This document shows positions 1 through 64,000 of a stretch of 64,000 bases of DNA, piece by piece. This DNA is from Christiangramia gaetbulicola (lineage in GTDB: Bacteria > Bacteroidota > Bacteroidia > Flavobacteriales > Flavobacteriaceae): NCBI RefSeq assembly GCF_003054225.1, contig NZ_QBKQ01000001.1, forward strand, positions 868,001-932,000, read 5' to 3'. A model generated the notes under the pieces. That model worked only from the letters and a program-made list of their open reading frames with translations, was not told the origin of the DNA and ran no database searches. Position numbers and translations under genes: made by a program. Numbering within the stretch: the first letter of the stretch is position 1; each line of letters begins with the position of its first letter.

Positions 1-182
1 AGGCCGCATCAAACTGGTCGATTCCACTAAATATCCTGGGAGCATTAATCCTGAACGAATATTTCTGGAACAGATATTTGGGCAAAGACGTGGAATATGA
101 AAAGAAGAGCTGGATCAAACCGGCGATCATCTCCATGTGTATTAGCATACCGGCCTTTTTAGCCCTTGTTTATTTGAGTTAA
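1..182 (+). CDS. C-terminal end of a membrane protein (partial)
   Basis: An open frame enters from the left edge and stops at TAA 180-182. The visible ~59 residues hold charged residues (YFWNRYLGKD, YEKKSW) followed by a hydrophobic stretch of about 20 residues ending in LALVYLS. This looks like the last transmembrane helix of an integral membrane protein. The family cannot be recognised from this fragment. The next gene starts only four bases downstream, so the two may be co-transcribed. Confidence 0.55.
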   Translation, partial: AASNWSIPLNILGALILNEYFWNRYLGKDVEYEKKSWIKPAIISMCISIPAFLALVYLS

Positions 183-186
183 GATC

Positions 187-666
187 GTGGAGAAGAGACT
201 CAAATTCTTTAAAGCAAGCATCTCAGATCTCGAAGAAATCCAAAAGCTATTTGTGCAGACCATAAAGGCTGCCGGCCCTGCCCATTACAACCCTGCACAA
301 ATAAATACCTGGATTTCATCGGTGAAAAATACTTCCCGATGGACAGAAGCAATAAAAGACCAATACTTTCTACTCTCGAAAATTGAAGACACCTTAGTTG
401 GTTTCGCTTCTCTAAAAGGTGGTTGTTATATAGACTTTATGTATGTTCATTATAAACATTTCAGAAAGGGAATTGCGAAGCAACTTTTAGCGCAACTGGA
501 AAAGGAAGCATTGGAACTTGGGCATTATGAACTGACCGCAGATGTTAGTAAAACTGCCTTGGCTTTCTTTGAGCTAAATGGTTTTAAGATGGAAAAGGAA
601 AATCAAAATATTAGGAATGGCGTTTTGATCACCAATTACCGGATGAAGAAGATCCTTCAGGATTAG
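187..666 (+). CDS. GNAT family N-acetyltransferase
   Basis: A 159-residue protein with the layout of a stand-alone GNAT acetyltransferase, which moves an acetyl group from acetyl-CoA to an amine; the substrate is unknown. The central strand YIDFMYVHYKHFRKGIAKQLL contains the acetyl-CoA-binding pattern (R-K-G-I-A-K-Q-L, about residues 94-101). The C-terminal FFELNGFKMEKE is the usual FYexxGF motif. The start is GTG at 187, four bases after the preceding stop; no in-frame ATG lies before the domain. Confidence 0.8.
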   Translation: MEKRLKFFKASISDLEEIQKLFVQTIKAAGPAHYNPAQINTWISSVKNTSRWTEAIKDQYFLLSKIEDTLVGFASLKGGCYIDFMYVHYKHFRKGIAKQLLAQLEKEALELGHYELTADVSKTALAFFELNGFKMEKENQNIRNGVLITNYRMKKILQD

Positions 667-757
667 AACACTCGTAAGGAGTTAATCCCACATATACATC
701 AAGAAACTGTTTTTCAAAACTTTATATTAAATTAATAGCCGTAAAACCTGGTTATTA

Positions 758-1525
758 ATGTTGAGATTCTTCAGAAGATTAAGGCACAAACTTGTACAGG
801 ATGGAAAATTCAGTAAATATCTGATCTATGCCGTGGGTGAGATCACCCTTGTGGTCATTGGGATCCTGATAGCCCTGGCGATCAATAACTGGAACCAGGA
901 TCGCATTATTGCCAAGAAAGAACAGTTCTACCTGGAAGGGCTTAGGAACGTATTTCAACAGAACAAATACATGTTGCAAAACCTTGTCGAGGTCAACAGA
1001 TTGAACTACCAGAACTCCAAGAAAATTGTAGCTTTTATAGATGATTCCACGAATATTCCGGAAAAAGAACTGTCTGAATTCCTTTATAATTCCTTCTCAA
1101 ATGAGATCGCTTATAATCCAAATAACTCTTTCCTGAATGAATTGATAAATTCGGGAAGCCTGGAAGATATTTCGAATCCTGAGTTACGCATACATCTCAC
1201 CGGCTGGGAGTCTTTTATACAAAGTGTGCATCACCAGGAACTTTCCCTGGCTGCGGAACGTGAAGAAGTGCTTGATCTATTCCGAAGTAATAATGCCAGC
1301 ATTCGTACGATCCTGGACCATGTAGGCATCACCACTAAAGACATGGGATTACCACAGGCAGGAAGCTATCAGAGTAACCTGGAAATTATCAACTCGCGCG
1401 AATTTGAGAATAATTTGCTGGTGTATATACTTACAAGTATCGTTACTGAAAATCAACATTATGAGCCTCTTATGAAAGAGATCGAAAGGATCCTTGCTCT
1501 AATTGAAAATGAAATAGAAACCTAA
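758..1525 (+). CDS. DUF6090 family membrane-anchored protein
   Basis: A 255-residue protein of a Bacteroidetes family of unknown function. The N-terminus (MLRFFRRLRHKL, then KYLIYAVGEI) leads into one transmembrane helix (about residues 28-45, VVIGILIALAINNW), followed by a mostly helical, charged domain likely outside the cytoplasm. The N-terminal 50 residues are the family signature; paralogues are often numerous in flavobacterial genomes. A 91-bp gap separates it from the GNAT gene, so it is probably its own unit. No catalytic motif is visible. Confidence 0.75.
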   Translation: MLRFFRRLRHKLVQDGKFSKYLIYAVGEITLVVIGILIALAINNWNQDRIIAKKEQFYLEGLRNVFQQNKYMLQNLVEVNRLNYQNSKKIVAFIDDSTNIPEKELSEFLYNSFSNEIAYNPNNSFLNELINSGSLEDISNPELRIHLTGWESFIQSVHHQELSLAAEREEVLDLFRSNNASIRTILDHVGITTKDMGLPQAGSYQSNLEIINSREFENNLLVYILTSIVTENQHYEPLMKEIERILALIENEIET

Positions 1526-1581
1526 CTGTTAGCGCGTTAACCAATCCACTGGTAATTGAAAACTTTTGTAATTTGCCCTGA

Positions 1582-2058
1582 ATGGAAACTATCAAAAAAC
1601 AAATCCTGGAAACATGGTTTATAAACCATAGAACCAACCTGAAATTACTCAATTCTATTACCGAAGAATCCCTCGCCTTTACGACCTCTAAAAGAGGGGG
1701 CGGAGGTGTAGGCCACCAACTGGCGCATTTGTACAATGTGAGGTACTGGAAACTAGAAAGATTTGATAAAAACATGGTTTCAGACCTGGCAACGATCAAG
1801 GCTAGTGATGAAAAGACAATCCCTTTTTTGATCGATTGTCATAATATCACCGCAGACCTGGTCGCAGAAATGTTAAAAAAAGGAATTGAAAATGACGGGC
1901 AGGTGAAAGGCTTCAAACGCGGCGTGGTTCCGCTTCTTGGCTATTTTATTCATCATGAGGCTCATCACCGCGGCAATATCCTTTTAACTTTAAAACGTTG
2001 CAGCTTTAAACTTCCAGATGACTTGAAATACGGCCTCTGGGAATGGAATAAAATTTGA
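1582..2058 (+). CDS. DinB family protein
   Basis: A 158-residue four-helix-bundle protein of the DinB/YfiT superfamily, putative metal-dependent enzymes often linked to thiol-transfer reactions. Metal-ligand histidines are visible: GHQLAHLYN in the middle of the chain and HHEAHHRGN near the C-terminus, where the family's third helix carries HxxxH. A short run of glycines after KR (about residues 38-42) is unusual but in frame. The VOC gene starts 13 bases after its stop, suggesting a two-gene unit. Confidence 0.8.
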   Translation: METIKKQILETWFINHRTNLKLLNSITEESLAFTTSKRGGGGVGHQLAHLYNVRYWKLERFDKNMVSDLATIKASDEKTIPFLIDCHNITADLVAEMLKKGIENDGQVKGFKRGVVPLLGYFIHHEAHHRGNILLTLKRCSFKLPDDLKYGLWEWNKI

Positions 2059-2071
2059 ATTTAAAGGAAAG

Positions 2072-2434
2072 ATGGATTCAGGATTTTTAGAAATATCACC
2101 TGTATTGCCCAGCCAGGATGTAGAAAGGGATGTGAATTGGTATCATACCTATGCCGGTTTTCAAGTCTTGCACAAAGATGAAATGTATGCCGTATTGGGC
2201 AGGGAAAACCTGTGCATTCACCTGCAATGGCATGCAGATACAAAGGAAGACCCGCTACTGGGCGGGTCTGTAATAAAGATCTTTGTAAAGGACATTGAGC
2301 CTTTATTCAGGGAATTTGTAAAAAGAGGAACGGTTCCTGAAGATAAATTGAGGCTCAAAACAACTTGGAATACCAGTGAATTTGGTTTCTATGACCTTAA
2401 CAAAAATGCGATCTTCATAGTTCAGGACCTCTAA
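2072..2434 (+). CDS. VOC family (glyoxalase/bleomycin-resistance-like) protein
   Basis: A 120-residue single-module vicinal-oxygen-chelate protein. It begins with the SPVLPSQDVERDVNWY strand-helix typical of the family (xPxLPVxDxxxSxxFY) and ends with FYDLNKNAIFIVQ, matching the terminal 'D-P-x-G-n-x-i' strand. H30-type metal ligands are not obvious, so it may be a binding protein rather than a glyoxalase; its substrate is unknown. It follows the DinB gene by 13 bases and converges on the oxidoreductase at 2465. Confidence 0.75.
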   Translation: MDSGFLEISPVLPSQDVERDVNWYHTYAGFQVLHKDEMYAVLGRENLCIHLQWHADTKEDPLLGGSVIKIFVKDIEPLFREFVKRGTVPEDKLRLKTTWNTSEFGFYDLNKNAIFIVQDL

Positions 2435-2464
2435 TTTTTCCTGGAAAGAACTTAGTAATAACTT

Positions 2465-3133
2465 CTATTGATCGTCTAATTGAATCGAATCTGGATTTGC
2501 TCCCAGCTTTTCAAGAATATCTCCGATGGATTCAGTCATTTTTGGAGGTCCGCATACATAGAATCGGCGGTCAAAATCCTTGATTTCTTTCTTTAAAAAA
2601 TCCTCATCCAAATAGGCTTTGGTATAACTGGTATCTTCCTGATCTGTGATCACATAGGTCGCATTCTCGCCGAGCATGCTATCGAGCTCATCTTTCAGGA
2701 TAATATCCTTATCTGTCTTATTTGAAAAAATGAGGTGATTATCATCCAGTTCATTATTCCTTCTCAAATCCCTAAGAATCGCTAAATACGGCGTGATGCC
2801 CGCACCACCCGCGATAAAATACCCGGGCCCTCTATATTCTATGGCACCCCAGGTATCACTAACGATCAGTTCATCTCCCGGTTTTAAACTATCCAGTTGC
2901 TCGGTAACGCCATCGTGATCTGGATAGATCTTAATGGTAAATTCCAGTTCATCTGCATCTGGAAGACTGGTAAAAGTGAAGGGGCGTTTTTCATCTTTCC
3001 AGTCCTCTTTGTTTATAGCAACTTCGGTAGCATGACCCGGAGTGAAATCATATCCTGAAGGTTTTTCAGTTACAAAACGTTTTACATCGTGAGTAACCTG
3101 GCCAATAGACTTTATCTTAACTTTCTCTTCCAT
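2465..3133 (-). CDS. FAD/NAD(P)-binding flavodoxin/ferredoxin reductase-like oxidoreductase
   Basis: A 222-residue reductase of the ferredoxin-NADP reductase superfamily without a fused ferredoxin. The N-terminal half is the FAD-binding beta barrel with the RPFTFTSLP motif (RxYS-like, about residues 50-58). The C-terminal half binds NAD(P): GGAGITPYLAILRDL (about 108-122) and FYVCGPPKMTESI (about 191-203). It probably passes electrons between NAD(P)H and a flavodoxin or ferredoxin in the cytoplasm; the partner is not identifiable. The terminal residues end LDDQ, lacking the aromatic C-terminus of plant-type enzymes. Confidence 0.8.
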   Translation of the reverse strand: MEEKVKIKSIGQVTHDVKRFVTEKPSGYDFTPGHATEVAINKEDWKDEKRPFTFTSLPDADELEFTIKIYPDHDGVTEQLDSLKPGDELIVSDTWGAIEYRGPGYFIAGGAGITPYLAILRDLRRNNELDDNHLIFSNKTDKDIILKDELDSMLGENATYVITDQEDTSYTKAYLDEDFLKKEIKDFDRRFYVCGPPKMTESIGDILEKLGANPDSIQLDDQ

Positions 3134-3256
3134 AATTTTTCTTTTTAAGGTAAAATTTTTCCACTTAAAAATGCCATGAAAGCAGCTTATAACCAGATTT
3201 TTAACTGAATTTAAACAGAATCAAATCTTATTTTAAGGAAGTTTAATATTTAAGCA

Positions 3257-4270
3257 TTAAGCCGCATTGATCTCTTGCATCACTTCAGAAAATATTCTCG
3301 CAGATCTTAGCCTGTCTTCCTGATGATAAATATGGGAGGCCACGATAACTTCGTTCACCCCGGTTTGTTTCAGGAAATCTACCGTTTTTTCCTTCACTAG
3401 CTGCTTATCCCCAACAAAGGAATACTGCAGCATTCGCTGTAAAGAAGGATTGTCTCTTAGCTGAATAAGATCTGGGGTCATTTCTACTGGCCTTTGCAGG
3501 TAATCTAAATTACCCGTCATCACCCCCAGCATCATTTTCAGGGAGCTGGTAGAAATCTTATCTGCCTCTTCCTGTGAATCTGCCGCGATAACATTAATAC
3601 CGGCAATACTGTAAGGTTCATCCAGATATTCTGAAGGCTGAAATTCCCGATAATAGATCTCCATCGCCTGGAACAATTGCGCAGGTGCGAAATGACTTGC
3701 AAAAACATATGGCAATCCTTTAGCAGCGGCAACATGGGCGCTATCTGTACTGGATCCCAAAACATACATAGGTACTTCAACTCCTTCGGCCACGGTGGCT
3801 CTTACTTTGGTGCTGCCATTCTCATTTTTGAAATAACGCTGAATCTCATCTATTTCATGCGGAAATTTAAATACCGAATTCATCCTGTCACTACGTATCG
3901 CATGAGCGGTCACCTGGTCTGTTCCCGGCGCCCTTCCCAGTCCCATATCTATCCTGTTTGGATAGAGAGAACCAAGAGTTCCAAATTGTTCAGCAACAAT
4001 AAGCGGGGAATGATTTGGCAACATGATCCCGCCAGATCCTATCCTGATCTTATCGGTTTTTGAAGCGATATGACTCATAAGGACAGTGGTGGCAGAACTG
4101 GCAATACTCACCATATTGTGATGTTCTGCAAGCCAGAACCTTTTATAACCCAGGGATTCTGCGGTGCGAGCCATTTCAACGCTATTTTCAAATACTGTAT
4201 GATGTGGAATATCCTGTCCTACCACGGCAAGCTCGAGGACCGAATAATCTATATTTCTCTTTTTAGACAT
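3257..4270 (-). CDS. LLM class flavin-dependent oxidoreductase (luciferase-like)
   Basis: A 337-residue bacterial-luciferase-like TIM-barrel flavoprotein. The sequence carries the family pattern of a group often annotated as 'MsnO8' or YhbW-like: YKRFWLAEHHNM (about residues 41-52), IRIGSGGIMLPNHSP (about 76-90) and FGTLGSLYPNRIDMGLGRAPG. It should use reduced FMN and oxygen; the substrate is unknown. The gene is monocistronic by spacing, 123 bp from the reductase stop-to-start gap. Confidence 0.85.
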   Translation of the reverse strand: MSKKRNIDYSVLELAVVGQDIPHHTVFENSVEMARTAESLGYKRFWLAEHHNMVSIASSATTVLMSHIASKTDKIRIGSGGIMLPNHSPLIVAEQFGTLGSLYPNRIDMGLGRAPGTDQVTAHAIRSDRMNSVFKFPHEIDEIQRYFKNENGSTKVRATVAEGVEVPMYVLGSSTDSAHVAAAKGLPYVFASHFAPAQLFQAMEIYYREFQPSEYLDEPYSIAGINVIAADSQEEADKISTSSLKMMLGVMTGNLDYLQRPVEMTPDLIQLRDNPSLQRMLQYSFVGDKQLVKEKTVDFLKQTGVNEVIVASHIYHQEDRLRSARIFSEVMQEINAA

Positions 4271-4385
4271 ATATTATAAATTAAAAAGCCGGCATTGCTG
4301 CAGGCCTGGCTTTGGTCTGAAATTAAGCAAAACCTTACTGTTTTTCGGCAAAAACTTATGAATACCGAAGTCCATTAAATAGAAA

Positions 4386-4412
4386 AACCCCGGTAGAAGA
4401 TCTACCAGGGTT
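4386..4412 (-). terminator. Rho-independent terminator after tRNA-Leu
   Basis: A 12-bp inverted repeat (one G-T pair) with a 3-nt loop, followed on the minus strand by a run of five T at 4383-4387. It lies 5 nt beyond the tRNA 3' end and is oriented to end the tRNA transcript. Confidence 0.75.
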
Positions 4413-4417
4413 TGCTG

Positions 4418-4499
4418 TACTCGAGGCGGGAATCGAACCCGCACTCCCGAAAGAACTGGATTTTGAATCCAGCGCGTCTACCAATTCCGCCACTCGAGC
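4418..4499 (-). tRNA. tRNA-Leu (anticodon CAA)
   Basis: On the minus strand the sequence folds as a class II tRNA. It has a 7-bp acceptor stem (first pair G-T), the GGAATTGGTAGACGC D arm, an anticodon stem CTGGA/TCCAG around loop TTCAAAA (anticodon CAA), a variable arm TTCTTTCGGGAGT, and T arm GCGGG/CCCGC with loop TTCGATT. The CCA end is not encoded. The long variable arm and the anticodon both indicate leucine. Confidence 0.95.
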
Positions 4500-4715
4500 T
4501 TGTGGACGGCAAAAATATAAAAATTTTGGTTTAGAAAAATGAAAACTTGCTTATTTCTCAATTCGCTGTTTTCCAGTTTTTTTCTCTATTTCATTTTATA
4601 CAATTCCTTAAATCAGATCATTCTGCAATGCTTCATTTTCAGCAGTTCTGATAGTATATAGCGAAAGTATAGTAACTAAATTGAATGATTTCGTGATCAT
4701 ATATGTTAGAGTACC

Positions 4716-5528
4716 CTAGTTTAAGCTCGGAGAAATTATTCCGTTGGTAAGACATTTCGCGACCAGCTCGGTAGTATTGGTACAACCGCTTTTCTGCAAA
4801 ATGTTTCTTCGGTGCGTTTTTATGGTATGATGGGAAAGATTAAGGTCTTTCGCGATCTGGCCAGCATTCAGACCTCTCGATAATCTTATCACTATTTGTT
4901 TTTCCCTTTCAGAAAACAACTCAGAAAGATCCTTTTTTCCTCCTTCGCAGGCCTCGGGATCAAATTCCCCTTTAGAGGTCTCTACATTGAAATAACACTT
5001 ACCGTCGTCCATATTAATGAAGGATACCGCGCTGGTGCTGGTTACCTTTAGATGGGATACATCTGTTTGTATACATAGAACGTGCTCGGGCATTCCATTT
5101 TCAAGAACACTTAGCGGAATTGCCTGGTAAAGCATGGTTCTCACCTGCCCGGTGTGATCTTTCATCCGGTAGGAGTACATGTTTTTATAGCTGAGAACCT
5201 CTTCCTCATCCAGAAACGAGGTATAAAAATCACTGATCACTTTCCCCTTTAGATAAATATGCTGGATCTCCTCTGGCAGTAAGGTTTCCAGCAGATCTTT
5301 AAGTTCTACCTTGCTGGCATCCATTCCCACAAATTCTTTAACTGATTCTGAAATATATTCCAGTTCAAAATCATGGGTATTTACAATATAAAAATAGGAG
5401 TTTCCCGGGGCGAACATGGAGGCATACTTCTTAAAATCCTGTGAGATTTCAAATGGTCTATACTCCTTCACCCGGCTGGAATATATCTCTTTCCAATAAT
5501 CTGTGATCTTCTTGAGATCCTTATCCAT
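4716..5528 (-). CDS. PAS-like / LuxR-type transcriptional regulator
   Basis: A regulator with an N-terminal sensory region and a C-terminal LuxR/FixJ helix-turn-helix. About residues 55-165 (YIVNTHDFELEYISE ... RTMLYQAIPL) resemble a PAS domain with a C-terminal cap. The last 60 residues contain LSEREKQIVIRLSRGLNAGQIAKDL-type spacing and HHTIKTHRRNIL, the DNA-recognition helix. No phospho-acceptor receiver domain is present. I chose the ATG at 5528 (MDKDLKK, 270 aa); an upstream in-frame start at 5606 adds 26 residues of low-complexity aromatic sequence and is less likely. A candidate structured RNA with a terminator lies just upstream on the same strand. Confidence 0.8.
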   Translation of the reverse strand: MDKDLKKITDYWKEIYSSRVKEYRPFEISQDFKKYASMFAPGNSYFYIVNTHDFELEYISESVKEFVGMDASKVELKDLLETLLPEEIQHIYLKGKVISDFYTSFLDEEEVLSYKNMYSYRMKDHTGQVRTMLYQAIPLSVLENGMPEHVLCIQTDVSHLKVTSTSAVSFINMDDGKCYFNVETSKGEFDPEACEGGKKDLSELFSEREKQIVIRLSRGLNAGQIAKDLNLSHHTIKTHRRNILQKSGCTNTTELVAKCLTNGIISPSLN

Positions 5529-5625
5529 AAAAATAGAACTATAGTAAGGGTAAATATAGGAATTATAAAAATTCCGGTATACCCTAATGCGCATTTTCAG
5601 AACCAATCCCGGCTACTGAAAATAC

Positions 5626-5656
5626 AAAAAGCCTCCAGAAAATTTCTAAAGGCTTT
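5626..5656 (-). terminator. Terminator hairpin between candidate ncRNA and the LuxR-type gene
   Basis: Up to 14 bp of inverted repeat (5628-5641 with 5643-5656, two G-T pairs on the minus strand) followed on the minus strand by five T. It sits about 100 bp upstream of the LuxR-type start codon, so it would stop a transcript before that gene: either the end of a small RNA or an attenuator. Confidence 0.6.
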
Positions 5657-5800
5657 TATGCCAAATAAGTCTGATGAATATTAGCTTCTGGAATCATAAT
5701 GATCTTTCTACACCAAAGAAGAAAAACAGTCTGGAAATTCGTCCCTACCCAAATTTCCAAATGCAATGAAGCTATCTACGATTATCATTTATTTGGCATA
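5657..5800 (-). ncRNA. Candidate structured RNA (rod-like, 12-bp closing stem)
   Basis: The gap between the divergent genes at 5528 and 5958 holds nested inverted repeats. A perfect 12-bp closing stem pairs 5657-5668 with 5789-5800. A 7-bp stem pairs 5682-5688 with 5768-5774. An 8-bp apical stem pairs 5732-5739 with 5752-5759. A terminator follows directly on the minus strand. Together they form an elongated hairpin of about 144 nt, the general shape of a 6S-like RNA, a small RNA or an attenuator leader. No protein frame fits. An alternative is a small MITE-like element, because the 10-bp core repeats are flanked by TA on both sides. Confidence 0.45.
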
Positions 5801-5957
5801 GCTAAGTTATGCACAGCTACCGAGTGAAAAAATACCACTAAAGAGGTATTCTCAATGTTCTAATCTTGTAGTTCTTTAGATTTTTGGAATAGTTATTCAT
5901 CTTTGCTTTTCGATGAATAAGTTGTATTTTCGGGTCTTTCCTTTTTAAAAGTTATAT

Positions 5958-6545
5958 ATGTCCCAATTTTGGCTTTACTTCAAGCTTGGTCTGGACCATG
6001 TTCTGGACTGGCAGGCATACGACCATGTACTTTTTTTGATCGTGCTGGTTGCTTCCTATGGTTTTAGTACCTGGAAACGAGTTTTGTGGCTGGTGACCTT
6101 ATTCACCCTGGGGCATACCCTCGCCCTGTTTCTATCGGTTTACGAGATTGTAAGGGTAGATTCAAATTATGTGGAATTCCTCATCCCGGTAACTATTCTG
6201 GCTACAGCCATTTTTGATATTGCCACGGCAGGAAAGAAGGTTAGAAATACCAATTTCAATATACTTTATTTCACCACGGTTTTCTTCGGACTCATTCACG
6301 GGCTTGGCTTTTCTTCCTATTTTAAAATGATCGCTGCAGGTTCAGATAGTAAATTTCTGCCGCTTATAGAATTCGCTCTGGGGATAGAAGCTGCCCAGGT
6401 GATCGTTGTTCTGGGCGTTATGATCATTGGTTTCTTACTTCAGAATGTATTCAAAGTATCTAAAAGGGACTGGATACTTGTTACCGCATCCATTGTCACC
6501 GGGATCGTTCTACCTATTTTGATCGATAGTTACCTGGCGCTTTAG
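5958..6545 (+). CDS. HupE/UreJ-family membrane protein
   Basis: A 195-residue integral membrane protein with about six helices and the HupE/UreJ signature at its start: GLDHVLDWQAYDHVLFL (residues 11-27), whose two Asp-His pairs are the presumed metal-binding residues. LGHTLALFLS and FGLIHGLGFSSYF in later helices also match the family. HupE and UreJ proteins are linked to nickel uptake, but no hydrogenase or urease gene is in this window, so the metal here is open. A second, much more diverged HupE-like protein lies at 48934. Confidence 0.8.
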   Translation: MSQFWLYFKLGLDHVLDWQAYDHVLFLIVLVASYGFSTWKRVLWLVTLFTLGHTLALFLSVYEIVRVDSNYVEFLIPVTILATAIFDIATAGKKVRNTNFNILYFTTVFFGLIHGLGFSSYFKMIAAGSDSKFLPLIEFALGIEAAQVIVVLGVMIIGFLLQNVFKVSKRDWILVTASIVTGIVLPILIDSYLAL

Positions 6546-6636
6546 ATATTCAATTTTTCAGAAGATTTTCTGCCAATAATCCTTTAATTTGCAGTCTATT
6601 ATTTATTATTAGACCCATTAGTCTTTGCCTATTTCC

Positions 6637-7068
6637 ATGAATAAGAAAAAACAACAAAAATTCGATAAAGCATATTTGAGAATTGCCCGAGAATGGAGTA
6701 AATTATCTCATTGTAATAGAAAACAGGTTGGCGCGTTAATTGTTAAGGATAGAATGATCATTTCTGACGGATATAACGGAACGCCTTCTGGATTTGAAAA
6801 CTTTTGTGAAGATGAGGAAGGCTATACCAAGTGGTTCGTTCTACACGCTGAAGCCAATGCGATCCTTAAAGTTGCCGGCTCCACGCAATCATGTAAAGAT
6901 GCCACTTTGTATATTACCATGTCTCCCTGTAAGGAATGCAGTAAATTGATACACCAATCTGGTATTAGCAGGCTGGTTTATCATATTGATTATAAAGATA
7001 ACTCCGGACTGGAATTTTTAGAGAAAGCAGGAGTAGAACTTGAGCAGATAAGCGAACTTGAAGATTGA
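6637..7068 (+). CDS. dCMP deaminase family protein
   Basis: A 143-residue zinc deaminase of the deoxycytidylate deaminase type, converting dCMP to dUMP for thymidylate synthesis. Zinc ligands are visible in LHAEANAIL (His-Ala-Glu) and MSPCKECSKL (PCxxC). The substrate loop GYNGTPSGFENFCED is the usual dCMP deaminase feature. The ATG at 6637 is preferred to a TTG four codons upstream at 6625, because MNKKKQQKFD is the typical beginning. Its stop overlaps the TTG start of the protease gene (TTGA), so translation is probably coupled. Confidence 0.9.
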   Translation: MNKKKQQKFDKAYLRIAREWSKLSHCNRKQVGALIVKDRMIISDGYNGTPSGFENFCEDEEGYTKWFVLHAEANAILKVAGSTQSCKDATLYITMSPCKECSKLIHQSGISRLVYHIDYKDNSGLEFLEKAGVELEQISELED

Positions 7069-8657
7069 AAGGGAAGAATAAAATATACACACCGCTGTTA
7101 TTAAGCATTGCCTGCGCCATTGGGCTTATCCTGGGTGCACGATTAAATTTTGATCCTTCAGACGAGCTTTTTACAGCCAATCCCAAAAAACAAAAATTAA
7201 ACCGCCTTATAGATTATATCGACTACGAATATGTAGACGATGTGAATACAGACAGCATCGTTGATGTGACGGTGAATAAGATCCTGGAGAACCTCGATCC
7301 GCACTCGGTCTATATCCCAAAAGAAGAATACGCCAGGGTCACCGAAAACATGAAAGGTGATTTTGTGGGTATTGGCGTAAGTTTCTATAATATTCAGGAT
7401 ACCATTGTGGTGATTAAAGCACTGGAAGGTGGTCCCAGCGAAAAAATTGGAATACGCGGTGGAGACAGAATTTTGTACGCCAACGGCAAGAAACTTTTCA
7501 ACCTGGATATCAGCGATGATTCCATCACTACGCAGTTAAAAGGAAAGGAAAACACCAAAGTAACCCTGAAGGTTTTACGCAAGGGCATTAAAGACCTGCT
7601 TACTTTCAAGATAAAAAGGGGAAAGGTTCCATTGAAAAGTGTGGATGCATCTTATATGCTGACCGATAGACTTGGTTATATAAAAATAGACCGTTTTTCT
7701 GAAACCACTTATAAGGAGTTCAGCGATGCCATTACAGAATTAAAGGCCAAAGGTGCTAAGGAACTGGCCCTGGACCTAAGGGATAATCCCGGAGGTTATT
7801 TATCTGAAGCCATCAATATTGCCGATGAATTCATTAAGGATGATAAACTGATCCTTTTCACCAAAAATAAAAGCGGAGCCATCGAAGAGACCTATGCGCA
7901 AAGAGAAGGTAGGTTCGAAGATGGAAAAGTATACGTGCTGATCAATGAAAATTCTGCATCGGCTAGCGAAGTGGTTGCCGGAGCGCTTCAGGATAACGAT
8001 GTGGGTACCATTATTGGCCGCCGCTCCTATGGGAAAGGACTTGTTCAGCGCGAAATGGAACTTGGCGATGGTAGCGCAGTTCGCCTAACCATAGCAAGAT
8101 ATTACACCCCAACCGGCAGGTCTATTCAAAAACCATATGATAACGGTAATGAAAGCTACTTCAATGATTACATGCAGCGTTATAAGAATGGCGAATTGAA
8201 CAGTGAAGACAGTATCGAAGTGAACGATTCTCTTAGGTATGTTACCCCCGGAGGCAAAGTGGTTTATGGAGGCGGAGGAATTATCCCTGATATTTTTGTG
8301 CCCAAGGACACCGATTCTGAAAAGGAAAAACTCACCTTTTTACTTCGTGCCGGCTACATGAGCAGGTTTGTATTTTCTATACTCGAAGAAAACCGGGAAT
8401 ATTACAACTCCATTAGCAAGGAAGAGTTCAGAAATGAGATCAATATTACCGATGAAATGATCAATGATTTTGACAGATATTTACGACAATTGAATATTGG
8501 CCTGAAATCTACCAGCGAATCTCACAAACCTCTTTTAAAGAAGTATTTAAAGGCTGAAATTGCACAGCAATTATTCGGAACTAATGTATTTGAACGGTAT
8601 TTAAATGAAGATGACCGATTAATTGAGAAAGTAATACAGTTGTCCAATGAAAAATAA
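7065..8657 (+). CDS. S41 family carboxy-terminal processing peptidase
   Basis: A 530-residue envelope protease of the CtpA/Tsp family. An N-terminal hydrophobic anchor (residues 9-24) is followed by a helical region, a PDZ domain (about 95-185, with VGIGVSF and GGPSEKIGIRGGDRIL) and the S41 catalytic domain. The nucleophile lies in NENSASASE (residues 295-302) and the general-base lysine is K324 in SYGKGL. Such enzymes trim or degrade periplasmic proteins from their C-termini. The start is TTG at 7065, overlapping the previous stop; no in-frame ATG precedes the anchor. Length is near that of Bacteroidetes homologues. Confidence 0.9.
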   Translation: MKGKNKIYTPLLLSIACAIGLILGARLNFDPSDELFTANPKKQKLNRLIDYIDYEYVDDVNTDSIVDVTVNKILENLDPHSVYIPKEEYARVTENMKGDFVGIGVSFYNIQDTIVVIKALEGGPSEKIGIRGGDRILYANGKKLFNLDISDDSITTQLKGKENTKVTLKVLRKGIKDLLTFKIKRGKVPLKSVDASYMLTDRLGYIKIDRFSETTYKEFSDAITELKAKGAKELALDLRDNPGGYLSEAINIADEFIKDDKLILFTKNKSGAIEETYAQREGRFEDGKVYVLINENSASASEVVAGALQDNDVGTIIGRRSYGKGLVQREMELGDGSAVRLTIARYYTPTGRSIQKPYDNGNESYFNDYMQRYKNGELNSEDSIEVNDSLRYVTPGGKVVYGGGGIIPDIFVPKDTDSEKEKLTFLLRAGYMSRFVFSILEENREYYNSISKEEFRNEINITDEMINDFDRYLRQLNIGLKSTSESHKPLLKKYLKAEIAQQLFGTNVFERYLNEDDRLIEKVIQLSNEK

Positions 8658-8672
8658 TATTTTGGACATTCC

Positions 8673-8975
8673 ATGCAAAAAATTTTAGAATACTTGTCTG
8701 AGATCTGGCCATTTACACCATTATTCCTGTTCATAATCGCAGTATGTTTCAGACTGATGGATAACAGCGCCTACCTCTTCTTAAGAAAGGAAATTCTAAT
8801 AAGCTCTTCTAACGTTTCCCGGAGTGTACTAAAAGATCAGATCAAAGCAACCGAAGACCCGGAATTCACCAAGCAATTAAAAAGAGCCTTGCTTTTCAGG
8901 AATCTTCAGCAAACCTTTATGGCTTCAGCAATTATAAGCCTGCCCGTTTGCGTGGCACTTTTCTATTTACTCTAA
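8673..8975 (+). CDS. Small two-helix membrane protein, unknown function
   Basis: A 100-residue protein with hydrophobic helices at about residues 13-28 and 80-99, and a charged loop between them (SRSVLKDQIKATEDPEF). No family is recognised. It begins 15 bp after the S41 protease stop and is likely in the same operon. Its 3' end overlaps the convergent oxidoreductase gene by 9 bp. Confidence 0.65.
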   Translation: MQKILEYLSEIWPFTPLFLFIIAVCFRLMDNSAYLFLRKEILISSSNVSRSVLKDQIKATEDPEFTKQLKRALLFRNLQQTFMASAIISLPVCVALFYLL

Positions 8976-9575
8976 CTTATCATGCACCTTGGTGTGCTCA
9001 CCGTTGTTCCATTCGGTTAGAATATCTGTAGCCACGGCTGCACCACTACCGGTGGCGATAGCATACTGGCTTCTCCATCCTGCAAGCGTCCCCGCGACAT
9101 ACAATCCCGGTTTTACCAGATGATCGTCATTCTGTAACTGAATCCTGTTCTTGGCGGTTTTCGCCTTTTTATGCGGAATTAGATATTGCTCCAGACCTTT
9201 GATCCTAAAAGGACTTGTATAACCGGTAGCGATCACTAGCATTCTGGAATTAAATTCAGATTTGTTAGTTATGACCCTGTAGCCACCATCTATCTGCTGG
9301 ACCTCTTTCACTTTTTCTCCTGAAATCTGATGCATTTCTGGATACACTTCAGCCAAATGACCTACACCTTCCTTCAGCACATCACCACCGTTGGTTCCAG
9401 GAGCAATTCCGAAGACATTTTTCAACAAGGCAGACTGTAAATGCGATGATCTTTGATGCAGGATAATTCCTGCTTTTTTGTTTTTCGCAAAGTTTTTCTG
9501 CAAACCTGAACCTACGACCATCGCACAGGAAAGTCCGGCGGCACCGCCACCTATGATCAATAGATCAAAATCCAT
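8967..9575 (-). CDS. Compact FAD-dependent oxidoreductase (thioredoxin-reductase-like fold)
   Basis: A 202-residue flavoprotein with the N-terminal FAD motif IIGGGAAGLSCA (residues 7-18), a second segment LVIATGYTSPFRIKG (about 113-127) and a C-terminal FAD contact GLYVAGTLAGWRSQYAIATGSGAA. It lacks both the CxxC redox pair and a separate NAD(P)H-binding domain, so it is a shortened member rather than a thioredoxin reductase. Its electron donor and substrate are unknown. The gene leads the minus strand downstream of the MarC pair with a 4-bp gap, suggesting one transcript. Confidence 0.75.
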   Translation of the reverse strand: MDFDLLIIGGGAAGLSCAMVVGSGLQKNFAKNKKAGIILHQRSSHLQSALLKNVFGIAPGTNGGDVLKEGVGHLAEVYPEMHQISGEKVKEVQQIDGGYRVITNKSEFNSRMLVIATGYTSPFRIKGLEQYLIPHKKAKTAKNRIQLQNDDHLVKPGLYVAGTLAGWRSQYAIATGSGAAVATDILTEWNNGEHTKVHDKLE

Positions 9576-9579
9576 AGGA

Positions 9580-9774
9580 TTACTGGTGTTTTTTAGAGAT
9601 CGTTCTTGAAACTAAAAGTATGATCATAAGAACGATCACACAAAGACTGGCCAGCATCACGATCAATGCATTGGCGCTGTCGCCGCTGTTTATATCTTGA
9701 AAATCAAGAGCACTGGCGCTAACTCCAATAAATGCAAGGGCTAAAAATATGATGGTATAAATAAAATACTTCAT
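9580..9774 (-). CDS. Small membrane protein, unknown function
   Basis: A 64-residue protein with a signal-like or transmembrane first helix (YFIYTIIFLALAFIGV) and a second helix (ALIVMLASLCVIVLMIILLV), ending in a basic tail ISKKHQ. No family recognised. Its ATG overlaps the stop of the MarC gene by 4 bp (9771-9774), and the oxidoreductase starts 4 bp after its end, so it sits in the middle of a three-gene operon. Confidence 0.65.
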   Translation of the reverse strand: MKYFIYTIIFLALAFIGVSASALDFQDINSGDSANALIVMLASLCVIVLMIILLVSRTISKKHQ

Positions 9775-10352
9775 GAGAATAAATTCTGAATATTTGCTGC
9801 GAAAAGTTTCACGGCAATAGCAAGTAGTATCACTCCAAAAACCTTTCTAATTACATTAATCCCCTGGGATCCAAGAATCTTCTCGATTCTCGAGGAAGAT
9901 TTTAGAACCAGGTATACAAATATAATATTGATAAAGATAGCAACAATGATATTTACAGTTTCATATTCTGCCTGAAGGGAAACAAGAGAGGTCATGGTTC
10001 CTGCTCCGGCGATCAATGGAAAAGCCAGAGGAACAACGGAAGCCGTTTCTGGTGCATCGTCCTTATAAAGACTAATCCCCAGGATCATTTCTAAGGCCAG
10101 AAAGAAAAGGATAAATGAACCTGCCACGGCAAAAGAATTTACATCTATACCAATAAGATTAAGGATCTCTTTTCCCAGGAAAAGAAATACCACCATAATA
10201 ATTCCTGCCACGATCGAGGCTTTCTCACTCTGTATATGACCTACTTTTTTTCTAAGATCGATAATAATTGGGATGTTTCCAATAATATCTATCACTGCAA
10301 AAAGCACCATCCCTGCCGTAAATATCTGCCTGAAATCTAACACTTTAAACAT
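9771..10352 (-). CDS. MarC family (UPF0056) integral membrane protein
   Basis: A 193-residue protein with about six transmembrane helices. Family landmarks include DIIGNIPIIIDL near the N-terminus (the 'NPxG..P' region of MarC), LALEMILGI, and VPLAFPLIAGAGTMTSLVSL in the centre. The transport role of the family is unsettled, and the old link to multiple antibiotic resistance was not upheld. It is first in a three-gene minus-strand operon. Confidence 0.85.
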   Translation of the reverse strand: MFKVLDFRQIFTAGMVLFAVIDIIGNIPIIIDLRKKVGHIQSEKASIVAGIIMVVFLFLGKEILNLIGIDVNSFAVAGSFILFFLALEMILGISLYKDDAPETASVVPLAFPLIAGAGTMTSLVSLQAEYETVNIIVAIFINIIFVYLVLKSSSRIEKILGSQGINVIRKVFGVILLAIAVKLFAANIQNLFS

Positions 10353-10474
10353 AACTACCTGTTTTCAAAATTGGCGGCAAAAATACTTCAACTTATCTGA
10401 TTGACAATCGGGTAGCCAAGTTAAATTTATGTAAATTTTATCGGCTTATTTCTTCGCCTTAAAACATAGAAAAT

Positions 10475-10482
10475 TATCTTTG
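10475..10482 (+). promoter_or_regulatory. Bacteroidetes -7 element (TATCTTTG) of the DUF3109 gene
   Basis: TATCTTTG matches the Bacteroidetes -7 consensus TAnnTTTG exactly and ends 4 bp before the ATG at 10487. Transcription would then start at or next to the start codon, implying a leaderless or nearly leaderless mRNA. No clear -33 TTG is seen. Confidence 0.5.
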
Positions 10483-10486
10483 CGCC

Positions 10487-11068
10487 ATGTTTCAATTAGG
10501 GAAGACTTTAGTATCAGAGGAGATCATTAAAAATGATTTTGTGTGCAACCTTTCAGCCTGCAAGGGTGCCTGCTGTATCGATGGTGAGGCAGGAGCTCCG
10601 GTAGAGCCTGAAGAAAGGGCCATAATGGAAGAAATTTATCCTAAAGTTAAGCCCTACCTTAGAAAAGAAGGCATAGAAGCGATCGAGAAACAGGGAGTTT
10701 ATATCACCAGGGAAAATGGTGAAATTGAGACTCCGTTGATCAACAATGCAGATTGTGCTTATGTTACTTTTGATGATAGAGGTACCGCTCTATGCGGAAT
10801 TGAAGAAGCTTACAACCAAGGAGATATCGACTGGAAAAAACCGGTTTCCTGTCATCTTTATCCGGTAAGGATACAGGAATACTCAGCCTTTTCTGCGGTA
10901 AATTATCATAGATGGGAAATTTGTGATGATGCCTGTAGCCTGGGAGCAGAATTACAGGTACCTATCTATAAGTTCGTAAAAGATGCGCTTATCAGGAAAT
11001 TTGGCGAAGACTGGTATAACGAACTGGAAGTGATCGCCAAGGAAATTCAGCCGGAAAAATCCCGATAA
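10487..11068 (+). CDS. DUF3109 family protein
   Basis: A 193-residue cytoplasmic protein of a family common in Bacteroidetes and of unknown function. A cysteine cluster near the N-terminus (C20, C25, C29, C30 in FVCNLSACKGACC) and later CHLYP and CDDAC motifs suggest binding of a zinc ion or an iron-sulfur cluster. Family members are often annotated as YkgJ-like or zinc/iron-chelating. The gene stands alone, with divergent MarC upstream and a 553-bp non-coding gap downstream. Confidence 0.8.
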   Translation: MFQLGKTLVSEEIIKNDFVCNLSACKGACCIDGEAGAPVEPEERAIMEEIYPKVKPYLRKEGIEAIEKQGVYITRENGEIETPLINNADCAYVTFDDRGTALCGIEEAYNQGDIDWKKPVSCHLYPVRIQEYSAFSAVNYHRWEICDDACSLGAELQVPIYKFVKDALIRKFGEDWYNELEVIAKEIQPEKSR

Positions 11069-11298
11069 TCTTAATTTACAGGCGTTTATATTCCTTATTG
11101 AATTAAATTTTAGCTATATTTAATCGTCAATTTGAAAGGAAGATCCATTCTTTTCATTTCTCCCCCCATAGAAATATTACAAATGGCAGGATACGTTGTG
11201 CTCCTGTTATGACTAAATGATAATTTCAGAATTATAGTTTCATCTATCCCACAGATTTTTATAGGTGGACCAACCAAAAAATTAATTCTGTTTTCTAG

Positions 11299-11325
11299 AA
11301 AACCGGTAATTTTTTTACCGGTTTT
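11299..11325 (+). terminator. Perfect 11-bp terminator-like hairpin
   Basis: AAAACCGGTAA pairs with TTACCGGTTTT around a T-rich 5-nt loop. It lies 230 bp after the DUF3109 stop, so it closes either a long 3' UTR or an independent small RNA. It is near-symmetrical and could act on either strand. Confidence 0.5.
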
Positions 11326-11505
11326 CGCTTAGAATAATACCTCATTTCAGCCAATATTTCTATCATTTCCGTCTCTGTTCAAAACGCTTTTACTAAATCT
11401 TTCCTTTTTCAGGTTATTAAATTATTAACAATTTATAAAACACTGAATTACAAAACATTAAATATCATTTTAACCATTTCACTACGAAAATTGAGACTTG
11501 AGCTG

Positions 11506-11527
11506 TGTTGAAAACTTTGTTGAAAAC
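11506..11527. repeat. Tandem direct repeat TGTTGAAAAC upstream of nrdB
   Basis: Two exact copies of TGTTGAAAAC at 11506-11515 and 11518-11527, with a 12-bp period. They sit about 95-115 bp upstream of the nrdB ATG, a plausible place for an operator. They do not match the NrdR-box consensus as I know it. Confidence 0.35.
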
Positions 11528-11621
11528 GTTTACACCTATTTCTTTCATTATCTGTCTCATTTTTAAATATTTGTTAAAGACTTTTCACTCAGAACCACAA
11601 AGACTTAAAAATTTAACAATT

Positions 11622-12599
11622 ATGGCCCAAAACGAACCCATTTTACAAGAGAACAAAGATCGCTTTGTAATCTTCCCAATTAAGCACCATGATATTTGGG
11701 ATTGGTATAAAAAAATGGAGGCTTGTTTCTGGACCGCAGAAGAGATCGATCTTCACCAGGACCTTACCGACTGGAGTAACAAATTAAGTTCAGACGAGCG
11801 TTATTTTATCAAGCATATCCTCGCCTTCTTTGCCGCTTCAGACGGGATCGTGAATGAGAACCTGGCCGAGAACTTCGTAAATGAAGTTCAGTATTCTGAA
11901 GCCAAGTTCTTCTATGGTTTCCAGATCATGATGGAAAACATCCATTCTGAAACTTATTCTCTTCTGATAGACACTTACGTAAAAGACGACAAGGAGAAAG
12001 ACCAGTTATTCAGAGCAATAGAGGTTTTCCCGGCTATCAAGAAAAAAGCAGACTGGGCCCTAAAGTGGATCGAATCTGATTCATTTGCCGAAAGACTAAT
12101 TGCTTTTGCAGCGGTAGAAGGAATCTTCTTTTCCGGAGCTTTCTGTTCGATCTTCTGGTTAAAGAAACGTGGTTTAATGCCTGGCCTGACTTTCTCTAAC
12201 GAGCTAATCTCAAGAGATGAAGGAATGCATTGTGATTTTGCAGTACACCTGCACAACCATCACCTGGTGAACAAAGTACCTAAAGAAAAAATACGAGAGA
12301 TCATTATCGATGCTCTGAACATAGAACGTGAATTCGTTACTGAATCACTTCCGGTTAGTTTAATTGGAATGAATGCCAAGTTAATGACCCAGTACCTGGA
12401 GTTTGTTACAGACAGGCTTCTGGTAGAACTGGAATGTGAGAAAGAATACAATGTGACCAATCCATTCGACTTTATGGATATGATCAACCTGCAGGGTAAA
12501 ACCAATTTCTTCGAAAAGCGCGTAAGCGAATACCAGAAAGCAGGAGTTATGAACAAAGACAAAGAATCAGATGAGATCAGCTTTGATGCTGATTTCTAA
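11622..12599 (+). CDS. nrdB: Ribonucleoside-diphosphate reductase beta subunit (class Ia)
   Basis: A 325-residue R2 subunit, which houses the diiron-tyrosyl radical cofactor that drives reduction of ribonucleotides by NrdA. Metal ligands and radical site are visible: D43 in TAEEID, E105 and H108 in ENIHSETY, and the radical tyrosine Y112 four residues after the histidine, as in E. coli NrdB. Further ligands lie in [10 protein letters not shown] and [10 protein letters not shown]. The ATG at 11622 (MAQNEP) is chosen; an upstream in-frame start at 11505 would add a hydrophobic leader unlike the family. nrdA follows after a structured 157-bp gap. Confidence 0.95.
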
Positions 12600-12603
12600 A
12601 GTG

Positions 12604-12638
12604 CAACTGCGCTGTGTCCCCCAACGCGGCGCACGTTG
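12604..12638 (+). other. GC-rich hairpin in the nrdB-nrdA gap
   Basis: CAACTGCGC pairs with GCGCACGTTG (one bulged base) around a 16-nt loop that includes CCCCC. It begins 5 nt after the nrdB stop, is much more GC-rich than its surroundings and has no T-run, so it is not a standard terminator. It could stabilise nrdB mRNA or adjust the NrdB/NrdA ratio. Confidence 0.4.
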
Positions 12639-12756
12639 ACCTTTAATATTTTCATCCGGAATATTTAATTTATTAACACGGCCTAACCAGCCGGAATGGG
12701 AATACCAGACCTACTTCCCAGGGGTTTCTTAGCCCGACTAACTAAATTTTTAGCGT

Positions 12757-15216
12757 ATGTATGTAGTAAAAAGAGACGGGAGAAAGGAGCCCGTTATGTT
12801 CGACAAAATCACCGCGAGAGTTAAAAAACTCTGTTATGGACTTAACGAACTTGTAGACCCGGTTAAAGTTGCCATGCGGGTGATCGAGGGACTTTATGAT
12901 AACGTAAGCACCAGCGAACTGGATAACCTTGCTGCTGAGATCGCCGCGACCATGACGACCTCGCATCCAGATTATGCTAAACTTGCCGCCAGGATCTCTG
13001 TTTCTAACCTGCATAAGAATACGAAAAAGACCTTCTCTGAGGTAATGACAGATTTATATGAATATGTAAATCCGCGTACCGGAGAAAAAGCTCCTTTACT
13101 TTCAGACGAAGTTTATAAGGTGGTGATGGATAACCGTGAAAAACTGGATTCCACCATCATATATAACCGTGATTTCGGCTATGATTATTTCGGATTTAAA
13201 ACCCTGGAAAGATCATACCTTTTGAAATTGAACGGGGAGATCGCAGAAAGACCTCAGCACATGCTAATGAGGGTTTCTATAGGTATTCACATTGATGATC
13301 TGGACGCAGCCATAGAAACCTATGAGCTGATGTCTAAAAAATATTTCACACACGCTACTCCAACGCTTTTCAATTCAGGAACTCCTAAGCCACAAATGTC
13401 TTCATGTTTTTTATTAACCATGAAAGACGACAGTATCGATGGTATTTATGATACTTTAAAACAAACGGCAAAGATCTCACAGTCTGCCGGCGGGATAGGA
13501 CTTTCAATTCACAACGTTAGAGCGACGGGCTCCTACATTTCGGGAACCAATGGGACTTCTAACGGGATCGTTCCCATGCTAAGGGTTTTTAACGACACTG
13601 CCCGGTATGTTGACCAGGGCGGCGGAAAAAGAAAAGGTTCTTTCGCCATGTACGTTGAGCCATGGCATGCAGATATTTTTGATTTTCTAGATCTTAAAAA
13701 GAATCATGGAAAAGAAGAAATGCGTGCACGTGACCTATTCTACGCTATGTGGATGCCAGATCTTTTTATGAAAAGAGTTCAGGAAGATGGTAAGTGGACG
13801 TTAATGTGTCCACATGAATGCCCGGGCCTTTATGACACTTACGGCGATGAATTTGAAAAATTATACGAAAAATACGAGGCTGAAGGAAAAGGCCGAAGAA
13901 CAATAAAAGCAAGGGAGGTTTGGGAAAAGATCATGGAATCTCAGATCGAGACCGGAACCCCTTATATGCTTTATAAAGATGCGGCGAATAGGAAGTCCAA
14001 TCAGAAAAACCTTGGAACCATTCGCTCATCCAACTTATGTACAGAGATCCTTGAATATACCAGTGCAGATGAAGTTGCGGTTTGTAACCTTGCTTCTATT
14101 GCCTTGCCTATGTTCGTGAAAGGAGATGAATTTGACCACAAGGAGCTTTTCAAGATCACCAAAAGAGTGACCAGGAACCTTAACAAGGTAATAGACAGAA
14201 ATTACTACCCGGTTAAGGAAGCTGAGAATTCCAACATGCGTCATCGCCCGGTAGGACTGGGAGTACAGGGACTGGCAGATACTTTTATCAAGCTAAAAAT
14301 GCCATTTACTTCAGATGAAGCTAAAAAACTTAACCAGGAGATCTTTGAAACTCTTTATTTCGCTGCCGTAACCGCTTCCATGGAAATGGCCAAAGAAGAA
14401 GGACCTTATTCAACCTTTAAAGGCTCACCTATTAGCCAGGGAGAATTTCAGTATAACCTTTGGGGAATTAAAGATGAAGAGCTTAGCGGAAGATGGGACT
14501 GGGCAAAATTGCGCAAGCAGGTAATGAAAAATGGAGTTAGGAACTCCCTTCTTTTAGCGCCGATGCCGACTGCCTCTACTTCCCAGATCCTTGGAAATAA
14601 CGAAGCTTTTGAACCATACACTTCGAATATTTATACCAGAAGAGTACTTTCAGGAGAATTTATCGTAGTGAACAAACATTTACTGGAAGATCTTGTTTCC
14701 AGAGATCTGTGGACAGAAGATGTTAAGAACGCTATTATGCGTAACAACGGTTCTGTGCAGGATATCGACGTGATCCCAGATGACCTGAAAGAGCTTTACA
14801 AGACGGTTTGGGAAATGAGCATGAAAGATATTATCGATATGTCGAGGCACAGAGGATATTTCATAGATCAGTCGCAATCGCTTAACCTTTTCATGGAAAA
14901 TGCGAATTACAGCAAACTGACCTCGATGCATTTTTACGCCTGGAAAAGCGGACTCAAAACAGGAATGTATTATCTTCGAACCAAATCTGCGGTGGATGCT
15001 ATTAAATTCACCCTGGAAAAAGAAAAGAAAAAAGAACCCGTAGCAGCAGTGTCTGAAGCGCCGGCGAAAGCAGCAGAAAAACTTCAGGCGAAACCTCAAC
15101 CGGTAATTTCTCATCAATCTGAAGAAGAAGGAGCTTTGTCTCCTGAGGAATTAAGAGCGATCATCGCTCAATCGAAAGAGGCTGAAGGAGACGATTGCCT
15201 TATGTGCGGATCTTAA
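12757..15216 (+). CDS. nrdA: Ribonucleoside-diphosphate reductase alpha subunit (class Ia)
   Basis: An 819-residue R1 subunit that reduces ribonucleoside diphosphates to deoxyribonucleotides. An N-terminal ATP-cone (about residues 1-90, beginning [16 protein letters not shown]) gives allosteric activity control by ATP/dATP. The catalytic barrel has PQMSSCFLL and NLCTEI cysteines, and [13 protein letters not shown] near the substrate site. The C-terminal CLMCGS (C814, C817) is the swinging redox pair that passes electrons from thioredoxin or glutaredoxin. Residues about 750-790 are a low-complexity Lys/Ala/Pro linker to that tail. It is co-directional with nrdB. Confidence 0.96.
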
Positions 15217-15247
15217 AATTTTGGCTAATTCAAATTTGAATTGAAAA

Positions 15248-15279
15248 GGGGAGGTAGTTTTTACTTCCCCTTTTTTTTT
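15248..15279 (+). terminator. Rho-independent terminator after nrdA
   Basis: GGGGAGGTA pairs with TACTTCCCC (one G-T pair) over a 5-nt loop, followed by nine T. It lies 31 bp after the nrdA stop and closes the nrdBA unit. Confidence 0.85.
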
Positions 15280-15362
15280 GAAACACCTGCAAAGCTGATT
15301 AAAACTTCTTTTTTATTAAATTCGGGCCCTGAACAGCCAATTCTTATACTGAAAACTTTACA

Positions 15363-16709
15363 ATGAACTGGGAACAACTTCTATCTCTCAAACGTTTTGG
15401 AGACACGCATAAAAGATTAAGAAAAGAACAGAACGAAACCAGGCTAGGTTTTGAAGTAGATTATGACAGGATCATATTTTCTTCGGCCTTTAGAAGTTTA
15501 CAGGACAAGACCCAGGTTATTCCCCTTTCAAAAACAGATTTTGTACATACCAGGCTTACCCACAGCCTTGAGGTTTCGGTAGTTGGGCGCTCTCTAGGAA
15601 GACTGGCCGGGCAGAAACTTATAGAAAAACACCCTCATCTTAAGGATACTTTCGGATACCAGATGAACGACTTCGGTGCAATTGTCGCCGCGGCAGCATT
15701 GGCTCATGATATTGGCAATCCTCCCTTTGGGCATTCGGGAGAAAAGGCGATTGGCGAATACTTCAGCCATGGAAAGGGAAAACGATTTAAGGATCAACTT
15801 TCAGAAAAAGAATTCCAGGACCTGGTAAAGTTCGAAGGTAACGCCAATGGCTTTAAAATACTTACTCAAAACCGTCCGGGGATCACCGGTGGTCTCAGGT
15901 TATCTTATTCCACCCTTGGAGCTTTTACCAAGTATCCAAAGGAATCTCTTCCGCATAAACCTTCAAGGAAAATTGAAGACAAGAAATTCGGATTCTTCCA
16001 AAGTGAAAGAGCCATTTTCGAGGAAGTGGCTGAAGAACTTGGCTTGAAAAAGACCCGCGAAGGAAAGGATATTGGTTATTCCAGGCATCCGTTAGCATTC
16101 CTGGTAGAAGCTGCAGACGATATTTGCTATACCATCATCGATTTTGAAGACGGCATCAATCTTGGGCTTATCGATGAAGATTATGCCTTGGAATACCTCA
16201 TCAAACTGGTAAAGGACAATATCAATACTTCTAAATATAACCAGCTAAAAAGCACGGCAGACAGGTTAGCTTATTTGCGGTCCCTGGCCATTAATACCCT
16301 TATCGTAGAAGCCGCCGACATTTTTATTAAAAACGAAGAGGCGATCCTCAATGGAGAATTCCATGAGTCTTTATTCAATATGAGCCATTACGAAGCGCAG
16401 ATCAAGGATATCATTAAGATAAGTATTGAAAAGATCTATCAAAGCGAGGAAGTGATAAGCAAGGAGATCGCGGGCTACAGGATGCTCTCCTATCTCCTGG
16501 ATATTTATACCAGGGCATTGCTTCCGGAAGGAGATGATGAAAATTCTAATTTCACTAAACTCGTGTTGAAATCTGTACCGGAGCTAAACCCATTACAGGA
16601 TAGCGATTCTGTTTATGAAAAACTGATTGGAATTTGTTCTTATACGGCTTCATTAACCGATGGCATGACCGTAGCCTCGTTCAAAAAATATAAGGGACAA
16701 AGTTTATAA
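15363..16709 (+). CDS. dgt: Deoxyguanosinetriphosphate triphosphohydrolase (dGTPase)
   Basis: A 448-residue HD-domain dNTPase that cleaves dGTP to deoxyguanosine and triphosphate. The metal-binding HD residues are H67 (RLTHSLEV), H115-D116 (ALAHDIGNPPFGH) and a later Asp in EAADDICYTIID. The N-terminal SAFRSLQDKTQVIPL is characteristic of the Dgt family. Placed directly after ribonucleotide reductase, it would help balance dNTP pools, but it has its own promoter region because a terminator intervenes. It is convergent with the DUF3078 gene, with only 2 bp between stops. Confidence 0.92.
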   Translation: MNWEQLLSLKRFGDTHKRLRKEQNETRLGFEVDYDRIIFSSAFRSLQDKTQVIPLSKTDFVHTRLTHSLEVSVVGRSLGRLAGQKLIEKHPHLKDTFGYQMNDFGAIVAAAALAHDIGNPPFGHSGEKAIGEYFSHGKGKRFKDQLSEKEFQDLVKFEGNANGFKILTQNRPGITGGLRLSYSTLGAFTKYPKESLPHKPSRKIEDKKFGFFQSERAIFEEVAEELGLKKTREGKDIGYSRHPLAFLVEAADDICYTIIDFEDGINLGLIDEDYALEYLIKLVKDNINTSKYNQLKSTADRLAYLRSLAINTLIVEAADIFIKNEEAILNGEFHESLFNMSHYEAQIKDIIKISIEKIYQSEEVISKEIAGYRMLSYLLDIYTRALLPEGDDENSNFTKLVLKSVPELNPLQDSDSVYEKLIGICSYTASLTDGMTVASFKKYKGQSL

Positions 16710-16711
16710 GT

Positions 16712-17719
16712 TCAGAACTCGTAGACGACACCTACACCCAACATTTGTTTTAGCTGAACACGAGGTCCTGAAGTTTCAAGTTTACCATCTCCGTTCGTAT
16801 CTTCCTTGAACTTTACATCATCGTCATAGCGAATATGTGTGCCCACGTTGGCTTTCACAAATTCGTTCACTTTCATGTTGACGGCCAATTGCCAGTCCAC
16901 ATCTATATTTCCGAATTTATTGAGGTAGTCTGAATACAGGCTCAGCTGGTTATTGACATCTATATTTTCCCAGACCTCTTTGCTATAACCGCTGGTGACC
17001 AGGAAACCGAATTCTGTTCTCACATTCTCTCCTTCCCGGAGAATATTACCAAGCTCATCTGTTACTGCCGGTTCCACCCCGAACATTCCTTCATTTGCGA
17101 GTCTTTGGTCCAGCACAAAAGTAGATTTAAAGGTTACCGGGGAAAGATAAACGGTAAGGTCCTGCACAGGATCTGAATATTCTGTCCCACCTCCCAGGAA
17201 GGTGTAGCCTGGAGCCATGAATCTCGAGATCGCCACCTCGGTATCGGGATATTTATAACCGTTGGAAAACTGTGAGTTAAAACTGAATTTACCTGAGTAA
17301 TACCAGTTGGAAGTGCTGTCCTGTCTAAAACCAAAGGAAGAATTTATCCTTAACTCATCTTCGGTCTTTCTTATTTCCCGGCCTTCCTGCGCGTTAATTC
17401 CATATCTAAGCGAAGCCGAATTCTTCCACATGGTGTAATCCTTTTCGAAATTCCGCTGGAAATTCGCATAGAACAATGCCGAAACAGAATTGTTACCTCC
17501 CGAATTCCAGTTCACAAAAGCTACTTCACTAAGATTAACCCCAAAGGTGTTCTTCTCTGTCCAGTAGATCAACATGGAATCTGTATTGGTGGTATCTTTC
17601 GCGGTAGTGGCTGTAGTATCAGTTGCCGTAGTGTCTCTTGCCACAAGATGCTTATAATCAGAAGCAAAAGATTTTATAGATGTAATGCAGAATAAGATAA
17701 GTAGGATCTGGAACTTCAT
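16712..17719 (-). CDS. DUF3078 domain-containing outer-membrane-type protein
   Basis: A 335-residue exported protein. A signal peptide (about residues 1-19) is followed by a Thr/Asp-rich segment (DTTATDTTATTAKDTTNTDS), then alternating strands typical of a beta-barrel: WTEKNTFGVNLSEVAFVNWNSGGNNSVSALFYANF and repeated aromatic-girdle pairs. It ends QMLGVGVVYEF, with the terminal Phe common in outer-membrane barrels. DUF3078 is a Bacteroidetes family of unknown function. The gene is convergent with dgt and lies 40 bp downstream of dxs, so it may be co-transcribed with dxs. Confidence 0.8.
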   Translation of the reverse strand: MKFQILLILFCITSIKSFASDYKHLVARDTTATDTTATTAKDTTNTDSMLIYWTEKNTFGVNLSEVAFVNWNSGGNNSVSALFYANFQRNFEKDYTMWKNSASLRYGINAQEGREIRKTEDELRINSSFGFRQDSTSNWYYSGKFSFNSQFSNGYKYPDTEVAISRFMAPGYTFLGGGTEYSDPVQDLTVYLSPVTFKSTFVLDQRLANEGMFGVEPAVTDELGNILREGENVRTEFGFLVTSGYSKEVWENIDVNNQLSLYSDYLNKFGNIDVDWQLAVNMKVNEFVKANVGTHIRYDDDVKFKEDTNGDGKLETSGPRVQLKQMLGVGVVYEF

Positions 17720-17759
17720 TTAACTAACACAAGATTTCGGAATTGCAAAAATAAAAAAA

Positions 17760-19529
17760 TCAGCTCATAGATTCGAGCTTTTGCCTTATTCCTTCAACGT
17801 GAATTCCGGAAATTTCTTGTAATTGAGCCACACTTCCTTGCTCAATAAATTTATCTGGCACTCCCAAAACCTCGATATATCCTTTAAAATCTAGACTTGC
17901 GGCGAATTCTAAAATTTCGCTTCCAAAGCCTCCTTTTTTCACTCCGTCCTCAACTGTAAGAATTTTCGAGAATTTTTTAAAGATCGATTTCATTAATTCC
18001 CCGTCCAGAGGTTTCACAAATCTCATATCGTAATGCGCGATATTATCTGGATTACCCATCTTCTCTATAGCAGCTTCTGCATTCGCTGCCATATTTCCTA
18101 TGCTCAACACAGCGATCTCATTACCTTCCTTTAAACACTCTCCTTTGCCTATCGAAACCTTTTCAAACGGAAGTTTCCATTCTTTCAGAATGCCGCGCCC
18201 TCTCGGATATCTAATGATCAATGGAGCATCCAGGCCTAATTGCGCGGTATATAGCAAGTTTCTAAGCTCAACCTCATTTCTGGGAGCTGCGATCATCAAA
18301 TTTGGAATGGCCCGGGCATAGGCAATATCGAACACCCCATGATGTGTCGCTCCGTCTTCGCCAACCAATCCGGCACGATCCAGGCAAAAAATGACCGGTA
18401 AATTCTGTAAGGCCACATCGTGGATTAACTGATCGTAGGCTCTCTGCAAAAAAGTAGAATAGATCGCGCAATACACTGTAAAGCCCTGGGTCGCCATTCC
18501 GGCAGATAGGGTCACTGCGTGTTGCTCAGCGATACCAACATCGAAAGCCCTTTCAGGAAAAGCTTCCATCATATACTTTAAAGAACTACCCGTAGGCATT
18601 GCCGGGGTGATCCCTATGATCTTTTCATTTTTCTCTGCCAGCTCCACCAGGCTTAGTCCAAAAACATCCTGATATTTTAAAGGCAGGCCGTCGGTATCAT
18701 ATTTTAGTAATTCGCCTGTATCAGGCTCAAACTTTCCGGGAGCATGGTATTTCACCTGGTCCTCTTCAGCCTTTTTAAGCCCTTTCCCCTTCTTTGTGAT
18801 CACATGCAGGAACTTGGGACCCTTGATGGCTTTCATCTCTATAAGCACCTTTAAAAGCCCTGGCAGATCATGACCGTCTACAGGTCCAAAATATTTAAAA
18901 TTAAGCGCTTCAATAATATTACTACTGGCCGGCTTATGACCCACGCGTGCTTTGGTAAGATATTCTTTCAAAGCTCCTACGCTGGGATCTATCCCTATGG
19001 CATTGTCATTTAAAATGACCAGCAGATTGGCTTTGGTAACCCCGGCATGATTTAAACCTTCAAAAGCCATCCCGCTGGCGATAGACGCATCACCTATTAC
19101 CGCGATATGCTGTTTTTCGGTTTCTCCTTTAAGGTTAGAGGCTATGGCCATTCCCAGCGCGGCTGAAATCGAGGTAGAGGAATGTCCCACTCCAAAAGTA
19201 TCATATTCGCTTTCTTCTCTTTTTGGGAATCCACTTAAACCATCCAGCTGGCGGTTGGTATCAAAAATATCCCGTCTACCGGTAAGTATCTTATGGCCGT
19301 AAGCCTGGTGACCTACATCCCAAACCAGGAGATCTTCGGGAGTTTGAAAAATATAATGCAGGGCAATAGTAAGTTCTACTACACCAAGACTGGCACCAAG
19401 ATGCCCTTCTTTGGTCGCAACAATATCTATAATGAACCTGCGAAGTTCCTGGGCGAGTTGAATCAGCTCACTTTCTTTCAGTTTTCGAAGGTCTTCAGGT
19501 GTATTTATTATTTTCAGGATCCCGGCCAT
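17760..19529 (-). CDS. dxs: 1-deoxy-D-xylulose-5-phosphate synthase
   Basis: A 589-residue thiamine-diphosphate enzyme joining pyruvate and glyceraldehyde 3-phosphate, the first step of the MEP route to isoprenoids, and a branch to thiamine and pyridoxal. The ThDP/metal motif runs from IGDASIASGMAFEGL to LNDNAIGI. The N-terminal GHLGASLGVVELTIALHY and central IAEQHAVTLSAGMA are diagnostic, and HGVFDIAY is also present. I start at ATG 19529 (MAGILKIINTPEDL); the longer frame to 19637 would overlap tadA and adds an unrelated leader. The MEP pathway is usual in Bacteroidetes. Confidence 0.94.
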   Translation of the reverse strand: MAGILKIINTPEDLRKLKESELIQLAQELRRFIIDIVATKEGHLGASLGVVELTIALHYIFQTPEDLLVWDVGHQAYGHKILTGRRDIFDTNRQLDGLSGFPKREESEYDTFGVGHSSTSISAALGMAIASNLKGETEKQHIAVIGDASIASGMAFEGLNHAGVTKANLLVILNDNAIGIDPSVGALKEYLTKARVGHKPASSNIIEALNFKYFGPVDGHDLPGLLKVLIEMKAIKGPKFLHVITKKGKGLKKAEEDQVKYHAPGKFEPDTGELLKYDTDGLPLKYQDVFGLSLVELAEKNEKIIGITPAMPTGSSLKYMMEAFPERAFDVGIAEQHAVTLSAGMATQGFTVYCAIYSTFLQRAYDQLIHDVALQNLPVIFCLDRAGLVGEDGATHHGVFDIAYARAIPNLMIAAPRNEVELRNLLYTAQLGLDAPLIIRYPRGRGILKEWKLPFEKVSIGKGECLKEGNEIAVLSIGNMAANAEAAIEKMGNPDNIAHYDMRFVKPLDGELMKSIFKKFSKILTVEDGVKKGGFGSEILEFAASLDFKGYIEVLGVPDKFIEQGSVAQLQEISGIHVEGIRQKLESMS

Positions 19530-19598
19530 ACCCCGCAAAGTTACATTAAGCAAACTGAATTGTGAACAGAAGCTCGAGATTGAAGGCTCAAAATTTCT

Positions 19599-19606
19599 AT
19601 CTTTCG
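19599..19606 (+). promoter_or_regulatory. Possible -7 element (TATCTTTC) of tadA
   Basis: TATCTTTC differs from TAnnTTTG only at the last base and ends 14 bp before the tadA ATG, in the 91-bp divergent gap between dxs and tadA. No clear -33 element was identified. Confidence 0.35.
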
Positions 19607-19620
19607 GAAAAATTGAGATC

Positions 19621-20070
19621 ATGCTGTCGCCCTTCAACGATGAATATTTTATGAAAAAGGCCCTGGAAGAAGCCGAATCTGCTTATGAAAAAGGGGAAAT
19701 TCCGGTTGGCGTGGTCGTGGTGATCAATGATAAGATCATCGCCCGCGGGCACAATCTTACCGAAACCCTGAATGATGTGACCGCTCATGCCGAAATGCAG
19801 GCGATCACTGCCGCAGCAAATTTCCTTGGCGGAAAATATCTTCAGAAATGCACCATGTACATTACCCTGGAACCCTGCCAGATGTGTGCCGGAGCACTTT
19901 ACTGGAGTCAGATCTCTAAAATAGTATTCGCCGCAGAAGATCCACAACGCGGCTACCGAAAATTTGGCGTACAGCTTCACCCAAAGACCGAAGTAAAAAC
20001 AGGGATCATGCAGGAAGAAGCATCTTCTTTATTAAAAAGATTCTTTATTGAACGACGTAATTTGAATTAG
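19621..20070 (+). CDS. tadA: tRNA-specific adenosine deaminase
   Basis: A 149-residue zinc deaminase converting A34 to inosine in the anticodon of tRNA-Arg. The zinc ligands lie in HAEMQAI (H56, with catalytic E58) and PCQMCAG (C86, C89). EIPVGVVVV and FGVQLHPKTEVKTGI match the TadA pattern. It is a paralogue of the dCMP deaminase at 6637, but the ARGHN motif and the C-terminus SSLLKRFFIERR place it with TadA. It is divergent from dxs, with 91 bp between the start codons. Confidence 0.9.
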   Translation: MLSPFNDEYFMKKALEEAESAYEKGEIPVGVVVVINDKIIARGHNLTETLNDVTAHAEMQAITAAANFLGGKYLQKCTMYITLEPCQMCAGALYWSQISKIVFAAEDPQRGYRKFGVQLHPKTEVKTGIMQEEASSLLKRFFIERRNLN

Positions 20071-20085
20071 GAAAAGCCTTCCAGT

Positions 20086-20775
20086 CTATTTCTTAAGGGT
20101 TACTTCATCGTGGTTATCGGGATCCAGTCCCGAGGGCATTCCGTTCAATTTATTTCCGTTTACGAACATTTCACCGTTGATGACCTCAAAATTAAATTTA
20201 TTTTTTGAATCGTGCTGTGGCATGGCCGGCCTGTTAGTCCTGGGAAAGAAAGATACACTAGTAGATTCTCCTGTTTTAAGATCTATCCTGAGTTCTACAT
20301 CCTGTGGAATAAGATCTGAACTATTCCAGGGCTGAATATGTGCAATGAGAATAGTGTCATTTTCATAGCCCAGGTCAAATGGGTGAAAGGCATATACCGA
20401 GTTTGGATAATCAATATCTGACTCTCCCTCGATCATACTTTTTAGATCTGCATCATTTAAGGTATAAATCTTTCTTGCTCCAAAATTGCTGTAAACCTCC
20501 AGCTTTCCATTGCTGTTGCTGGTTGGGCTATTGATGTCTGCCATTCCTAAAGCCAGGTAATTAGCATCTGGAGAAGCAGATAATGCATCCAGCCGCCAAT
20601 TGCCAATGCCAATATCTACATTGGTGGCCTGTACCCGGTCTGGCGGATTGCCTTTATTCGCAAAAGCTGATTTAACGGTCTTTCCTTTCTGGTAGTAGAT
20701 GTAGGTCATTCCACAGGAAGAAAAAATGAAAATAAAAATTAAGGCTAAAACTGATTTTAGGTAGTGTAGGTTCAT
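20086..20775 (-). CDS. Predicted lipoprotein, unknown function
   Basis: A 229-residue exported protein beginning at ATG 20775 (MNLHYLKSV), with lipobox FSSC (C21). The frame extends to 20805, but the shorter start gives a normal signal peptide. The mature part has WRLDALSASPDANYLALGMAD and KIYTLNDADLKS, resembling a few blades of a beta-propeller that describes a quantity in text-like fields; this is a weak resemblance. No enzyme motif is seen. It is convergent with tadA and precedes the PUL terminator. Confidence 0.6.
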   Translation of the reverse strand: MNLHYLKSVLALIFIFIFSSCGMTYIYYQKGKTVKSAFANKGNPPDRVQATNVDIGIGNWRLDALSASPDANYLALGMADINSPTSNSNGKLEVYSNFGARKIYTLNDADLKSMIEGESDIDYPNSVYAFHPFDLGYENDTILIAHIQPWNSSDLIPQDVELRIDLKTGESTSVSFFPRTNRPAMPQHDSKNKFNFEVINGEMFVNGNKLNGMPSGLDPDNHDEVTLKK

Positions 20776-20870
20776 ATCATTGAAGTTTAGATATGTAATA
20801 TACACATTTTCAGTGTTTTATAAAACACAAGGAAGTGTAGTTGTATGGAACAAAGTCCATAAACTGAAGG

Positions 20871-20941
20871 AAAAAAAAGCGAAACCTTAGCTAATCATCC
20901 ACAATAATTTAGCTAACAAAGTAAATGTAAAGGTTCCGCTT
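20871..20941 (-). terminator. Long terminator at the end of the glucan PUL
   Basis: On the minus strand a 12-bp stem (20930-20941 with 20877-20888, one G-T pair) encloses two TTAGCTAA copies that can form an inner stem, followed by eight T. It lies just past the last GH16 stop and should end the susCD operon transcript. Confidence 0.75.
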
Positions 20942-20951
20942 ATTTTAAAAA

Positions 20952-21737
20952 TTACATGTCTGCAGGTAATTCGGTAACTTTTATATAATCTATATAAAAC
21001 TTATCTGGCAGAGCTTCAACATTGATCTCGGCTCCTCCCAGGTTACCACCTACAGCAACATTTATAAGAAAATAGAAGTCCTTTTTAAAAGGATAATGCT
21101 GCTCATCATACTTCCTGGGAACGAACTTATAAAGCGATTGCCCGTCCACAAAGAACTCTATATATTCTTCTGTCCAGACCGCTTTATAGGTATGATAACC
21201 TTCTTCTATATTCTCTATTCTGGTCTTTTTGGTGTTAATGGTATTCCCGTGACTGGCAGGAGTGTGCAGGGAGGTAAATACCTTTTCCCGTTCCCTTCCA
21301 ATATATTCCAGGATATCAATTTCTCCGCTGGCAGGCCATCCCACCTCAGAAATATCTGAGCCCAGCATCCATATTGCCGGCCAGAGTCCTTTGGCAGTAG
21401 CCAGTTTTGCTTTTACCTCTATGACTCCGTAAGTGAATTCTACCTTGTCTTTAGAATTGATCTTTCCGGAATAATATTCACCATCCTTTTTTAAAGCAGT
21501 AATAACGAGGTTGCCATCCTTTACTTCAACATAATTCCTGTTGTAGACCTGCTCCTCGTTATTACCCCAGCCACATAGATTAGGGCAACCATCTCCTTCT
21601 TCATAATTCCAGACGTTCATGTTCAGACTATCTCCATCAAAATCATCCTGAAAAATGATCTTTTCCTGTGATTTTGCAGAGAACAACGTCCCAATTATAA
21701 AGCTTCCGGTAATTATGAATCTGGAGTATTTGAACAT
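20952..21737 (-). CDS. GH16 endo-beta-1,3-glucanase (laminarinase-type)
   Basis: A 261-residue secreted glycoside hydrolase family 16 enzyme. Signal peptide about residues 1-23, then the jelly-roll catalytic domain. The active site is GEIDILEYIG (nucleophile E139, D141, acid/base E144); the extra residue between D and E is the beta-bulge form typical of laminarinases. LWPAIWMLG and FYFLINVAVGGNLGG are also family hallmarks. No lipobox, so it is probably periplasmic or secreted. Its ATG overlaps the GH3 stop by one base (TAATG), implying coupled translation. It should cut beta-1,3-glucan internally. Confidence 0.9.
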   Translation of the reverse strand: MFKYSRFIITGSFIIGTLFSAKSQEKIIFQDDFDGDSLNMNVWNYEEGDGCPNLCGWGNNEEQVYNRNYVEVKDGNLVITALKKDGEYYSGKINSKDKVEFTYGVIEVKAKLATAKGLWPAIWMLGSDISEVGWPASGEIDILEYIGREREKVFTSLHTPASHGNTINTKKTRIENIEEGYHTYKAVWTEEYIEFFVDGQSLYKFVPRKYDEQHYPFKKDFYFLINVAVGGNLGGAEINVEALPDKFYIDYIKVTELPADM

Positions 21738-24013
21738 TACTTATTAAAATTTAATTTAACTGTCTTCAGGTCTTCGGAATTTCCTCCAACCATTAGCTCG
21801 AATTCACCTTCTTCAGCTTCCCACTTTTCTGAAGCTGTATAGAATTCAAGCATTTTATCGTCTATAGTAAACTCAACGTTCTTAGTTTCTCCTGGTGCCA
21901 ATTCAACCATCTCGAAACCTTTAAGTTCTTTGATTGGTCTCGCTACACTGGCCACAAGATCATGCAAGTATAACTGTACTACTTCCTTACCTTTTACATC
22001 ACCGGTATTGGTTACCGATACGGTTAAGGTCGCAGAACCTCCAGTATTTAATTCTGAAGAAGACAAATTAGGCTCTCCATATTCAAAACTGGTATAACTA
22101 AGACCGTATCCAAAAGGATACAATGGTCCATTGGTGATATCTGTATAATGCGAATAGGTAACATGCTGGTCGTTAGAAGGTCTACCTGTATTCATCCTGT
22201 TATAATACAAAGGCTCCTGACCTACGGCTCTTGGGAAAGAAACCGGCAGTTTACCTGAAGGATTATATTTTCCAAGAAGTACATCGGCAATAGCATTACC
22301 GCTCTCTGTACCTAGCTGCCATGCTTCCACGATAGCAGGTATATTTTCTGAAGCCCAGGTAATTTCAATTGGTCTTCCATTCATCAACACCAAAACGATG
22401 TTCTTGTTAACTTTATGAACCTCCTTCAGTAGCTCTAACTGAAGTCCTGCAAGGCCAATATTAGCCTGGCTGCGACCTTCTCCAGACTGGAAAGCATCTT
22501 CACCCAGTACCATCACCACAAGTTCGGCATCTTTAGCCTTGGCAACGGCATCTGGAATTCCAGACCTGTCTGTTTTATTGATCTTTAAAGGCATTAGAAA
22601 GCTACGCTCTCCTTCACCAAGAGTTACCCCTTTGGCATAGGTCATCTTAGCCTTTAGATCGGTATTTTTTAATCCTTCCAGAACTGAAACAGCAGAATTT
22701 GCTTCTCCCTGAGCTCTCCAGTTTCCAATAGGAGTATCCTTATCATCGGCCAGCGGACCAATCACCGCGATCTTTTTTACAGAAGATTTTATAGGTAAAA
22801 GATCGTTCTCGTTCTTTAATAGAACAATGGATTTTTTTGCAATATCCCTGGCTGTTTTTCTATGCTCCTCGTAAGGCACATTTTTCTTTAGATCTGCATT
22901 CATGTATTTATAAGGATCTTCGAAAAGTCCCATCTTGAACTTCACGCGAAGAATTCTTTTCACAGCCTCATCTATTAGCGCCTCATCTATTTTCCCTTCA
23001 TTCACCAGTTGCGCAAGACCTGCTTCATAGGCTCCACCTTCCATGTCCATATCGCTACCAGCGGTTACGGCAATTTCAGCGGCATGAACCTTATCCCTGG
23101 CAAAACCATGCGGGATCATTTCTGAGATCGAACCCCAGTCTGAAACTACAAATCCCTGCCAGTCCCAGGCACCCTTAAGAATGTCTCTTTGCAATCTTTC
23201 ACTTCCGGTGGCTGGAATACCATCGATGGTATTAAACGAGTTCATAAAGGTTGCCACACCGGCATCTGCAGCCGCCTTAAAAGGAGGCAACACCATATTA
23301 TGCAATTCATGTTTTCCAATATTTACAGCGTTGTAATCTTTACCGCCTTCGGCAAGTCCGTATCCTGCAAAATGCTTTGCAGTAGCGGCGATGGTATTTG
23401 GATCTGCCAGGTCTTCTCCTTGATATCCATTTACCTTGGCTACCGCAATTTTAGCGGTTAGATAAGGGTCCTCACCAGAACCTTCCATGATCCTACCCCA
23501 ACGGGCATCCCTGGAAATATCTATCATTGGTGAAAAGGTCCAGTTCACACCTTCTGCTACAGACTCAAGAGCCGCGATCCTGGCAGATTCTTTAGCTGCA
23601 TCAAGATCCCAACTGGCTGTTTCGCCTAGTGGTACTGGAAATATAGTTTTGTAACCATGGATCACATCATAACCAAAGATCAAAGGGATCTTCATCCTGG
23701 AGTTCTCCATGTTCATTCGCTGGGCTTTCTCTGTTGCCTCTACTGAAAGTACATTAAGCATTGAACCAACAAGACCTTTCTTAAGTCTTTCCTCTTTCTC
23801 TTTGTTGCCTACTTCAGAAGCAGGACCAGTTAAGTCCCAGCTCCCGTTATACTGCACCATCTGACCCACTTTTTCCTCTAAGGTCATTAGATTTAAAACC
23901 GAATCTACTTTGGTCTCTACCTCCTGCACCGAACTCTTTAAACCCGAATTCTGGGAATATGCTCCCATGGTCCCAAAAAAGAAATAAGAGATTATTATTA
24001 AATATTTTTTCAT
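21737..24013 (-). CDS. bglX: GH3 beta-glucosidase (BglX-like)
   Basis: A 758-residue glycoside hydrolase family 3 enzyme that would release glucose from the ends of beta-glucan oligosaccharides. Signal peptide about 1-20. The N-terminal TIM barrel has KHFAGYG, MNSFNTIDGIPATG and the nucleophile D292 in GFVVSDWGS. A C-terminal alpha/beta sandwich (about 405-600) and a fibronectin-III-like domain (about 645-757, GEVELVGG-type end) complete the BglX architecture. It lies between two GH16 genes, probably acting in the periplasm after import of laminari-oligosaccharides. Confidence 0.9.
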   Translation of the reverse strand: MKKYLIIISYFFFGTMGAYSQNSGLKSSVQEVETKVDSVLNLMTLEEKVGQMVQYNGSWDLTGPASEVGNKEKEERLKKGLVGSMLNVLSVEATEKAQRMNMENSRMKIPLIFGYDVIHGYKTIFPVPLGETASWDLDAAKESARIAALESVAEGVNWTFSPMIDISRDARWGRIMEGSGEDPYLTAKIAVAKVNGYQGEDLADPNTIAATAKHFAGYGLAEGGKDYNAVNIGKHELHNMVLPPFKAAADAGVATFMNSFNTIDGIPATGSERLQRDILKGAWDWQGFVVSDWGSISEMIPHGFARDKVHAAEIAVTAGSDMDMEGGAYEAGLAQLVNEGKIDEALIDEAVKRILRVKFKMGLFEDPYKYMNADLKKNVPYEEHRKTARDIAKKSIVLLKNENDLLPIKSSVKKIAVIGPLADDKDTPIGNWRAQGEANSAVSVLEGLKNTDLKAKMTYAKGVTLGEGERSFLMPLKINKTDRSGIPDAVAKAKDAELVVMVLGEDAFQSGEGRSQANIGLAGLQLELLKEVHKVNKNIVLVLMNGRPIEITWASENIPAIVEAWQLGTESGNAIADVLLGKYNPSGKLPVSFPRAVGQEPLYYNRMNTGRPSNDQHVTYSHYTDITNGPLYPFGYGLSYTSFEYGEPNLSSSELNTGGSATLTVSVTNTGDVKGKEVVQLYLHDLVASVARPIKELKGFEMVELAPGETKNVEFTIDDKMLEFYTASEKWEAEEGEFELMVGGNSEDLKTVKLNFNK

Positions 24014-24238
24014 GATCTTAAAATTAGATTAAGGAGGAAAATATATTCTCCCAGTTTATTTTTGAAAGGATCTACAAACCTTAAGTTTTAATTTCAGTCG
24101 CGGTTCGCTATTCTATGCCAGAGCAGGCAGAAGAACACTTCTTCGCATCCCTTCCGGAAGAACTTAAAAGCCCTGATAATAAATGGTAATCCTCAAAAAT
24201 GAACTTTTTGGGAAGTACCCGGCTAATGATTTCTCCTT

Positions 24239-25105
24239 TTACTTTTTTATTAAAACCCAGTCGATAAGAACTTCTGCTTTTCCTTGTTTTATAAGCTCAA
24301 CCGTAGATTCTGGTAGCCCGTTATAAGGTTCTTCAACCCCATTGGTTTTATAAGGGTATGCACCCCCTAAAGCCAGATTGAGAATAAGGTATTTTGGATT
24401 GTCAAATTTCCATTCCCCGTAATTCTCTACCATAGGTTTTGTAACCCGGTAGATCAACCTTCCATCAACCTTAAAATTAAGTGCCTCAGGCGTCCAGTCT
24501 ACAGAATACACATGCCAGCTAGTCACGTCTTCGCCTTCAGGAAAGAAGTATTTATTAACCAGCGGGGTTTCTCCGGAATATCCCGGGCCGTGCAAGGCAA
24601 CTCCTATCCAGTCTGTCTCTCCCACATATTCCATAATATCGATCTCCCCGGTAGCTGGCCAATCGCCACCGCCCAGTGCCCAGAATGCGGGCCAAAAGCC
24701 GGAACCTTCAGGAAGTTTCATCCTGGCCATAGCCGTACCATAGGTGAACATCACCTTGTCCCGGGTATTTATCCTTCCCGAGATAAAATCGAAATCATTA
24801 CCACGGTATTTTATATAGTTGGGGCTGTAATGAGCCTTAAGCACCAGAGCATTTTCGGCTCCTCTGGCATCATCACCTTTTACATTAAAAATCGTTGCAG
24901 TGGAATCCACATAGACCTGTTGCTCGTTGTTTACCCAAAAGTCTGTTCCAACAACATTCCATTTTTTTCTATCGAGTGAACTTCCGGAGAAATCATCAAA
25001 GAAAATAGTGTCGCTTTCTATAATTGCAGGCGAGTCCTGTGCAAATAAGTTTCCGCTAGAAATAATAGCTAGCACCAGGAAGGTTTTTAAAAATAAGTGC
25101 TTCAT
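24239..25105 (-). CDS. GH16 endo-beta-1,3-glucanase (second copy)
   Basis: A 288-residue secreted GH16 enzyme from ATG 25105 (MKHLFLKT); the frame reaches 25135, but that start lacks a good signal peptide. Signal peptide about 1-22. Active site GEIDIMEYVG (E154, E159, beta-bulge type). It carries inserts relative to the 20952 enzyme, for example KGDDARGAENALVLK, and a longer C-terminus (about 250-288, ending DWVLIKK). The two proteins are clearly diverged rather than a recent duplicate, so they may prefer different chain lengths or branched glucans. A 225-bp gap separates it from the GH3 gene. Confidence 0.88.
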   Translation of the reverse strand: MKHLFLKTFLVLAIISSGNLFAQDSPAIIESDTIFFDDFSGSSLDRKKWNVVGTDFWVNNEQQVYVDSTATIFNVKGDDARGAENALVLKAHYSPNYIKYRGNDFDFISGRINTRDKVMFTYGTAMARMKLPEGSGFWPAFWALGGGDWPATGEIDIMEYVGETDWIGVALHGPGYSGETPLVNKYFFPEGEDVTSWHVYSVDWTPEALNFKVDGRLIYRVTKPMVENYGEWKFDNPKYLILNLALGGAYPYKTNGVEEPYNGLPESTVELIKQGKAEVLIDWVLIKK

Positions 25106-25198
25106 ATACATTATTTTAAAAAGAATAATCACCATGAAAAACCCGTGCCTTTAGGGCCATTATAAAAACAAGAAAATTTTATGATGATAAGAATAAAT

Positions 25199-25224
25199 CC
25201 CGGAGATCTAGAAGATACTCCGGG
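25199..25224 (-). terminator. Intra-operon hairpin between two GH16 genes
   Basis: CCCGGAG pairs with CTCCGGG (7 bp), with a further ATCT/AGAT inner stem. No proper T-run follows on the minus strand (ATTTATTC). It is more likely an attenuator or an mRNA-processing or stability element that sets the level of the downstream genes. Confidence 0.5.
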
Positions 25225-25246
25225 AATTTAAAGCCTAAACAAACAA

Positions 25247-26854
25247 CTATTGGTAAACTCTTACGTAGTCCACTTCCATAGATGATTCCTGGAAATCGGC
25301 TGCGATATTACCTCCCAGGGTTCCGCCCATTGCTACATTCAGCAATAAATAGAAGTCGTTCTGGAAAGGAGTGTCATCGTTATTATTAAATTCTAAGTGT
25401 GGAGTACCATCAACAGAAAAGATGATCTTATCTGTGGTCCATTCCACCTCGTAGATATGAAATTCTGTGGTAAGATCTGTAAATCCTTCGGTTGCTCCTA
25501 CTATAGCATTACCTCCAGAGTTACCAGGGAAATGAAGCGCAGATGAAACTCTGTCTGGATCGTTCCCAACGAATTCCATGATATCCATTTCTCCTACACC
25601 TGGCCATGCTTCTTCAGGCCACTCGGCTCCAAGCATCCAGATAGCAGGCCACGTACCACCTCCCGCAGGAAGTTTAGCACGTACCTCGACTCTACCGTAA
25701 GTAAATTCGAATTTATCTTTTGTGGTTATACGAGCAGAAGTAAAATCAAATCCGCTTTCAGATTCTCTTTTAGCTGTGATTACAAGATTCCCATTCTCAA
25801 CTTTTACGTTGTCTTGAGAATCTGTGTAATACTGGGATTCTCCATTCCCCCAACCGTTATCTCCGTTACCAATCGCAAAATTCCAGTTATCTGCGTTTAA
25901 AGAATCTCCTTCAAATTCATCAGACCAGATCAATTGCTCTTCTGGTTCTTCTCCACCATCACCTTCTTCTCCAGAAGTGATAATGAACCACCAGTCGAAC
26001 TCACCATTACCATCTGTAGATCTAAGGATAATGTCATTTGAACCAGAACGGTCAAAGATCTCATACTGGTGATCACCACCTATATAGTACCCGATAAAAC
26101 CTATACCAGTTAGATTGATCGTTTCATTTCCGCCTGGAGCAGAAATAGACCAGTTCTCTGTATAATCTCCGTATTCAAGGTTAAGCACATCGGCACCATC
26201 TACGGTTCCACCGCTTCCACCTAATTGATCGATCAAGCCAGCTCTTCCAAAAACGGTTCCTCCGGTAATATGAGTGAAAGTACCATCTTCATTGAAGATA
26301 TATCTGTCATCATACATTCCCGCAGCAGACTTTTCATTAGCTCCGGCACTGTACCATTCAGCAGGAACAACTCCTCCAACAGGTCCCAGACCAAAATGAC
26401 CAGGTACTTCTGCCTTAATTCTCCATTCTTTGTTACCATCTCCAACTAATTTATCGATTAGCTCTTTTGGCGGCTCATAGGTTACCAGAACTTCAACATC
26501 TACGACCATAGAAGTAGCTGTACCACCGGGACCATAAGCGATAACATTAACGGTATATACCTTTGTTCCTGTTTCTGAAAACTGGTGAGTATAGGTTCCA
26601 CTTGAGGTGGTAGCCGAACTTCCGTTCTCAAAAATAAATTTATAGGTCATGGCATTGTTGGCACTCACATTGAATGTAACCTGCCCGCTACCGTCACCAT
26701 TTGGCATTTCTCCAGATTGTCCCACGATATTCGCGTCTACCTGAAGATTGGTTGGAGCGGTAATCTCCCCAATATCGTAATCGTCCTCTGCACAGGAAAA
26801 TAATCCTGCGCAAAGAGCCATTACAAATGTTAATTTTAAAAATATATTTTTCAT
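25247..26854 (-). CDS. Modular lipoprotein: PKD-like domain, unknown module, GH16 catalytic domain
   Basis: A 535-residue lipoprotein (lipobox LFSC, C21), probably anchored on the cell surface. An N-terminal PKD-like domain (about 32-125, with TYTHQFSETGTKVYTV) is followed by a module of about 135-292 (NKEWRIKAEVPGHFGLGP... DDRYIFNEDGTFTHITGG) of unrecognised family. A Gly/Glu-rich linker (293-307) leads to GH16 (308-535) with active site GEMDIMEFVG (E422, E427). It should make the first endo-cuts in beta-1,3-glucan outside the cell and feed fragments to SusCD. Spacing of 17 bp to the binding-protein gene supports one transcript. Confidence 0.9.
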   Translation of the reverse strand: MKNIFLKLTFVMALCAGLFSCAEDDYDIGEITAPTNLQVDANIVGQSGEMPNGDGSGQVTFNVSANNAMTYKFIFENGSSATTSSGTYTHQFSETGTKVYTVNVIAYGPGGTATSMVVDVEVLVTYEPPKELIDKLVGDGNKEWRIKAEVPGHFGLGPVGGVVPAEWYSAGANEKSAAGMYDDRYIFNEDGTFTHITGGTVFGRAGLIDQLGGSGGTVDGADVLNLEYGDYTENWSISAPGGNETINLTGIGFIGYYIGGDHQYEIFDRSGSNDIILRSTDGNGEFDWWFIITSGEEGDGGEEPEEQLIWSDEFEGDSLNADNWNFAIGNGDNGWGNGESQYYTDSQDNVKVENGNLVITAKRESESGFDFTSARITTKDKFEFTYGRVEVRAKLPAGGGTWPAIWMLGAEWPEEAWPGVGEMDIMEFVGNDPDRVSSALHFPGNSGGNAIVGATEGFTDLTTEFHIYEVEWTTDKIIFSVDGTPHLEFNNNDDTPFQNDFYLLLNVAMGGTLGGNIAADFQESSMEVDYVRVYQ

Positions 26855-26871
26855 TTTATTCTGTTTTAGTT

Positions 26872-28929
26872 CTAGTTATGGAAATAAACATTATCCACGT
26901 ATACATTTGCTGTTCCAGCAGGTTCAGCAGAATAAATAAGCTGCCCAATATGAGCTCTACTCTGCAGTCCTGTAAATTCTGATAATGGAATATCAAGAAC
27001 AACCCATTCGTTCTGTGCTGGATTCTCGATTATTATCTCGTGCTCAGAAAGATCATCACCGGCATAAACACCGTCTGGACCTAGATCCACTAATTTAATT
27101 CTGAATACGGTTGCATTATCAGTATAGATCTCTGTATGGAAATATGTCATTTCGCTGGCATCTATAGGTTCAGCTATAGTTTCTATCCCTACAAAACCAA
27201 GATTAAAATAATGCTTGGTAAGTCTACCGTCGAATTCTATTTCTTCATAACCTGAATTAGACCAGTCTGTTCTCCAGGTATCTACATTTACGTCATCTCC
27301 AAAATCACTGAATAAAGAAATATATTGAGTTTCTCCAGCTGCGAATTGGATATCATCTACATAGAACGTTCCAGAAGTATTTCCAGGACCATCTACGAAC
27401 ATTGTCATCGTTGCATATTGCCCTGTTGGAACAAATGGTTCTCCTGCACCCTGATTACCATCTATATAACTTTTAATAGCATCTGTAGCGAAGTTAAAAC
27501 TTAGTTCTTCCCATCCAGATCCGGTATGGTTAGCAGAAACTTCGGTTTGTCTCTCACCATTCACACCACCTTCAAATTTCAGTAAAACTGGGAGGGCTAC
27601 ATCAGACCAGAACTTCATAGTAATGGTTTTATTATCACCACTGAAATCTACAGGTTCTCCAAGATTAAATGCTAAACCTTCGTATGCATTCCCTGCATTG
27701 GTAATCGCACCAACCATTGTTGCTGAAGTATTCGCACCTGATAGATCTGGGTTTGAAACCACTTCAAAAGAAGCACCTCCAAAAACTCCCGGAGTGTAAT
27801 TTACAATCGCACTATCAAAAGTCATAGGTAGCTTTAACGGTTCCAGGGTAGTTGTTTTAATATTATCGAAATAATAAGTTTCTCCCGTACCTGGTGTTCC
27901 AAGATTAAAGAATAACACTATTCTACCATAATCGATAGACTGATCAACCGCTGTCATATCAAAAGTTAGAGTCTCCCACTGGTTGCTTACAGTAGTTACT
28001 GAGGAACTTTCAACAAAAATACCCGCATCATCAAGGTTTTCTATCTTAAAGGTCACTGGGGTTCCTGCGGTTGGAGACCAAACATCTACACTAATATATT
28101 TCTGGGTAGAGAAGTCTATAGGTTGATCTAATGCGGTAGTAGTTCCAGCCCAAGGTTGAGAACCAGCAGGCTTCGTATAAGTAGCTACTTTCGAACTAGT
28201 ATTAATTCCACTTGGATCTGGATTATCAATTACTGGATCTACAACCTCATCTGGTCCAAAATTAATGAACGTATAATTCTTGGTTGGTGATTCAAAATCG
28301 ATAGGTAAGAATAATGGATCTCTTATCTCTACAGTTTGAGTAAGCTCGGTTGTTGCAGAACCTCCACTAAGAGCTACCACACGAACATCATAATCTCCCA
28401 CGTTTTCGTAAGTATGCGAAACCGTTTCTCCAATCATCATTGGAGTTGGTTCTTCATCATCTACATCTCCAAAATACACTTCGAACATGGCCGCATATTC
28501 TGCCGCAGCCGAAACATTGATAGTATAATTATCATCTGGAGCTTTGTTTATATTTACTTCCAATCCTTCAGGAGCCCTGAAAGAAACGGTAAGCGGCTGA
28601 GTTCCCGTAGCAGTTCTTCCGTTAAGGTTAAAACCAATAACTTCAACGTCATAATCTCCTTCAGCGAAGATATGATCTACAGTTTCTCCTGCTTTGATAT
28701 CGGTTGCCAGCGCTGAGCCGTCACCAAAATCTACTGTAAAAGTATTGGCACTTTCTCCTTTAGGGATAATCGTTACCAAACCACTGTTATCCTGAGTGAT
28801 CTTGAAGGTGGCTCCTAAATTAGAAGGCGCCGCCAGGTCACTTAGGTCTACTTGGTCATCATCGCTTTCACATCCAAAAATCAGGACGCTTAAAGCAATG
28901 AAAAAGACATGTTTAAATAAGTTCTTCAT
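26872..28929 (-). CDS. PKD/CBM-like surface glycan-binding lipoprotein
   Basis: A 685-residue lipoprotein (lipobox IFGC, C20) in the position usually held by SusE/SusF-type proteins. Two PKD-like domains (about 35-115 and 116-200; AEGDYDVEVIGF and NVGDYDVRVVAL) are followed by three related sandwich modules (about 205-365, 366-530, 535-685). Each module ends in the same strand: YYFDNIK, FYVDDIQF, VYVDNVYF. Such modules resemble carbohydrate-binding domains. No catalytic residues are seen. It probably holds glucan at the surface for the lipid-anchored GH16 and for SusD. Confidence 0.8.
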   Translation of the reverse strand: MKNLFKHVFFIALSVLIFGCESDDDQVDLSDLAAPSNLGATFKITQDNSGLVTIIPKGESANTFTVDFGDGSALATDIKAGETVDHIFAEGDYDVEVIGFNLNGRTATGTQPLTVSFRAPEGLEVNINKAPDDNYTINVSAAAEYAAMFEVYFGDVDDEEPTPMMIGETVSHTYENVGDYDVRVVALSGGSATTELTQTVEIRDPLFLPIDFESPTKNYTFINFGPDEVVDPVIDNPDPSGINTSSKVATYTKPAGSQPWAGTTTALDQPIDFSTQKYISVDVWSPTAGTPVTFKIENLDDAGIFVESSSVTTVSNQWETLTFDMTAVDQSIDYGRIVLFFNLGTPGTGETYYFDNIKTTTLEPLKLPMTFDSAIVNYTPGVFGGASFEVVSNPDLSGANTSATMVGAITNAGNAYEGLAFNLGEPVDFSGDNKTITMKFWSDVALPVLLKFEGGVNGERQTEVSANHTGSGWEELSFNFATDAIKSYIDGNQGAGEPFVPTGQYATMTMFVDGPGNTSGTFYVDDIQFAAGETQYISLFSDFGDDVNVDTWRTDWSNSGYEEIEFDGRLTKHYFNLGFVGIETIAEPIDASEMTYFHTEIYTDNATVFRIKLVDLGPDGVYAGDDLSEHEIIIENPAQNEWVVLDIPLSEFTGLQSRAHIGQLIYSAEPAGTANVYVDNVYFHN

Positions 28930-28941
28930 AGTTCTTTTTTT

Positions 28942-30423
28942 TTAGTATCCAGGATTTTGTTCCCAGTTTCCTTGAGAGAATTCGATCTCTTCAAGTGGTA
29001 TTGGAAAAAGTTCGTTCTTATTAGGAGTAAAACCATCTATAGCAGCTGCTGCTCTTCCAGTTCTAACCAGGTCAAAGAATCTGTGACCTTCACCAACAAG
29101 CTCCAGTCTTCTTTCAGCAAAAATTGCATCGGTAAGCGCCGCTCCGGTTAGGTTTAGATCGTCTAATCCAGCACGATCGCGAACCTGGTTAAGATAACCC
29201 AGTGCAAGCTGATCGTTGATTCCTCCTCTGTTAAGTGCTTCTGCAGCCATCAATAATACATCTGCATATCTAATTGCACGGTAATTATTAGGCTGAGTTA
29301 AGTTGGCATCTCCAACATTATCGTTCTTTCTTGGAAGGTACTTACGGTTAAAATAACCTGTATGTTTGTAACCTTCAACATAAGTAGCACCGGTTTCTTC
29401 TGCCCATGCTTCGATATCAAGAATAGAGTAATCCTTTCTAATATCGTTATCATCAAACAGGTTGTATACTTCTTCTACAGGAACGTTGAAACTGAATCCA
29501 GATTCGAAAACCGGACCGGTATAGTTTCTTATTCCCTGGAATCCTACAGCTACGTTACCTTCACTACACTGTAAACATCCAAATCCTGCACCTTCTTCTC
29601 CAGTGTACTGAATTTCGAATACAGACTCCGGGCTGTTCTCTCCAACTTCTTCGAAAAGGTTGGTATAAACCTCGTCTCCCTGAGTTCCGTAAAGATGATA
29701 TTGTCCACTGTTGATCAGTTCTCTAAGAACATCTGACGCTGCCTGAAATTTATCCTGATATAAATAAGCCTTACCTAGCAAAGCCTGAGCAGAACCTTTA
29801 GTAGCTCTACCAATTTGAGGCGCGGTATAATCAAGGTTATCTATAGCAAACTGCAGATCTGATTCTATCTGAGCGTATACTTCACTTACCGGAGCTCTTG
29901 GGATAGTTTGTTCATCACCAAGTTGAAAACGCTGATCTCCATTCAATGGAATTGGACCAAACCATTTTACCAGTTCAAAAGTGAAATAAGCTCTCAGGAA
30001 TCTTGCTTCAGCAATGATCCTGTTCTTACCTTCAAATTCTGTCTTGTCTTTAAATTCAAGGATGTAGTTAGCACGTTGAATACCGGCGAAATTCCAGTCC
30101 CAAACATCATCAAGGTTGTCATTAACCTCGGTATGGGTCATTTCGTCTACCTGTTGCCAGCCAATTACATCGGTTGCACTCTCACCACCACTTAAAGTGT
30201 TATCTGAAGCTATTTCTCCAAGGATAACATTTACATAAGTAGATTGAAGAATATCATATGCACCTACAAGGGCATTATAATATTCCTGTTCAGAATTAAA
30301 ATAATTTTCTGAATCTATAACATACTCCTCGGTCTCATCTAGAAACTGCTCGCTACACCCAACCAGCATAACGATCCCCATGAAGAAGTATATCTTTTTT
30401 AATATTGAATTCTTTATATTCAT
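28942..30423 (-). CDS. susD: SusD/RagB-family nutrient-binding outer-membrane lipoprotein
   Basis: A 493-residue SusD-like protein with lipobox LVGC (C23), which caps the SusC channel and binds oligosaccharide. Family landmarks are SEQFLDE after the lipid anchor, FLRAYFTFELVKWFGPIPL (TPR-like helices), GKAYLYQDKFQAASDVLREL, and the C-terminal RNQVRDRAGLDDL followed by FAERRLELVGEGHRFFDLVRTG, a strong SusD signature. It follows susC with an 11-bp gap, as expected for an obligate pair. Confidence 0.95.
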   Translation of the reverse strand: MNIKNSILKKIYFFMGIVMLVGCSEQFLDETEEYVIDSENYFNSEQEYYNALVGAYDILQSTYVNVILGEIASDNTLSGGESATDVIGWQQVDEMTHTEVNDNLDDVWDWNFAGIQRANYILEFKDKTEFEGKNRIIAEARFLRAYFTFELVKWFGPIPLNGDQRFQLGDEQTIPRAPVSEVYAQIESDLQFAIDNLDYTAPQIGRATKGSAQALLGKAYLYQDKFQAASDVLRELINSGQYHLYGTQGDEVYTNLFEEVGENSPESVFEIQYTGEEGAGFGCLQCSEGNVAVGFQGIRNYTGPVFESGFSFNVPVEEVYNLFDDNDIRKDYSILDIEAWAEETGATYVEGYKHTGYFNRKYLPRKNDNVGDANLTQPNNYRAIRYADVLLMAAEALNRGGINDQLALGYLNQVRDRAGLDDLNLTGAALTDAIFAERRLELVGEGHRFFDLVRTGRAAAAIDGFTPNKNELFPIPLEEIEFSQGNWEQNPGY

Positions 30424-30434
30424 ATTACAATATT

Positions 30435-33400
30435 TTAGAAGTTAAGGTTTAAACCAAACATATAAGTTCTTGGAACCGGGTAGAAACCGTAATCTATTCC
30501 TCCACCAATTGCTTCTCCTGTTGAAGCTGAAGGGTCAAATCCTTTATAGTCTGTAAACGTATATAAGTTGTTTCCTGCCACATATATTCTAAGCTTATCT
30601 ATACCAACTCTGTCCAGGAAGTCTGCTGGTAAGGAATACCCTATTTGAGCATTCTGGATACGTACGTAAGAAGCATCTTCTACGTAGAAGTCTGAAAATA
30701 CTCCGTTAGAGGTTGCTGCAGTGGTTAATCTTGGAACCTCGTTGCTTGTTCCTGGTCCTCTCCAACGCTCAAGGTAGTATGCGTGTCTGTTAACGTTTGG
30801 CTGATTTCTTTCGTAGTTTCTAACCATCTCGTTTCCTAAAGACGCATAGGTATAAGCAGTGAAGTCGAAGTTCTTAACCGTGAAATTAAGATTTAATCCC
30901 ATAGTAAAATCTGGAATTGGATCTCCAATATTGGTACGGTCATCTGTATTGATCACCCCGTCACCATTGATATCTACATATCTAATGTCTCCTGGCTGAG
31001 CCGGAGCACCTAAAGCATTCTGTGCAGGATGCGCATCAACTTCAGATTGGTTCTGGAAGATCCCGTTGGTTCTGTATCCGTAGAAATAACCAATTGGGAA
31101 ACCTTCCTGCATTCTTGCAGGCTGAGGTTGTCCAACTCCAAAAGCACCTCCTGGAAGGAAGTCTGTTCCATTAACTTCAGTCACCTCATTCTCAAGATAA
31201 GTAAAATTATAGGAAACATTCAATCGAACATCATCAGAGAAATTCTCTTTATAGTTGATCGCGAATTCAGCACCCTGGTTTCTTGTAGTACCAGCGTTGA
31301 TCGTTGGCGCACCTGCTCCAGGAGCAGCACCACCAAGAATTCCCGATACTGGAATACCAGCAATAAGAAGGTCTTTTCTTTCCTCTCTAAAGATATCTGC
31401 GGTAATATCGATCTTGTTATTCAATAATCTAAGGTCAAGACCAAAGTTGATCTTTTCTGCTTCTTCCCATCCAGATGAAGGGTTTGCTAGTCTTCCTGGA
31501 GCGGTTCCATTTACCAACTGGTTATCGAAAACATAAGTAGCTTCTCCAGTAAGTGCAGAACGGTAGAATTGAGCTCCACCGGCTTCATCATTACCCAGGA
31601 TACCGTAACTACCTCTTAACTTAAGGAAGTTGAAAGTTTCAGAATCAAACCAGCCCTCTTCAGAAATGATCCAACCTGCAGTAGCAGAAGGGAAATAACC
31701 TACACGGTTATCTGGATTAAATCTTGTAGAAGCATCTCGTCTAAGCATACCAGAAACAAGGTACTTTCCTTTGAAATCATACTGAAGTCTACCAAAGAAT
31801 GATAGTTTTCTAATATCGTATACATAAGAGCTATTATTAAGCCCGTCATTAGTTCCTGTAGTAAGGCTGATGTCTGCAAATTCGTATGAATTGTTAGGTA
31901 CATCATATCCAGTAGCATATAAACCATCACCCCACTGTCTAATAACAGTCATACCACCAGTAGCGGTTATGTGATGATCTTCATTATATCTATCCTCGTA
32001 AGTACCAAAAAGGTCATACGTATAAGAATTATCATTAATTCTATTTTGATTCACCGTACTTCTTGGGTTATTGAAAACCTTTCCTGGACCGTAAACTTCA
32101 GCACCTATTTGTGGGCTAAATGTTTTACCGTCACTTTTAGACAGGTTATAACCGATTCTTGAAGTGAACACCAATTCTTCGATAGGTGTAAAATCAAGGC
32201 TGAAGTTTCCGTTCAGCTTATCAAGATTGTAATCGTTAAAAGTATTCTCTATCTGAGTTAACGGGTTAATGATCTCATTCCCCAGGCTTCCTGTAAGATC
32301 CTGATCATTTACTCCGAAAGTAGGAGAAAAGTTCAAGGCATTAAATAATACAGATCCAAGCCCATTCTCGTTGATAGATTTTCTCGCGATGTTAGTGTAT
32401 GTCGCATTCAACTGAACGTCGAAATAATCGTTAACATCAACTCCTAAGCTAACTCTGGCCGTATTACGTTTAAAACCAGATTTATCTCCACCTACGATAC
32501 CTTCCTGATCCAGGTTAGAACCTCCTACAGAATAGGTAACTCTTTCTCCACCACCAGTAACACTAAGGTTATGGTTAGAAATTGGTGCTTGTTTAAAAAC
32601 CTCGCTCTGGAAGTCTGTTCCTTCACCAAGTCCACCTACCGTCGGGTAAGGAATATCCTGACCTCCGTTAGCATAGCTCTCATTTAAAAGCAATGCATAT
32701 TCGGTTGCGTTTAAAACAGGGATCTCTCTGGAAGCTTCCTGTATACCATAATATGTCTGGTAGGTCACTTTTGGAGCGGTATTCTTTTTACCTGTTTTGG
32801 TAGTAACTAAAACCACACCGTTTGCACCAGCAACACCATAAATGGCTGCCTGGGCATCTTTAAGTATAGATATAGACTCAATATCATTCGGGTTCAAAGT
32901 ATTCAGATCTCCCTGATATCCGTCGATTAAAACTAAAGGTCCATTGACGCTATTCGAGGCGATACCACGAATATTGATGTTAATTCCCGCACCCGGCGCA
33001 CCAGATGATGGAGTTACATTCACCCCGGCAGCAGTACCCTGAAGTGCCTGCTCTACCTTAATAGGCTGAAGTTCGTCAATAGTTTGATTGTCTACTACCG
33101 ATACTGCACCGGTAATATCTTTTCTTTGCTGAGTACCATACCCGATCACCACCACTTCTTCAAGGGCTTCAGAATCGGTTTGCAATACTACATTAATGGT
33201 TCGTTGATCGTTAATAGTGATTTCCTGGGCTACGAAACCAACATAACTAAATTGAAGTACATCTCCCGGAGAGACATTTTCTATCGTATAGTTTCCGTCA
33301 AAATCTGTGGTAGTTCCACGCGACTCTCCTTTTACTATTACATTAACTCCCAATAAAGGCATGTTGTTTTCATCAGACACTAATCCGCTAACCGAAAACG

Positions 33401-33464
33401 ATTGCGCATAAGCCCCAAAAAACCCGCTTAGAAATACAATCAAAAGACAGGTAAATTTCCTCAT
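30435..33464 (-). CDS. susC: SusC/RagA-family TonB-linked outer-membrane transporter
   Basis: A 1009-residue TonB-dependent importer. Signal peptide 1-20, an N-terminal carboxypeptidase-regulatory-like domain (about 22-100), a TonB-box region EEVVVIGYGTQQRKD, a plug domain (with IRGIASNSVNGPLVLIDG) and a 22-strand barrel. The C-terminus (PVPRTYMFGLNLNF) ends in the usual barrel Phe. Paired with SusD, it should import laminari-oligosaccharides with energy from TonB-ExbBD. As first gene of the operon it lies downstream of a 240-bp region holding a 12-bp palindrome. Confidence 0.95.
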   Translation of the reverse strand: MRKFTCLLIVFLSGFFGAYAQSFSVSGLVSDENNMPLLGVNVIVKGESRGTTTDFDGNYTIENVSPGDVLQFSYVGFVAQEITINDQRTINVVLQTDSEALEEVVVIGYGTQQRKDITGAVSVVDNQTIDELQPIKVEQALQGTAAGVNVTPSSGAPGAGININIRGIASNSVNGPLVLIDGYQGDLNTLNPNDIESISILKDAQAAIYGVAGANGVVLVTTKTGKKNTAPKVTYQTYYGIQEASREIPVLNATEYALLLNESYANGGQDIPYPTVGGLGEGTDFQSEVFKQAPISNHNLSVTGGGERVTYSVGGSNLDQEGIVGGDKSGFKRNTARVSLGVDVNDYFDVQLNATYTNIARKSINENGLGSVLFNALNFSPTFGVNDQDLTGSLGNEIINPLTQIENTFNDYNLDKLNGNFSLDFTPIEELVFTSRIGYNLSKSDGKTFSPQIGAEVYGPGKVFNNPRSTVNQNRINDNSYTYDLFGTYEDRYNEDHHITATGGMTVIRQWGDGLYATGYDVPNNSYEFADISLTTGTNDGLNNSSYVYDIRKLSFFGRLQYDFKGKYLVSGMLRRDASTRFNPDNRVGYFPSATAGWIISEEGWFDSETFNFLKLRGSYGILGNDEAGGAQFYRSALTGEATYVFDNQLVNGTAPGRLANPSSGWEEAEKINFGLDLRLLNNKIDITADIFREERKDLLIAGIPVSGILGGAAPGAGAPTINAGTTRNQGAEFAINYKENFSDDVRLNVSYNFTYLENEVTEVNGTDFLPGGAFGVGQPQPARMQEGFPIGYFYGYRTNGIFQNQSEVDAHPAQNALGAPAQPGDIRYVDINGDGVINTDDRTNIGDPIPDFTMGLNLNFTVKNFDFTAYTYASLGNEMVRNYERNQPNVNRHAYYLERWRGPGTSNEVPRLTTAATSNGVFSDFYVEDASYVRIQNAQIGYSLPADFLDRVGIDKLRIYVAGNNLYTFTDYKGFDPSASTGEAIGGGIDYGFYPVPRTYMFGLNLNF

Positions 33465-33627
33465 GTGATTATTTATTAAAATTGATACCTCAATATATTA
33501 ACATCAATTTAAGAAGCGAGGATTACAACCTTTACAAAAAATCTACAATTGAGAATTATTCATTTTCAGAGGCCCAATTTTAAGCATTTCACAATACTAT
33601 AAGGGCTTTATAGCGATATTACAAAGC

Positions 33628-33639
33628 GAAAACGTTTTC
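33628..33639. promoter_or_regulatory. 12-bp perfect palindrome in the susC upstream region
   Basis: GAAAACGTTTTC is fully self-complementary and resembles operators of LacI-family repressors, which often have a central CG. It lies 164 bp upstream of the susC start and 66 bp downstream of the regulator stop. No LacI gene is in this window, so the binding protein is unknown; the sensor/LuxR regulator next door is a competing candidate. Confidence 0.45.
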
Positions 33640-33704
33640 ATTGAATATCAGAATAATAGGGGTATGTAGAGGTAATGTAGAGTTAATTTATGCAGATGTA
33701 AAGT

Positions 33705-36491
33705 TTAAAGATCCAGAATATACTCCGTAAGATTGGTCTCACGGTCTAAATCCATCTTTTTACGCAAACGATATCGTTTAATTTCGACACTTTTTACAGA
33801 GATATTTAGCAGCGGAGCGATCTCTTTAGAGGAAAGATTAAGTCTTAAATAAGCACAAAGCTTAAGGTCATTCGAGGTGAGTTCCGGATGTATTGCTTTT
33901 ATCTTTTTGAAGAAGTCTTTATCGGCATTACTAAATGCCTTTTTGAAGAATTTCCAGTTGTCTTCTTCATTTATATCCTTATCTATTGTATTAATTACCG
34001 ACTTCACCTTGGAAGTGCCTTCAGATTTCTTTAGTTCTTCTTTTATGCTGGTAAGGAATTCGTTCTTTTTAATAAGGCTCATGGTAGATACGGCAAGCTC
34101 CCTGTTCTTATTCGCCATATCCTGCTCCAGCTTTTCGTTACGTAATTTAATGATCTCCTGCTCTGCCTCAAGATTACGCATCTTGAGTGCTCTTTCATTT
34201 TCAGCAAGATTTTTCCGGTGGTGCCTTTTATTGAGCAAATGCATAAGATATAAGATCAGCACGAAGATTATGAAATATCCTATGATGGCAGGAATACTTA
34301 AATAATATGGACGCTGAATGCTGAATTCATAGCTAACGCTATCGGTTACAGAATCTCCAACCCTGGCTTTAACTTCGAAAGTATAGTTCCCGAAATCCAG
34401 GTTTTTAAAATTAACCTCGGGACTGCTGCTCCACGAACTCCAATTCGGGCTTAGACCCAGCAGGCGGTAACTATATTCGGCATTAAGATATTTATCATGC
34501 ACCGGGGCACTAAAGTAAAACGAGATATTATTCTTATCATATTCAAAGTCTCCACTTTCCTTTAAGGAAATAACACTGGCAGGAGCATCAAGGGCACTAA
34601 GCTCTATTTGGTTCAGGCTAATAGATGTTTCTACATCAATTTCCTCGGGATCACTGAATTTCAAATATCCATTAGCGATTCCCAATAAATATTCTTCCTC
34701 ACCAAAATTTGAAATATTCTCATAACCAACGGCAATATTCCTGAAATCCTGATCTATAAAAATAAAATCCAGGGAATAGTCCTTGCTCAGGATAGAATTC
34801 TGAATAGAAAAGATGCCTTCGTTGGCAAATCCCCAGAGTTTATTCTGATTTCCTTCACTTATCATTTTCCCAGATACCCTGTCTAGGCCTGAGATCAGGC
34901 TGTTCAGAGAATTCTTATCGCTGAACCTGTCCTCTTTCTCCTGATATTGATAGATCTTTTCTTTGGAGCTATAATACAGACTATCATTAAACTGGAATAA
35001 ACTAGAGGTGATCCCAGATTCTTCCGGAAACTTATAATTCTTGATATCCGCTATGGTTGAAAGAGAATCTTCAAGCTGCATTTTAAAAACTCCTTTATGC
35101 TCATTGCTTATCCATACATTCTTATCCTCATCTACTTCAATGAACTTTGAAGAATGCGGAAATTCCTCGACCATAGGTAAGGTTTCCAGGTCATTTCCAT
35201 TTTTGCGAAGAAAACTTATCCCGTTATAATGACCCTGTATAAAAATATCCTCATCATACTGCTGCACGGTCCAGGTTCCCAACCTGTCACAGATCTTCGT
35301 GGCAGTATCTCCGCTGATCAAAAAAGTACCGCTATCCTGCCCGCATATGATCATTCCATCTACCTCATCTACAAACCAGACCTGCCCGTTCGTTCCCTCG
35401 ATCAAACTGAATTTATTATCATCTTTTTTCCGCAGATACAGACCCTGGTTCGTCCCAAGATAAAGCGCGCCATCTTTTTCATAGGAGGCATAGACCGATC
35501 CTATTTCTCCGCGGTTATCCTGGAAGGACCTGAATGAAGATCTTAGGTCTATACTGCTAATTCCGTAATCCAGTCCGGCCCAGAGATTGTCATCCTTATC
35601 CATGAAAAGATCCAGCACGGTATTATTAAGAAGAACATTCCCCTGATTAAAGGCATTTACAATATTTCCTGCAGCATCTATTTCAACAACTCCATTTCCC
35701 ACGGTACCAAGGACAATATCACCGCCGGGAAGATTTATGGCGTCAAGAATATTAGGATTACCAATTTCCCGGTTAACAGGTTTTATATTTTTCTGAAGCT
35801 TGTCACCCCGCCATTTATAAAATTCGGTCTTACCTGAAATAAAAGAAAGGATCCCTTCTTCAAGGTAAATATGCATGATTGCGGTTTCACCCAGTTCTTC
35901 AACAGGAATAACCTCCTCTGCACTTCCGTTCCTTATCACGTACAGTCCTTCGCCAACAAGCTGGAAATACAGTTCTTTTTCAACCTTAAAGATCCCGGAG
36001 ATAGGCTTACCTAAAGGATTTGGCATTTTTGTGATCGCATCCTGTTTTGGGTTATAAAAATAAACTCCGCCAAAACTCCTGAATACGACCAGGTCGTCTA
36101 TAAATTCTATATCCCAGAACTGCTCTCCTTCCCCAATGGCTCCATTAAATTTAGAAACCAGGCTGGTATATTCCAGCGCACCAAAATCATTTTCTTCCCA
36201 GTAGCCCACTTCCATGTAAGCACCTGTATAGACTCTGTTCCCAACTACTTTAAGAGATCTAACAATAGTATTATTCGGGACTGGATACAAGATCCATTTC
36301 TCACCGTTATACTCCAGTAATCCCGTGCTATTGGCAAAATAAAGGTTCTTGTTCTCTGCCTGGTCTATCATCCAGTTCTGGTTCCCTGCAGAATACTGGC
36401 TGGGCCCAAAATTCACGACCGGGGGTAATTCCTGACCCCAAACCATGCAAACTGAAAAAACGAATAATATTAAAACGAGCTTTTTACTCAA
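33705..36491 (-). CDS. SusR-like PUL regulator: periplasmic propeller sensor, Y_Y_Y domain, TM helix, LuxR HTH
   Basis: A 928-residue one-piece signal transducer. A signal peptide (about 1-20) is followed by two-component-regulator propeller repeats (for example NLWAGLDYGISSIDL) through about 660. A triple-tyrosine domain follows (about 680-750, with YRLLGLSPNWSSWSS and YTFEVKARVGDS), then one transmembrane helix (about 757-779), a coiled coil (about 785-850), and a LuxR-type HTH at the C-terminus (LSSKEIAPLLNISVKSVEIKRYRLRKK). There is no histidine kinase or receiver domain, unlike hybrid two-component systems. It would sense a glucan fragment and switch on the adjacent PUL. Start is TTG at 36491; no in-frame ATG precedes the signal peptide. 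Confidence 0.88.
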   Translation of the reverse strand: MSKKLVLILFVFSVCMVWGQELPPVVNFGPSQYSAGNQNWMIDQAENKNLYFANSTGLLEYNGEKWILYPVPNNTIVRSLKVVGNRVYTGAYMEVGYWEENDFGALEYTSLVSKFNGAIGEGEQFWDIEFIDDLVVFRSFGGVYFYNPKQDAITKMPNPLGKPISGIFKVEKELYFQLVGEGLYVIRNGSAEEVIPVEELGETAIMHIYLEEGILSFISGKTEFYKWRGDKLQKNIKPVNREIGNPNILDAINLPGGDIVLGTVGNGVVEIDAAGNIVNAFNQGNVLLNNTVLDLFMDKDDNLWAGLDYGISSIDLRSSFRSFQDNRGEIGSVYASYEKDGALYLGTNQGLYLRKKDDNKFSLIEGTNGQVWFVDEVDGMIICGQDSGTFLISGDTATKICDRLGTWTVQQYDEDIFIQGHYNGISFLRKNGNDLETLPMVEEFPHSSKFIEVDEDKNVWISNEHKGVFKMQLEDSLSTIADIKNYKFPEESGITSSLFQFNDSLYYSSKEKIYQYQEKEDRFSDKNSLNSLISGLDRVSGKMISEGNQNKLWGFANEGIFSIQNSILSKDYSLDFIFIDQDFRNIAVGYENISNFGEEEYLLGIANGYLKFSDPEEIDVETSISLNQIELSALDAPASVISLKESGDFEYDKNNISFYFSAPVHDKYLNAEYSYRLLGLSPNWSSWSSSPEVNFKNLDFGNYTFEVKARVGDSVTDSVSYEFSIQRPYYLSIPAIIGYFIIFVLILYLMHLLNKRHHRKNLAENERALKMRNLEAEQEIIKLRNEKLEQDMANKNRELAVSTMSLIKKNEFLTSIKEELKKSEGTSKVKSVINTIDKDINEEDNWKFFKKAFSNADKDFFKKIKAIHPELTSNDLKLCAYLRLNLSSKEIAPLLNISVKSVEIKRYRLRKKMDLDRETNLTEYILDL

Positions 36492-36707
36492 AGGGAAAAT
36501 GTAATTATGATGCGAAAGTTAAGTATCACAGGCTTAACTGGAAAATTTTATGCCTTATTTAGACACTAACTTTATTAGTAAAATTTTTAGGCTTGGATGT
36601 TAAAGTATTATAAAGACTTATGACATCCTAAGAATTATGAATTTTTTTGGGAGTTAAGTATCCAGCAAGGTACTAACCATAAATTCAATCAAACAACCTA
36701 AGCTTAT

Positions 36708-39700
36708 ATGAGCCATAGTATCCTACGCACCAATCCTGTAGTCCTTAAAAAAACAAGCCTTTTCAGTTTTCTCTTCTTATTAGCTGTTTCAGCCGTGTTT
36801 GGCCAGGATGACCAGAATCAAAATAAGAAAGTAAAACACCATTCGGTCTATGTTACCTCCAACACCGGTATAAGAAGTGATGAGGCCAACCGGGAATTAC
36901 TCTCTACCATAGTGGAAGCTTCAAAAAAAGAAGATTCTTCCAGCCTGGTTATCGTAGGTAACTTAGTGCCGAAAAAAGGTTATCCTAACAAGGATAAAGG
37001 TCGCGACGAAGTAAAAAAATATCTAAAGGCGAATTTACTGGATCATATAAAGGACTTTAAAGGTAATATCATCTTTACTCCGGGCCCGAACGAATGGAAA
37101 AAGGATGCTCCAGATAATATCGATGACATGGAGTCCTTTCTTCAGGATAATTCTCGAGCAAAATTCTGGCCTAACGATGGCTGTCCTATAGAAAGCGAAA
37201 GCCTTAGCGATAAGGTGCAATTGATCATGATCGATTCTCAATGGCACCTCGAAAACTGGGACGATCATCCATATATCAACAACAAGTGCGAGATCAAGAC
37301 TCGCGCTCAGTTTAGAGAGGCATTTAATGATGAACTAGAGGATGCTCAAAAGAAAACCGTTCTGGTCGCTGTTTACCATCCTGTATTAACGCAGACAAAA
37401 CTTACGTTCCTGGAAAAAATGGTTGGCCTGGGAGAACATACCAGGAGAAATCCTCAGCTAAAAGAACTAATGGGAACCCTGGAAACTCTGGCCAGCCAGT
37501 ATCAGGATGTTATCTTTCTATCTGGAAAAGACAGGAATTTACAGTATGTGCAGGATGACGGGATAGAACAGGTCATCTCTGGAGTTACTCAAAAACCTAA
37601 GAAAGCAAAGCCTGAAGAGGACCATGGAGATTTTGCAGCCTATGAAATGGGATATGCTAAAATAGATATCAATGAAAATGGTAGTTCGAAGGTTGAATTC
37701 TACGAATTAACCCCAACCGGTCCAGAAAAGATATTCACCAGGCAGATCTCGCGTGAAAGACCAATGCTGGATGAAGTATACTGGCCTGAAGAAAGAATCG
37801 GTAAAACCAAGGTCACTTCAGTCTACACCGAAGAAGAAACAGATAAGGATGGCCTGTATAAGGCACTTTGGGGAGAACATTACCGCCCGTTATACAGTAG
37901 AAAATTTGAATTTCCTGTTCTTTACCTGGATACACTTCCTGGAAACCTGGAAGTATTGGGAGCAGGCGGAGGTCACCAATCAAGATCTCTCGGATTCGTA
38001 GACGACAATGATCACGAATATACCATGAGAGCGCTTAAGAAAAGTGCGCTGCAATTTTTACAAACTACAGTTGTGACTACTCACTACGTAGAGGATTACC
38101 TCGAAAATACCGTAGCAGAAAGATATGTACAGGATTTTTACACCACAGCTTTTCCTTATGGAACATTTCCTGCCGGAAAATTCATGGATGAACTAGATAT
38201 TTTCCACCCTAATTCCAGTCTTTATTATGTACCAAAACAGGAAGCTCTTGGGGTTTACAATGAAGAATACGGAGACGAATTGTATATGTTCGAAGCTCAC
38301 GTAGGTGGAGAAAATAAAGACCTGGAGATCTTTGGCAATGCCGACGATATTCTGAACACTTCAGACCTTTTCCTGGAAATGAGAGAAGATAAAAACGGTT
38401 ATGTAGACGAAGATATGTTCATTAGAGCAAGATTGCTGGATATGCTAATGGGAGACTGGGACAGGCACCAGGGACAATATGAGTGGGCAGAATTTGAGGA
38501 AGAAGATGGCAAGAAAAGATATCTGCCTATCGCCAAGGACCGCGACCAGGTATTTTCAAAAACCGATGGTTTTATCCTTTCGCTGTTAAGATTCGGTTTC
38601 CCGGAGTTCAGAGCCATGGAAGAATATAGCGAAGATGTAAAAAGACCAAAATGGTTCAATATTGCCGGTTACCCAATAGATAAGGCGTTTATAAGGAATG
38701 CCGAGTGGGAAGACTGGGAACAACAGGTAGAATACATCCAGGAAAACATCACAGATGAAGTTATACAGGAAGCTTTTGCCGTTTTACCTGAAGATATTGC
38801 GAACGACCCTTATGTAGATGAGATCAAGGAAATCATGAAAGCCCGTCGCGGCAATCTTGAGGATATTGCCAGGGATTATTATAAGCATCTTGCAGAATTC
38901 GATATGTTCACGGGAACTGAAGACGACGATAAGTTCCTTATCACCAGAAAACCAGACGGTATTACCAATGTTCAGCTTATGAACGAAGACGGTAAAGTTA
39001 TAGCTGAAAAAACCTATGATTCTCATGAAACCAGGGAAGTTTGGATTTATGGTTTGGATGGTGATGATGAATTCAAGATCGTTGGTAGCGGCTCAAAACC
39101 TTTATCATTAAAAGTGATTGGTGGAGAGGAAAATGATATCTACGATTTTCAGAATACAAGAAATGCCAAGCTCTATGATTTCAAGAGTAAGAAAAATACC
39201 ATCAAAACTCCCGGAGCTAATAAAATGCTGGTGGATTCTTATGAGATCAATAACTACGATCCAAACAAGAAAAGAATAAGACAATATAATTTATTCCCAA
39301 GCGCAGATTTCAATTCTGATATTGGTTTTAAACTCGGAGTAAAGAACGTTTATACCACTTACGGTTTAGTAAGAAACCCTTTTACCACCAGGCAAAATCT
39401 TATTCTGAACTATTTTTTCAGAACAAAAGGTTTTGAAGCCGACTACAGCGCAGAATTTGCTCATATTTTTTACAACTGGAATTTTGGAATTAACGCCTAC
39501 TATTCCAGCCCTAATTATACCATGAACTTTTTTGGTATAGGTAATGACACTGAATATGATCCAGATGATGTTTCCAATAGCTTTAATCGTGTGAAGATGC
39601 AACAATGGAGGTTCGCCCCTTCCTTGATCTACAGGAACACCAAAGGGACAAGCTTTACCATTAAACCTTTGATCGAGTCTATAGAAGTAGGATTTGACCA

Positions 39701-40328
39701 GGATCTATTCGTATCGAACAGGTTTACCAGGGCAAATACTATTTACAACAGCCAGCTTTATGCCGGTGGGGATGTTATCTATAATTATAAAAACAAGGAT
39801 CGTGCTGCCTTCCCTTCCAGAGGGGTTGAATTGGATGTTACTGCTGGATACAAGACCAACATAGATGAGTATGACAATGAGTTTGCCTACGTTAGACCAA
39901 TGTTGTCTATGGACTATCCGTTACACGAAAGCGGTTTTGCAGTAATCGCCACTAAAATAGGTGGTGAAGCGATCTTCGGCGATAATTATGAATTTTACCA
40001 CGGGGCTACCCTGGGTGGAGGTAACACGAATAGTTTGAGAGGTTACAGAAACGATAGATTTAATGGTAAATATGCCTTTTACCAGAACCTGGATCTTAGA
40101 AGCGGTATTACCCAGTTCAGAACAAATTTCATCCCTCTACGAATCGGGGCAAGCCTTGGATTCGATTATGGTCGTGTTTGGACAGAGGATGACAATAGTA
40201 ACCAGTGGCACACAAACTACGGTGGTTCCATTTTTATCAATGCTTTTAAAGCATTTACCGGTAATATTGGATATTATGTAGGAGATGAAGGTGGCCGGGT
40301 TAACTTTACTTTTAACTTCGATTTCTAG
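36708..40328 (+). CDS. Outer-membrane beta-barrel with degenerate metallophosphoesterase domain
   Basis: A 1206-residue exported protein (signal peptide about 1-32). The N-terminal third aligns with a calcineurin-like phosphoesterase, but the metal motifs are altered: SNTG (51-54) where GDTG is expected, GN (84-85) for GD, TPGPNEW (124-130) for PGNHDW, SGKDRNLQ (272-279) for SGHDHxLQ. Only H224 in YHP remains. The central part (about 350-800) is large and unassigned. The C-terminus (about 850-1206) looks like a BamA/D15-type barrel, with RAAFPSRGVELDVTAGYKT and HGATLGGGNTNSLRGYRNDRF and a terminal FNFDF. It is probably not an active phosphatase. Family members with intact motifs are common in Bacteroidetes. 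Confidence 0.8.
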   Translation: MSHSILRTNPVVLKKTSLFSFLFLLAVSAVFGQDDQNQNKKVKHHSVYVTSNTGIRSDEANRELLSTIVEASKKEDSSSLVIVGNLVPKKGYPNKDKGRDEVKKYLKANLLDHIKDFKGNIIFTPGPNEWKKDAPDNIDDMESFLQDNSRAKFWPNDGCPIESESLSDKVQLIMIDSQWHLENWDDHPYINNKCEIKTRAQFREAFNDELEDAQKKTVLVAVYHPVLTQTKLTFLEKMVGLGEHTRRNPQLKELMGTLETLASQYQDVIFLSGKDRNLQYVQDDGIEQVISGVTQKPKKAKPEEDHGDFAAYEMGYAKIDINENGSSKVEFYELTPTGPEKIFTRQISRERPMLDEVYWPEERIGKTKVTSVYTEEETDKDGLYKALWGEHYRPLYSRKFEFPVLYLDTLPGNLEVLGAGGGHQSRSLGFVDDNDHEYTMRALKKSALQFLQTTVVTTHYVEDYLENTVAERYVQDFYTTAFPYGTFPAGKFMDELDIFHPNSSLYYVPKQEALGVYNEEYGDELYMFEAHVGGENKDLEIFGNADDILNTSDLFLEMREDKNGYVDEDMFIRARLLDMLMGDWDRHQGQYEWAEFEEEDGKKRYLPIAKDRDQVFSKTDGFILSLLRFGFPEFRAMEEYSEDVKRPKWFNIAGYPIDKAFIRNAEWEDWEQQVEYIQENITDEVIQEAFAVLPEDIANDPYVDEIKEIMKARRGNLEDIARDYYKHLAEFDMFTGTEDDDKFLITRKPDGITNVQLMNEDGKVIAEKTYDSHETREVWIYGLDGDDEFKIVGSGSKPLSLKVIGGEENDIYDFQNTRNAKLYDFKSKKNTIKTPGANKMLVDSYEINNYDPNKKRIRQYNLFPSADFNSDIGFKLGVKNVYTTYGLVRNPFTTRQNLILNYFFRTKGFEADYSAEFAHIFYNWNFGINAYYSSPNYTMNFFGIGNDTEYDPDDVSNSFNRVKMQQWRFAPSLIYRNTKGTSFTIKPLIESIEVGFDQDLFVSNRFTRANTIYNSQLYAGGDVIYNYKNKDRAAFPSRGVELDVTAGYKTNIDEYDNEFAYVRPMLSMDYPLHESGFAVIATKIGGEAIFGDNYEFYHGATLGGGNTNSLRGYRNDRFNGKYAFYQNLDLRSGITQFRTNFIPLRIGASLGFDYGRVWTEDDNSNQWHTNYGGSIFINAFKAFTGNIGYYVGDEGGRVNFTFNFDF

Positions 40329-40353
40329 AAGTAACATATAAATCAAAAAAAAC

Positions 40354-40384
40354 CGCGTTGGAGATGCTTCAACGCGATTTTTTT
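40354..40384. terminator. Bidirectional terminator between convergent genes
   Basis: CGCGTTGGA pairs with TTCAACGCG (9 bp, one G-T pair) over a 5-nt loop, flanked by an A-run on the left and a T-run on the right. It can serve both the outer-membrane protein gene and the convergent HAD gene. Confidence 0.8.
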
Positions 40385-40403
40385 ATATCCGGGTCCTATC
40401 ATA

Positions 40404-41072
40404 TTAAGATAATTCAGAGGCCAGGGACCTTATATCTTTAGAAATAATTGTTGGTTCAGGAGCCAGCGGAAAAACGAATTTCCCTTCTCTCTGGATAAAA
40501 GCCGTTTGCATTCCGGCCCTGGCTGCCCCGGCAATATCCCATCCATGTGCGGCGACCATCATGGAAGTATTTAATTCTGCCCCGGCCTTTTCCACCGCAA
40601 AGCTGTACGTATCTGGATGTGGTTTGTATTTCTTTACGGCATCTACGCTTAAAATAAGATCGAAGTATTGTTGTAATCCGGCAAATTCCAGCTGATCTAT
40701 TAATACCGAAGGTTTCCCGTTGCTAAACGCGATCATTTTATAACCTGCCTGCTTCAGCTTTGCCAGGCCTTCTGCCACTTCAGGATAAGCATGCAAAGAG
40801 CTTATAGGACTAAGGATCTCTCCTATTTTCTCATCTTCAAGATCTAAATCATGTTTCCGGGCATTCATCTTCAGCACCGAAGCTGCGATCTTGCTAAAAT
40901 CGTGGTAGCTACCTGTAATGGATTCTACCAAAGAATACTGCAGCAATTCTGAAAACCATACCTCAGCGGCATTTTCATCATTTAAGGCAGAATTGATGCT
41001 GTCTTTAAGTGGCTGCAGATCGAGCAGGGTCTCATTCACATCGAATATTAGCGTGGAAATATTTGCTTTCAT
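40404..41072 (-). CDS. Haloacid dehalogenase type II (HAD superfamily)
   Basis: A 222-residue L-2-haloacid-dehalogenase-like hydrolase. Motif I is FDVNETLLD with nucleophile Asp (D11 in this numbering), where the usual DxD second acid is replaced by Asn, as in dehalogenases. Motif II is AFSNGKPSVL, motif III K(K)YKPHPD and motif IV VAAHGWDIAGAARAGM, the D in HxxDxxGA being typical. The family converts 2-haloacids to 2-hydroxyacids. ATG 41072 is preferred over a GTG two codons upstream. Confidence 0.85.
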   Translation of the reverse strand: MKANISTLIFDVNETLLDLQPLKDSINSALNDENAAEVWFSELLQYSLVESITGSYHDFSKIAASVLKMNARKHDLDLEDEKIGEILSPISSLHAYPEVAEGLAKLKQAGYKMIAFSNGKPSVLIDQLEFAGLQQYFDLILSVDAVKKYKPHPDTYSFAVEKAGAELNTSMMVAAHGWDIAGAARAGMQTAFIQREGKFVFPLAPEPTIISKDIRSLASELS

Positions 41073-41083
41073 AGACACAAAAT

Positions 41084-41109
41084 AAAAAAGCCGGCTTTAA
41101 AAACCGGCT
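41084..41109 (-). terminator. Terminator after the SYLF-domain gene
   Basis: On the minus strand AGCCGG pairs with CCGGCT over a 9-nt loop and is followed by six T. It lies 21 bp past the SYLF gene stop and just before the HAD start codon. Confidence 0.75.
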
Positions 41110-41129
41110 CGTCCTTTATTATTTAACTT

Positions 41130-41696
41130 TTACTTATCCTTATACTTAAATTTCTGGCCACCCACAGAGATCTCTATCATCGCTCCGCCTTTAGGCATGG
41201 TAACCACGGCCATTCCATCTTCAAAATTAACGCTTCGGGAAGCCCCTTCAGTAATTGCTACTGCCGAAACTCCCCCGGTAAATTCCAGCTCCCCAGATTT
41301 GAACTCTTCAAGATCCTGCTTGGTCTGGAAAAATATCGCTTCTCTAAAAGCTTCACCACCAATTTGAAGACCTACATCTACCTGTCTTAACTGGGCCCAT
41401 CCAATTTGTTCACCTCCTTGGTATACAACTCCGTTTCCCGCAGCACCACCGGCGATAAAGGCTCCTTTTCCAACATTAGGGAAAACCACATAACCGTAAG
41501 CATCATCTGCAAGCCGGGCCACATCTGCGTTATTTTCACGTAATTCCTCCATGGCATACCTCGCATCTATCACCAGTGTTTCCTTATCTTTATCTTTTAT
41601 AAAATCTTTCTGATCCTTCGATTGCGCATTGACATCCAGGTTGAAGACCAGTGAAAGTATAAAAATCATAAACCCGTATTTCTTCAAATTTTTCAT
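41130..41696 (-). CDS. SYLF-domain (Ysc84-like) exported protein
   Basis: A 188-residue secreted protein with signal peptide (about 1-25, ending NVNAQ-like) and one SYLF domain (about 50-186). Family signatures are YGYVVFPNVGKGAFIAGGAAGNGVVY, AQLRQVDVGLQIGGEAFREAIFF and GGVSAVAITEGA. In eukaryotes this fold binds phospholipids; bacterial members are usually called lipid-binding proteins of unknown role. It is monocistronic, with its own terminator. Confidence 0.85.
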   Translation of the reverse strand: MKNLKKYGFMIFILSLVFNLDVNAQSKDQKDFIKDKDKETLVIDARYAMEELRENNADVARLADDAYGYVVFPNVGKGAFIAGGAAGNGVVYQGGEQIGWAQLRQVDVGLQIGGEAFREAIFFQTKQDLEEFKSGELEFTGGVSAVAITEGASRSVNFEDGMAVVTMPKGGAMIEISVGGQKFKYKDK

Positions 41697-41865
41697 AATT
41701 CAGCTATTTTAGATTGACCACAGAAGTTAACAAAGTATCGCCTAATATTCTGTTAATCAGATGTTATAAGAATACACTTTAACAATGACCACTTCTAATT
41801 AAAGCATCTGTTTTTGAACCTAATTAAATTATTTTGCCTAATTTTTACTTTACTAAAACTTCAAA

Positions 41866-42972
41866 ATGAAAAAATTAGCTTCCATTCTTATTCTGGTTAT
41901 AGCCTTAGTGAGTTGTAAATCTGAAAATAAAAAGAGCAAAGAGCTTTCTTCCAATATCGAACAGGCGAATAATGACAGTACTATATTAAGAGAAAAGCCT
42001 GAAGATATCGTAGAGCCTACGGGAATGCGCTGGGTATCTGGAGTGGACTTTACTATGGGAGCACCAACTTCAGATCCTTTGGCTTTACCCAGGGAACGCC
42101 CCGCACATCCCGTTGCAGTAGATGGATTTTTTATTGATATTACTGAAGTCACCAATAAGGAATTCAGGAAATTTGTAGAGGAAACCGGGTATATAACCGT
42201 GGCAGAAAGGCCTATAGACTGGGATGAACTTAAAAAACAGTTACCTCCCAGTACTCCAAAACCTCATGATAGTCTATTGCAGCCAGGTTCACTGGTCTTT
42301 AAAAGAGACCTGGAAACCCTTAAAGAATATAATTATTCTCAGTGGTGGGAATGGAAGATCGGTGCAAATTGGAAACACCCTCTGGGACCAGGAAGTGATA
42401 TAGAGGGAAAAGATGATTTCCCCGTGGTCCATATTTCTTTTGAAGATGCCATGGCCTATTGCAAATGGGCCGGCAGAAGATTGCCCACCGAAGCTGAATG
42501 GGAAGCTGCCGCTCATGGCAAGAGACCCGGCGGGATCTACACCTGGGGTAATGATGAAAAAGAACTTAATTATCTCGCAAATACCTGGCAGGGTGAATTC
42601 CCTTTAAAGAATATACCTGAAGACGGTTACAAATACGCCGCTCCGGTAAAATCATTTCCCGCAAACAGCCTGGGAATATTTGATATGGCCGGGAATGTTT
42701 GGGAATGGACCCAGGATTGGTATGATGAAAAGTATTATGAAAAACTCATTGCCAACGGGAAAGCAATTAATCCAGCAGGACCAGATAAACCTTATAACCC
42801 TGTGAACCCTTATGAAAAGGAGAAAGTGATCAAGGGAGGATCTTTCCTTTGTAATAAATCATACTGTGCCAGCTATAGAATTACCGCAAGAATGCCCCAG
42901 GCCCTGGATTCAGGTTCAGATCATCTTGGATTTAGAACGGTAGCAACGGTAGATATGCTTAGAAACGAGTAA
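41866..42972 (+). CDS. Formylglycine-generating enzyme (FGE) lipoprotein
   Basis: A 368-residue SUMF1/FGE-fold protein with lipobox LVSC (C17). FGE converts the sulfatase active-site cysteine in CxPxR-like motifs to formylglycine, using copper and oxygen. The diagnostic active site GGSFLCNKSYCASYR is present, with C329 and C334 matching the two catalytic cysteines of human FGE; most other SUMF1-fold proteins lack them. WVSGVDFTMG, RRLPTEAEWEAAA and FDMAGNVWEWTQDW are also family hallmarks. The lipid anchor places it in the envelope, so it could mature exported Cys-type sulfatases such as those at 60382 and 63429. It heads a possible operon with the NlpE/META lipoprotein 30 bp downstream. Confidence 0.9.
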   Translation: MKKLASILILVIALVSCKSENKKSKELSSNIEQANNDSTILREKPEDIVEPTGMRWVSGVDFTMGAPTSDPLALPRERPAHPVAVDGFFIDITEVTNKEFRKFVEETGYITVAERPIDWDELKKQLPPSTPKPHDSLLQPGSLVFKRDLETLKEYNYSQWWEWKIGANWKHPLGPGSDIEGKDDFPVVHISFEDAMAYCKWAGRRLPTEAEWEAAAHGKRPGGIYTWGNDEKELNYLANTWQGEFPLKNIPEDGYKYAAPVKSFPANSLGIFDMAGNVWEWTQDWYDEKYYEKLIANGKAINPAGPDKPYNPVNPYEKEKVIKGGSFLCNKSYCASYRITARMPQALDSGSDHLGFRTVATVDMLRNE

Positions 42973-43002
42973 AGAAAAACACAACTTCATCTTCAGGAAA
43001 CC

Positions 43003-43773
43003 ATGAAAAAATTAGTGATCGTTTTTATTACCGGCATATTAATGATGCTAAGCTGTAAATCACAAATGAACAATAAAAGCACGGAATCTATGGGAGACAA
43101 TTCGAGAAACTCATTAGACTGGAACGGCACCTATTATGGAGTGCTGCCATGTGCAGATTATGAAGGCATTCAAACCAAGGTCATTTTAAACGATGATCTT
43201 ACCTATAGCTACCAAACCAGATATAAGGGGAAGGAAGATGCTGAAATTATTACAAAAACCGGAAAATTTAAATGGAGCGATGATGGTAGTAAGGTGACCT
43301 TAGAAGGTCTTCCCGAACCAAATATGTTCCTGGTTGGCGAGAACAGGCTATTTAAGCTGGATAAAAACGGGGATAAGATCAAAGATGAACTTGCAGACAA
43401 ATATATCCTCGAAAAGCAGGAAAATAATCTGACCAACAAATACTGGAAACTGGTAGAACTACTGGGAAAACCTGTAAAGACCGAGGGAAATCAGAGAGAA
43501 ATTCATTTCATCTTAAGACCAGAGGACCAGCGAATTGGTGGTTTTGCCGGTTGTAATAATTTTAATGGCTCATATGAAATATTACCCGGTAATAGAATAA
43601 ATTTCAGTAAAATGGCAACTACCATGAAAGCCTGTATAGATATGACCCAGGAAAATGAATTTCTTAAAGTCATGGAAAGGGTAGATAACTACAACCTTAA
43701 TGAAGACAGGTTGCAATTAAACCGCGCAAGAATGGCTCCTCTCGCCAAATTTGAAGCCGTTTATTTCAATTGA
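43003..43773 (+). CDS. NlpE N-terminal-like and META domain lipoprotein
   Basis: A 256-residue lipoprotein (lipobox MLSC, C18). Residues about 38-135 match the NlpE N-terminal domain, with NGTYYGVLPCADYEGIQTKVIL including the CxxC-like cysteine region of the family (here only one Cys). Residues about 140-256 are a META domain (DUF306), with YWKLVELLGKPV and GGFAGCNNFNGSYEIL, and KMATTMKACIDM. Both domains occur in envelope-stress or copper-response proteins of Bacteroidetes. It follows the FGE gene by 30 bp. The sensing target is unknown. Confidence 0.85.
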   Translation: MKKLVIVFITGILMMLSCKSQMNNKSTESMGDNSRNSLDWNGTYYGVLPCADYEGIQTKVILNDDLTYSYQTRYKGKEDAEIITKTGKFKWSDDGSKVTLEGLPEPNMFLVGENRLFKLDKNGDKIKDELADKYILEKQENNLTNKYWKLVELLGKPVKTEGNQREIHFILRPEDQRIGGFAGCNNFNGSYEILPGNRINFSKMATTMKACIDMTQENEFLKVMERVDNYNLNEDRLQLNRARMAPLAKFEAVYFN

Positions 43774-44042
43774 AAACCTCATCATTACAAAGCCATATTT
43801 TTATAAAATTTGAATTATAACTAGGCTTATTATCTCCATGATTTTTAAAATCTTCATGACGAAAAACAGCTTTCGCAAGAGCTGATACATTTTATAGAAA
43901 CGACCAAAAAATTCTTAATACACTGCTAAACAGTATATTGTAGGTTTTTATTTATTATATTTAATTGTTTTTGAGCGGAATTCTTCTAATCTGCGCTCAT
44001 TCTTTTATTAACTACTATATAAATCTAAAAACAATTTTAGCT

Positions 44043-44684
44043 ATGAAAACTAATGTTTTAAGTGTGTTGATCGCAATAGTTCTTTTTTCATGCGGAACCA
44101 ACACTCAAATTGTAGGCGCCTGGACCAAGGATAATATTGCCGCTAATACTTCCTATAAAAAAGTATTTATTGCCGCGTTAACTCCCAATACCAACGTACA
44201 GAATGCCCTCGAGAATAATTTGGCTTCAGCAGCACGAGAAAGAGGAATTGAAGCGTCTACCAGCAAACAGACTTTTTCAACAACTTTTACCTCAACGAAC
44301 CAACCCACCAAAAGCGAAATTCTTGATAAGGTAAGGGCAGAGAACGCAGATGCGATCTTTACCGTGACCCTGCTAGACAAGGAATCTGAAACCAGGTATG
44401 TACCAGGTTCTACTACCTATTACGCTCCAATGTCATATGGTGGCTACTACGGCAATTTCTATTCCTATTACAATACCATGTATCCCATGACCTATGATCC
44501 TGGATATTATAAAACAGATAAGATCTACTATTTAGAGAGTAATTTATATGATGCCACTACCGAAGAACTTATCTGGTCTGCCCAATCCAAGACGGTAAAT
44601 CCTTCAAACATAGATTCATTCGCCAGGGATTATACCCAGGCAATGATCAATGAACTAATTAAGGATGGTGTTTTGAAAAAATAA
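44043..44684 (+). CDS. Predicted lipoprotein, DUF4136-like, unknown function
   Basis: A 213-residue lipoprotein from ATG 44043 (MKTNVLS) with lipobox LFSC (C17); the frame reaches 43965, but the longer start gives a poor signal. The fold resembles the DUF4136-like periplasmic proteins: KKVFIAALTPNTNVQNALENNL, then a tyrosine-rich loop (YYAPMSYGGYYGNFYSYYNTMYP, about 130-152), then LESNLYDATTEELIWSAQSKT. The Tyr/Gly-rich loop is compositionally unusual. It begins the porin/TPR/OmpA run that follows. Confidence 0.65.
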   Translation: MKTNVLSVLIAIVLFSCGTNTQIVGAWTKDNIAANTSYKKVFIAALTPNTNVQNALENNLASAARERGIEASTSKQTFSTTFTSTNQPTKSEILDKVRAENADAIFTVTLLDKESETRYVPGSTTYYAPMSYGGYYGNFYSYYNTMYPMTYDPGYYKTDKIYYLESNLYDATTEELIWSAQSKTVNPSNIDSFARDYTQAMINELIKDGVLKK

Positions 44685-44716
44685 ATTCCATCCATAACCA
44701 TTAAAGTCAACGGGTT

Positions 44717-46162
44717 ATGAAAAGATCATTTTTCCTGTTAGTACTGGGCATAGCAACATTTTTTTGCGGCCAGGCTCAGGATTCGCATTACTGGACCCAG
44801 CAATACGGGACCCGGTCTGCCCTGCTTTCCGGGGCTGTCCTTGGAGGAACCAATGATAATACGATGATCTATTATAACCCGGGAGGGCTTGGTTTTCTTG
44901 ATAATTCATCTATTTCTATCAACGCTAGCGCCTACGGAATTGGAAATATAAGAGTTGAAAATGCTCTGGGTCAACAGGCAGATTTTGAAAGCATGCAAGT
45001 AGGTTCTGTTCCTCTTCTCGCCGGCGGAATGATAAAGATGAAAGACCAGAAATGGAAAATTGGTTATGCCTTCATCACCCCGGTAGATTTCAGTTTTAAA
45101 GGAATTGCCCGGCTAGACAATAGTTTTGAGGTGATCGACGATCCTGAAAGTCCAGGCCTGGAGGAACTGGTTGCTGAAGCCGCGGTTACCACCAAGACTT
45201 CAGAGATCATCTTTGCTCTGGGCGTTGGAAGAAAACTGAATGAAAACTGGTCGGCAGGATTGAGTAATTTATTTACGGTACGTTCGCATTCTTACCAGCG
45301 TAACTTTTCTTCCTATGTTTTTATGAACGACGAAAACCGCACCCTGGTTGGTGCAAACCAGAACCAGAACGCAGAATATTACAATGTTCGTTATGCCGCC
45401 AAATTAGGCGCGGTTTATAAAAGTGGATCCTGGAGTACCGGCCTTACTATAACTACTCCATCGGTAAACTTTTTCGGGCAGGGAACCCTGGCTAATAACA
45501 TCGCGGTAAGAAATTTAACGCTCATAGACGATAATCGAATTAGCGGAGTGGCCACGGCCAGGCAGGCCGAGTTAAAAAGCACTTACAAATCTCCGTTTTC
45601 GGTAGCCCTGGGGACCAATTATAATAAAGGAAATTCCAGTGCAGGAATCGCCATACAGTACTATAATTCCATCGATATTTATGATATCATGGAACCTGTA
45701 CCTGGAACTTTCGTTAGGCCTGCCGAGCTTGCCCCGGAGTTGCAAAGCGACCGATTTCTTAGGAACAGGGCGGGTGCAGAATCAGTGCTTAATATAGCCG
45801 TTGGATATGAACATCAAATGAGCGAATCCTTATCGCTGTTAATAAGTGCGAGGAACGACATGTCTTATTTCGACGATAGGCTCAATGATGGTCCTGGAAT
45901 AAAAACCACCATCAGCTCCTGGGATATTTATCATTTCACCGGCGGGGTGAATCTTGATCACAAGAATAGCAGTTTAAGTTTAGGACTTCTCTTTAGTACC
46001 GGTAATACCGGGAAATATGAACAGCCCGGAAATATAAATCCAGAGGATGTCAACCTTCTTGAAGGTACCACCACTATTACCCGGGCGAGTTATAACAATA
46101 TTGGCCTGTTATTGGGCTATACGCTCTACCTTAACAGGCTTAATCCTGAAAAGAATAAATAA
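44717..46162 (+). CDS. FadL-like (OmpP1/TodX) outer-membrane channel protein
   Basis: A 481-residue exported beta-barrel. Signal peptide about 1-21. The N-terminus of the mature protein (QYGTRSALLSGAVLGGTNDNTMIYYNPGGLGFLD) resembles the FadL N-terminal plug region, where xxxNPAxLa is typical. Repeated amphipathic strands follow, for example WSTGLTITTPSVNFFGQG. FadL-type channels take up hydrophobic compounds. The C-terminus (LLLGYTLYLNRLNPEKNK) is not a canonical Phe end. It begins 32 bp after the DUF4136-like gene and may be co-transcribed with it. Confidence 0.75.
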   Translation: MKRSFFLLVLGIATFFCGQAQDSHYWTQQYGTRSALLSGAVLGGTNDNTMIYYNPGGLGFLDNSSISINASAYGIGNIRVENALGQQADFESMQVGSVPLLAGGMIKMKDQKWKIGYAFITPVDFSFKGIARLDNSFEVIDDPESPGLEELVAEAAVTTKTSEIIFALGVGRKLNENWSAGLSNLFTVRSHSYQRNFSSYVFMNDENRTLVGANQNQNAEYYNVRYAAKLGAVYKSGSWSTGLTITTPSVNFFGQGTLANNIAVRNLTLIDDNRISGVATARQAELKSTYKSPFSVALGTNYNKGNSSAGIAIQYYNSIDIYDIMEPVPGTFVRPAELAPELQSDRFLRNRAGAESVLNIAVGYEHQMSESLSLLISARNDMSYFDDRLNDGPGIKTTISSWDIYHFTGGVNLDHKNSSLSLGLLFSTGNTGKYEQPGNINPEDVNLLEGTTTITRASYNNIGLLLGYTLYLNRLNPEKNK

Positions 46163-46403
46163 AATCGAGAGGTCAGAATCTGTAAATATTTAACTGATTT
46201 CCAGAGTATCAACAAGTCCAACAATTCGTAAAATATTCTTAAACATTTCTTATTTTACTGTTTTTCAGTGATTTATAATTCTTTTTATTTTTAAATTTAT
46301 AATCCTCATTTCAAATTATCCCAAACTAAACCCTATTTAGCGGAAGATATTTACAGGTCTTTCTACAGGTCTAATTCTTTGAACATCCATTAAAATTGAA
46401 TTT

Positions 46404-47228
46404 ATGAAAAGGCTAGGTTTAGTTTTATTCATCAGTACTATATTATTTACAGCGGCTCATGCCCAAACCTTTACCATGGGTAAAAAGTGCCAGGAAATTT
46501 ATCAAAAAACAGAAACTGCCCTGGAACAGGACGCCTTTCAGGAAGCATTGAACATACTCGATGAGTTTTCCAGCGAATGTAAGACCAAGGATGCACGTGA
46601 AATGCGCAGTGTTGCTAAAGCCGAAGCATATAATGGCCTGGGACAGTATGATGATGCTATAAGAGAAGCCGATCTTGCCTTGGACATCACCAAGCAAAAA
46701 AGCCTGAACGCCTGGTTCCAGAAAGCCATGGCCCAGAATAAAAAAGGAGATATACAGGCTTCAAAAGAAAGCCTTGAACAGGTAATGAACCTTACCGAAA
46801 ATAACCAGAACACCAAAGAAAGAGCCTCTAACTACGCGTTGATGGGTGCCTTATACAGCCGGCAACTGAATTCTCCAGATTCTGCCTTTTTTTACCTGGA
46901 TAAAGCAAAAGCCCTGGATCCCGGGAATCCTAACATCATGATACAGGAAGGCGATATCTATGTGAATTATAATGAATATGACAAAGCCTTTGCCGCTTAC
47001 GACCAGGCCCAGGCTGCCGGGAAGAACGATATGGAAATGTATATCATTAGAAGTGAGGCCAGGCTGAAACAAATGGACAATAAATATGGCACTGCCAATG
47101 CCCAGGAATTAAGATCAAAAATGAGTGCGTCAGAAAAAGAAACCCTCTGTACAGACCTGCAAAAAGCTATTGAAATGGGCTGGCGGGACATGAATAAAGA
47201 CATGTTCGCTGCCTTGGTATGCAAATAA
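46404..47228 (+). CDS. Exported TPR-repeat protein
   Basis: A 274-residue protein with signal peptide (about 1-20, ending AHAQ) and tetratricopeptide repeats: AKAEAYNGLGQYDDAIREADLAL (about 70-92), NAWFQKAMAQNKKGDIQASKESLEQ, and ALMGALYSRQLNSPDSAFFYLDKAKALDP. It should be a periplasmic scaffold with no enzyme activity. It lies 12 bp upstream of the OmpA lipoprotein gene and is almost certainly co-transcribed with it. A 241-bp AT-rich gap precedes it. Confidence 0.8.
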   Translation: MKRLGLVLFISTILFTAAHAQTFTMGKKCQEIYQKTETALEQDAFQEALNILDEFSSECKTKDAREMRSVAKAEAYNGLGQYDDAIREADLALDITKQKSLNAWFQKAMAQNKKGDIQASKESLEQVMNLTENNQNTKERASNYALMGALYSRQLNSPDSAFFYLDKAKALDPGNPNIMIQEGDIYVNYNEYDKAFAAYDQAQAAGKNDMEMYIIRSEARLKQMDNKYGTANAQELRSKMSASEKETLCTDLQKAIEMGWRDMNKDMFAALVCK

Positions 47229-47240
47229 AACCTTGAAAAT

Positions 47241-47891
47241 ATGAAAAAGACGATCACCTTATTATTAGTTGTAAGCCTGTGTATTGGCGGCTGCGGAACA
47301 ATGAATAAACAACAAAAAGGAACTGCAGCCGGTGCTGCCGGTGGAGCCCTCATTGGGGCAGCAGTATCTAAAGGAAGTATCTGGGGTATCCTTGCGGGTG
47401 CCGCGGTTGGAGGCGCTGCCGGAAACCTAATAGGTAAGCACATGGATGAACAGGCCAAGGAACTCGAGCAGGCCGTACCTACTGCCGAGGTAAATCGCGT
47501 GGGAGAAGGTATCAATATGACCTTCGATTCCAGCCTCGCTTTTCAGATCAATTCTGCCGACATCAGTGATTCCTATAAAGATGAGCTTAGAAGTGTAGCC
47601 GATGTTTTTAAGAAATATGATGATACCAATATTTTGATCGAAGGTCATACCGATGATTCCGGAGCAGAAGATTATAACATGGAGTTATCCAAAAAAAGGG
47701 CACAGGCGGTATCAGACTTCCTGGTAAGCCAGGGAGTAAGCTCGTCCAGGCTTACTACCAAATGGTATGGGGAAAGTCAGCCAAAATATCCCAACGATGA
47801 TGCCAACCGCGCTAAGAACCGAAGAGTAGAATTGGCTATTTACGCCAATGATGATATGGTAGCCGCCGCGAAACAAGGAGAATTAGATTAG
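47241..47891 (+). CDS. OmpA-family lipoprotein with glycine zipper
   Basis: A 216-residue lipoprotein (lipobox IGGC, C18). Residues about 28-66 form a glycine-zipper helix pair (GTAAGAAGGALIGAAVSKGS, then AGAAVGGAAGNLIGKHMD). Residues about 100-210 are an OmpA peptidoglycan-binding domain with EGHTDDSGAEDYNMELSKKRAQAVSDFL and NRAKNRRVELAI. It should tether the outer membrane to peptidoglycan. The order TPR protein then OmpA lipoprotein suggests an envelope-integrity pair. A terminator follows. Confidence 0.9.
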   Translation: MKKTITLLLVVSLCIGGCGTMNKQQKGTAAGAAGGALIGAAVSKGSIWGILAGAAVGGAAGNLIGKHMDEQAKELEQAVPTAEVNRVGEGINMTFDSSLAFQINSADISDSYKDELRSVADVFKKYDDTNILIEGHTDDSGAEDYNMELSKKRAQAVSDFLVSQGVSSSRLTTKWYGESQPKYPNDDANRAKNRRVELAIYANDDMVAAAKQGELD

Positions 47892-47912
47892 TTTGTTTAT
47901 TAACCATTCTGA

Positions 47913-47949
47913 AAACACCGTTTGTAGTTATACAGGCGGTGTTTTTATT
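47913..47949 (+). terminator. Rho-independent terminator after the OmpA lipoprotein gene
   Basis: AACACCG pairs with CGGTGTT with a further TTGTA/TACAG inner stem, followed by TTTTTATTTT. It begins 22 bp after the stop codon. Confidence 0.75.
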
Positions 47950-48089
47950 TTCTGTAGCACACTGCTACGGTCTTAACAGTATCCAAAAAAAGTGTATCTT
48001 TTGTTTAGTTTTTAATACCTAAACTTTTCAAATCCAGAACTTTTAAACCGGTAAAGAGAATTTTTAAACTTTAAACAAAGGACCTGTCT

Positions 48090-48941
48090 ATGCTCTCTAT
48101 TCTGAAAAAGCCTATAGCGCGAATCATACTTTTTGGCCTTTCTCTGGCGGCTATTCTGCTTATCATTTATGGTCCCAAACAACCCGGACTGGAAGATAAA
48201 AAAGTACTGGTGGGCAATGCAGACGTCGCCCAGCTAATCGCCAGCTGGAATCGTACCTGGAACCGTATGCCTACCGAGGAAGAACTTAGCGGAATGCTGG
48301 AAAATTATGTACGCGAAGAGATACTTTACCGTGAGGCACTAAACCAGGATATGGATGAGAATAATTCGATGATCCGCAGGGGCCTTATCGTACAAATGAA
48401 TATGCTAGCCGAATCCCAGGCTCAGGAAAAAAAGATCTCTGAAGAGGCGATCAGGGCTTATTATGACCTGAGAAAGGATCAATTTACCCGGTCTCCCATT
48501 TATTCTTTTACCCAGCTGAATTTCGATGGCGGAATTGCTTCCGAAGAAATTGAAAAAATTCGCGAAAAATTAAATGCAGATAAGCTCACACCAACAGCCA
48601 AAGATCTTCCCGGAAATAAAGGAATGCTACCCAGGAATTTTGAGAAAGCAGGTGCAGATGAAATAATAAGAACCCTGGGCGAAAACTTTATACAACCACT
48701 GGAAGAACTGGAACTAAATACCTGGGAAGGCCCGGTAAGATCTGGATTTGGATGGCACCTGGTATATATCACCGAAAAATTACCGGCTGAACCATTGCCC
48801 CTGGAAACAGTTAAAGACGCCATCATTACCGAATTGCAGTATGAAGAGGCCCGGGCGGCCAAAGAACAGTTCTATACCGAGCTAAGGCAGCAATATGACG
48901 TGGTTTATGAAGGTATCGCTAAAGACCTGCTGAATGATTAG
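48090..48941 (+). CDS. Membrane-anchored parvulin-type peptidyl-prolyl isomerase
   Basis: A 283-residue protein with one N-terminal transmembrane helix (about 10-27), a SurA-like helical region (about 45-115, TEEELSGMLENYVREEILYREALN) and a parvulin domain (about 120-250; WEGPVRSGFGWHLVYITEKLP is the PpiC pattern). It would help fold exported proteins in the periplasm. Its stop overlaps the next gene's start by 8 bp, so it heads a five-gene operon. In other bacteria I recall parvulin genes next to HupE/UreJ genes, which fits the diverged HupE-like neighbour. Confidence 0.85.
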   Translation: MLSILKKPIARIILFGLSLAAILLIIYGPKQPGLEDKKVLVGNADVAQLIASWNRTWNRMPTEEELSGMLENYVREEILYREALNQDMDENNSMIRRGLIVQMNMLAESQAQEKKISEEAIRAYYDLRKDQFTRSPIYSFTQLNFDGGIASEEIEKIREKLNADKLTPTAKDLPGNKGMLPRNFEKAGADEIIRTLGENFIQPLEELELNTWEGPVRSGFGWHLVYITEKLPAEPLPLETVKDAIITELQYEEARAAKEQFYTELRQQYDVVYEGIAKDLLND

Positions 48942-51060
48942 AAGCTTAAAAAAGCTGGTATATATTCTCCTCCTTGGAATTTGCTTTTTAAACCCCGCAG
49001 ATTTCAGGGCAGATATCGTATATCCCGCCAGGCTCGAACTTACCGAAACTGAATCTGGTGTTTTTGAAGTGTTCTTTACCCTGCCCGTGATCAACGGCAA
49101 GGTACTCAAGGCCAGCCCGGTATTACCGGAAACCTGCGAGAATCTAAGCCAACCCGAGATATCTGGTTCTGCCTATTCTAAAGTACTTACCTGGAACATT
49201 GCCTGCAAACAGGAGCAAATTTATGGGAAGCAAATTGGGATTGAAGGCCTTCAGGGCAGCCAGGTAGAGATCCTGCTCGTAATAAACTTGCTGGATGGTC
49301 GCAGCTATAACAGGAAACTGAGCCCGGCCATGGCTTATTTTGAAGTGCCCTATCCTCCCACCAGCCTGGAATTACTTACAACTGGCAGCCTTAACGGCGC
49401 GAGGGCATTGCTCCTCCAGCCTTATTTCTACCTTTTCCTGCTTTCGTTGATCTTCTTTTTAGGCCTAAGCGGAAACAAAAAATATTACCTCGCCCTATTC
49501 CTGTCTATAATAGCCGGCTACCTTTTAGGAAGCTTCGAATTAATGAAATCTCCCGGTTGGATTTTTCCCGTAACCAGTCTTTTCATAGCATTTCTTATTA
49601 GTTTGCAAGCCAGTAAAAGCAAGCTAAATTCATTTTCATTGCTGTTGATCTTAGCTCCGGGACTATTCCTGGGAAATGTGCTGAACCTCCAGGAAATTGA
49701 AATGGTGCTCACCCCGGGAGAAAACCTGGGCTATTCTGTCTTTTTTTGTTTGGGGATCGCACTGGGACTTTTTCTGGCCGGAATACTATTTTACCAGCTC
49801 AGGAATATTTTAATAGGTTACCATATTTTCGAAAAGATCCTTGTTCCCATCTCCATTCTTATAGGTTCCCTAAGCCTGGGATTATTCATTTTTGAGGCCA
49901 GCCTTTTCTGGAGAACACCCTCTATGCTTCCGCAAATTCCGGGAGTGAACCTGTTGTTTTTTCTTCTGCTAGCAATAATCGGCCAGGCGCGAAATTTAAT
50001 GACCACGGGCTTAAGTTTTGCCATTTTTTCAACAATGGGGCTGATCCTTCTTATGAACGGCTTTTCCATTCCTTATGCCGAAATAATGCTGCTCGCCCTG
50101 ATCCTGATCAGCAGTATTATTTTATTGCTGAAAGGAACGCTTCCAAAACAAATGCTCCTGCTCACGATCGTTTTGGGGTCCCTTCTCTCTGGAAATATCC
50201 TGGGAGCCTTCGCCAACAATAACCTGTCTTTTCCTGTGGGGCGATCGGTTGGTTTCCTCGTTTTCGGATTATTTCTTATCAGCATCCTGGGAAGCTTTCG
50301 AACTAACAGGCCTGCTTCAGGTATTTTTGAAAAGATCATTTCCACAGCGCTGTTGGGCTTCGGTCTGATTTTGGTAATTCAGCTTTTCAGTAACGAATAT
50401 TTTGAAGGTATCGCTTCAGAATATTTAAGCGGAAGCCTTCCTATCCCTATATTAAGCCTGGTTTTGATCATCGCGGCGGTAATTTCCTGGCCACGTAACC
50501 GGAAGATCCACCGGCAGATGAAACTGAAATCACGAAAACCTGTACTCAGCCTGAGCCTGGTCATCCTGGCCATCCTATTATTGCCCTTCCATATTGGCAT
50601 TAATAATCCGTGGTTCGAGGCGAAAGACCTGGACCAGCAGGGAATGAAACTTATCATGGAAAATGTACTTTCCAATACCTATACTGCCTTCAATGAGGAA
50701 GATGAAGAGAAATTGTTCGAGGAACTCTCGCGGAATGTAGATACCGAACTGCTTGATAATGTGTACCTGGACAGCCGCAGGAGGTTGAATATAGGCCTGC
50801 GTGAAGGTGCCGAAGTAAGTGTACAGGAGGTAGAATTGAACAGCCTGGGAGAGCCCGATTTGCAAACAGATAAAGATGTCTTTGAATATCCTGTGCAGTG
50901 GACCGTGACTGCCCGGGTACGGCATTTAAAACATATACACTACCGTAAGAATTCCTATACCGGCACTATTGCCTTAAAATCTATAGACAATAAATGGAAG
51001 ATCTCAAAGATAAACCTCACCTCCGAAGACCGGAAAGTGATCGCGGCTTCCAGCCTTTGA
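48934..51060 (+). CDS. Large membrane protein with HupE/UreJ-type N-terminal domain, diverged core
   Basis: A 708-residue protein. Signal peptide about 1-26. Residues 27-150 look like the extracytoplasmic domain of large HupE/UreJ proteins: PARLELTETESGVFEVFF, a cysteine pair C68/C91, and IGIEGLQGSQVEILLV. About 13 hydrophobic helices follow (155-580). Where HupE proteins carry a His/Asp metal motif at the first helix (G-x-D-H-x-x-F), this protein reads RALLLQPYFYLF, so the ligands appear lost. The C-terminal 130 residues form a soluble domain ending KISKINLTS, NTF2-like in outline. It is second in the operon with an FtsX-type ABC system and a ZnuA-like protein. Confidence 0.7.
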   Translation: MIRSLKKLVYILLLGICFLNPADFRADIVYPARLELTETESGVFEVFFTLPVINGKVLKASPVLPETCENLSQPEISGSAYSKVLTWNIACKQEQIYGKQIGIEGLQGSQVEILLVINLLDGRSYNRKLSPAMAYFEVPYPPTSLELLTTGSLNGARALLLQPYFYLFLLSLIFFLGLSGNKKYYLALFLSIIAGYLLGSFELMKSPGWIFPVTSLFIAFLISLQASKSKLNSFSLLLILAPGLFLGNVLNLQEIEMVLTPGENLGYSVFFCLGIALGLFLAGILFYQLRNILIGYHIFEKILVPISILIGSLSLGLFIFEASLFWRTPSMLPQIPGVNLLFFLLLAIIGQARNLMTTGLSFAIFSTMGLILLMNGFSIPYAEIMLLALILISSIILLLKGTLPKQMLLLTIVLGSLLSGNILGAFANNNLSFPVGRSVGFLVFGLFLISILGSFRTNRPASGIFEKIISTALLGFGLILVIQLFSNEYFEGIASEYLSGSLPIPILSLVLIIAAVISWPRNRKIHRQMKLKSRKPVLSLSLVILAILLLPFHIGINNPWFEAKDLDQQGMKLIMENVLSNTYTAFNEEDEEKLFEELSRNVDTELLDNVYLDSRRRLNIGLREGAEVSVQEVELNSLGEPDLQTDKDVFEYPVQWTVTARVRHLKHIHYRKNSYTGTIALKSIDNKWKISKINLTSEDRKVIAASSL

Positions 51061-51740
51061 TCAAACTTGAAGAGATCCGGTTTTTTTATACCAGGGATTC
51101 TTTTAATCTAAGCATCCCGCAACTTGCTATTGGCAGATCTGAAAAACTGGCCATTACGGGACCAAGCGGCTGCGGGAAGACCAGCTTACTGAATCTTATT
51201 TCGGGAATTGTAAGGCCAGTTTCTGGGAAGATCTTTCTCGGGGATATCGAGTTAAGCGCCTTGAACCAACAGGACCTGAAAGACATGAGGTTGATGAAAA
51301 TGGGGCTTATCTTCCAGCAGTTCGAATTACTGGAATACCTCAACGTACTGGATAATATCCTCCTGCCCTTCAGAATCAATCCTATTTTACAACTTCAAGA
51401 GAAAACTAAAGAAAGAGCTGCCGCACTTGCTGCTTCCATGGGACTTGGAGATAAACTAAAGCGCTACCCGGCGAAGCTTTCGCAGGGAGAACGCCAAAGG
51501 GTATCGGTCGCGCGGGCTCTGGTCACCAAACCCGAAGTGCTTATTTGCGATGAACCGACCGCTAACCTGGACCCGGTGAATCGGGATAGGATTCTGGATA
51601 TCATTGATTCCTATTGCGATGAAACTAAAACGACTTTGATCATGGTTACCCATGACCAGGAGATCCTGCACAGGTTTCACCGCATCATTAACATCCTGGA
51701 TTATTCGAATTATAAGGATAAAAACGAGCTAAATGGGTAA
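51057..51740 (+). CDS. ABC transporter ATP-binding protein (LolD/MacB type)
   Basis: A 227-residue ATPase. Walker A is GPSGCGKTS, the Q-loop IFQQFELL, the signature LSQGERQRVSVARAL, Walker B VLICDEPTANLD and the switch H in MVTHDQEIL. These features fit the LolD/FtsE/MacB class that works with FtsX-fold permeases. The start is uncertain: TTG at 51057 (overlapping the previous stop as TTGA) starts right before KLEEIRFFY, while an ATG at 50994 would overlap the previous gene by 67 bp and add a charged leader. I prefer 51057. Its 3' end overlaps the permease by 8 bp. Confidence 0.9.
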   Translation: MIKLEEIRFFYTRDSFNLSIPQLAIGRSEKLAITGPSGCGKTSLLNLISGIVRPVSGKIFLGDIELSALNQQDLKDMRLMKMGLIFQQFELLEYLNVLDNILLPFRINPILQLQEKTKERAAALAASMGLGDKLKRYPAKLSQGERQRVSVARALVTKPEVLICDEPTANLDPVNRDRILDIIDSYCDETKTTLIMVTHDQEILHRFHRIINILDYSNYKDKNELNG

Positions 51741-52911
51741 CAGTTTTTACATAGCCTGGAAGTACCTGCAGTTCTACTGGGGCAAGACCCTGCTGCTTAT
51801 ACTTTCTATCGCGCTGGTCATCTTTATCCCTCTGGGACTTAATTACCTGGTGAATAAAGGTTCGGCAGATCTTATGGACAGGGCAGAAAAAACACCTTTG
51901 ATAGTCGGGGCAAAAGGCAGCGAGACCGAACTTAGTTTAAGCTCGCTATATTTTAAAAAGCCAAAGATCGAACCACTTGAATACAGGGAAGTTGAAAAAT
52001 TGAAGAGTCAGCAACTGGGTAAACCCATCCCGCTGAACCTGGAATACCAGGTGAAGGAACAGCCTATCGTGGGGACTACCTCAGATTATTTTGAATTCCG
52101 GGAACTGGAATTAAAAGAAGGAAGAAGAATGGCCATTCTGGGTGAATGTGTCCTGGGTGCTAAAGCGGCTGAAAAACTCAATGCAAAAGTTGGTGGTTCA
52201 GTGATCTCTTCGCCTTCAGGAGCTTTTGATGTAGCCGGAAGTTTTCCTTTGAAGATGAGCGTGGTGGGAATTTTAGCAGAGACCGGTACGCCCGATGACG
52301 AAGCCGTATTTACAGATATCAAGACCAGCTGGGTCATTTCGGGAAAAGCTCACGGTCACCAGGACCTGCAACAAATTGAAAACGACACTTTGCTGCTTAA
52401 TAAGAATGAAACTCAGGCGGTGGCCAGTCCTGCCGTACTTTCTTATACCGAGATCACGCCTGAAAATATCAATTCCTTCCACTTCCATGGAGATCCCAGC
52501 GATTATCCTGTAAATGCGATCATCGTTCAGCCAAATGACCGTAAATCGGCTTTGATGCTGAGGGGACGTTATGAGAACGAACAGGATGCAGCGCAAATGC
52601 TGGTGCCGGCAGAAGTCATTGCCCAGCTGGTAGATACCATGATCTCGGTGCGTGACCTGTTGATCCTGGCTGGGGTCATCATTGGCATTGCCTGCCTCGC
52701 GATCCTGGCCTTTGTGTTCGCTCTTTCCATTAAACTTAGAAAAGCCGAACTCACTACCATGAAACATATTGGCGCTTCCCGTAATTTTATTGGGAGCGTT
52801 CTAAGCCTCGAAGTAGGCATCGTGCTTATTTCAGCCATAATCATTTCCGGATTATTAACTTTACTGATGGGAAATTTTGGAATTCCCCTAATCGAAAAAT
52901 TCATCTCATGA
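51733..52911 (+). CDS. ABC transporter permease, FtsX/MacB-like
   Basis: A 392-residue permease with one N-terminal helix (about 18-38), a large periplasmic region (about 40-295) and three C-terminal helices (about 300-390; KLRKAELTTMKHIGASRNFIGSVLSLEVG is the FtsX-domain pattern). The periplasmic part contains GTPDDEAVFTDIKTSWVISGKAHGHQDLQ, with a His-rich turn that could touch metal. It pairs with the ATPase before it and the ZnuA-like protein after it. FtsX-type permeases with zinc-linked binding proteins are known in gammaproteobacteria (the Vibrio ZrgABCDE system), which I cite from memory. Confidence 0.85.
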   Translation: MGNSFYIAWKYLQFYWGKTLLLILSIALVIFIPLGLNYLVNKGSADLMDRAEKTPLIVGAKGSETELSLSSLYFKKPKIEPLEYREVEKLKSQQLGKPIPLNLEYQVKEQPIVGTTSDYFEFRELELKEGRRMAILGECVLGAKAAEKLNAKVGGSVISSPSGAFDVAGSFPLKMSVVGILAETGTPDDEAVFTDIKTSWVISGKAHGHQDLQQIENDTLLLNKNETQAVASPAVLSYTEITPENINSFHFHGDPSDYPVNAIIVQPNDRKSALMLRGRYENEQDAAQMLVPAEVIAQLVDTMISVRDLLILAGVIIGIACLAILAFVFALSIKLRKAELTTMKHIGASRNFIGSVLSLEVGIVLISAIIISGLLTLLMGNFGIPLIEKFIS

Positions 52912-53828
52912 AAAAGATCATTTTATCATTGACGCTTTTGGTCCTGGTTTTCGCCTGTAAAAATAAAGAAAAACAAAGTTCACCGGATGAAACCAAAGAG
53001 CCTGAAAAACAACCGGTGGTATATGTAAGCAATTATCCCCTGTATTATTTCGCCAGCGAGATAGGCGGTGATGCTATAGACCTCAGGTTTCCCGCCAGTG
53101 ACGAAACCGACCCTTCAGACTGGGTTCCCGGGGCTGAAAATATCGTAAAAATGCAGGAAGCAGATATTATCCTGCTGAACGGAGCCACCTTCGAAAAATG
53201 GCTGAACAATGTTACTCTCAAGAATGAAGATATGGTGAATACCACCGAAGGTATGCAGGATAAAATGCTTCCTCTGGGAGAAAAATTTACCCATAGCCAC
53301 GGGGAAGGCGGTGAACATACCCACGAAGGGACTGCCAGTATCACCTGGCTGGACCTCTCCCTGGCGATAGCCCAGGCCGAAAAAGTGAACGAAGCGCTGA
53401 AAAAAGAAGCCCCCGGTAAAGGTGAAGACTTCCAGGCGAATTTTGAAAAGCTGAAAAACAGTCTTTCTGAATTGCATAAGAACTACCAGAACCTGGAAAT
53501 AGATCCTGAAAAGGTACAGTTGATCTATTCACATCCTGTTTATCAATACCTGCAAAACGCCTACGGACTAAAAGGCGAAAACCTGCACTGGGAAACTTCA
53601 GACGGCTGGGACAAGGATAAAAAACATGAGATAGAACACCTGGCTAAAAAAGGCAAAAAGACCTACCTGGTTTGGGAAGATGAACCCTCCAAAGCTATGC
53701 GTAAAGGCCTGGAGGAAATGGGAGTGACTTCTGTTGTGGTGAACCCACTGTTCGGGCAGCCGGAAAACCTGGATATGCAGGAGGTTTTGTTCAAGAACCT
53801 GCAGAGCCTGCAGAAGATCTCTGAATAA
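52908..53828 (+). CDS. ZnuA-like metal-binding lipoprotein with altered ligands
   Basis: A 306-residue lipoprotein (lipobox VFAC, C17) of the metal-binding SBP (cluster A-I) fold. Fold landmarks are YVSNYPLYYFASEIGGD, KMQEADIILLNGATFEKWL and YSHPVYQYLQNAYGL. Compared with ZnuA, the usual metal ligands differ: S70 in DPSDW where His is expected, T146 in ITWLD for the second His, H209 kept, and N279 in VNPLFG where Asp is usual. A His-rich loop (H129, H131, H137, H139 in THSHGEGGEHTHEG) remains. It starts within the permease stop (ATGA). It may bind zinc through the loop rather than the standard site, or act as a partner protein. Confidence 0.8.
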   Translation: MKKIILSLTLLVLVFACKNKEKQSSPDETKEPEKQPVVYVSNYPLYYFASEIGGDAIDLRFPASDETDPSDWVPGAENIVKMQEADIILLNGATFEKWLNNVTLKNEDMVNTTEGMQDKMLPLGEKFTHSHGEGGEHTHEGTASITWLDLSLAIAQAEKVNEALKKEAPGKGEDFQANFEKLKNSLSELHKNYQNLEIDPEKVQLIYSHPVYQYLQNAYGLKGENLHWETSDGWDKDKKHEIEHLAKKGKKTYLVWEDEPSKAMRKGLEEMGVTSVVVNPLFGQPENLDMQEVLFKNLQSLQKISE

Positions 53829-53856
53829 AATATAGGCTGTCTAAAAATCGTTTTTT

Positions 53857-53995
53857 CGTCAACCTGTCCCGATACTTCGAAAGTTTCAGGTTCTCATTAA
53901 ATCTACTTTAGTTCTTGAGATTCTGAAATAAATTCAGAATGACGCTTTTCTTGAAATCAATATTACGTCAACCTGAACTTCTTCAGGTTCTCCCC
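53857..53995. repeat. Cluster of palindromic intergenic repeat units (REP-like)
   Basis: Three related units lie in 140 bp: CGTCAACCTG...TTTCAGGTTCTC at 53857-53895, an inverted copy GAGATTCTG...TTCAGAATGACG at 53917-53944, and CGTCAACCTGAACTTCTTCAGGTTCTC at 53966-53992. Each is a short hairpin. Such units recur between genes in Bacteroidetes genomes. No flanking transposase. Confidence 0.65.
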
Positions 53996-54001
53996 AGGAA
54001 T

Positions 54002-54027
54002 AAAAAAACCGGGCGCAAACCCGGTTT
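54002..54027 (-). terminator. Terminator after the minus-strand DUF3604 gene
   Basis: On the minus strand AAACCGGG pairs with CCCGGTTT around a 6-nt loop, followed by seven T. It sits 9 bp beyond the DUF3604 stop. Confidence 0.8.
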
Positions 54028-54035
54028 ATGTTGTT

Positions 54036-55901
54036 TTATTCTGATGGACTATACCAAATGGGGCTCGTCCAGGCTCGTTCCTGTATGGTCTTGGGAAGAT
54101 CATCCCTTAATGGCCGGTTCAGTTTTATAAGGTCTAAAGTGGACCAGCGCGGAGTGGGAATTTGTAAAACCCTAACGTAATAGAATGCATGTTGTTTAGG
54201 ATCAAAATCTGGATCTTTCCAAACTGTAGAAAGAGCCTCATCCCCAATATCATTGCTATACTTACCGGTTTCCAGGTCTACACTATTTCCAACCTCTGGA
54301 AGTGAACCATTTCCATCCAGTTTTCTATCCCCAGACCAGGCCACATTATATATCTTTTCCTGATTTTTGCCATTGTCAACCCATCCTTTTATTACCTGTA
54401 TTCTGTCCAGGTTAGCACCGTCGGTTTCTTTTAATGCCTGAATAATAAAAACAGGAGCTTTACCTTCTGAATTTACCGAAAGATCACTGCCCATAGGAAC
54501 TCCTTCACTATATGCCGATTCCAGCCAATTATCATTATCCAGAATTTGCTCATTAAAGTCGTAGCCGGCAAAGAAACGTACTTTCATCCTGGGACCTGAA
54601 GTAGCGAAGGTTTCTTTTCTCTGCATGGCCTCAAAAATAGCCTCACGTGTATTAGACGTAGCCCAGATCGCTCCCACGCCTCCGGTGCTGAATTCACGTA
54701 CCTGCTTGGCTGCTTCCTTGCTAACCCCAGGCGGACCATCGATGCGATGCTTAGGATCGTTCTCAAAACCAAATTTACCGGTATAGTTATCTTCTTCGAT
54801 CGATGCGGCGGAATTATGCGTGTCAGAATCCCCAATAAAACCCATTTTAAAAGGATTAATATTTTTAGAATCCTGCAACTCTATACCACGCAACAAAGCG
54901 TCCCGTGCATAACCTCCTTTTTTATTCTTTGGAGGAGTCGCTGTACTTGCCAGCGTATAATCCCAAAGCTCGAAATTAGCGAACTCATCTTTAGGATTCA
55001 GTTGCGGGTGTACTTCAGAGGTTCCTTTGATCTGACTGATCTCATACAATGGCTCATTTCGCATACGGGTTTCAGCATAGGCTTCAGCCAATTCACTGCC
55101 ACCATAGGATTTGGTAACCGGAAACATGAGACCATCACTGGCATTTCCGTTATGAGGAATCGCTAATAATTCATTTCCCTGTGACCTTTGTGAATCCATC
55201 CACTCCCAGAGTTTCTCCGGCACATCAGAATCTATTGCCGAAAATGGTTTAGGAGGTACATTTTCAGTATCAGCGAAAACCACGATTCGGTGGAGGTTTT
55301 GCCAGTCTGGATTAGATGTCCATTCATACCCGGCGAAGGTGGTAAATTTTCCTGGCTCATAATGCTTATCAGCTATATCACAAATTTGTTTCCAGAAATC
55401 CTGCTGGACTTCGGGATCACCTAGGATAGAATCATTTTTACCATTGGAAATCATGTCCAGTATCTGCGTGTAAGCATCAAAGGATTTTTTTGGATCATCC
55501 CCGGTAACATCGGCTGCCAGCGGATGTTTACTAGCCGGATGAGCGGGATCTGCCATTTTGGGTAGGGATCCCATAAACTCTGAATGATCTGATACTACGT
55601 ACCAGTCCAGCGGTTTCTTGATCTTTAAAGGAGTACCATCTCCACCCCCAGGGATCTGCTCGCCTTTGGCCCAGCGATAAGCCCCATCAGGCCCGGAGGC
55701 CGCTCCATTGATATAAGCATCAAAAGACCATTGCGTATGCACATGAAGGTTCCCAAAATAAACATCTTTTGTTGGATTTTCCTGGATCTCAGGTTCATCG
55801 GTTTCTGTAGAAGTTTGGGCGGTATCTTCGGAATCTTTATCAGACTTACAGGAAATGAAAATTATGAGGACAAATACGAAAAAATAAGGTCGCAGCTTCA
55901 T
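54036..55901 (-). CDS. DUF3604 lipoprotein (copy 1)
   Basis: A 621-residue lipoprotein (lipobox FISC, C18) of the uncharacterised DUF3604 family. The start of the domain has PHP-hydrolase-like features: FGNLHVHTQWSFDAY (H53, H55, D61) and VVSDHSEFMGS (D105, H106). Later IPHNGNASDG, GDSDTHNSA and the segment FATSGPRMKVRFF also fit a metal hydrolase active site. The C-terminal third (APVFIIQALKETDGANLDRIQVIKGW, then FYYVRVLQIPTPRWSTLD) is the most conserved part. The reaction is unknown. It faces away from two paralogues across a 141-bp gap. Confidence 0.85.
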   Translation of the reverse strand: MKLRPYFFVFVLIIFISCKSDKDSEDTAQTSTETDEPEIQENPTKDVYFGNLHVHTQWSFDAYINGAASGPDGAYRWAKGEQIPGGGDGTPLKIKKPLDWYVVSDHSEFMGSLPKMADPAHPASKHPLAADVTGDDPKKSFDAYTQILDMISNGKNDSILGDPEVQQDFWKQICDIADKHYEPGKFTTFAGYEWTSNPDWQNLHRIVVFADTENVPPKPFSAIDSDVPEKLWEWMDSQRSQGNELLAIPHNGNASDGLMFPVTKSYGGSELAEAYAETRMRNEPLYEISQIKGTSEVHPQLNPKDEFANFELWDYTLASTATPPKNKKGGYARDALLRGIELQDSKNINPFKMGFIGDSDTHNSAASIEEDNYTGKFGFENDPKHRIDGPPGVSKEAAKQVREFSTGGVGAIWATSNTREAIFEAMQRKETFATSGPRMKVRFFAGYDFNEQILDNDNWLESAYSEGVPMGSDLSVNSEGKAPVFIIQALKETDGANLDRIQVIKGWVDNGKNQEKIYNVAWSGDRKLDGNGSLPEVGNSVDLETGKYSNDIGDEALSTVWKDPDFDPKQHAFYYVRVLQIPTPRWSTLDLIKLNRPLRDDLPKTIQERAWTSPIWYSPSE

Positions 55902-55972
55902 ATTAAAATGTATTAGAAAGTTAACAGAATATCTAATATACTGAAAAACAGTTTTTTATATGCCTTTTTTTG

Positions 55973-55997
55973 TAACTTAATGTTCGCTTTTGCAAAA
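55973..55997 (+). promoter_or_regulatory. Shared upstream element, copy C (with TTTTGCAAAA palindrome)
   Basis: TAACTTAATGTTCGCTTTTG followed by a 10-bp palindrome TTTTGCAAAA (55988-55997), 70 bp before the DUF3604 start at 56043. Close copies lie upstream of the genes at 58080, 60382 and 63429. It may be a promoter or an operator; the spacing does not fit the normal -33/-7 pattern. Confidence 0.45.
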
Positions 55998-56042
55998 ATG
56001 TTTTTGCACAAAATTTCTGTGTAACTAAAAAAACTACCAACT

Positions 56043-57938
56043 ATGAAAAATTTATTCAGGTCGCTTGGGATACTATTAAGCCTTTGCCTTTTCTGGAGCT
56101 GCGGCGATGAAAAAAAGGAAAATGCCGAAAATGAAACTGCTTCCAACAATATGGAAAGCGAGCAGATCGAAAGAAATCCGTTAAAGGAAGCCTACTTTGG
56201 AGACACCCACGTGCATACCGGCTGGTCATTTGATGCCGGCCTTGATGGAGCAACCCTGACTCCAACCGATGCCTATAGATATGCCATAGGTGAAGAAGTC
56301 ACTTCAAATTCTGGAATAAAAACTCAGTTATCTCGTCCTTATGACTGGTTTATGATCACCGATCATTCCGATGGAATGGGAACTATCAATGAAGTGATAG
56401 ATGGAAACCCGGAAATGATGGAAAGCGAAGTGCTGCAAAGGTGGAACGAGGCTTTTGCTTCAGGCAGTGAAGAAGCTGCAGGTGATGCCAAAAGTGAGGT
56501 CATCAACCTGCAGTCTAATGGACAGTTACCAGACCAAATAATGGATCCAAAATGGATGGAAACCGCATGGAATAAAACCATTGATGCGGCAGAGCAATTC
56601 TATCGTCCCGGTGAATTCACCACCTTTACCGCCTATGAGTGGACGGTGAATGCCGGAGGTGGAGATAACCTGCATAGAAATATAATCTATAAAGAAGGTG
56701 GCGACCAGGCTCGTGATATCCTTCCCTTTACAACTTTTGAATCTGAAGACGCTAAGAAACTTTGGGAGTGGATGGCCAATTATGAGGCCAAAACCGGGGA
56801 CAAATTACTGGCCATTCCTCATAATGGTAATATGTCTAACGGCCGGATGTATGAAGAACAACAATTCGATGGTTCCCCTATGACCAAAGAATGGGCTCAA
56901 ATGAGACAGAAATATGAAAGACTTATGGAATTGTTCCAGTATAAAGGGCAGAGTGAAGCTCACCCATTCCTTTCCCCAGAAGATGAATTCGCCGATTATG
57001 AACTCTGGGATCGTGGTAACCTGGTGTTGAAGCCAAAGGAATCAAAGGAAACCTGGAAGTATGAATACTGGCGTGAAGGGCTTAAATCTGGGATGAGGAT
57101 CAAACAGGAACTTGGAGTTAACCCTTTTATGTATGGCTCCAATAGTGCAACAGATACGCATACGGGAATATCATCAGTAGAAGAAGACGAATTCTATGGG
57201 AAGTTTAAAACCGTGGAACCCAGCAATAAGGAAAGATGGAATTTTCCATTAATTTCAGGGAACAACGATGCCTATAAAGGCTGGGAAATGGCGGCTTCTG
57301 GTATTATGGGTGTCTGGGCAGAATCTAATACCCGTGAGGATATCTGGGAAGCCATGTATAGAAGAGAAACTTTTTCCACTACCGGTCCGCGTATGAAGAT
57401 CAGGTTTTTTGGAGGTTTTGACTATACCGAAGAAGATAAAAATGACCTGGCAAAAAATGGATATGATAAAGGTGTAGCCATGGGCGCCATGCTTGGCGCT
57501 GCTCAAAATGATAAAGCGCCAACATTCCTGATCCAGGCGATGAAGGATCCGGAAGGTGCGAACCTGGACAGGGTACAGGTGATCAAAGGCTGGGTAGATG
57601 CAAATGGTGAGACTCAGGAAAAGATCTATCAGGTAGCCTGGTCGGGAGATCGAAAGCTTGATAATAGTGGCAAGCTTCCCGCAGTGGGAAATACAGTAGA
57701 TATGGAAACTGCAGAATATACCAACGATATTGGGGATACTGAATTCACTACCTACTGGACCGATCCCGACTTCGATTCAGCATTACCCGCCTTTTATTAT
57801 GTAAGAGTGTTGGAGATCCCAACACCCCGCTGGACATTATATGATAAAATAAGACATGATCTGGACCTTCCAGATGAAGTTCCCCTGGTACACCAGGAGC
57901 GAGGAGTAAGTTCTCCCATCTGGTATAACCCGGAGTAG
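56043..57938 (+). CDS. DUF3604 lipoprotein (copy 2)
   Basis: A 631-residue lipoprotein (lipobox FWSC, C20) in the same family as the 54036 and 58080 proteins. PHP-like residues are kept: FGDTHVHTGWSFDAGL (H56, H58, D64), MITDHSDGMG, AIPHNGNMSNG, and SATDTHTG. FSTTGPRMKIRFFGGFD and the conserved end FYYVRVLEIPTPRWTLYD and SPIWYNPE are present. The region about 110-180 differs in length and sequence from the other copies, suggesting different substrates. Its 5' end is nearly identical in DNA to that of 58080, so these two are recent duplicates. Confidence 0.85.
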   Translation: MKNLFRSLGILLSLCLFWSCGDEKKENAENETASNNMESEQIERNPLKEAYFGDTHVHTGWSFDAGLDGATLTPTDAYRYAIGEEVTSNSGIKTQLSRPYDWFMITDHSDGMGTINEVIDGNPEMMESEVLQRWNEAFASGSEEAAGDAKSEVINLQSNGQLPDQIMDPKWMETAWNKTIDAAEQFYRPGEFTTFTAYEWTVNAGGGDNLHRNIIYKEGGDQARDILPFTTFESEDAKKLWEWMANYEAKTGDKLLAIPHNGNMSNGRMYEEQQFDGSPMTKEWAQMRQKYERLMELFQYKGQSEAHPFLSPEDEFADYELWDRGNLVLKPKESKETWKYEYWREGLKSGMRIKQELGVNPFMYGSNSATDTHTGISSVEEDEFYGKFKTVEPSNKERWNFPLISGNNDAYKGWEMAASGIMGVWAESNTREDIWEAMYRRETFSTTGPRMKIRFFGGFDYTEEDKNDLAKNGYDKGVAMGAMLGAAQNDKAPTFLIQAMKDPEGANLDRVQVIKGWVDANGETQEKIYQVAWSGDRKLDNSGKLPAVGNTVDMETAEYTNDIGDTEFTTYWTDPDFDSALPAFYYVRVLEIPTPRWTLYDKIRHDLDLPDEVPLVHQERGVSSPIWYNPE

Positions 57939-57956
57939 GAAATGAATAAAATTTTA

Positions 57957-57990
57957 AAAAGCCTGGATTTTAAACCGGGCTTTTATTTTT
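57957..57990 (+). terminator. Terminator between two DUF3604 genes
   Basis: AAAAGCCTGG pairs with CCGGGCTTTT (one T-G pair) around an 8-nt loop, followed by ATTTTTT. It starts 18 bp after the stop, so 56043 and 58080 are separate transcripts. Confidence 0.75.
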
Positions 57991-58016
57991 TAAATAACTG
58001 TAATTCAGATTTTTAG

Positions 58017-58041
58017 TATCTTAATATGCGCTTTTGCAAAA
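58017..58041 (+). promoter_or_regulatory. Shared upstream element, copy D
   Basis: TATCTTAATATGCGCTTTTG followed by the palindrome TTTTGCAAAA (58032-58041), 63 bp before the 58080 start. It aligns with the element at 55973, including the palindrome. Confidence 0.45.
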
Positions 58042-58079
58042 TTATTCCGAGATAAAAGTGTTCAATAAAACTACCAACC

Positions 58080-59975
58080 ATGAAAAATTTTTTGAAGCCA
58101 TTTGGGATACTGTTCAGTCTTTGCCTTTTAGGGAGCTGCGAAGATGAAAAAAAGGAAAATTCAGATGAATTAGCAATCAATAGTAGGGCTGAAACTAAAG
58201 CAGTTGCAGAGAATCCGCTTAAAGAGGTTTATTGGGGAGATACGCACCAGCATACGGGGAACTCATTCGATGTTTACCTGTTTGGTACTCCTAATTCCAC
58301 CCCGGAGATCGCCTATAGGTTCGCCAAAGGGGAAGCGGTGAAAAGCCCTACCACGGGCGAAACCATGCAGTTAAGCAAACCACTGGACTTCCTTGTAGTG
58401 GCAGACCATGCCGAATTACTAGGCTCTATCGCCCTGATGTATGAAAACACCCCTGGAATTTCTGATACCAAATCTGGAAAGGCATTCCTGGAAATTTCTC
58501 CGAACGCAGATGAAGAAGGAATGCAGAAGATCTATGACATTTTGAATTATGCAGCCTTTGACAAGCCAAATGAAGCCAATTTAACCGGTAAAGACCTGAT
58601 CAACGATCTTGGAGGTGAAAAAAGAAAAACAGCCTGGAATAATTACCTGGAAACATCCAAAGCTCACAATGATCCCGGGAAATTCACAACCCTTATTGGC
58701 TGGGAATGGAGCTCAAATAATGGCGGGGCGAACCTTCACCGGATAGTTTTTATGCCCCAGGACGAGGAAGTAGCCAGTAAATTTATACCATATAGCGCCT
58801 TAAGCAGTGATGATCCTGAAGATCTTTGGGATTGGCTCGATGAAACCAGTTCCCGAACAGGAGCCGATTTTGTGGCGATTCCGCATAATCCAAATATCAG
58901 TCTCGGGCTCATGTTCCCTGAGGTTCGTTTGAACGGTGAACCGGTGGACGAAGCTTACGCTCTACAAAGAATGAAGTGGGAACGAGCCGTGGAGATCACC
59001 CAGATCAAAGGAGATTCTGAAACACATCCGGCGCTATCTCCTAATGATGAGTTCGCCGATTTTGAAACCTACGATTTTGCTTTAACCCCCGAGGGTACAA
59101 GGCCAGACCCAACCCTTGCAGATTATGTTAGAACAGGCCTTATGCGCGGCCTGGAACTGGAAAAAAAGCTAGGTACCAATCCATATAAGATTGGACTTAT
59201 TGGTAGTTCAGATTCCCACACAGGAATGAGTGCAATCCAAGAAAATAATTTTGCCGGGAAGGGGCAGCATGATGCCACTCCAGAAAAACGGCCACATCCT
59301 ACAGGGATTGGCTCTTCCAAAGGCTGGGATATGGGTGCAGCCGGATGGGTTGGCGTATGGGCTGAATCCAATACACGTAAAAGTCTGGTCGATGCATTTA
59401 AAAGAAAAGAGGTTTATGCCACCACCGGCCCACGGATCACCTTGCGATTTTTCGGCGGCTTCGAGTATGCTGAAGATGATGTTTCTGGAGAAAATATGGT
59501 TAAAACGGGTTATGATAAAGGAGTACCTATGGGTGGTGATCTTTATAATACTGAAGGAAAGGCTCCGTCTTTTATGATCGCCGCAATGAAGGATCCTGAT
59601 GGAGCCAATCTCGATAGAATTCAGGTGGTTAAAGGTTGGTTGGGAGCCGATGGAAAATCAAAAGAAAAGGTATTTGATGTGGCTCTTTCCGGTGACCGTA
59701 CCGATGGTAGCCAGGCTGTAGGTAACACGGTGGACCTTAAAACAGGAAAGTATACCAACAGCATAGGAGCCAGTGAGCTCTCAACCTTGTGGACCGATCC
59801 AGAATTTGATGCCAAGCAAAGTGCGTTTTATTACGTTAGGGTACTGGAAATTCCAACGCCAAGGTATTCCTTACTGGACGCTATAGAATTGGGGATAGAT
59901 GTGAAGGAAACCAATCATCCTGCCACCATTCAGGAGCGGGTTTACAGTTCCCCTATCTGGTATAACCCGGAATAG
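58080..59975 (+). CDS. DUF3604 lipoprotein (copy 3)
   Basis: A 631-residue lipoprotein (lipobox LGSC, C20). PHP-like motifs: WGDTHQHTGNSFDVYL (H56, H58), VVADHAELLGS, AIPHNPNISLG, GSSDSHTGMSA. The C-terminus (FYYVRVLEIPTPRYSLLD, SPIWYNPE) matches the paralogues. Residues 1-30 copy those of the 56043 protein, but the middle (110-250) is closer to copy 1, for example the aligned LVVADHAELLGSIALM and VVSDHSEFMGSLPKM segments. It has its own upstream element and terminator. Confidence 0.85.
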   Translation: MKNFLKPFGILFSLCLLGSCEDEKKENSDELAINSRAETKAVAENPLKEVYWGDTHQHTGNSFDVYLFGTPNSTPEIAYRFAKGEAVKSPTTGETMQLSKPLDFLVVADHAELLGSIALMYENTPGISDTKSGKAFLEISPNADEEGMQKIYDILNYAAFDKPNEANLTGKDLINDLGGEKRKTAWNNYLETSKAHNDPGKFTTLIGWEWSSNNGGANLHRIVFMPQDEEVASKFIPYSALSSDDPEDLWDWLDETSSRTGADFVAIPHNPNISLGLMFPEVRLNGEPVDEAYALQRMKWERAVEITQIKGDSETHPALSPNDEFADFETYDFALTPEGTRPDPTLADYVRTGLMRGLELEKKLGTNPYKIGLIGSSDSHTGMSAIQENNFAGKGQHDATPEKRPHPTGIGSSKGWDMGAAGWVGVWAESNTRKSLVDAFKRKEVYATTGPRITLRFFGGFEYAEDDVSGENMVKTGYDKGVPMGGDLYNTEGKAPSFMIAAMKDPDGANLDRIQVVKGWLGADGKSKEKVFDVALSGDRTDGSQAVGNTVDLKTGKYTNSIGASELSTLWTDPEFDAKQSAFYYVRVLEIPTPRYSLLDAIELGIDVKETNHPATIQERVYSSPIWYNPE

Positions 59976-59994
59976 AAATCTGTACCAACGATAA

Positions 59995-60026
59995 AAACCT
60001 GCAATTCATAAAATTGCAGGTTTTTT
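59995..60026 (+). terminator. Terminator after the third DUF3604 gene
   Basis: AAACCTGCAATT pairs with AATTGCAGGTTT (12 bp) around a 5-nt loop, then a T-run to 60026. It lies 20 bp after the stop. Confidence 0.85.
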
Positions 60027-60240
60027 ATTTCAAATTGCCGAAAAATGCATTTTCAGCCTATATAATTGACTTTAAATTGTTTAACTTTTAAAATGAACAA
60101 TTGTTAAATATACTGCGTCAAACCCAGTATTTTCGCACAAACGTCTTGTTTACAATAACTTAACGTTGATTCAATGAGTTTTTTTTCTAAATTTAGAAAA
60201 ATCTAATCTAAATAATACCACCAATATAATCTCTACACAA
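60027..60240. other. AT-rich gap between the DUF3604 terminator and the sulfatase leader
   Basis: No protein frame and no hairpin of note apart from the short A/T palindrome CTAAATTTAG near 60187. It should hold the sulfatase promoter. The shared upstream element is at 60156-60171; no exact TAnnTTTG was found. Confidence 0.4.
60156..60171 (+). promoter_or_regulatory. Shared upstream element, copy A (sulfatase 1)
   Basis: TAACTTAACGTTGATT matches TAACTTAATGTT of copy C over the first 12 bases with one change. It lacks the TTTTGCAAAA palindrome, lies 85 bp before the leader hairpin and 226 bp before the sulfatase start. Confidence 0.35.
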
Positions 60241-60381
60241 GATGGCCGTATCCCCACTCGCCATCAGGGTGACTTAACCCCTAATTTCAATGGTATTTAA
60301 AGCCAGGCATAAACGTGTGGCTAAATTGAAAAAGCAGTATTCAAGAGAGATCTTAACTTTTAATAACTAAACTTAGCAATT
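60241..60381 (+). promoter_or_regulatory. Conserved ~140-nt leader of sulfatase 1, possible cis-regulatory RNA
   Basis: The leader begins with a perfect 6-bp hairpin GATGGC/GCCATC (60241-60265) whose 13-nt loop holds TCCCCAC. After exactly 15 nt it reads ACTTAACCC (to 60280). A second small hairpin AGCCA/TGGCT follows (60301-60322), then GAGAGA and TTTTAATAAC ahead of the start codon. The same order, with a conserved loop length and spacing, occurs before sulfatase 2 (63290-63428). It is not a riboswitch class I recognise. Confidence 0.5.
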
Positions 60382-61932
60382 ATGAAAAAAAGCTTCACTA
60401 CAATGTGTCTGTGTCTTTTCCTTAGTGTATGCTTCGCCCAGGAAAAACCGAATATCCTGGTGATATGGGGCGATGATATAGGAACCTGGAACATTAGTCA
60501 CAACAGCCGCGGAATGATGGGATACCACACCCCTAATATCGACAAGATAGCCAGGGAAGGGATCGCATTTACCGATTATTATGCCCAACAGTCCTGTACC
60601 GCAGGGAGAGCGGCCTTTATTGGAGGTAATGTTCCTGTACGCACAGGAATGACCAAAGTAGGCTTGCCCGGTGCAGCTCAGGGGTGGCAGAAAACCGATG
60701 TGACCATGGCTACCGTGCTTAAAAGCCTGGGCTATGCTACGGGACAATTTGGAAAGAATCACCAGGGAGACCTGGATGAACATTTACCAACAATGCATGG
60801 ATTTGACGAGTTTCTTGGTAATCTTTATCACTTAAATGCCGAAGAAGAACCTGAAAATTATGATTATCCAGCAGATATGGTAATGAAAGATGGGCAGACC
60901 TTCAGGGATAAATACGGGCCAAGAGGAGTGATCCATTCCTGGGCAGATGGTAAAGGAGGCCAGCGTATAGAAGATACCGGCCCACTAACCAAAAAACGTA
61001 TGGAAACCATCGACGAGGAAACTTTAAAGGCAGCAAGTGATTTCATTAAAAAACAACATGAAGCCGGGGAACCTTTCTTCGTCTGGTGGAATGGAACACG
61101 TATGCATTTTAGAACCCATGTAAAGGAAGAGCACAGGAATAAAGGCAATGATGAGTATACCGATGGTATGATAGAACACGACATGCATGTTGGGCAATTA
61201 CTAGACCTATTGGATGAATTGGGAATTGCAGATAATACGGTAGTGATGTATTCCACAGATAACGGTCCTCACTATAATACCTGGCCAGATGCCGGAACAA
61301 CACCGTTTAGAGGAGAAAAGAATTCCAACTGGGAGGGAGCTTACAGGGTCCCTACTTTTGTGAAATGGCCCGGAAAATTCCTTAAAGACACAACCCTTAA
61401 CGGCATTGTTTCACATGAAGACTGGCTACCAACCTTTGCCGCCATAGCCGGAGATGCTAATATCAAGGAAAAGATAAAAAATGGAGTGAACCTTAATGGA
61501 AGAAGTTATAAGAATTATATAGATGGCTATAATCAGTTAGATTATCTAAGCGGTAAAAGTGACGAGTCGGCAAGGCATGAATTCTGGTATGTAAATGATG
61601 ATGGCGCCATCGTAGCTGCCCGATATGACGACTGGAAGGTTGTCTTCCTTGAAAATACCGGGGAAAAATTTGGTGTATGGATGGAACCCTGGAGAGAATT
61701 GAGAGTTCCGCTTGTTGAAAACCTGCGCAGGGATCCTTTCGAAAAAGCTCAGCATAATTCTAATACCTATTATGATTGGCTATTAGACAGGGCTTATGTC
61801 TTGGTGCCAATTCAGCAGCTTGCCGGGCAATTTCTTACTACGATGAAGGAATACCCTCCAAGCCAGAAGCCAGGAGCATTTAATTTAAGTGCAATTCAGG
61901 AAACTTTGAACTCCACGGTTAGTGGAAACTAA
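60382..61932 (+). CDS. Exported Cys-type sulfatase (arylsulfatase family)
   Basis: A 516-residue secreted sulfatase (signal peptide about 1-19). Metal-binding acids D31/D32 in WGDDIG; the catalytic cysteine is C72 in SCTAGR (R76), to be turned into formylglycine by an FGE. FGKNHQG, WNGTRMHF, YSTDNGPH and RGEKNSNWEGAYRVPTFVKWPG supply the other expected active-site residues. The motif is CxAxR, a variant of CxPxR. It has no lipobox, so it is periplasmic or released. The HAD lipoprotein begins 50 bp downstream and is likely co-transcribed. The sulfated substrate is unknown. Confidence 0.9.
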   Translation: MKKSFTTMCLCLFLSVCFAQEKPNILVIWGDDIGTWNISHNSRGMMGYHTPNIDKIAREGIAFTDYYAQQSCTAGRAAFIGGNVPVRTGMTKVGLPGAAQGWQKTDVTMATVLKSLGYATGQFGKNHQGDLDEHLPTMHGFDEFLGNLYHLNAEEEPENYDYPADMVMKDGQTFRDKYGPRGVIHSWADGKGGQRIEDTGPLTKKRMETIDEETLKAASDFIKKQHEAGEPFFVWWNGTRMHFRTHVKEEHRNKGNDEYTDGMIEHDMHVGQLLDLLDELGIADNTVVMYSTDNGPHYNTWPDAGTTPFRGEKNSNWEGAYRVPTFVKWPGKFLKDTTLNGIVSHEDWLPTFAAIAGDANIKEKIKNGVNLNGRSYKNYIDGYNQLDYLSGKSDESARHEFWYVNDDGAIVAARYDDWKVVFLENTGEKFGVWMEPWRELRVPLVENLRRDPFEKAQHNSNTYYDWLLDRAYVLVPIQQLAGQFLTTMKEYPPSQKPGAFNLSAIQETLNSTVSGN

Positions 61933-61982
61933 GTGTTAATTACAGAGCGGTCTTTAAATAAGTCCGCCTTTAATTTTTTTCT

Positions 61983-63002
61983 ATGAGCACAAGAACATCA
62001 TACATTCTATACATCTTTTTTAGTTGCCTTTTCTTTTCATGTGGAGAACAGGAAAAAAAGGATGTTGAGAAACCTGTTGCTGCAGAGGAGAAAAAGTCAG
62101 CTCAACTACAAAGCTGGGCAAGTAAACCTCAAAAAGAGATCCTGGATTGGTTGAATAAGGTGACCGATTCCACCTCTTCAGATTTTATCCCGGTTAAGGA
62201 CAGGATCGCGGTATTTGATAATGATGGCACTTTATGGCCGGAGCAGCCCTGGCCAAACCAGTTACAATTTGCCTTCGATTATATCCGGGCAAAGAAGGAC
62301 GATCATCCAGAATGGCAAAAAGATCAATTCTTAAAAGAAATTTCTGAAGGAAATTATAGTGGTTTAAGTAAGGCAGGAGTTCCAGGAGTTTTTAAAGCCG
62401 TGAATGCTTCCCATACAGCTATGAGCGAAAAAGAGTTTTCGGAAGCTGTTCGGAAATGGCTTGACACGGCCACCAACCAGAAATTCAATAAAAAATATGA
62501 TGCCCTGGTATATCAACCCATGCTGGAACTTTTGGAGTTGCTTCGAGAGCATGATTTCAAAACCTTTATCGTAAGTGGTGGGGGTGCAGATTTTATGAGG
62601 GTATTTACCGAAGAAGTTTATGGCATTCCGCCTTACCAGGTAATAGGAAGTTATGGAGAAGTAGATTTTGAAATTAAGGATGGCGAGCCGGTAATAAACA
62701 AGATCGAGGGTGATGTGTACTTCGATGATAAGGAGGCCAAGCCAAAAGCTATCCACAGGTTTATTGGCAAAAGACCAGTATTCGTAGGTGGAAACAGCGA
62801 TGGTGACCAGGCCATGATGGAATATGCCAGCGCTTCAAATTATAACACCATGTGTGTTCTGTTATATCATACAGATGATGATCGGGAATATGCCTATGAT
62901 ACCAAAACGTTGAGCGGGCATTTGGAAACTGCGCTGGAAAAAGCCAAAGAAAAGAATTGGTTAGTTATAAATATGAAAGAAGATTTTCTAAAGATCTTCT
63001 AG
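61983..63002 (+). CDS. HAD-superfamily phosphatase lipoprotein
   Basis: A 339-residue lipoprotein (lipobox FFSC, C20) carrying a HAD hydrolase domain. Motif I is FDNDGTLW with the nucleophile/acid pair (D and D two apart), motif II IVSGGGADFM, and motif IV GGNSDGDQAMM. The fold resembles phosphoserine phosphatase-like HADs. A lipid-anchored, exported HAD is unusual, since most are cytoplasmic. It sits between the two sulfatases and may remove a phosphate from a product or intermediate of the same pathway; the substrate is unknown. Confidence 0.8.
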   Translation: MSTRTSYILYIFFSCLFFSCGEQEKKDVEKPVAAEEKKSAQLQSWASKPQKEILDWLNKVTDSTSSDFIPVKDRIAVFDNDGTLWPEQPWPNQLQFAFDYIRAKKDDHPEWQKDQFLKEISEGNYSGLSKAGVPGVFKAVNASHTAMSEKEFSEAVRKWLDTATNQKFNKKYDALVYQPMLELLELLREHDFKTFIVSGGGADFMRVFTEEVYGIPPYQVIGSYGEVDFEIKDGEPVINKIEGDVYFDDKEAKPKAIHRFIGKRPVFVGGNSDGDQAMMEYASASNYNTMCVLLYHTDDDREYAYDTKTLSGHLETALEKAKEKNWLVINMKEDFLKIF

Positions 63003-63028
63003 ATCGTCCTTAAAAAATTAATTCCAAA

Positions 63029-63063
63029 AATACCGGTAAGTATCATGCTTACCGGTATTTTTT
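63029..63063 (+). terminator. Terminator after the HAD lipoprotein gene
   Basis: AATACCGGTAAG pairs perfectly with CTTACCGGTATT over a 7-nt loop and is followed by six T. It ends the sulfatase 1 - HAD transcript. Confidence 0.9.
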
Positions 63064-63289
63064 GTTTGAAAAATGCAAAATTGACCTTCATGGTGATTCT
63101 TTCCAGGTTTAACCTCTTTGTAAAGCAGATTAAACATTAGTTAAAAATATTCGCTCACTGCTTACAATCACTACAAATATCTGAATTATAGTTAGTTAGG
63201 GTGTTTTGTAAGTTTTTTTTGCTAAATTAATGCTTGCATTTTGGCATAACTAATCTGAATCTCATAACCATTACAGGACTTTAATGATA
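63064..63289. other. AT-rich gap before sulfatase 2 leader
   Basis: No gene-like frame. It contains the shared upstream element copy B (63223-63244). Otherwise nothing recognisable. Confidence 0.4.
63223..63244 (+). promoter_or_regulatory. Shared upstream element, copy B (sulfatase 2)
   Basis: TAAATTAATGCTTGCATTTTGG, preceded by a run of T and TTTG, aligns with copies C and D at the TTAATG and TTTTG parts. It lies 67 bp before the leader hairpin and 206 bp before the sulfatase 2 ATG. Confidence 0.4.
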
Positions 63290-63428
63290 GGTGGCTCTTT
63301 CCCCACGCGCCATCATAGCAACTTAACCCAATTTTTTAACTGAAATCCTGTGTTTACATATCAGGCAAAAATACCTGGTACTATTATTTGAGAGAGACCA
63401 ATTTTTAATAACCGCTAAAATCATACTT
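63290..63428 (+). promoter_or_regulatory. Conserved ~140-nt leader of sulfatase 2, possible cis-regulatory RNA
   Basis: Hairpin GGTGGC/GCCATC (63290-63314) with one G-T pair and a 13-nt loop holding TCCCCAC; then ACTTAACCC ending at 63329 with the same 15-nt spacing as in the sulfatase 1 leader. A small hairpin CAGG/CCTG follows (63362-63377), then GAGAGAGA and TTTTTAATAAC 16 nt before the ATG. The stem difference (A-T to G-T) keeps the pairing. Confidence 0.5.
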
Positions 63429-64000
63429 ATGAAAAAAAATTTCGCCATTTTAATTTTGTGTTTTGGGCTAATTACTAATTCAGTTATGGCACAGGAAAAA
63501 CCCAATATCCTCGTGATATGGGGAGATGATATTGGCTGGACCAACCTGAGTGCTTATGAGCACGGGGTAATGGCTTATACCACTCCCAATATTGACCGGA
63601 TAGGTGAAGAAGGGATCATTTTTACAGACCATTACGCACAGCCTTCCTGTACAGCAGGACGTGCCGCATTTATAACCGGGCAGTACCCTATACGTTCGGG
63701 GATGACCACCGTTGGTCAGCCGGGAGACGCATTAGGTTTGAAAAAGGAATCGCCAAGTCTGGCAGAGGTATTGAAAAAGCAGGGGTACCGTACAGGTCAT
63801 TTCGGAAAAAACCACCTTGGGGACCGAAACGAGCATTTACCAACCGTTCATGGTTTTGATGAGTTCTTCGGCAACCTTTACCACCTGAACACCCAGGAGG
63901 AAGCCGAACAAAGGGATTACCAGAACTTTGGAAAAGCCTATTCCGGTTCCCTGGAAGAATACGAAAAGAAATTCGGTACTCGTGGAGTGATACATTCATT
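63429..64000 (+). CDS. Exported Cys-type sulfatase 2 (N-terminal part, cut by window end)
   Basis: ATG at 63429 opens a frame that runs off the right edge (190 codons visible). Signal peptide about 1-22 (ending VMAQ). It parallels sulfatase 1 closely: [10 protein letters not shown] (D33, D34), catalytic C74 in SCTAGR (R78), FGKNHLGD, and [14 protein letters not shown]. The two proteins are clear paralogues, but this copy has a longer insertion after the YHLN segment ([18 protein letters not shown]). It shares the leader RNA with sulfatase 1. Confidence 0.88.

Follow-up and report, generated by a model that had tools for sequence, protein, structure and literature searches.

A conserved stem-loop element in the leaders of two paralogous Christiangramia sulfatase genes, with a putative role in cis-regulation

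Parts of a study of Flavobacterium psychrophilum (PMC9723704) describe 64 structured 5' leaders and, upstream of amino-acid operons, clues for leader peptides. In Bacteroides, according to parts of another study (PMC11697453), mRNAs of glycan-use PULs are controlled post-transcriptionally at their 5' end by the small RNAs FopS and GibS and by RbpB, with FopS binding reported near the start codon.

The 64,000-nucleotide stretch of Christiangramia gaetbulicola DNA analysed here (the window) carries at its end two sulfatase genes, S1 and S2, separated by a gene for a HAD-family hydrolase. The features of the locus are, with their basis in brackets:

60096..60109, + strand: upstream site AACAATTGTTAAAT of S1, candidate transcription-factor site (alignment of five upstream regions)
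60180..60196, + strand: promoter-like T run and CTAAATTTAG of S1 (sequence; orthologous leaders similar)
60241..60265, + strand: hairpin 1 of S1, GATGGC, 13 nt with TCCCCA, GCCATC (sequence, folding, leader comparison)
60242..60277, + strand: 11-codon ORF overlapping hairpin 1, ATG...ACT TAA, MAVSPLAIRVT (sequence; pattern search in 24 genomes)
60272..60280, + strand: conserved ACTTAACCC in the S1 leader (pattern search, leader comparison)
60301..60322, + strand: hairpin 2 of S1, AGCCAGGCATAAACGTGTGGCT (folding, leader comparison)
60345..60350, + strand: GAGAGA block of S1 (sequence; present in C. aestuarii, lacking in C. bathymodioli)
60382..61932, + strand: S1, 516 aa, PF00884 (domain scan)
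61983..63002, + strand: HAD-family hydrolase, PF12710 (domain scan)
63133..63148, + strand: upstream site AACATTAGTTAAAAAT of S2 (alignment of five upstream regions)
63221..63229, + strand: promoter-like GCTAAATTA of S2 after a T run (sequence, alignment)
63290..63314, + strand: hairpin 1 of S2, GGTGGC, 13 nt with TCCCCA, GCCATC (folding, leader comparison)
63291..63326, + strand: 11-codon ORF overlapping hairpin 1, GTG...ACT TAA, V/MALSPRAIIAT (sequence)
63321..63329, + strand: conserved ACTTAACCC in the S2 leader (pattern search, leader comparison)
63359..63380, + strand: hairpin 2 of S2, TATCAGGCAAAAATACCTGGTA (folding, terminator scan, leader comparison)
63390..63397, + strand: GAGAGAGA block of S2 (sequence)
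63429..64000, + strand: S2, 524 aa, PF00884, extending beyond the window end (domain scan)

Both leaders feature the pattern GRTGGC-N4-TCCCCA-N3-GCC-N9-ACTTAACCC, in a conserved block about 100-140 nt upstream of the sulfatase start codon. The 30-nt block pattern occurs twice in the window, against 0 in 100 shuffles and a chance expectation of 0, and no further place with up to three mismatches is found in the 3.64-Mb genome of this strain. These counts confirm the likeness of the leaders at 60382 and 63429 reported in the initial annotation. Its 6-bp stem (GATGGC 60241-60246 with GCCATC 60260-60265; GGTGGC 63290-63295 with GCCATC 63309-63314), its 13-nt loop with TCCCCAC and ACTTAACCC at equal distance downstream of the stem (60272-60280 and 63321-63329) were likewise found in both leaders. 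GAGAGA and a TTTTAATAAC-like block are present before the ATG as described, but the TTAATAAC/TTATTAAC-like pre-start stretch is not specific to these leaders, being shared by several other flavobacterial sulfatases that lack the block.

A covariance model identifies four clear copies in 3 of the 24 genus genomes, all upstream of sulfatases of one cluster: those of S1, S2, C. aestuarii and C. bathymodioli, a sample of four copies in three species that gives low power. TCCCCA, GCC and ACTTAACCC do not change across the four leaders. At E<=1 the model matches 10 of the 24 genus genomes, in 4 clear and 8 weak places. The family and order genome sets, which share genomes, were subject to stricter filters than the genus set; matches were obtained in 9 of 397 family genomes at E<=0.02 (this genome, C. 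bathymodioli and seven weak) and in 3 of 395 order genomes at E<=0.001 (this genome and two weak, one of them already seen). No relative of these sulfatases is encoded in any of the 16 loci with weak places (E 4e-4 to 0.8), and 14 of the places lie inside open frames of at least 196 codons, the other two being L027 and L080; the weak matches in genus, family and order look like chance. In a wider genome-contig collection the exact block pattern is found in C. bathymodioli and C. aestuarii only, with 0 matches in viral contigs, and a looser pattern matches once in the 397 family genomes, in the C. gaetbulicola genome itself. The element is absent among the matches listed for family sulfatases outside the genus at a cut-off of E 1e-150 (25, from 16 genomes) and from three of the nearest genus, where the best model match has E 0.7. 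A loose stem-loop pattern matches 18 of the 24 genus genomes and, in C. gaetbulicola, only the two known places, so that no regulon is visible there. No model match lies upstream of SusC genes, and the 19 proteins scanned around the block include no SusC or SusD. Further leaders upstream of sulfatases were thus recovered, but in two sister species rather than the many anticipated, and none before SusC. In the genome sequences searched, the element is confined to this gene cluster.

Judged by sequence comparison, the block is far better conserved than the age of the gene pair would predict. S1 and S2 are 52% identical and their four-fold sites are near saturation (29/105 identical), whereas 30 of 39 block bases agree without a gap; identity around the block is lower (20/34, 21/41 and 31/51). 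That the leader was recently duplicated or gene-converted, with no selection acting, would suit two paralogues that are near neighbours. It is scarcely credible given the near-saturated four-fold sites and a block as alike in the paralogues as in orthologues of different species (29-32/39), while the leader flanks diverge more. Recent duplication of the whole unit, the competing explanation first considered, is rejected, and selection on the leader element is supported.

An RNA hairpin is the best reading of the element because the consensus fold of the four leaders beats column shuffles and because a third paralogue, S3, repeats the predicted stem and loop without the overlapping ORF. The alifold consensus corresponds exactly to hairpin 1, with an energy of -8.1 against -1.2 (sd 1.4) in 300 column shuffles preserving the gap pattern and the variable/invariant class (z -4.8; 0/300 fold as well). 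S3 retains GGC-TATCCCCA-GCC at the equivalent place and has lost the ORF; in a post hoc comparison, 1 of 200,000 mononucleotide shuffles of its leader gave as good a stem-loop. It lacks ACTTAACCC, and since both genomes with S3 carry a broken gene, its leader may be drifting. The G405 orthologue, which is intact and 93% identical, no longer has a stable stem, ACTTAACCC or the ORF stop. A pairing-compatible stem is present in all four leaders (24/24 cells predicted to pair). Its three changes all maintain pairing as wobbles (3/3), and compensatory changes were found in 0 of 6 pairs. The A-T to G-T change noted initially does keep the pair, but it also converts ATG to GTG, which had been overlooked. 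The S2 core does not fold better than its shuffles (z -0.67); for C. aestuarii, a pairing probability of about 0.2 is computed for the three outer pairs. A shared closing helix around hairpin 1 was discarded, single folds of S1 and S2 using different partners.

Hairpin 2 lies 23 nt (S1) and 32 nt (S2) past the TAA, 59 and 48 nt upstream of the ATG. A second hairpin of different sequence thus exists in both leaders, as the initial annotation had it, but its place is only roughly maintained. Folding of fragments cut to the hairpin yields z values of -3.6 (60301-60322) and -3.9 (63359-63380). In a hand-chosen register of four hand-cut sequences, 4 of 7 pairs have changes on both sides and 23 of 28 cells are paired, which 19 of 500 shuffles of these hand-cut fragments match. 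Free alignment places three of the four leaders in this register; the C. bathymodioli hairpin folded alone takes a shifted one, and alifold on the four leaders does not predict hairpin 2. A terminator scan of 59900-63500 returned 4 sites, against 3.2 in shuffles; within the two leaders S2 hairpin 2 alone passes, with none in S1.

GTTAAA is found in register before 5/5 promoters compared in a multiple alignment, and CTAAATTTAG is presumably a -7 box of Bacteroidetes type. The element starts 44 and 60 nt past the promoter-like box and should therefore be transcribed. S1 and S2 are probably transcribed from separate promoters, each with an mRNA leader of roughly 180-190 nt, in which the 6-bp stem closing the C-rich UCCCCA loop would be followed by ACUUAACCC, hairpin 2 and the start codon. 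The element would act in the mRNA, where a lineage factor, either an RNA-binding protein or a small RNA, might read the loop and ACUUAACCC and set translation or stability of the message, bringing both paralogues under common control; the overlapping ORF may or may not be translated. The chances appear about even that the leaders hold such a cis-acting RNA element, specific to this lineage and recognised by way of its C-rich loop. A compact element of one lineage would then keep two old paralogous sulfatases under a single post-transcriptional control, and to our knowledge few such controls have been worked out in marine flavobacteria.

The leaders had been described as non-coding, which falls short, since the block also reads as an 11-codon ORF with an in-frame TAA. 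Start and stop are maintained gap-free in 4/4 model copies, ATG to GTG being the sole start change, and codons 3 and 8 are always V/L/I. By analogy with leader-peptide and Rho-dependent attenuators, the peptide MA-[VLI]-SP-x-A-[IV]-x-x-T might be translated from a start codon inside the 5' arm of hairpin 1, opening this hairpin and gating sulfatase transcription or translation. We regard this as rather unlikely: peptide conservation is not significant in the four leaders (permutation P=0.16), 77% of simulations that fix the conserved and stem bases leave the frame open in every one of the four, variable sites over the 12 codons show no third-position enrichment (5, 3 and 5 at positions 1, 2 and 3), and S3 lacks the ORF and G405 its stop. 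In their best 70 nt the four leaders contain much C and little G (C/G 2.58-3.62), but a ratio of at least 2.58 is also found in 5 of the 28 other leaders of the window and in 16 of 22 leaders of other flavobacterial sulfatases; a Rho site was rejected, as many control leaders are likewise C-rich. Four of five ORF four-fold positions are identical in the four leaders, against 10 of 100 sulfatase CDS columns (P=5e-4; P=0.06 in the three orthologues alone). The tests lean towards constraint on nucleotides rather than on the peptide because of these over-conserved third positions, the peptide P of 0.16 and the S3 stem and loop without ORF. As this case shows, a short ORF complete from start to stop may be mistaken for a hairpin and vice versa, and conservation at third positions helps to tell the two apart. 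The inverted repeat GATGGC-N13-GCCATC might alternatively be a DNA operator at which a repressor binds, some 50 bp past the promoter, and is perfect in S1 and C. bathymodioli. This is unlikely: S2 and C. aestuarii deviate from the symmetry in ways that preserve RNA pairing, conservation is highest in the non-symmetric centre and in ACTTAACCC, which lies outside the repeat, the S3 spacing is shorter by 2 bp, and a different operator candidate is located upstream of the promoter.

The two short invariant C-rich stretches could also be targets of a trans-encoded small RNA pairing with UCCCCA and/or ACUUAACCC, in analogy to FopS/GibS on Bacteroides PUL mRNAs, where parts of the published account document small-RNA control of glycan genes (PMC11697453). 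We find this improbable: the FopS site described there is near the start codon, in contrast to a block some 100-140 nt upstream, and a search of four genomes for the bipartite complement GGGTTAAG-N0-30-TGGGGA found no such trans-acting RNA, returning the leaders' own antisense strands and one place without counterpart in the window's genome. The loop might instead pair with its own message at the Val-Ile-Trp-Gly-Asp codons about 30 codons into the sulfatase. UGGGG occurs at these codons in 7/7 genes compared, the site is the best complementary one of the whole CDS for 4/4 leaders ranked (-16.1 to -18.4 kcal/mol), and both the loop (CCCCAG) and the target (CUGGGG) of C. bathymodioli deviate from the others, extending the pairing. 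Such pairing would let the leader sense or block translation over the first 30 codons, and the Val-Ile-Trp-Gly-Asp codons could be what marks an mRNA as encoding a sulfatase. The pairing is nevertheless very improbable and may be chance because, with TCCCCA and the inner stem held fixed, random loops do as well (P=0.16 for S1, 0.23 for S2, 0.07 for C. bathymodioli; 0.64 and 0.52 for two S3 copies).

The conserved RNA element preferred here matches no Rfam family: with Rfam 15 at gathering cut-offs the window has one match, the tRNA at 4418-4499, and none in the leaders, and six loci searched to E=1 gave five matches, 0 of them at the family's gathering score. Flavo-1 is one of the Rfam families. 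Among the literature matches listed, no title concerns this sulfatase leader. The block differs from the FopS/GibS/RbpB targets in its distance from the start codon and in having no SusC/SusD around it. In common with leader-peptide attenuators, the sulfatase leaders have a short ORF overlapping a hairpin upstream of the gene; in contrast to them, this ORF has no run of a single amino acid, its peptide is not significantly conserved, and S1 lacks a terminator-like site downstream of hairpin 1. The missing Rfam match and the confinement to one gene cluster in three species distinguish them from the structured flavobacterial leaders and Flavo-1. With the former, as described in parts of the F. 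psychrophilum study (PMC9723704), they share a long and structured flavobacterial mRNA leader.

The leaders of the neighbouring paralogous sulfatase genes S1 and S2 have in common a block that, from reading and alignment, is GRTGGC-N4-TCCCCA-N3-GCC-N9-ACTTAACCC. It comprises hairpin 1, with a 6-bp stem and a C-rich loop, followed by ACTTAACCC. The shared block reported in the initial annotation is borne out by a 30-nt pattern with two matches in the window versus none in 100 shuffles; with up to three mismatches it is found at just these two places in the whole 3.64-Mb genome. The features of the region are:

54036-59975, three consecutive DUF3604 genes, one of them on the - strand
59993-60025, T-tract-bound inverted repeat behind the gene upstream of S1
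60096-60109, AACAATTGTTAAAAAT-like site upstream of S1
60241-60280, block in the S1 leader
60301-60322, hairpin 2 of the S1 leader
60382-61932, + strand, S1
63026-63062, T-tract-bound inverted repeat behind the gene upstream of S2
63133-63148, AACAATTGTTAAAAAT-like site upstream of S2
63290-63329, block in the S2 leader
63359-63380, hairpin 2 of the S2 leader
63429-64000, + strand, S2, continuing past the window end

The DUF3604 genes are followed by S1, a HAD hydrolase, S2, a 188-aa protein, two Omp85-like proteins and a DUF481 protein; the cluster also includes two proteins without Pfam match, and none of the 19 scanned proteins is a recognisable regulator. Going by the sizes of ORFs alone, the order in C. 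aestuarii is unchanged except that its DUF3604-sized ORFs are directly followed by sulfatase 2, and C. bathymodioli has ORFs of 563, 159 and 550 aa at this place. S1 has a separate leader copy. The two + strand DUF3604 genes have a different, short common leader ending in ACTACCAACYATG. S1 and S2 probably each have their own promoter, because the upstream genes are followed by inverted repeats running into T tracts, and a T run and a TAAATT box precede each sulfatase; these repeats are absent from the terminator scan list. The AACAATTGTTAAAAAT-like site, which lies ~75-80 nt ahead of the S1 and S2 -7 boxes, is found at the equivalent position in C. aestuarii, C. bathymodioli and a further genome of the genus (G405), thus before 5/5 promoters compared, with GTTAAA as its sole invariant part. 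It is a candidate activator or repressor site common to the paralogues.

A covariance model built from four leaders (S1, S2 and the S2 orthologues of C. aestuarii and C. bathymodioli) found four clear copies in 24 genomes of the genus: the two in the window and one in each of these species, preceding S2 orthologues of 96% and 91% identity, respectively. The search proposed in the initial annotation thus yields more clear copies before S2 orthologues, but just two outside the window. Eight weak places (E 0.11-0.78) were also found in the genus, seven more in 397 family genomes and one further in 395 order genomes, two overlapping sets searched with stricter filters. Within the sequence fetched around them, none of these 16 is accompanied by a relative of these sulfatases; 14 of them fall inside long open frames. 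Exact-pattern matches in an 84,980-species collection are confined to C. bathymodioli and C. aestuarii, and no Rfam family matches. Sulfatases of this kind are present in only 5 of the 24 genus genomes. In the nearest other genus (L075, L076, L077 and L043), where sulfatase 2 is 84-86% identical, the leaders lack the element; they have more C than G, and three have in common a stretch of AAAAAATTGTTAATC ahead of the start. Several flavobacterial sulfatases (L006, L045, L054, L055, L064) have a TTATTAAC/TTTAATAACC-like sequence ~15-30 nt upstream of the start codon, possibly a general translation signal.

Recent duplication, the competing explanation raised initially for the likeness of the leaders, does not fit the divergence of the pair. 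The proteins are 52% identical and four-fold sites agree at 29/105, about chance level, yet the block agrees ungapped at 30/39, comparable to orthologues of different species (29-32/39). The remaining leader is less alike (20/34 before the block, 21/41 and 31/51 after it). By these comparisons S1 and S2 are not recent duplicates.

G405 is the contrary case. Its S2 orthologue is intact and 93% identical, and the leader (L018; also L010) is similar as far as the block, where the stem is unstable (+3.7 kcal/mol) and ACTTAACCC is lost. The short ORF that overlaps the block elsewhere lacks its stop here and continues for 58 codons, almost to the sulfatase start. An intact orthologue thus has neither a stable stem nor ACTTAACCC, and the sulfatase gene can persist without the element.

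The leader was initially described as non-coding, but in 4/4 copies the block also reads as an ORF of 11 codons. An ORF-based attenuator is an unlikely reading. The amino-acid score is equalled in 16% of column permutations, and with only conserved and stem bases fixed, 77% of simulations leave every one of the four frames open. Of five four-fold third positions, four are the same across the four leaders, versus 10/100 sulfatase-gene columns (P=5e-4); the three orthologues alone (yardstick 71/195) give P=0.06, and the third-position case therefore depends on the paralogue. A third related sulfatase, S3, of C. aestuarii and C. bathymodioli (L013/L015; L008/L016) is broken in both species, with apparently different lesions: a split into two frames and an internal TGA, respectively. 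At the equivalent place its leader has CCTGGC-TATCCCCAAAA-GCCTGG (C. aestuarii: GTCGAGG), without start codon or ACTTAACCC and with a loop 2 nt shorter. These elements fold at -7.4 and -5.0 kcal/mol, and the C. bathymodioli leader yields such an element in 1/200,000 shuffles (post hoc). Although its genes are dead, S3 supports the stem and loop as a feature independent of the ORF.

On the free leader alignment the RNAalifold consensus is exactly hairpin 1, at -8.1 kcal/mol; 300 column shuffles average -1.2 (sd 1.4), and no single one reaches this energy. As first noted for one pair, stem changes preserve pairing: all three are wobbles, and no pair is altered on both sides in the four leaders. 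Folded singly, the S1 core stands out from shuffles (z -3.0), that of S2 does not (-0.7), and C. aestuarii (-1.6) and C. bathymodioli (-1.7) fall between; the outer three stem pairs of C. aestuarii have a pairing probability of ~0.2. In hairpin 2, with fragments of the four sequences cut by eye, 4/7 pairs are changed on both sides (reached by 19/500 shuffles) and 23/28 cells are paired (25/500). Fragments trimmed to this hairpin fold better than shuffles, with z -3.6 and -3.9 in the window, -2.3 in C. aestuarii and -3.1 in C. bathymodioli. The free alignment supports this register in 3/4 leaders, alifold does not predict hairpin 2 on it, and the C. bathymodioli hairpin alone folds in a shifted register; these pairing changes are only suggestive of conserved structure.

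The loop may pair, within its own mRNA, with the Trp-Gly codons of the sulfatase, which are the best predicted site in each of the four coding sequences. Such pairing is no better than chance once the core is fixed, and equally good partners make up ~0.14% (S1 loop) and ~0.29% (S2 loop) of all 24-nt stretches of the window. A DNA operator at the block is less probable than the attenuator. The reading we favour, at about even chances, is an mRNA element whose C-rich loop would be read by a factor of this lineage, which would set the expression of both sulfatases together; a small-RNA target, a special case of this mRNA element, is less probable than the operator.
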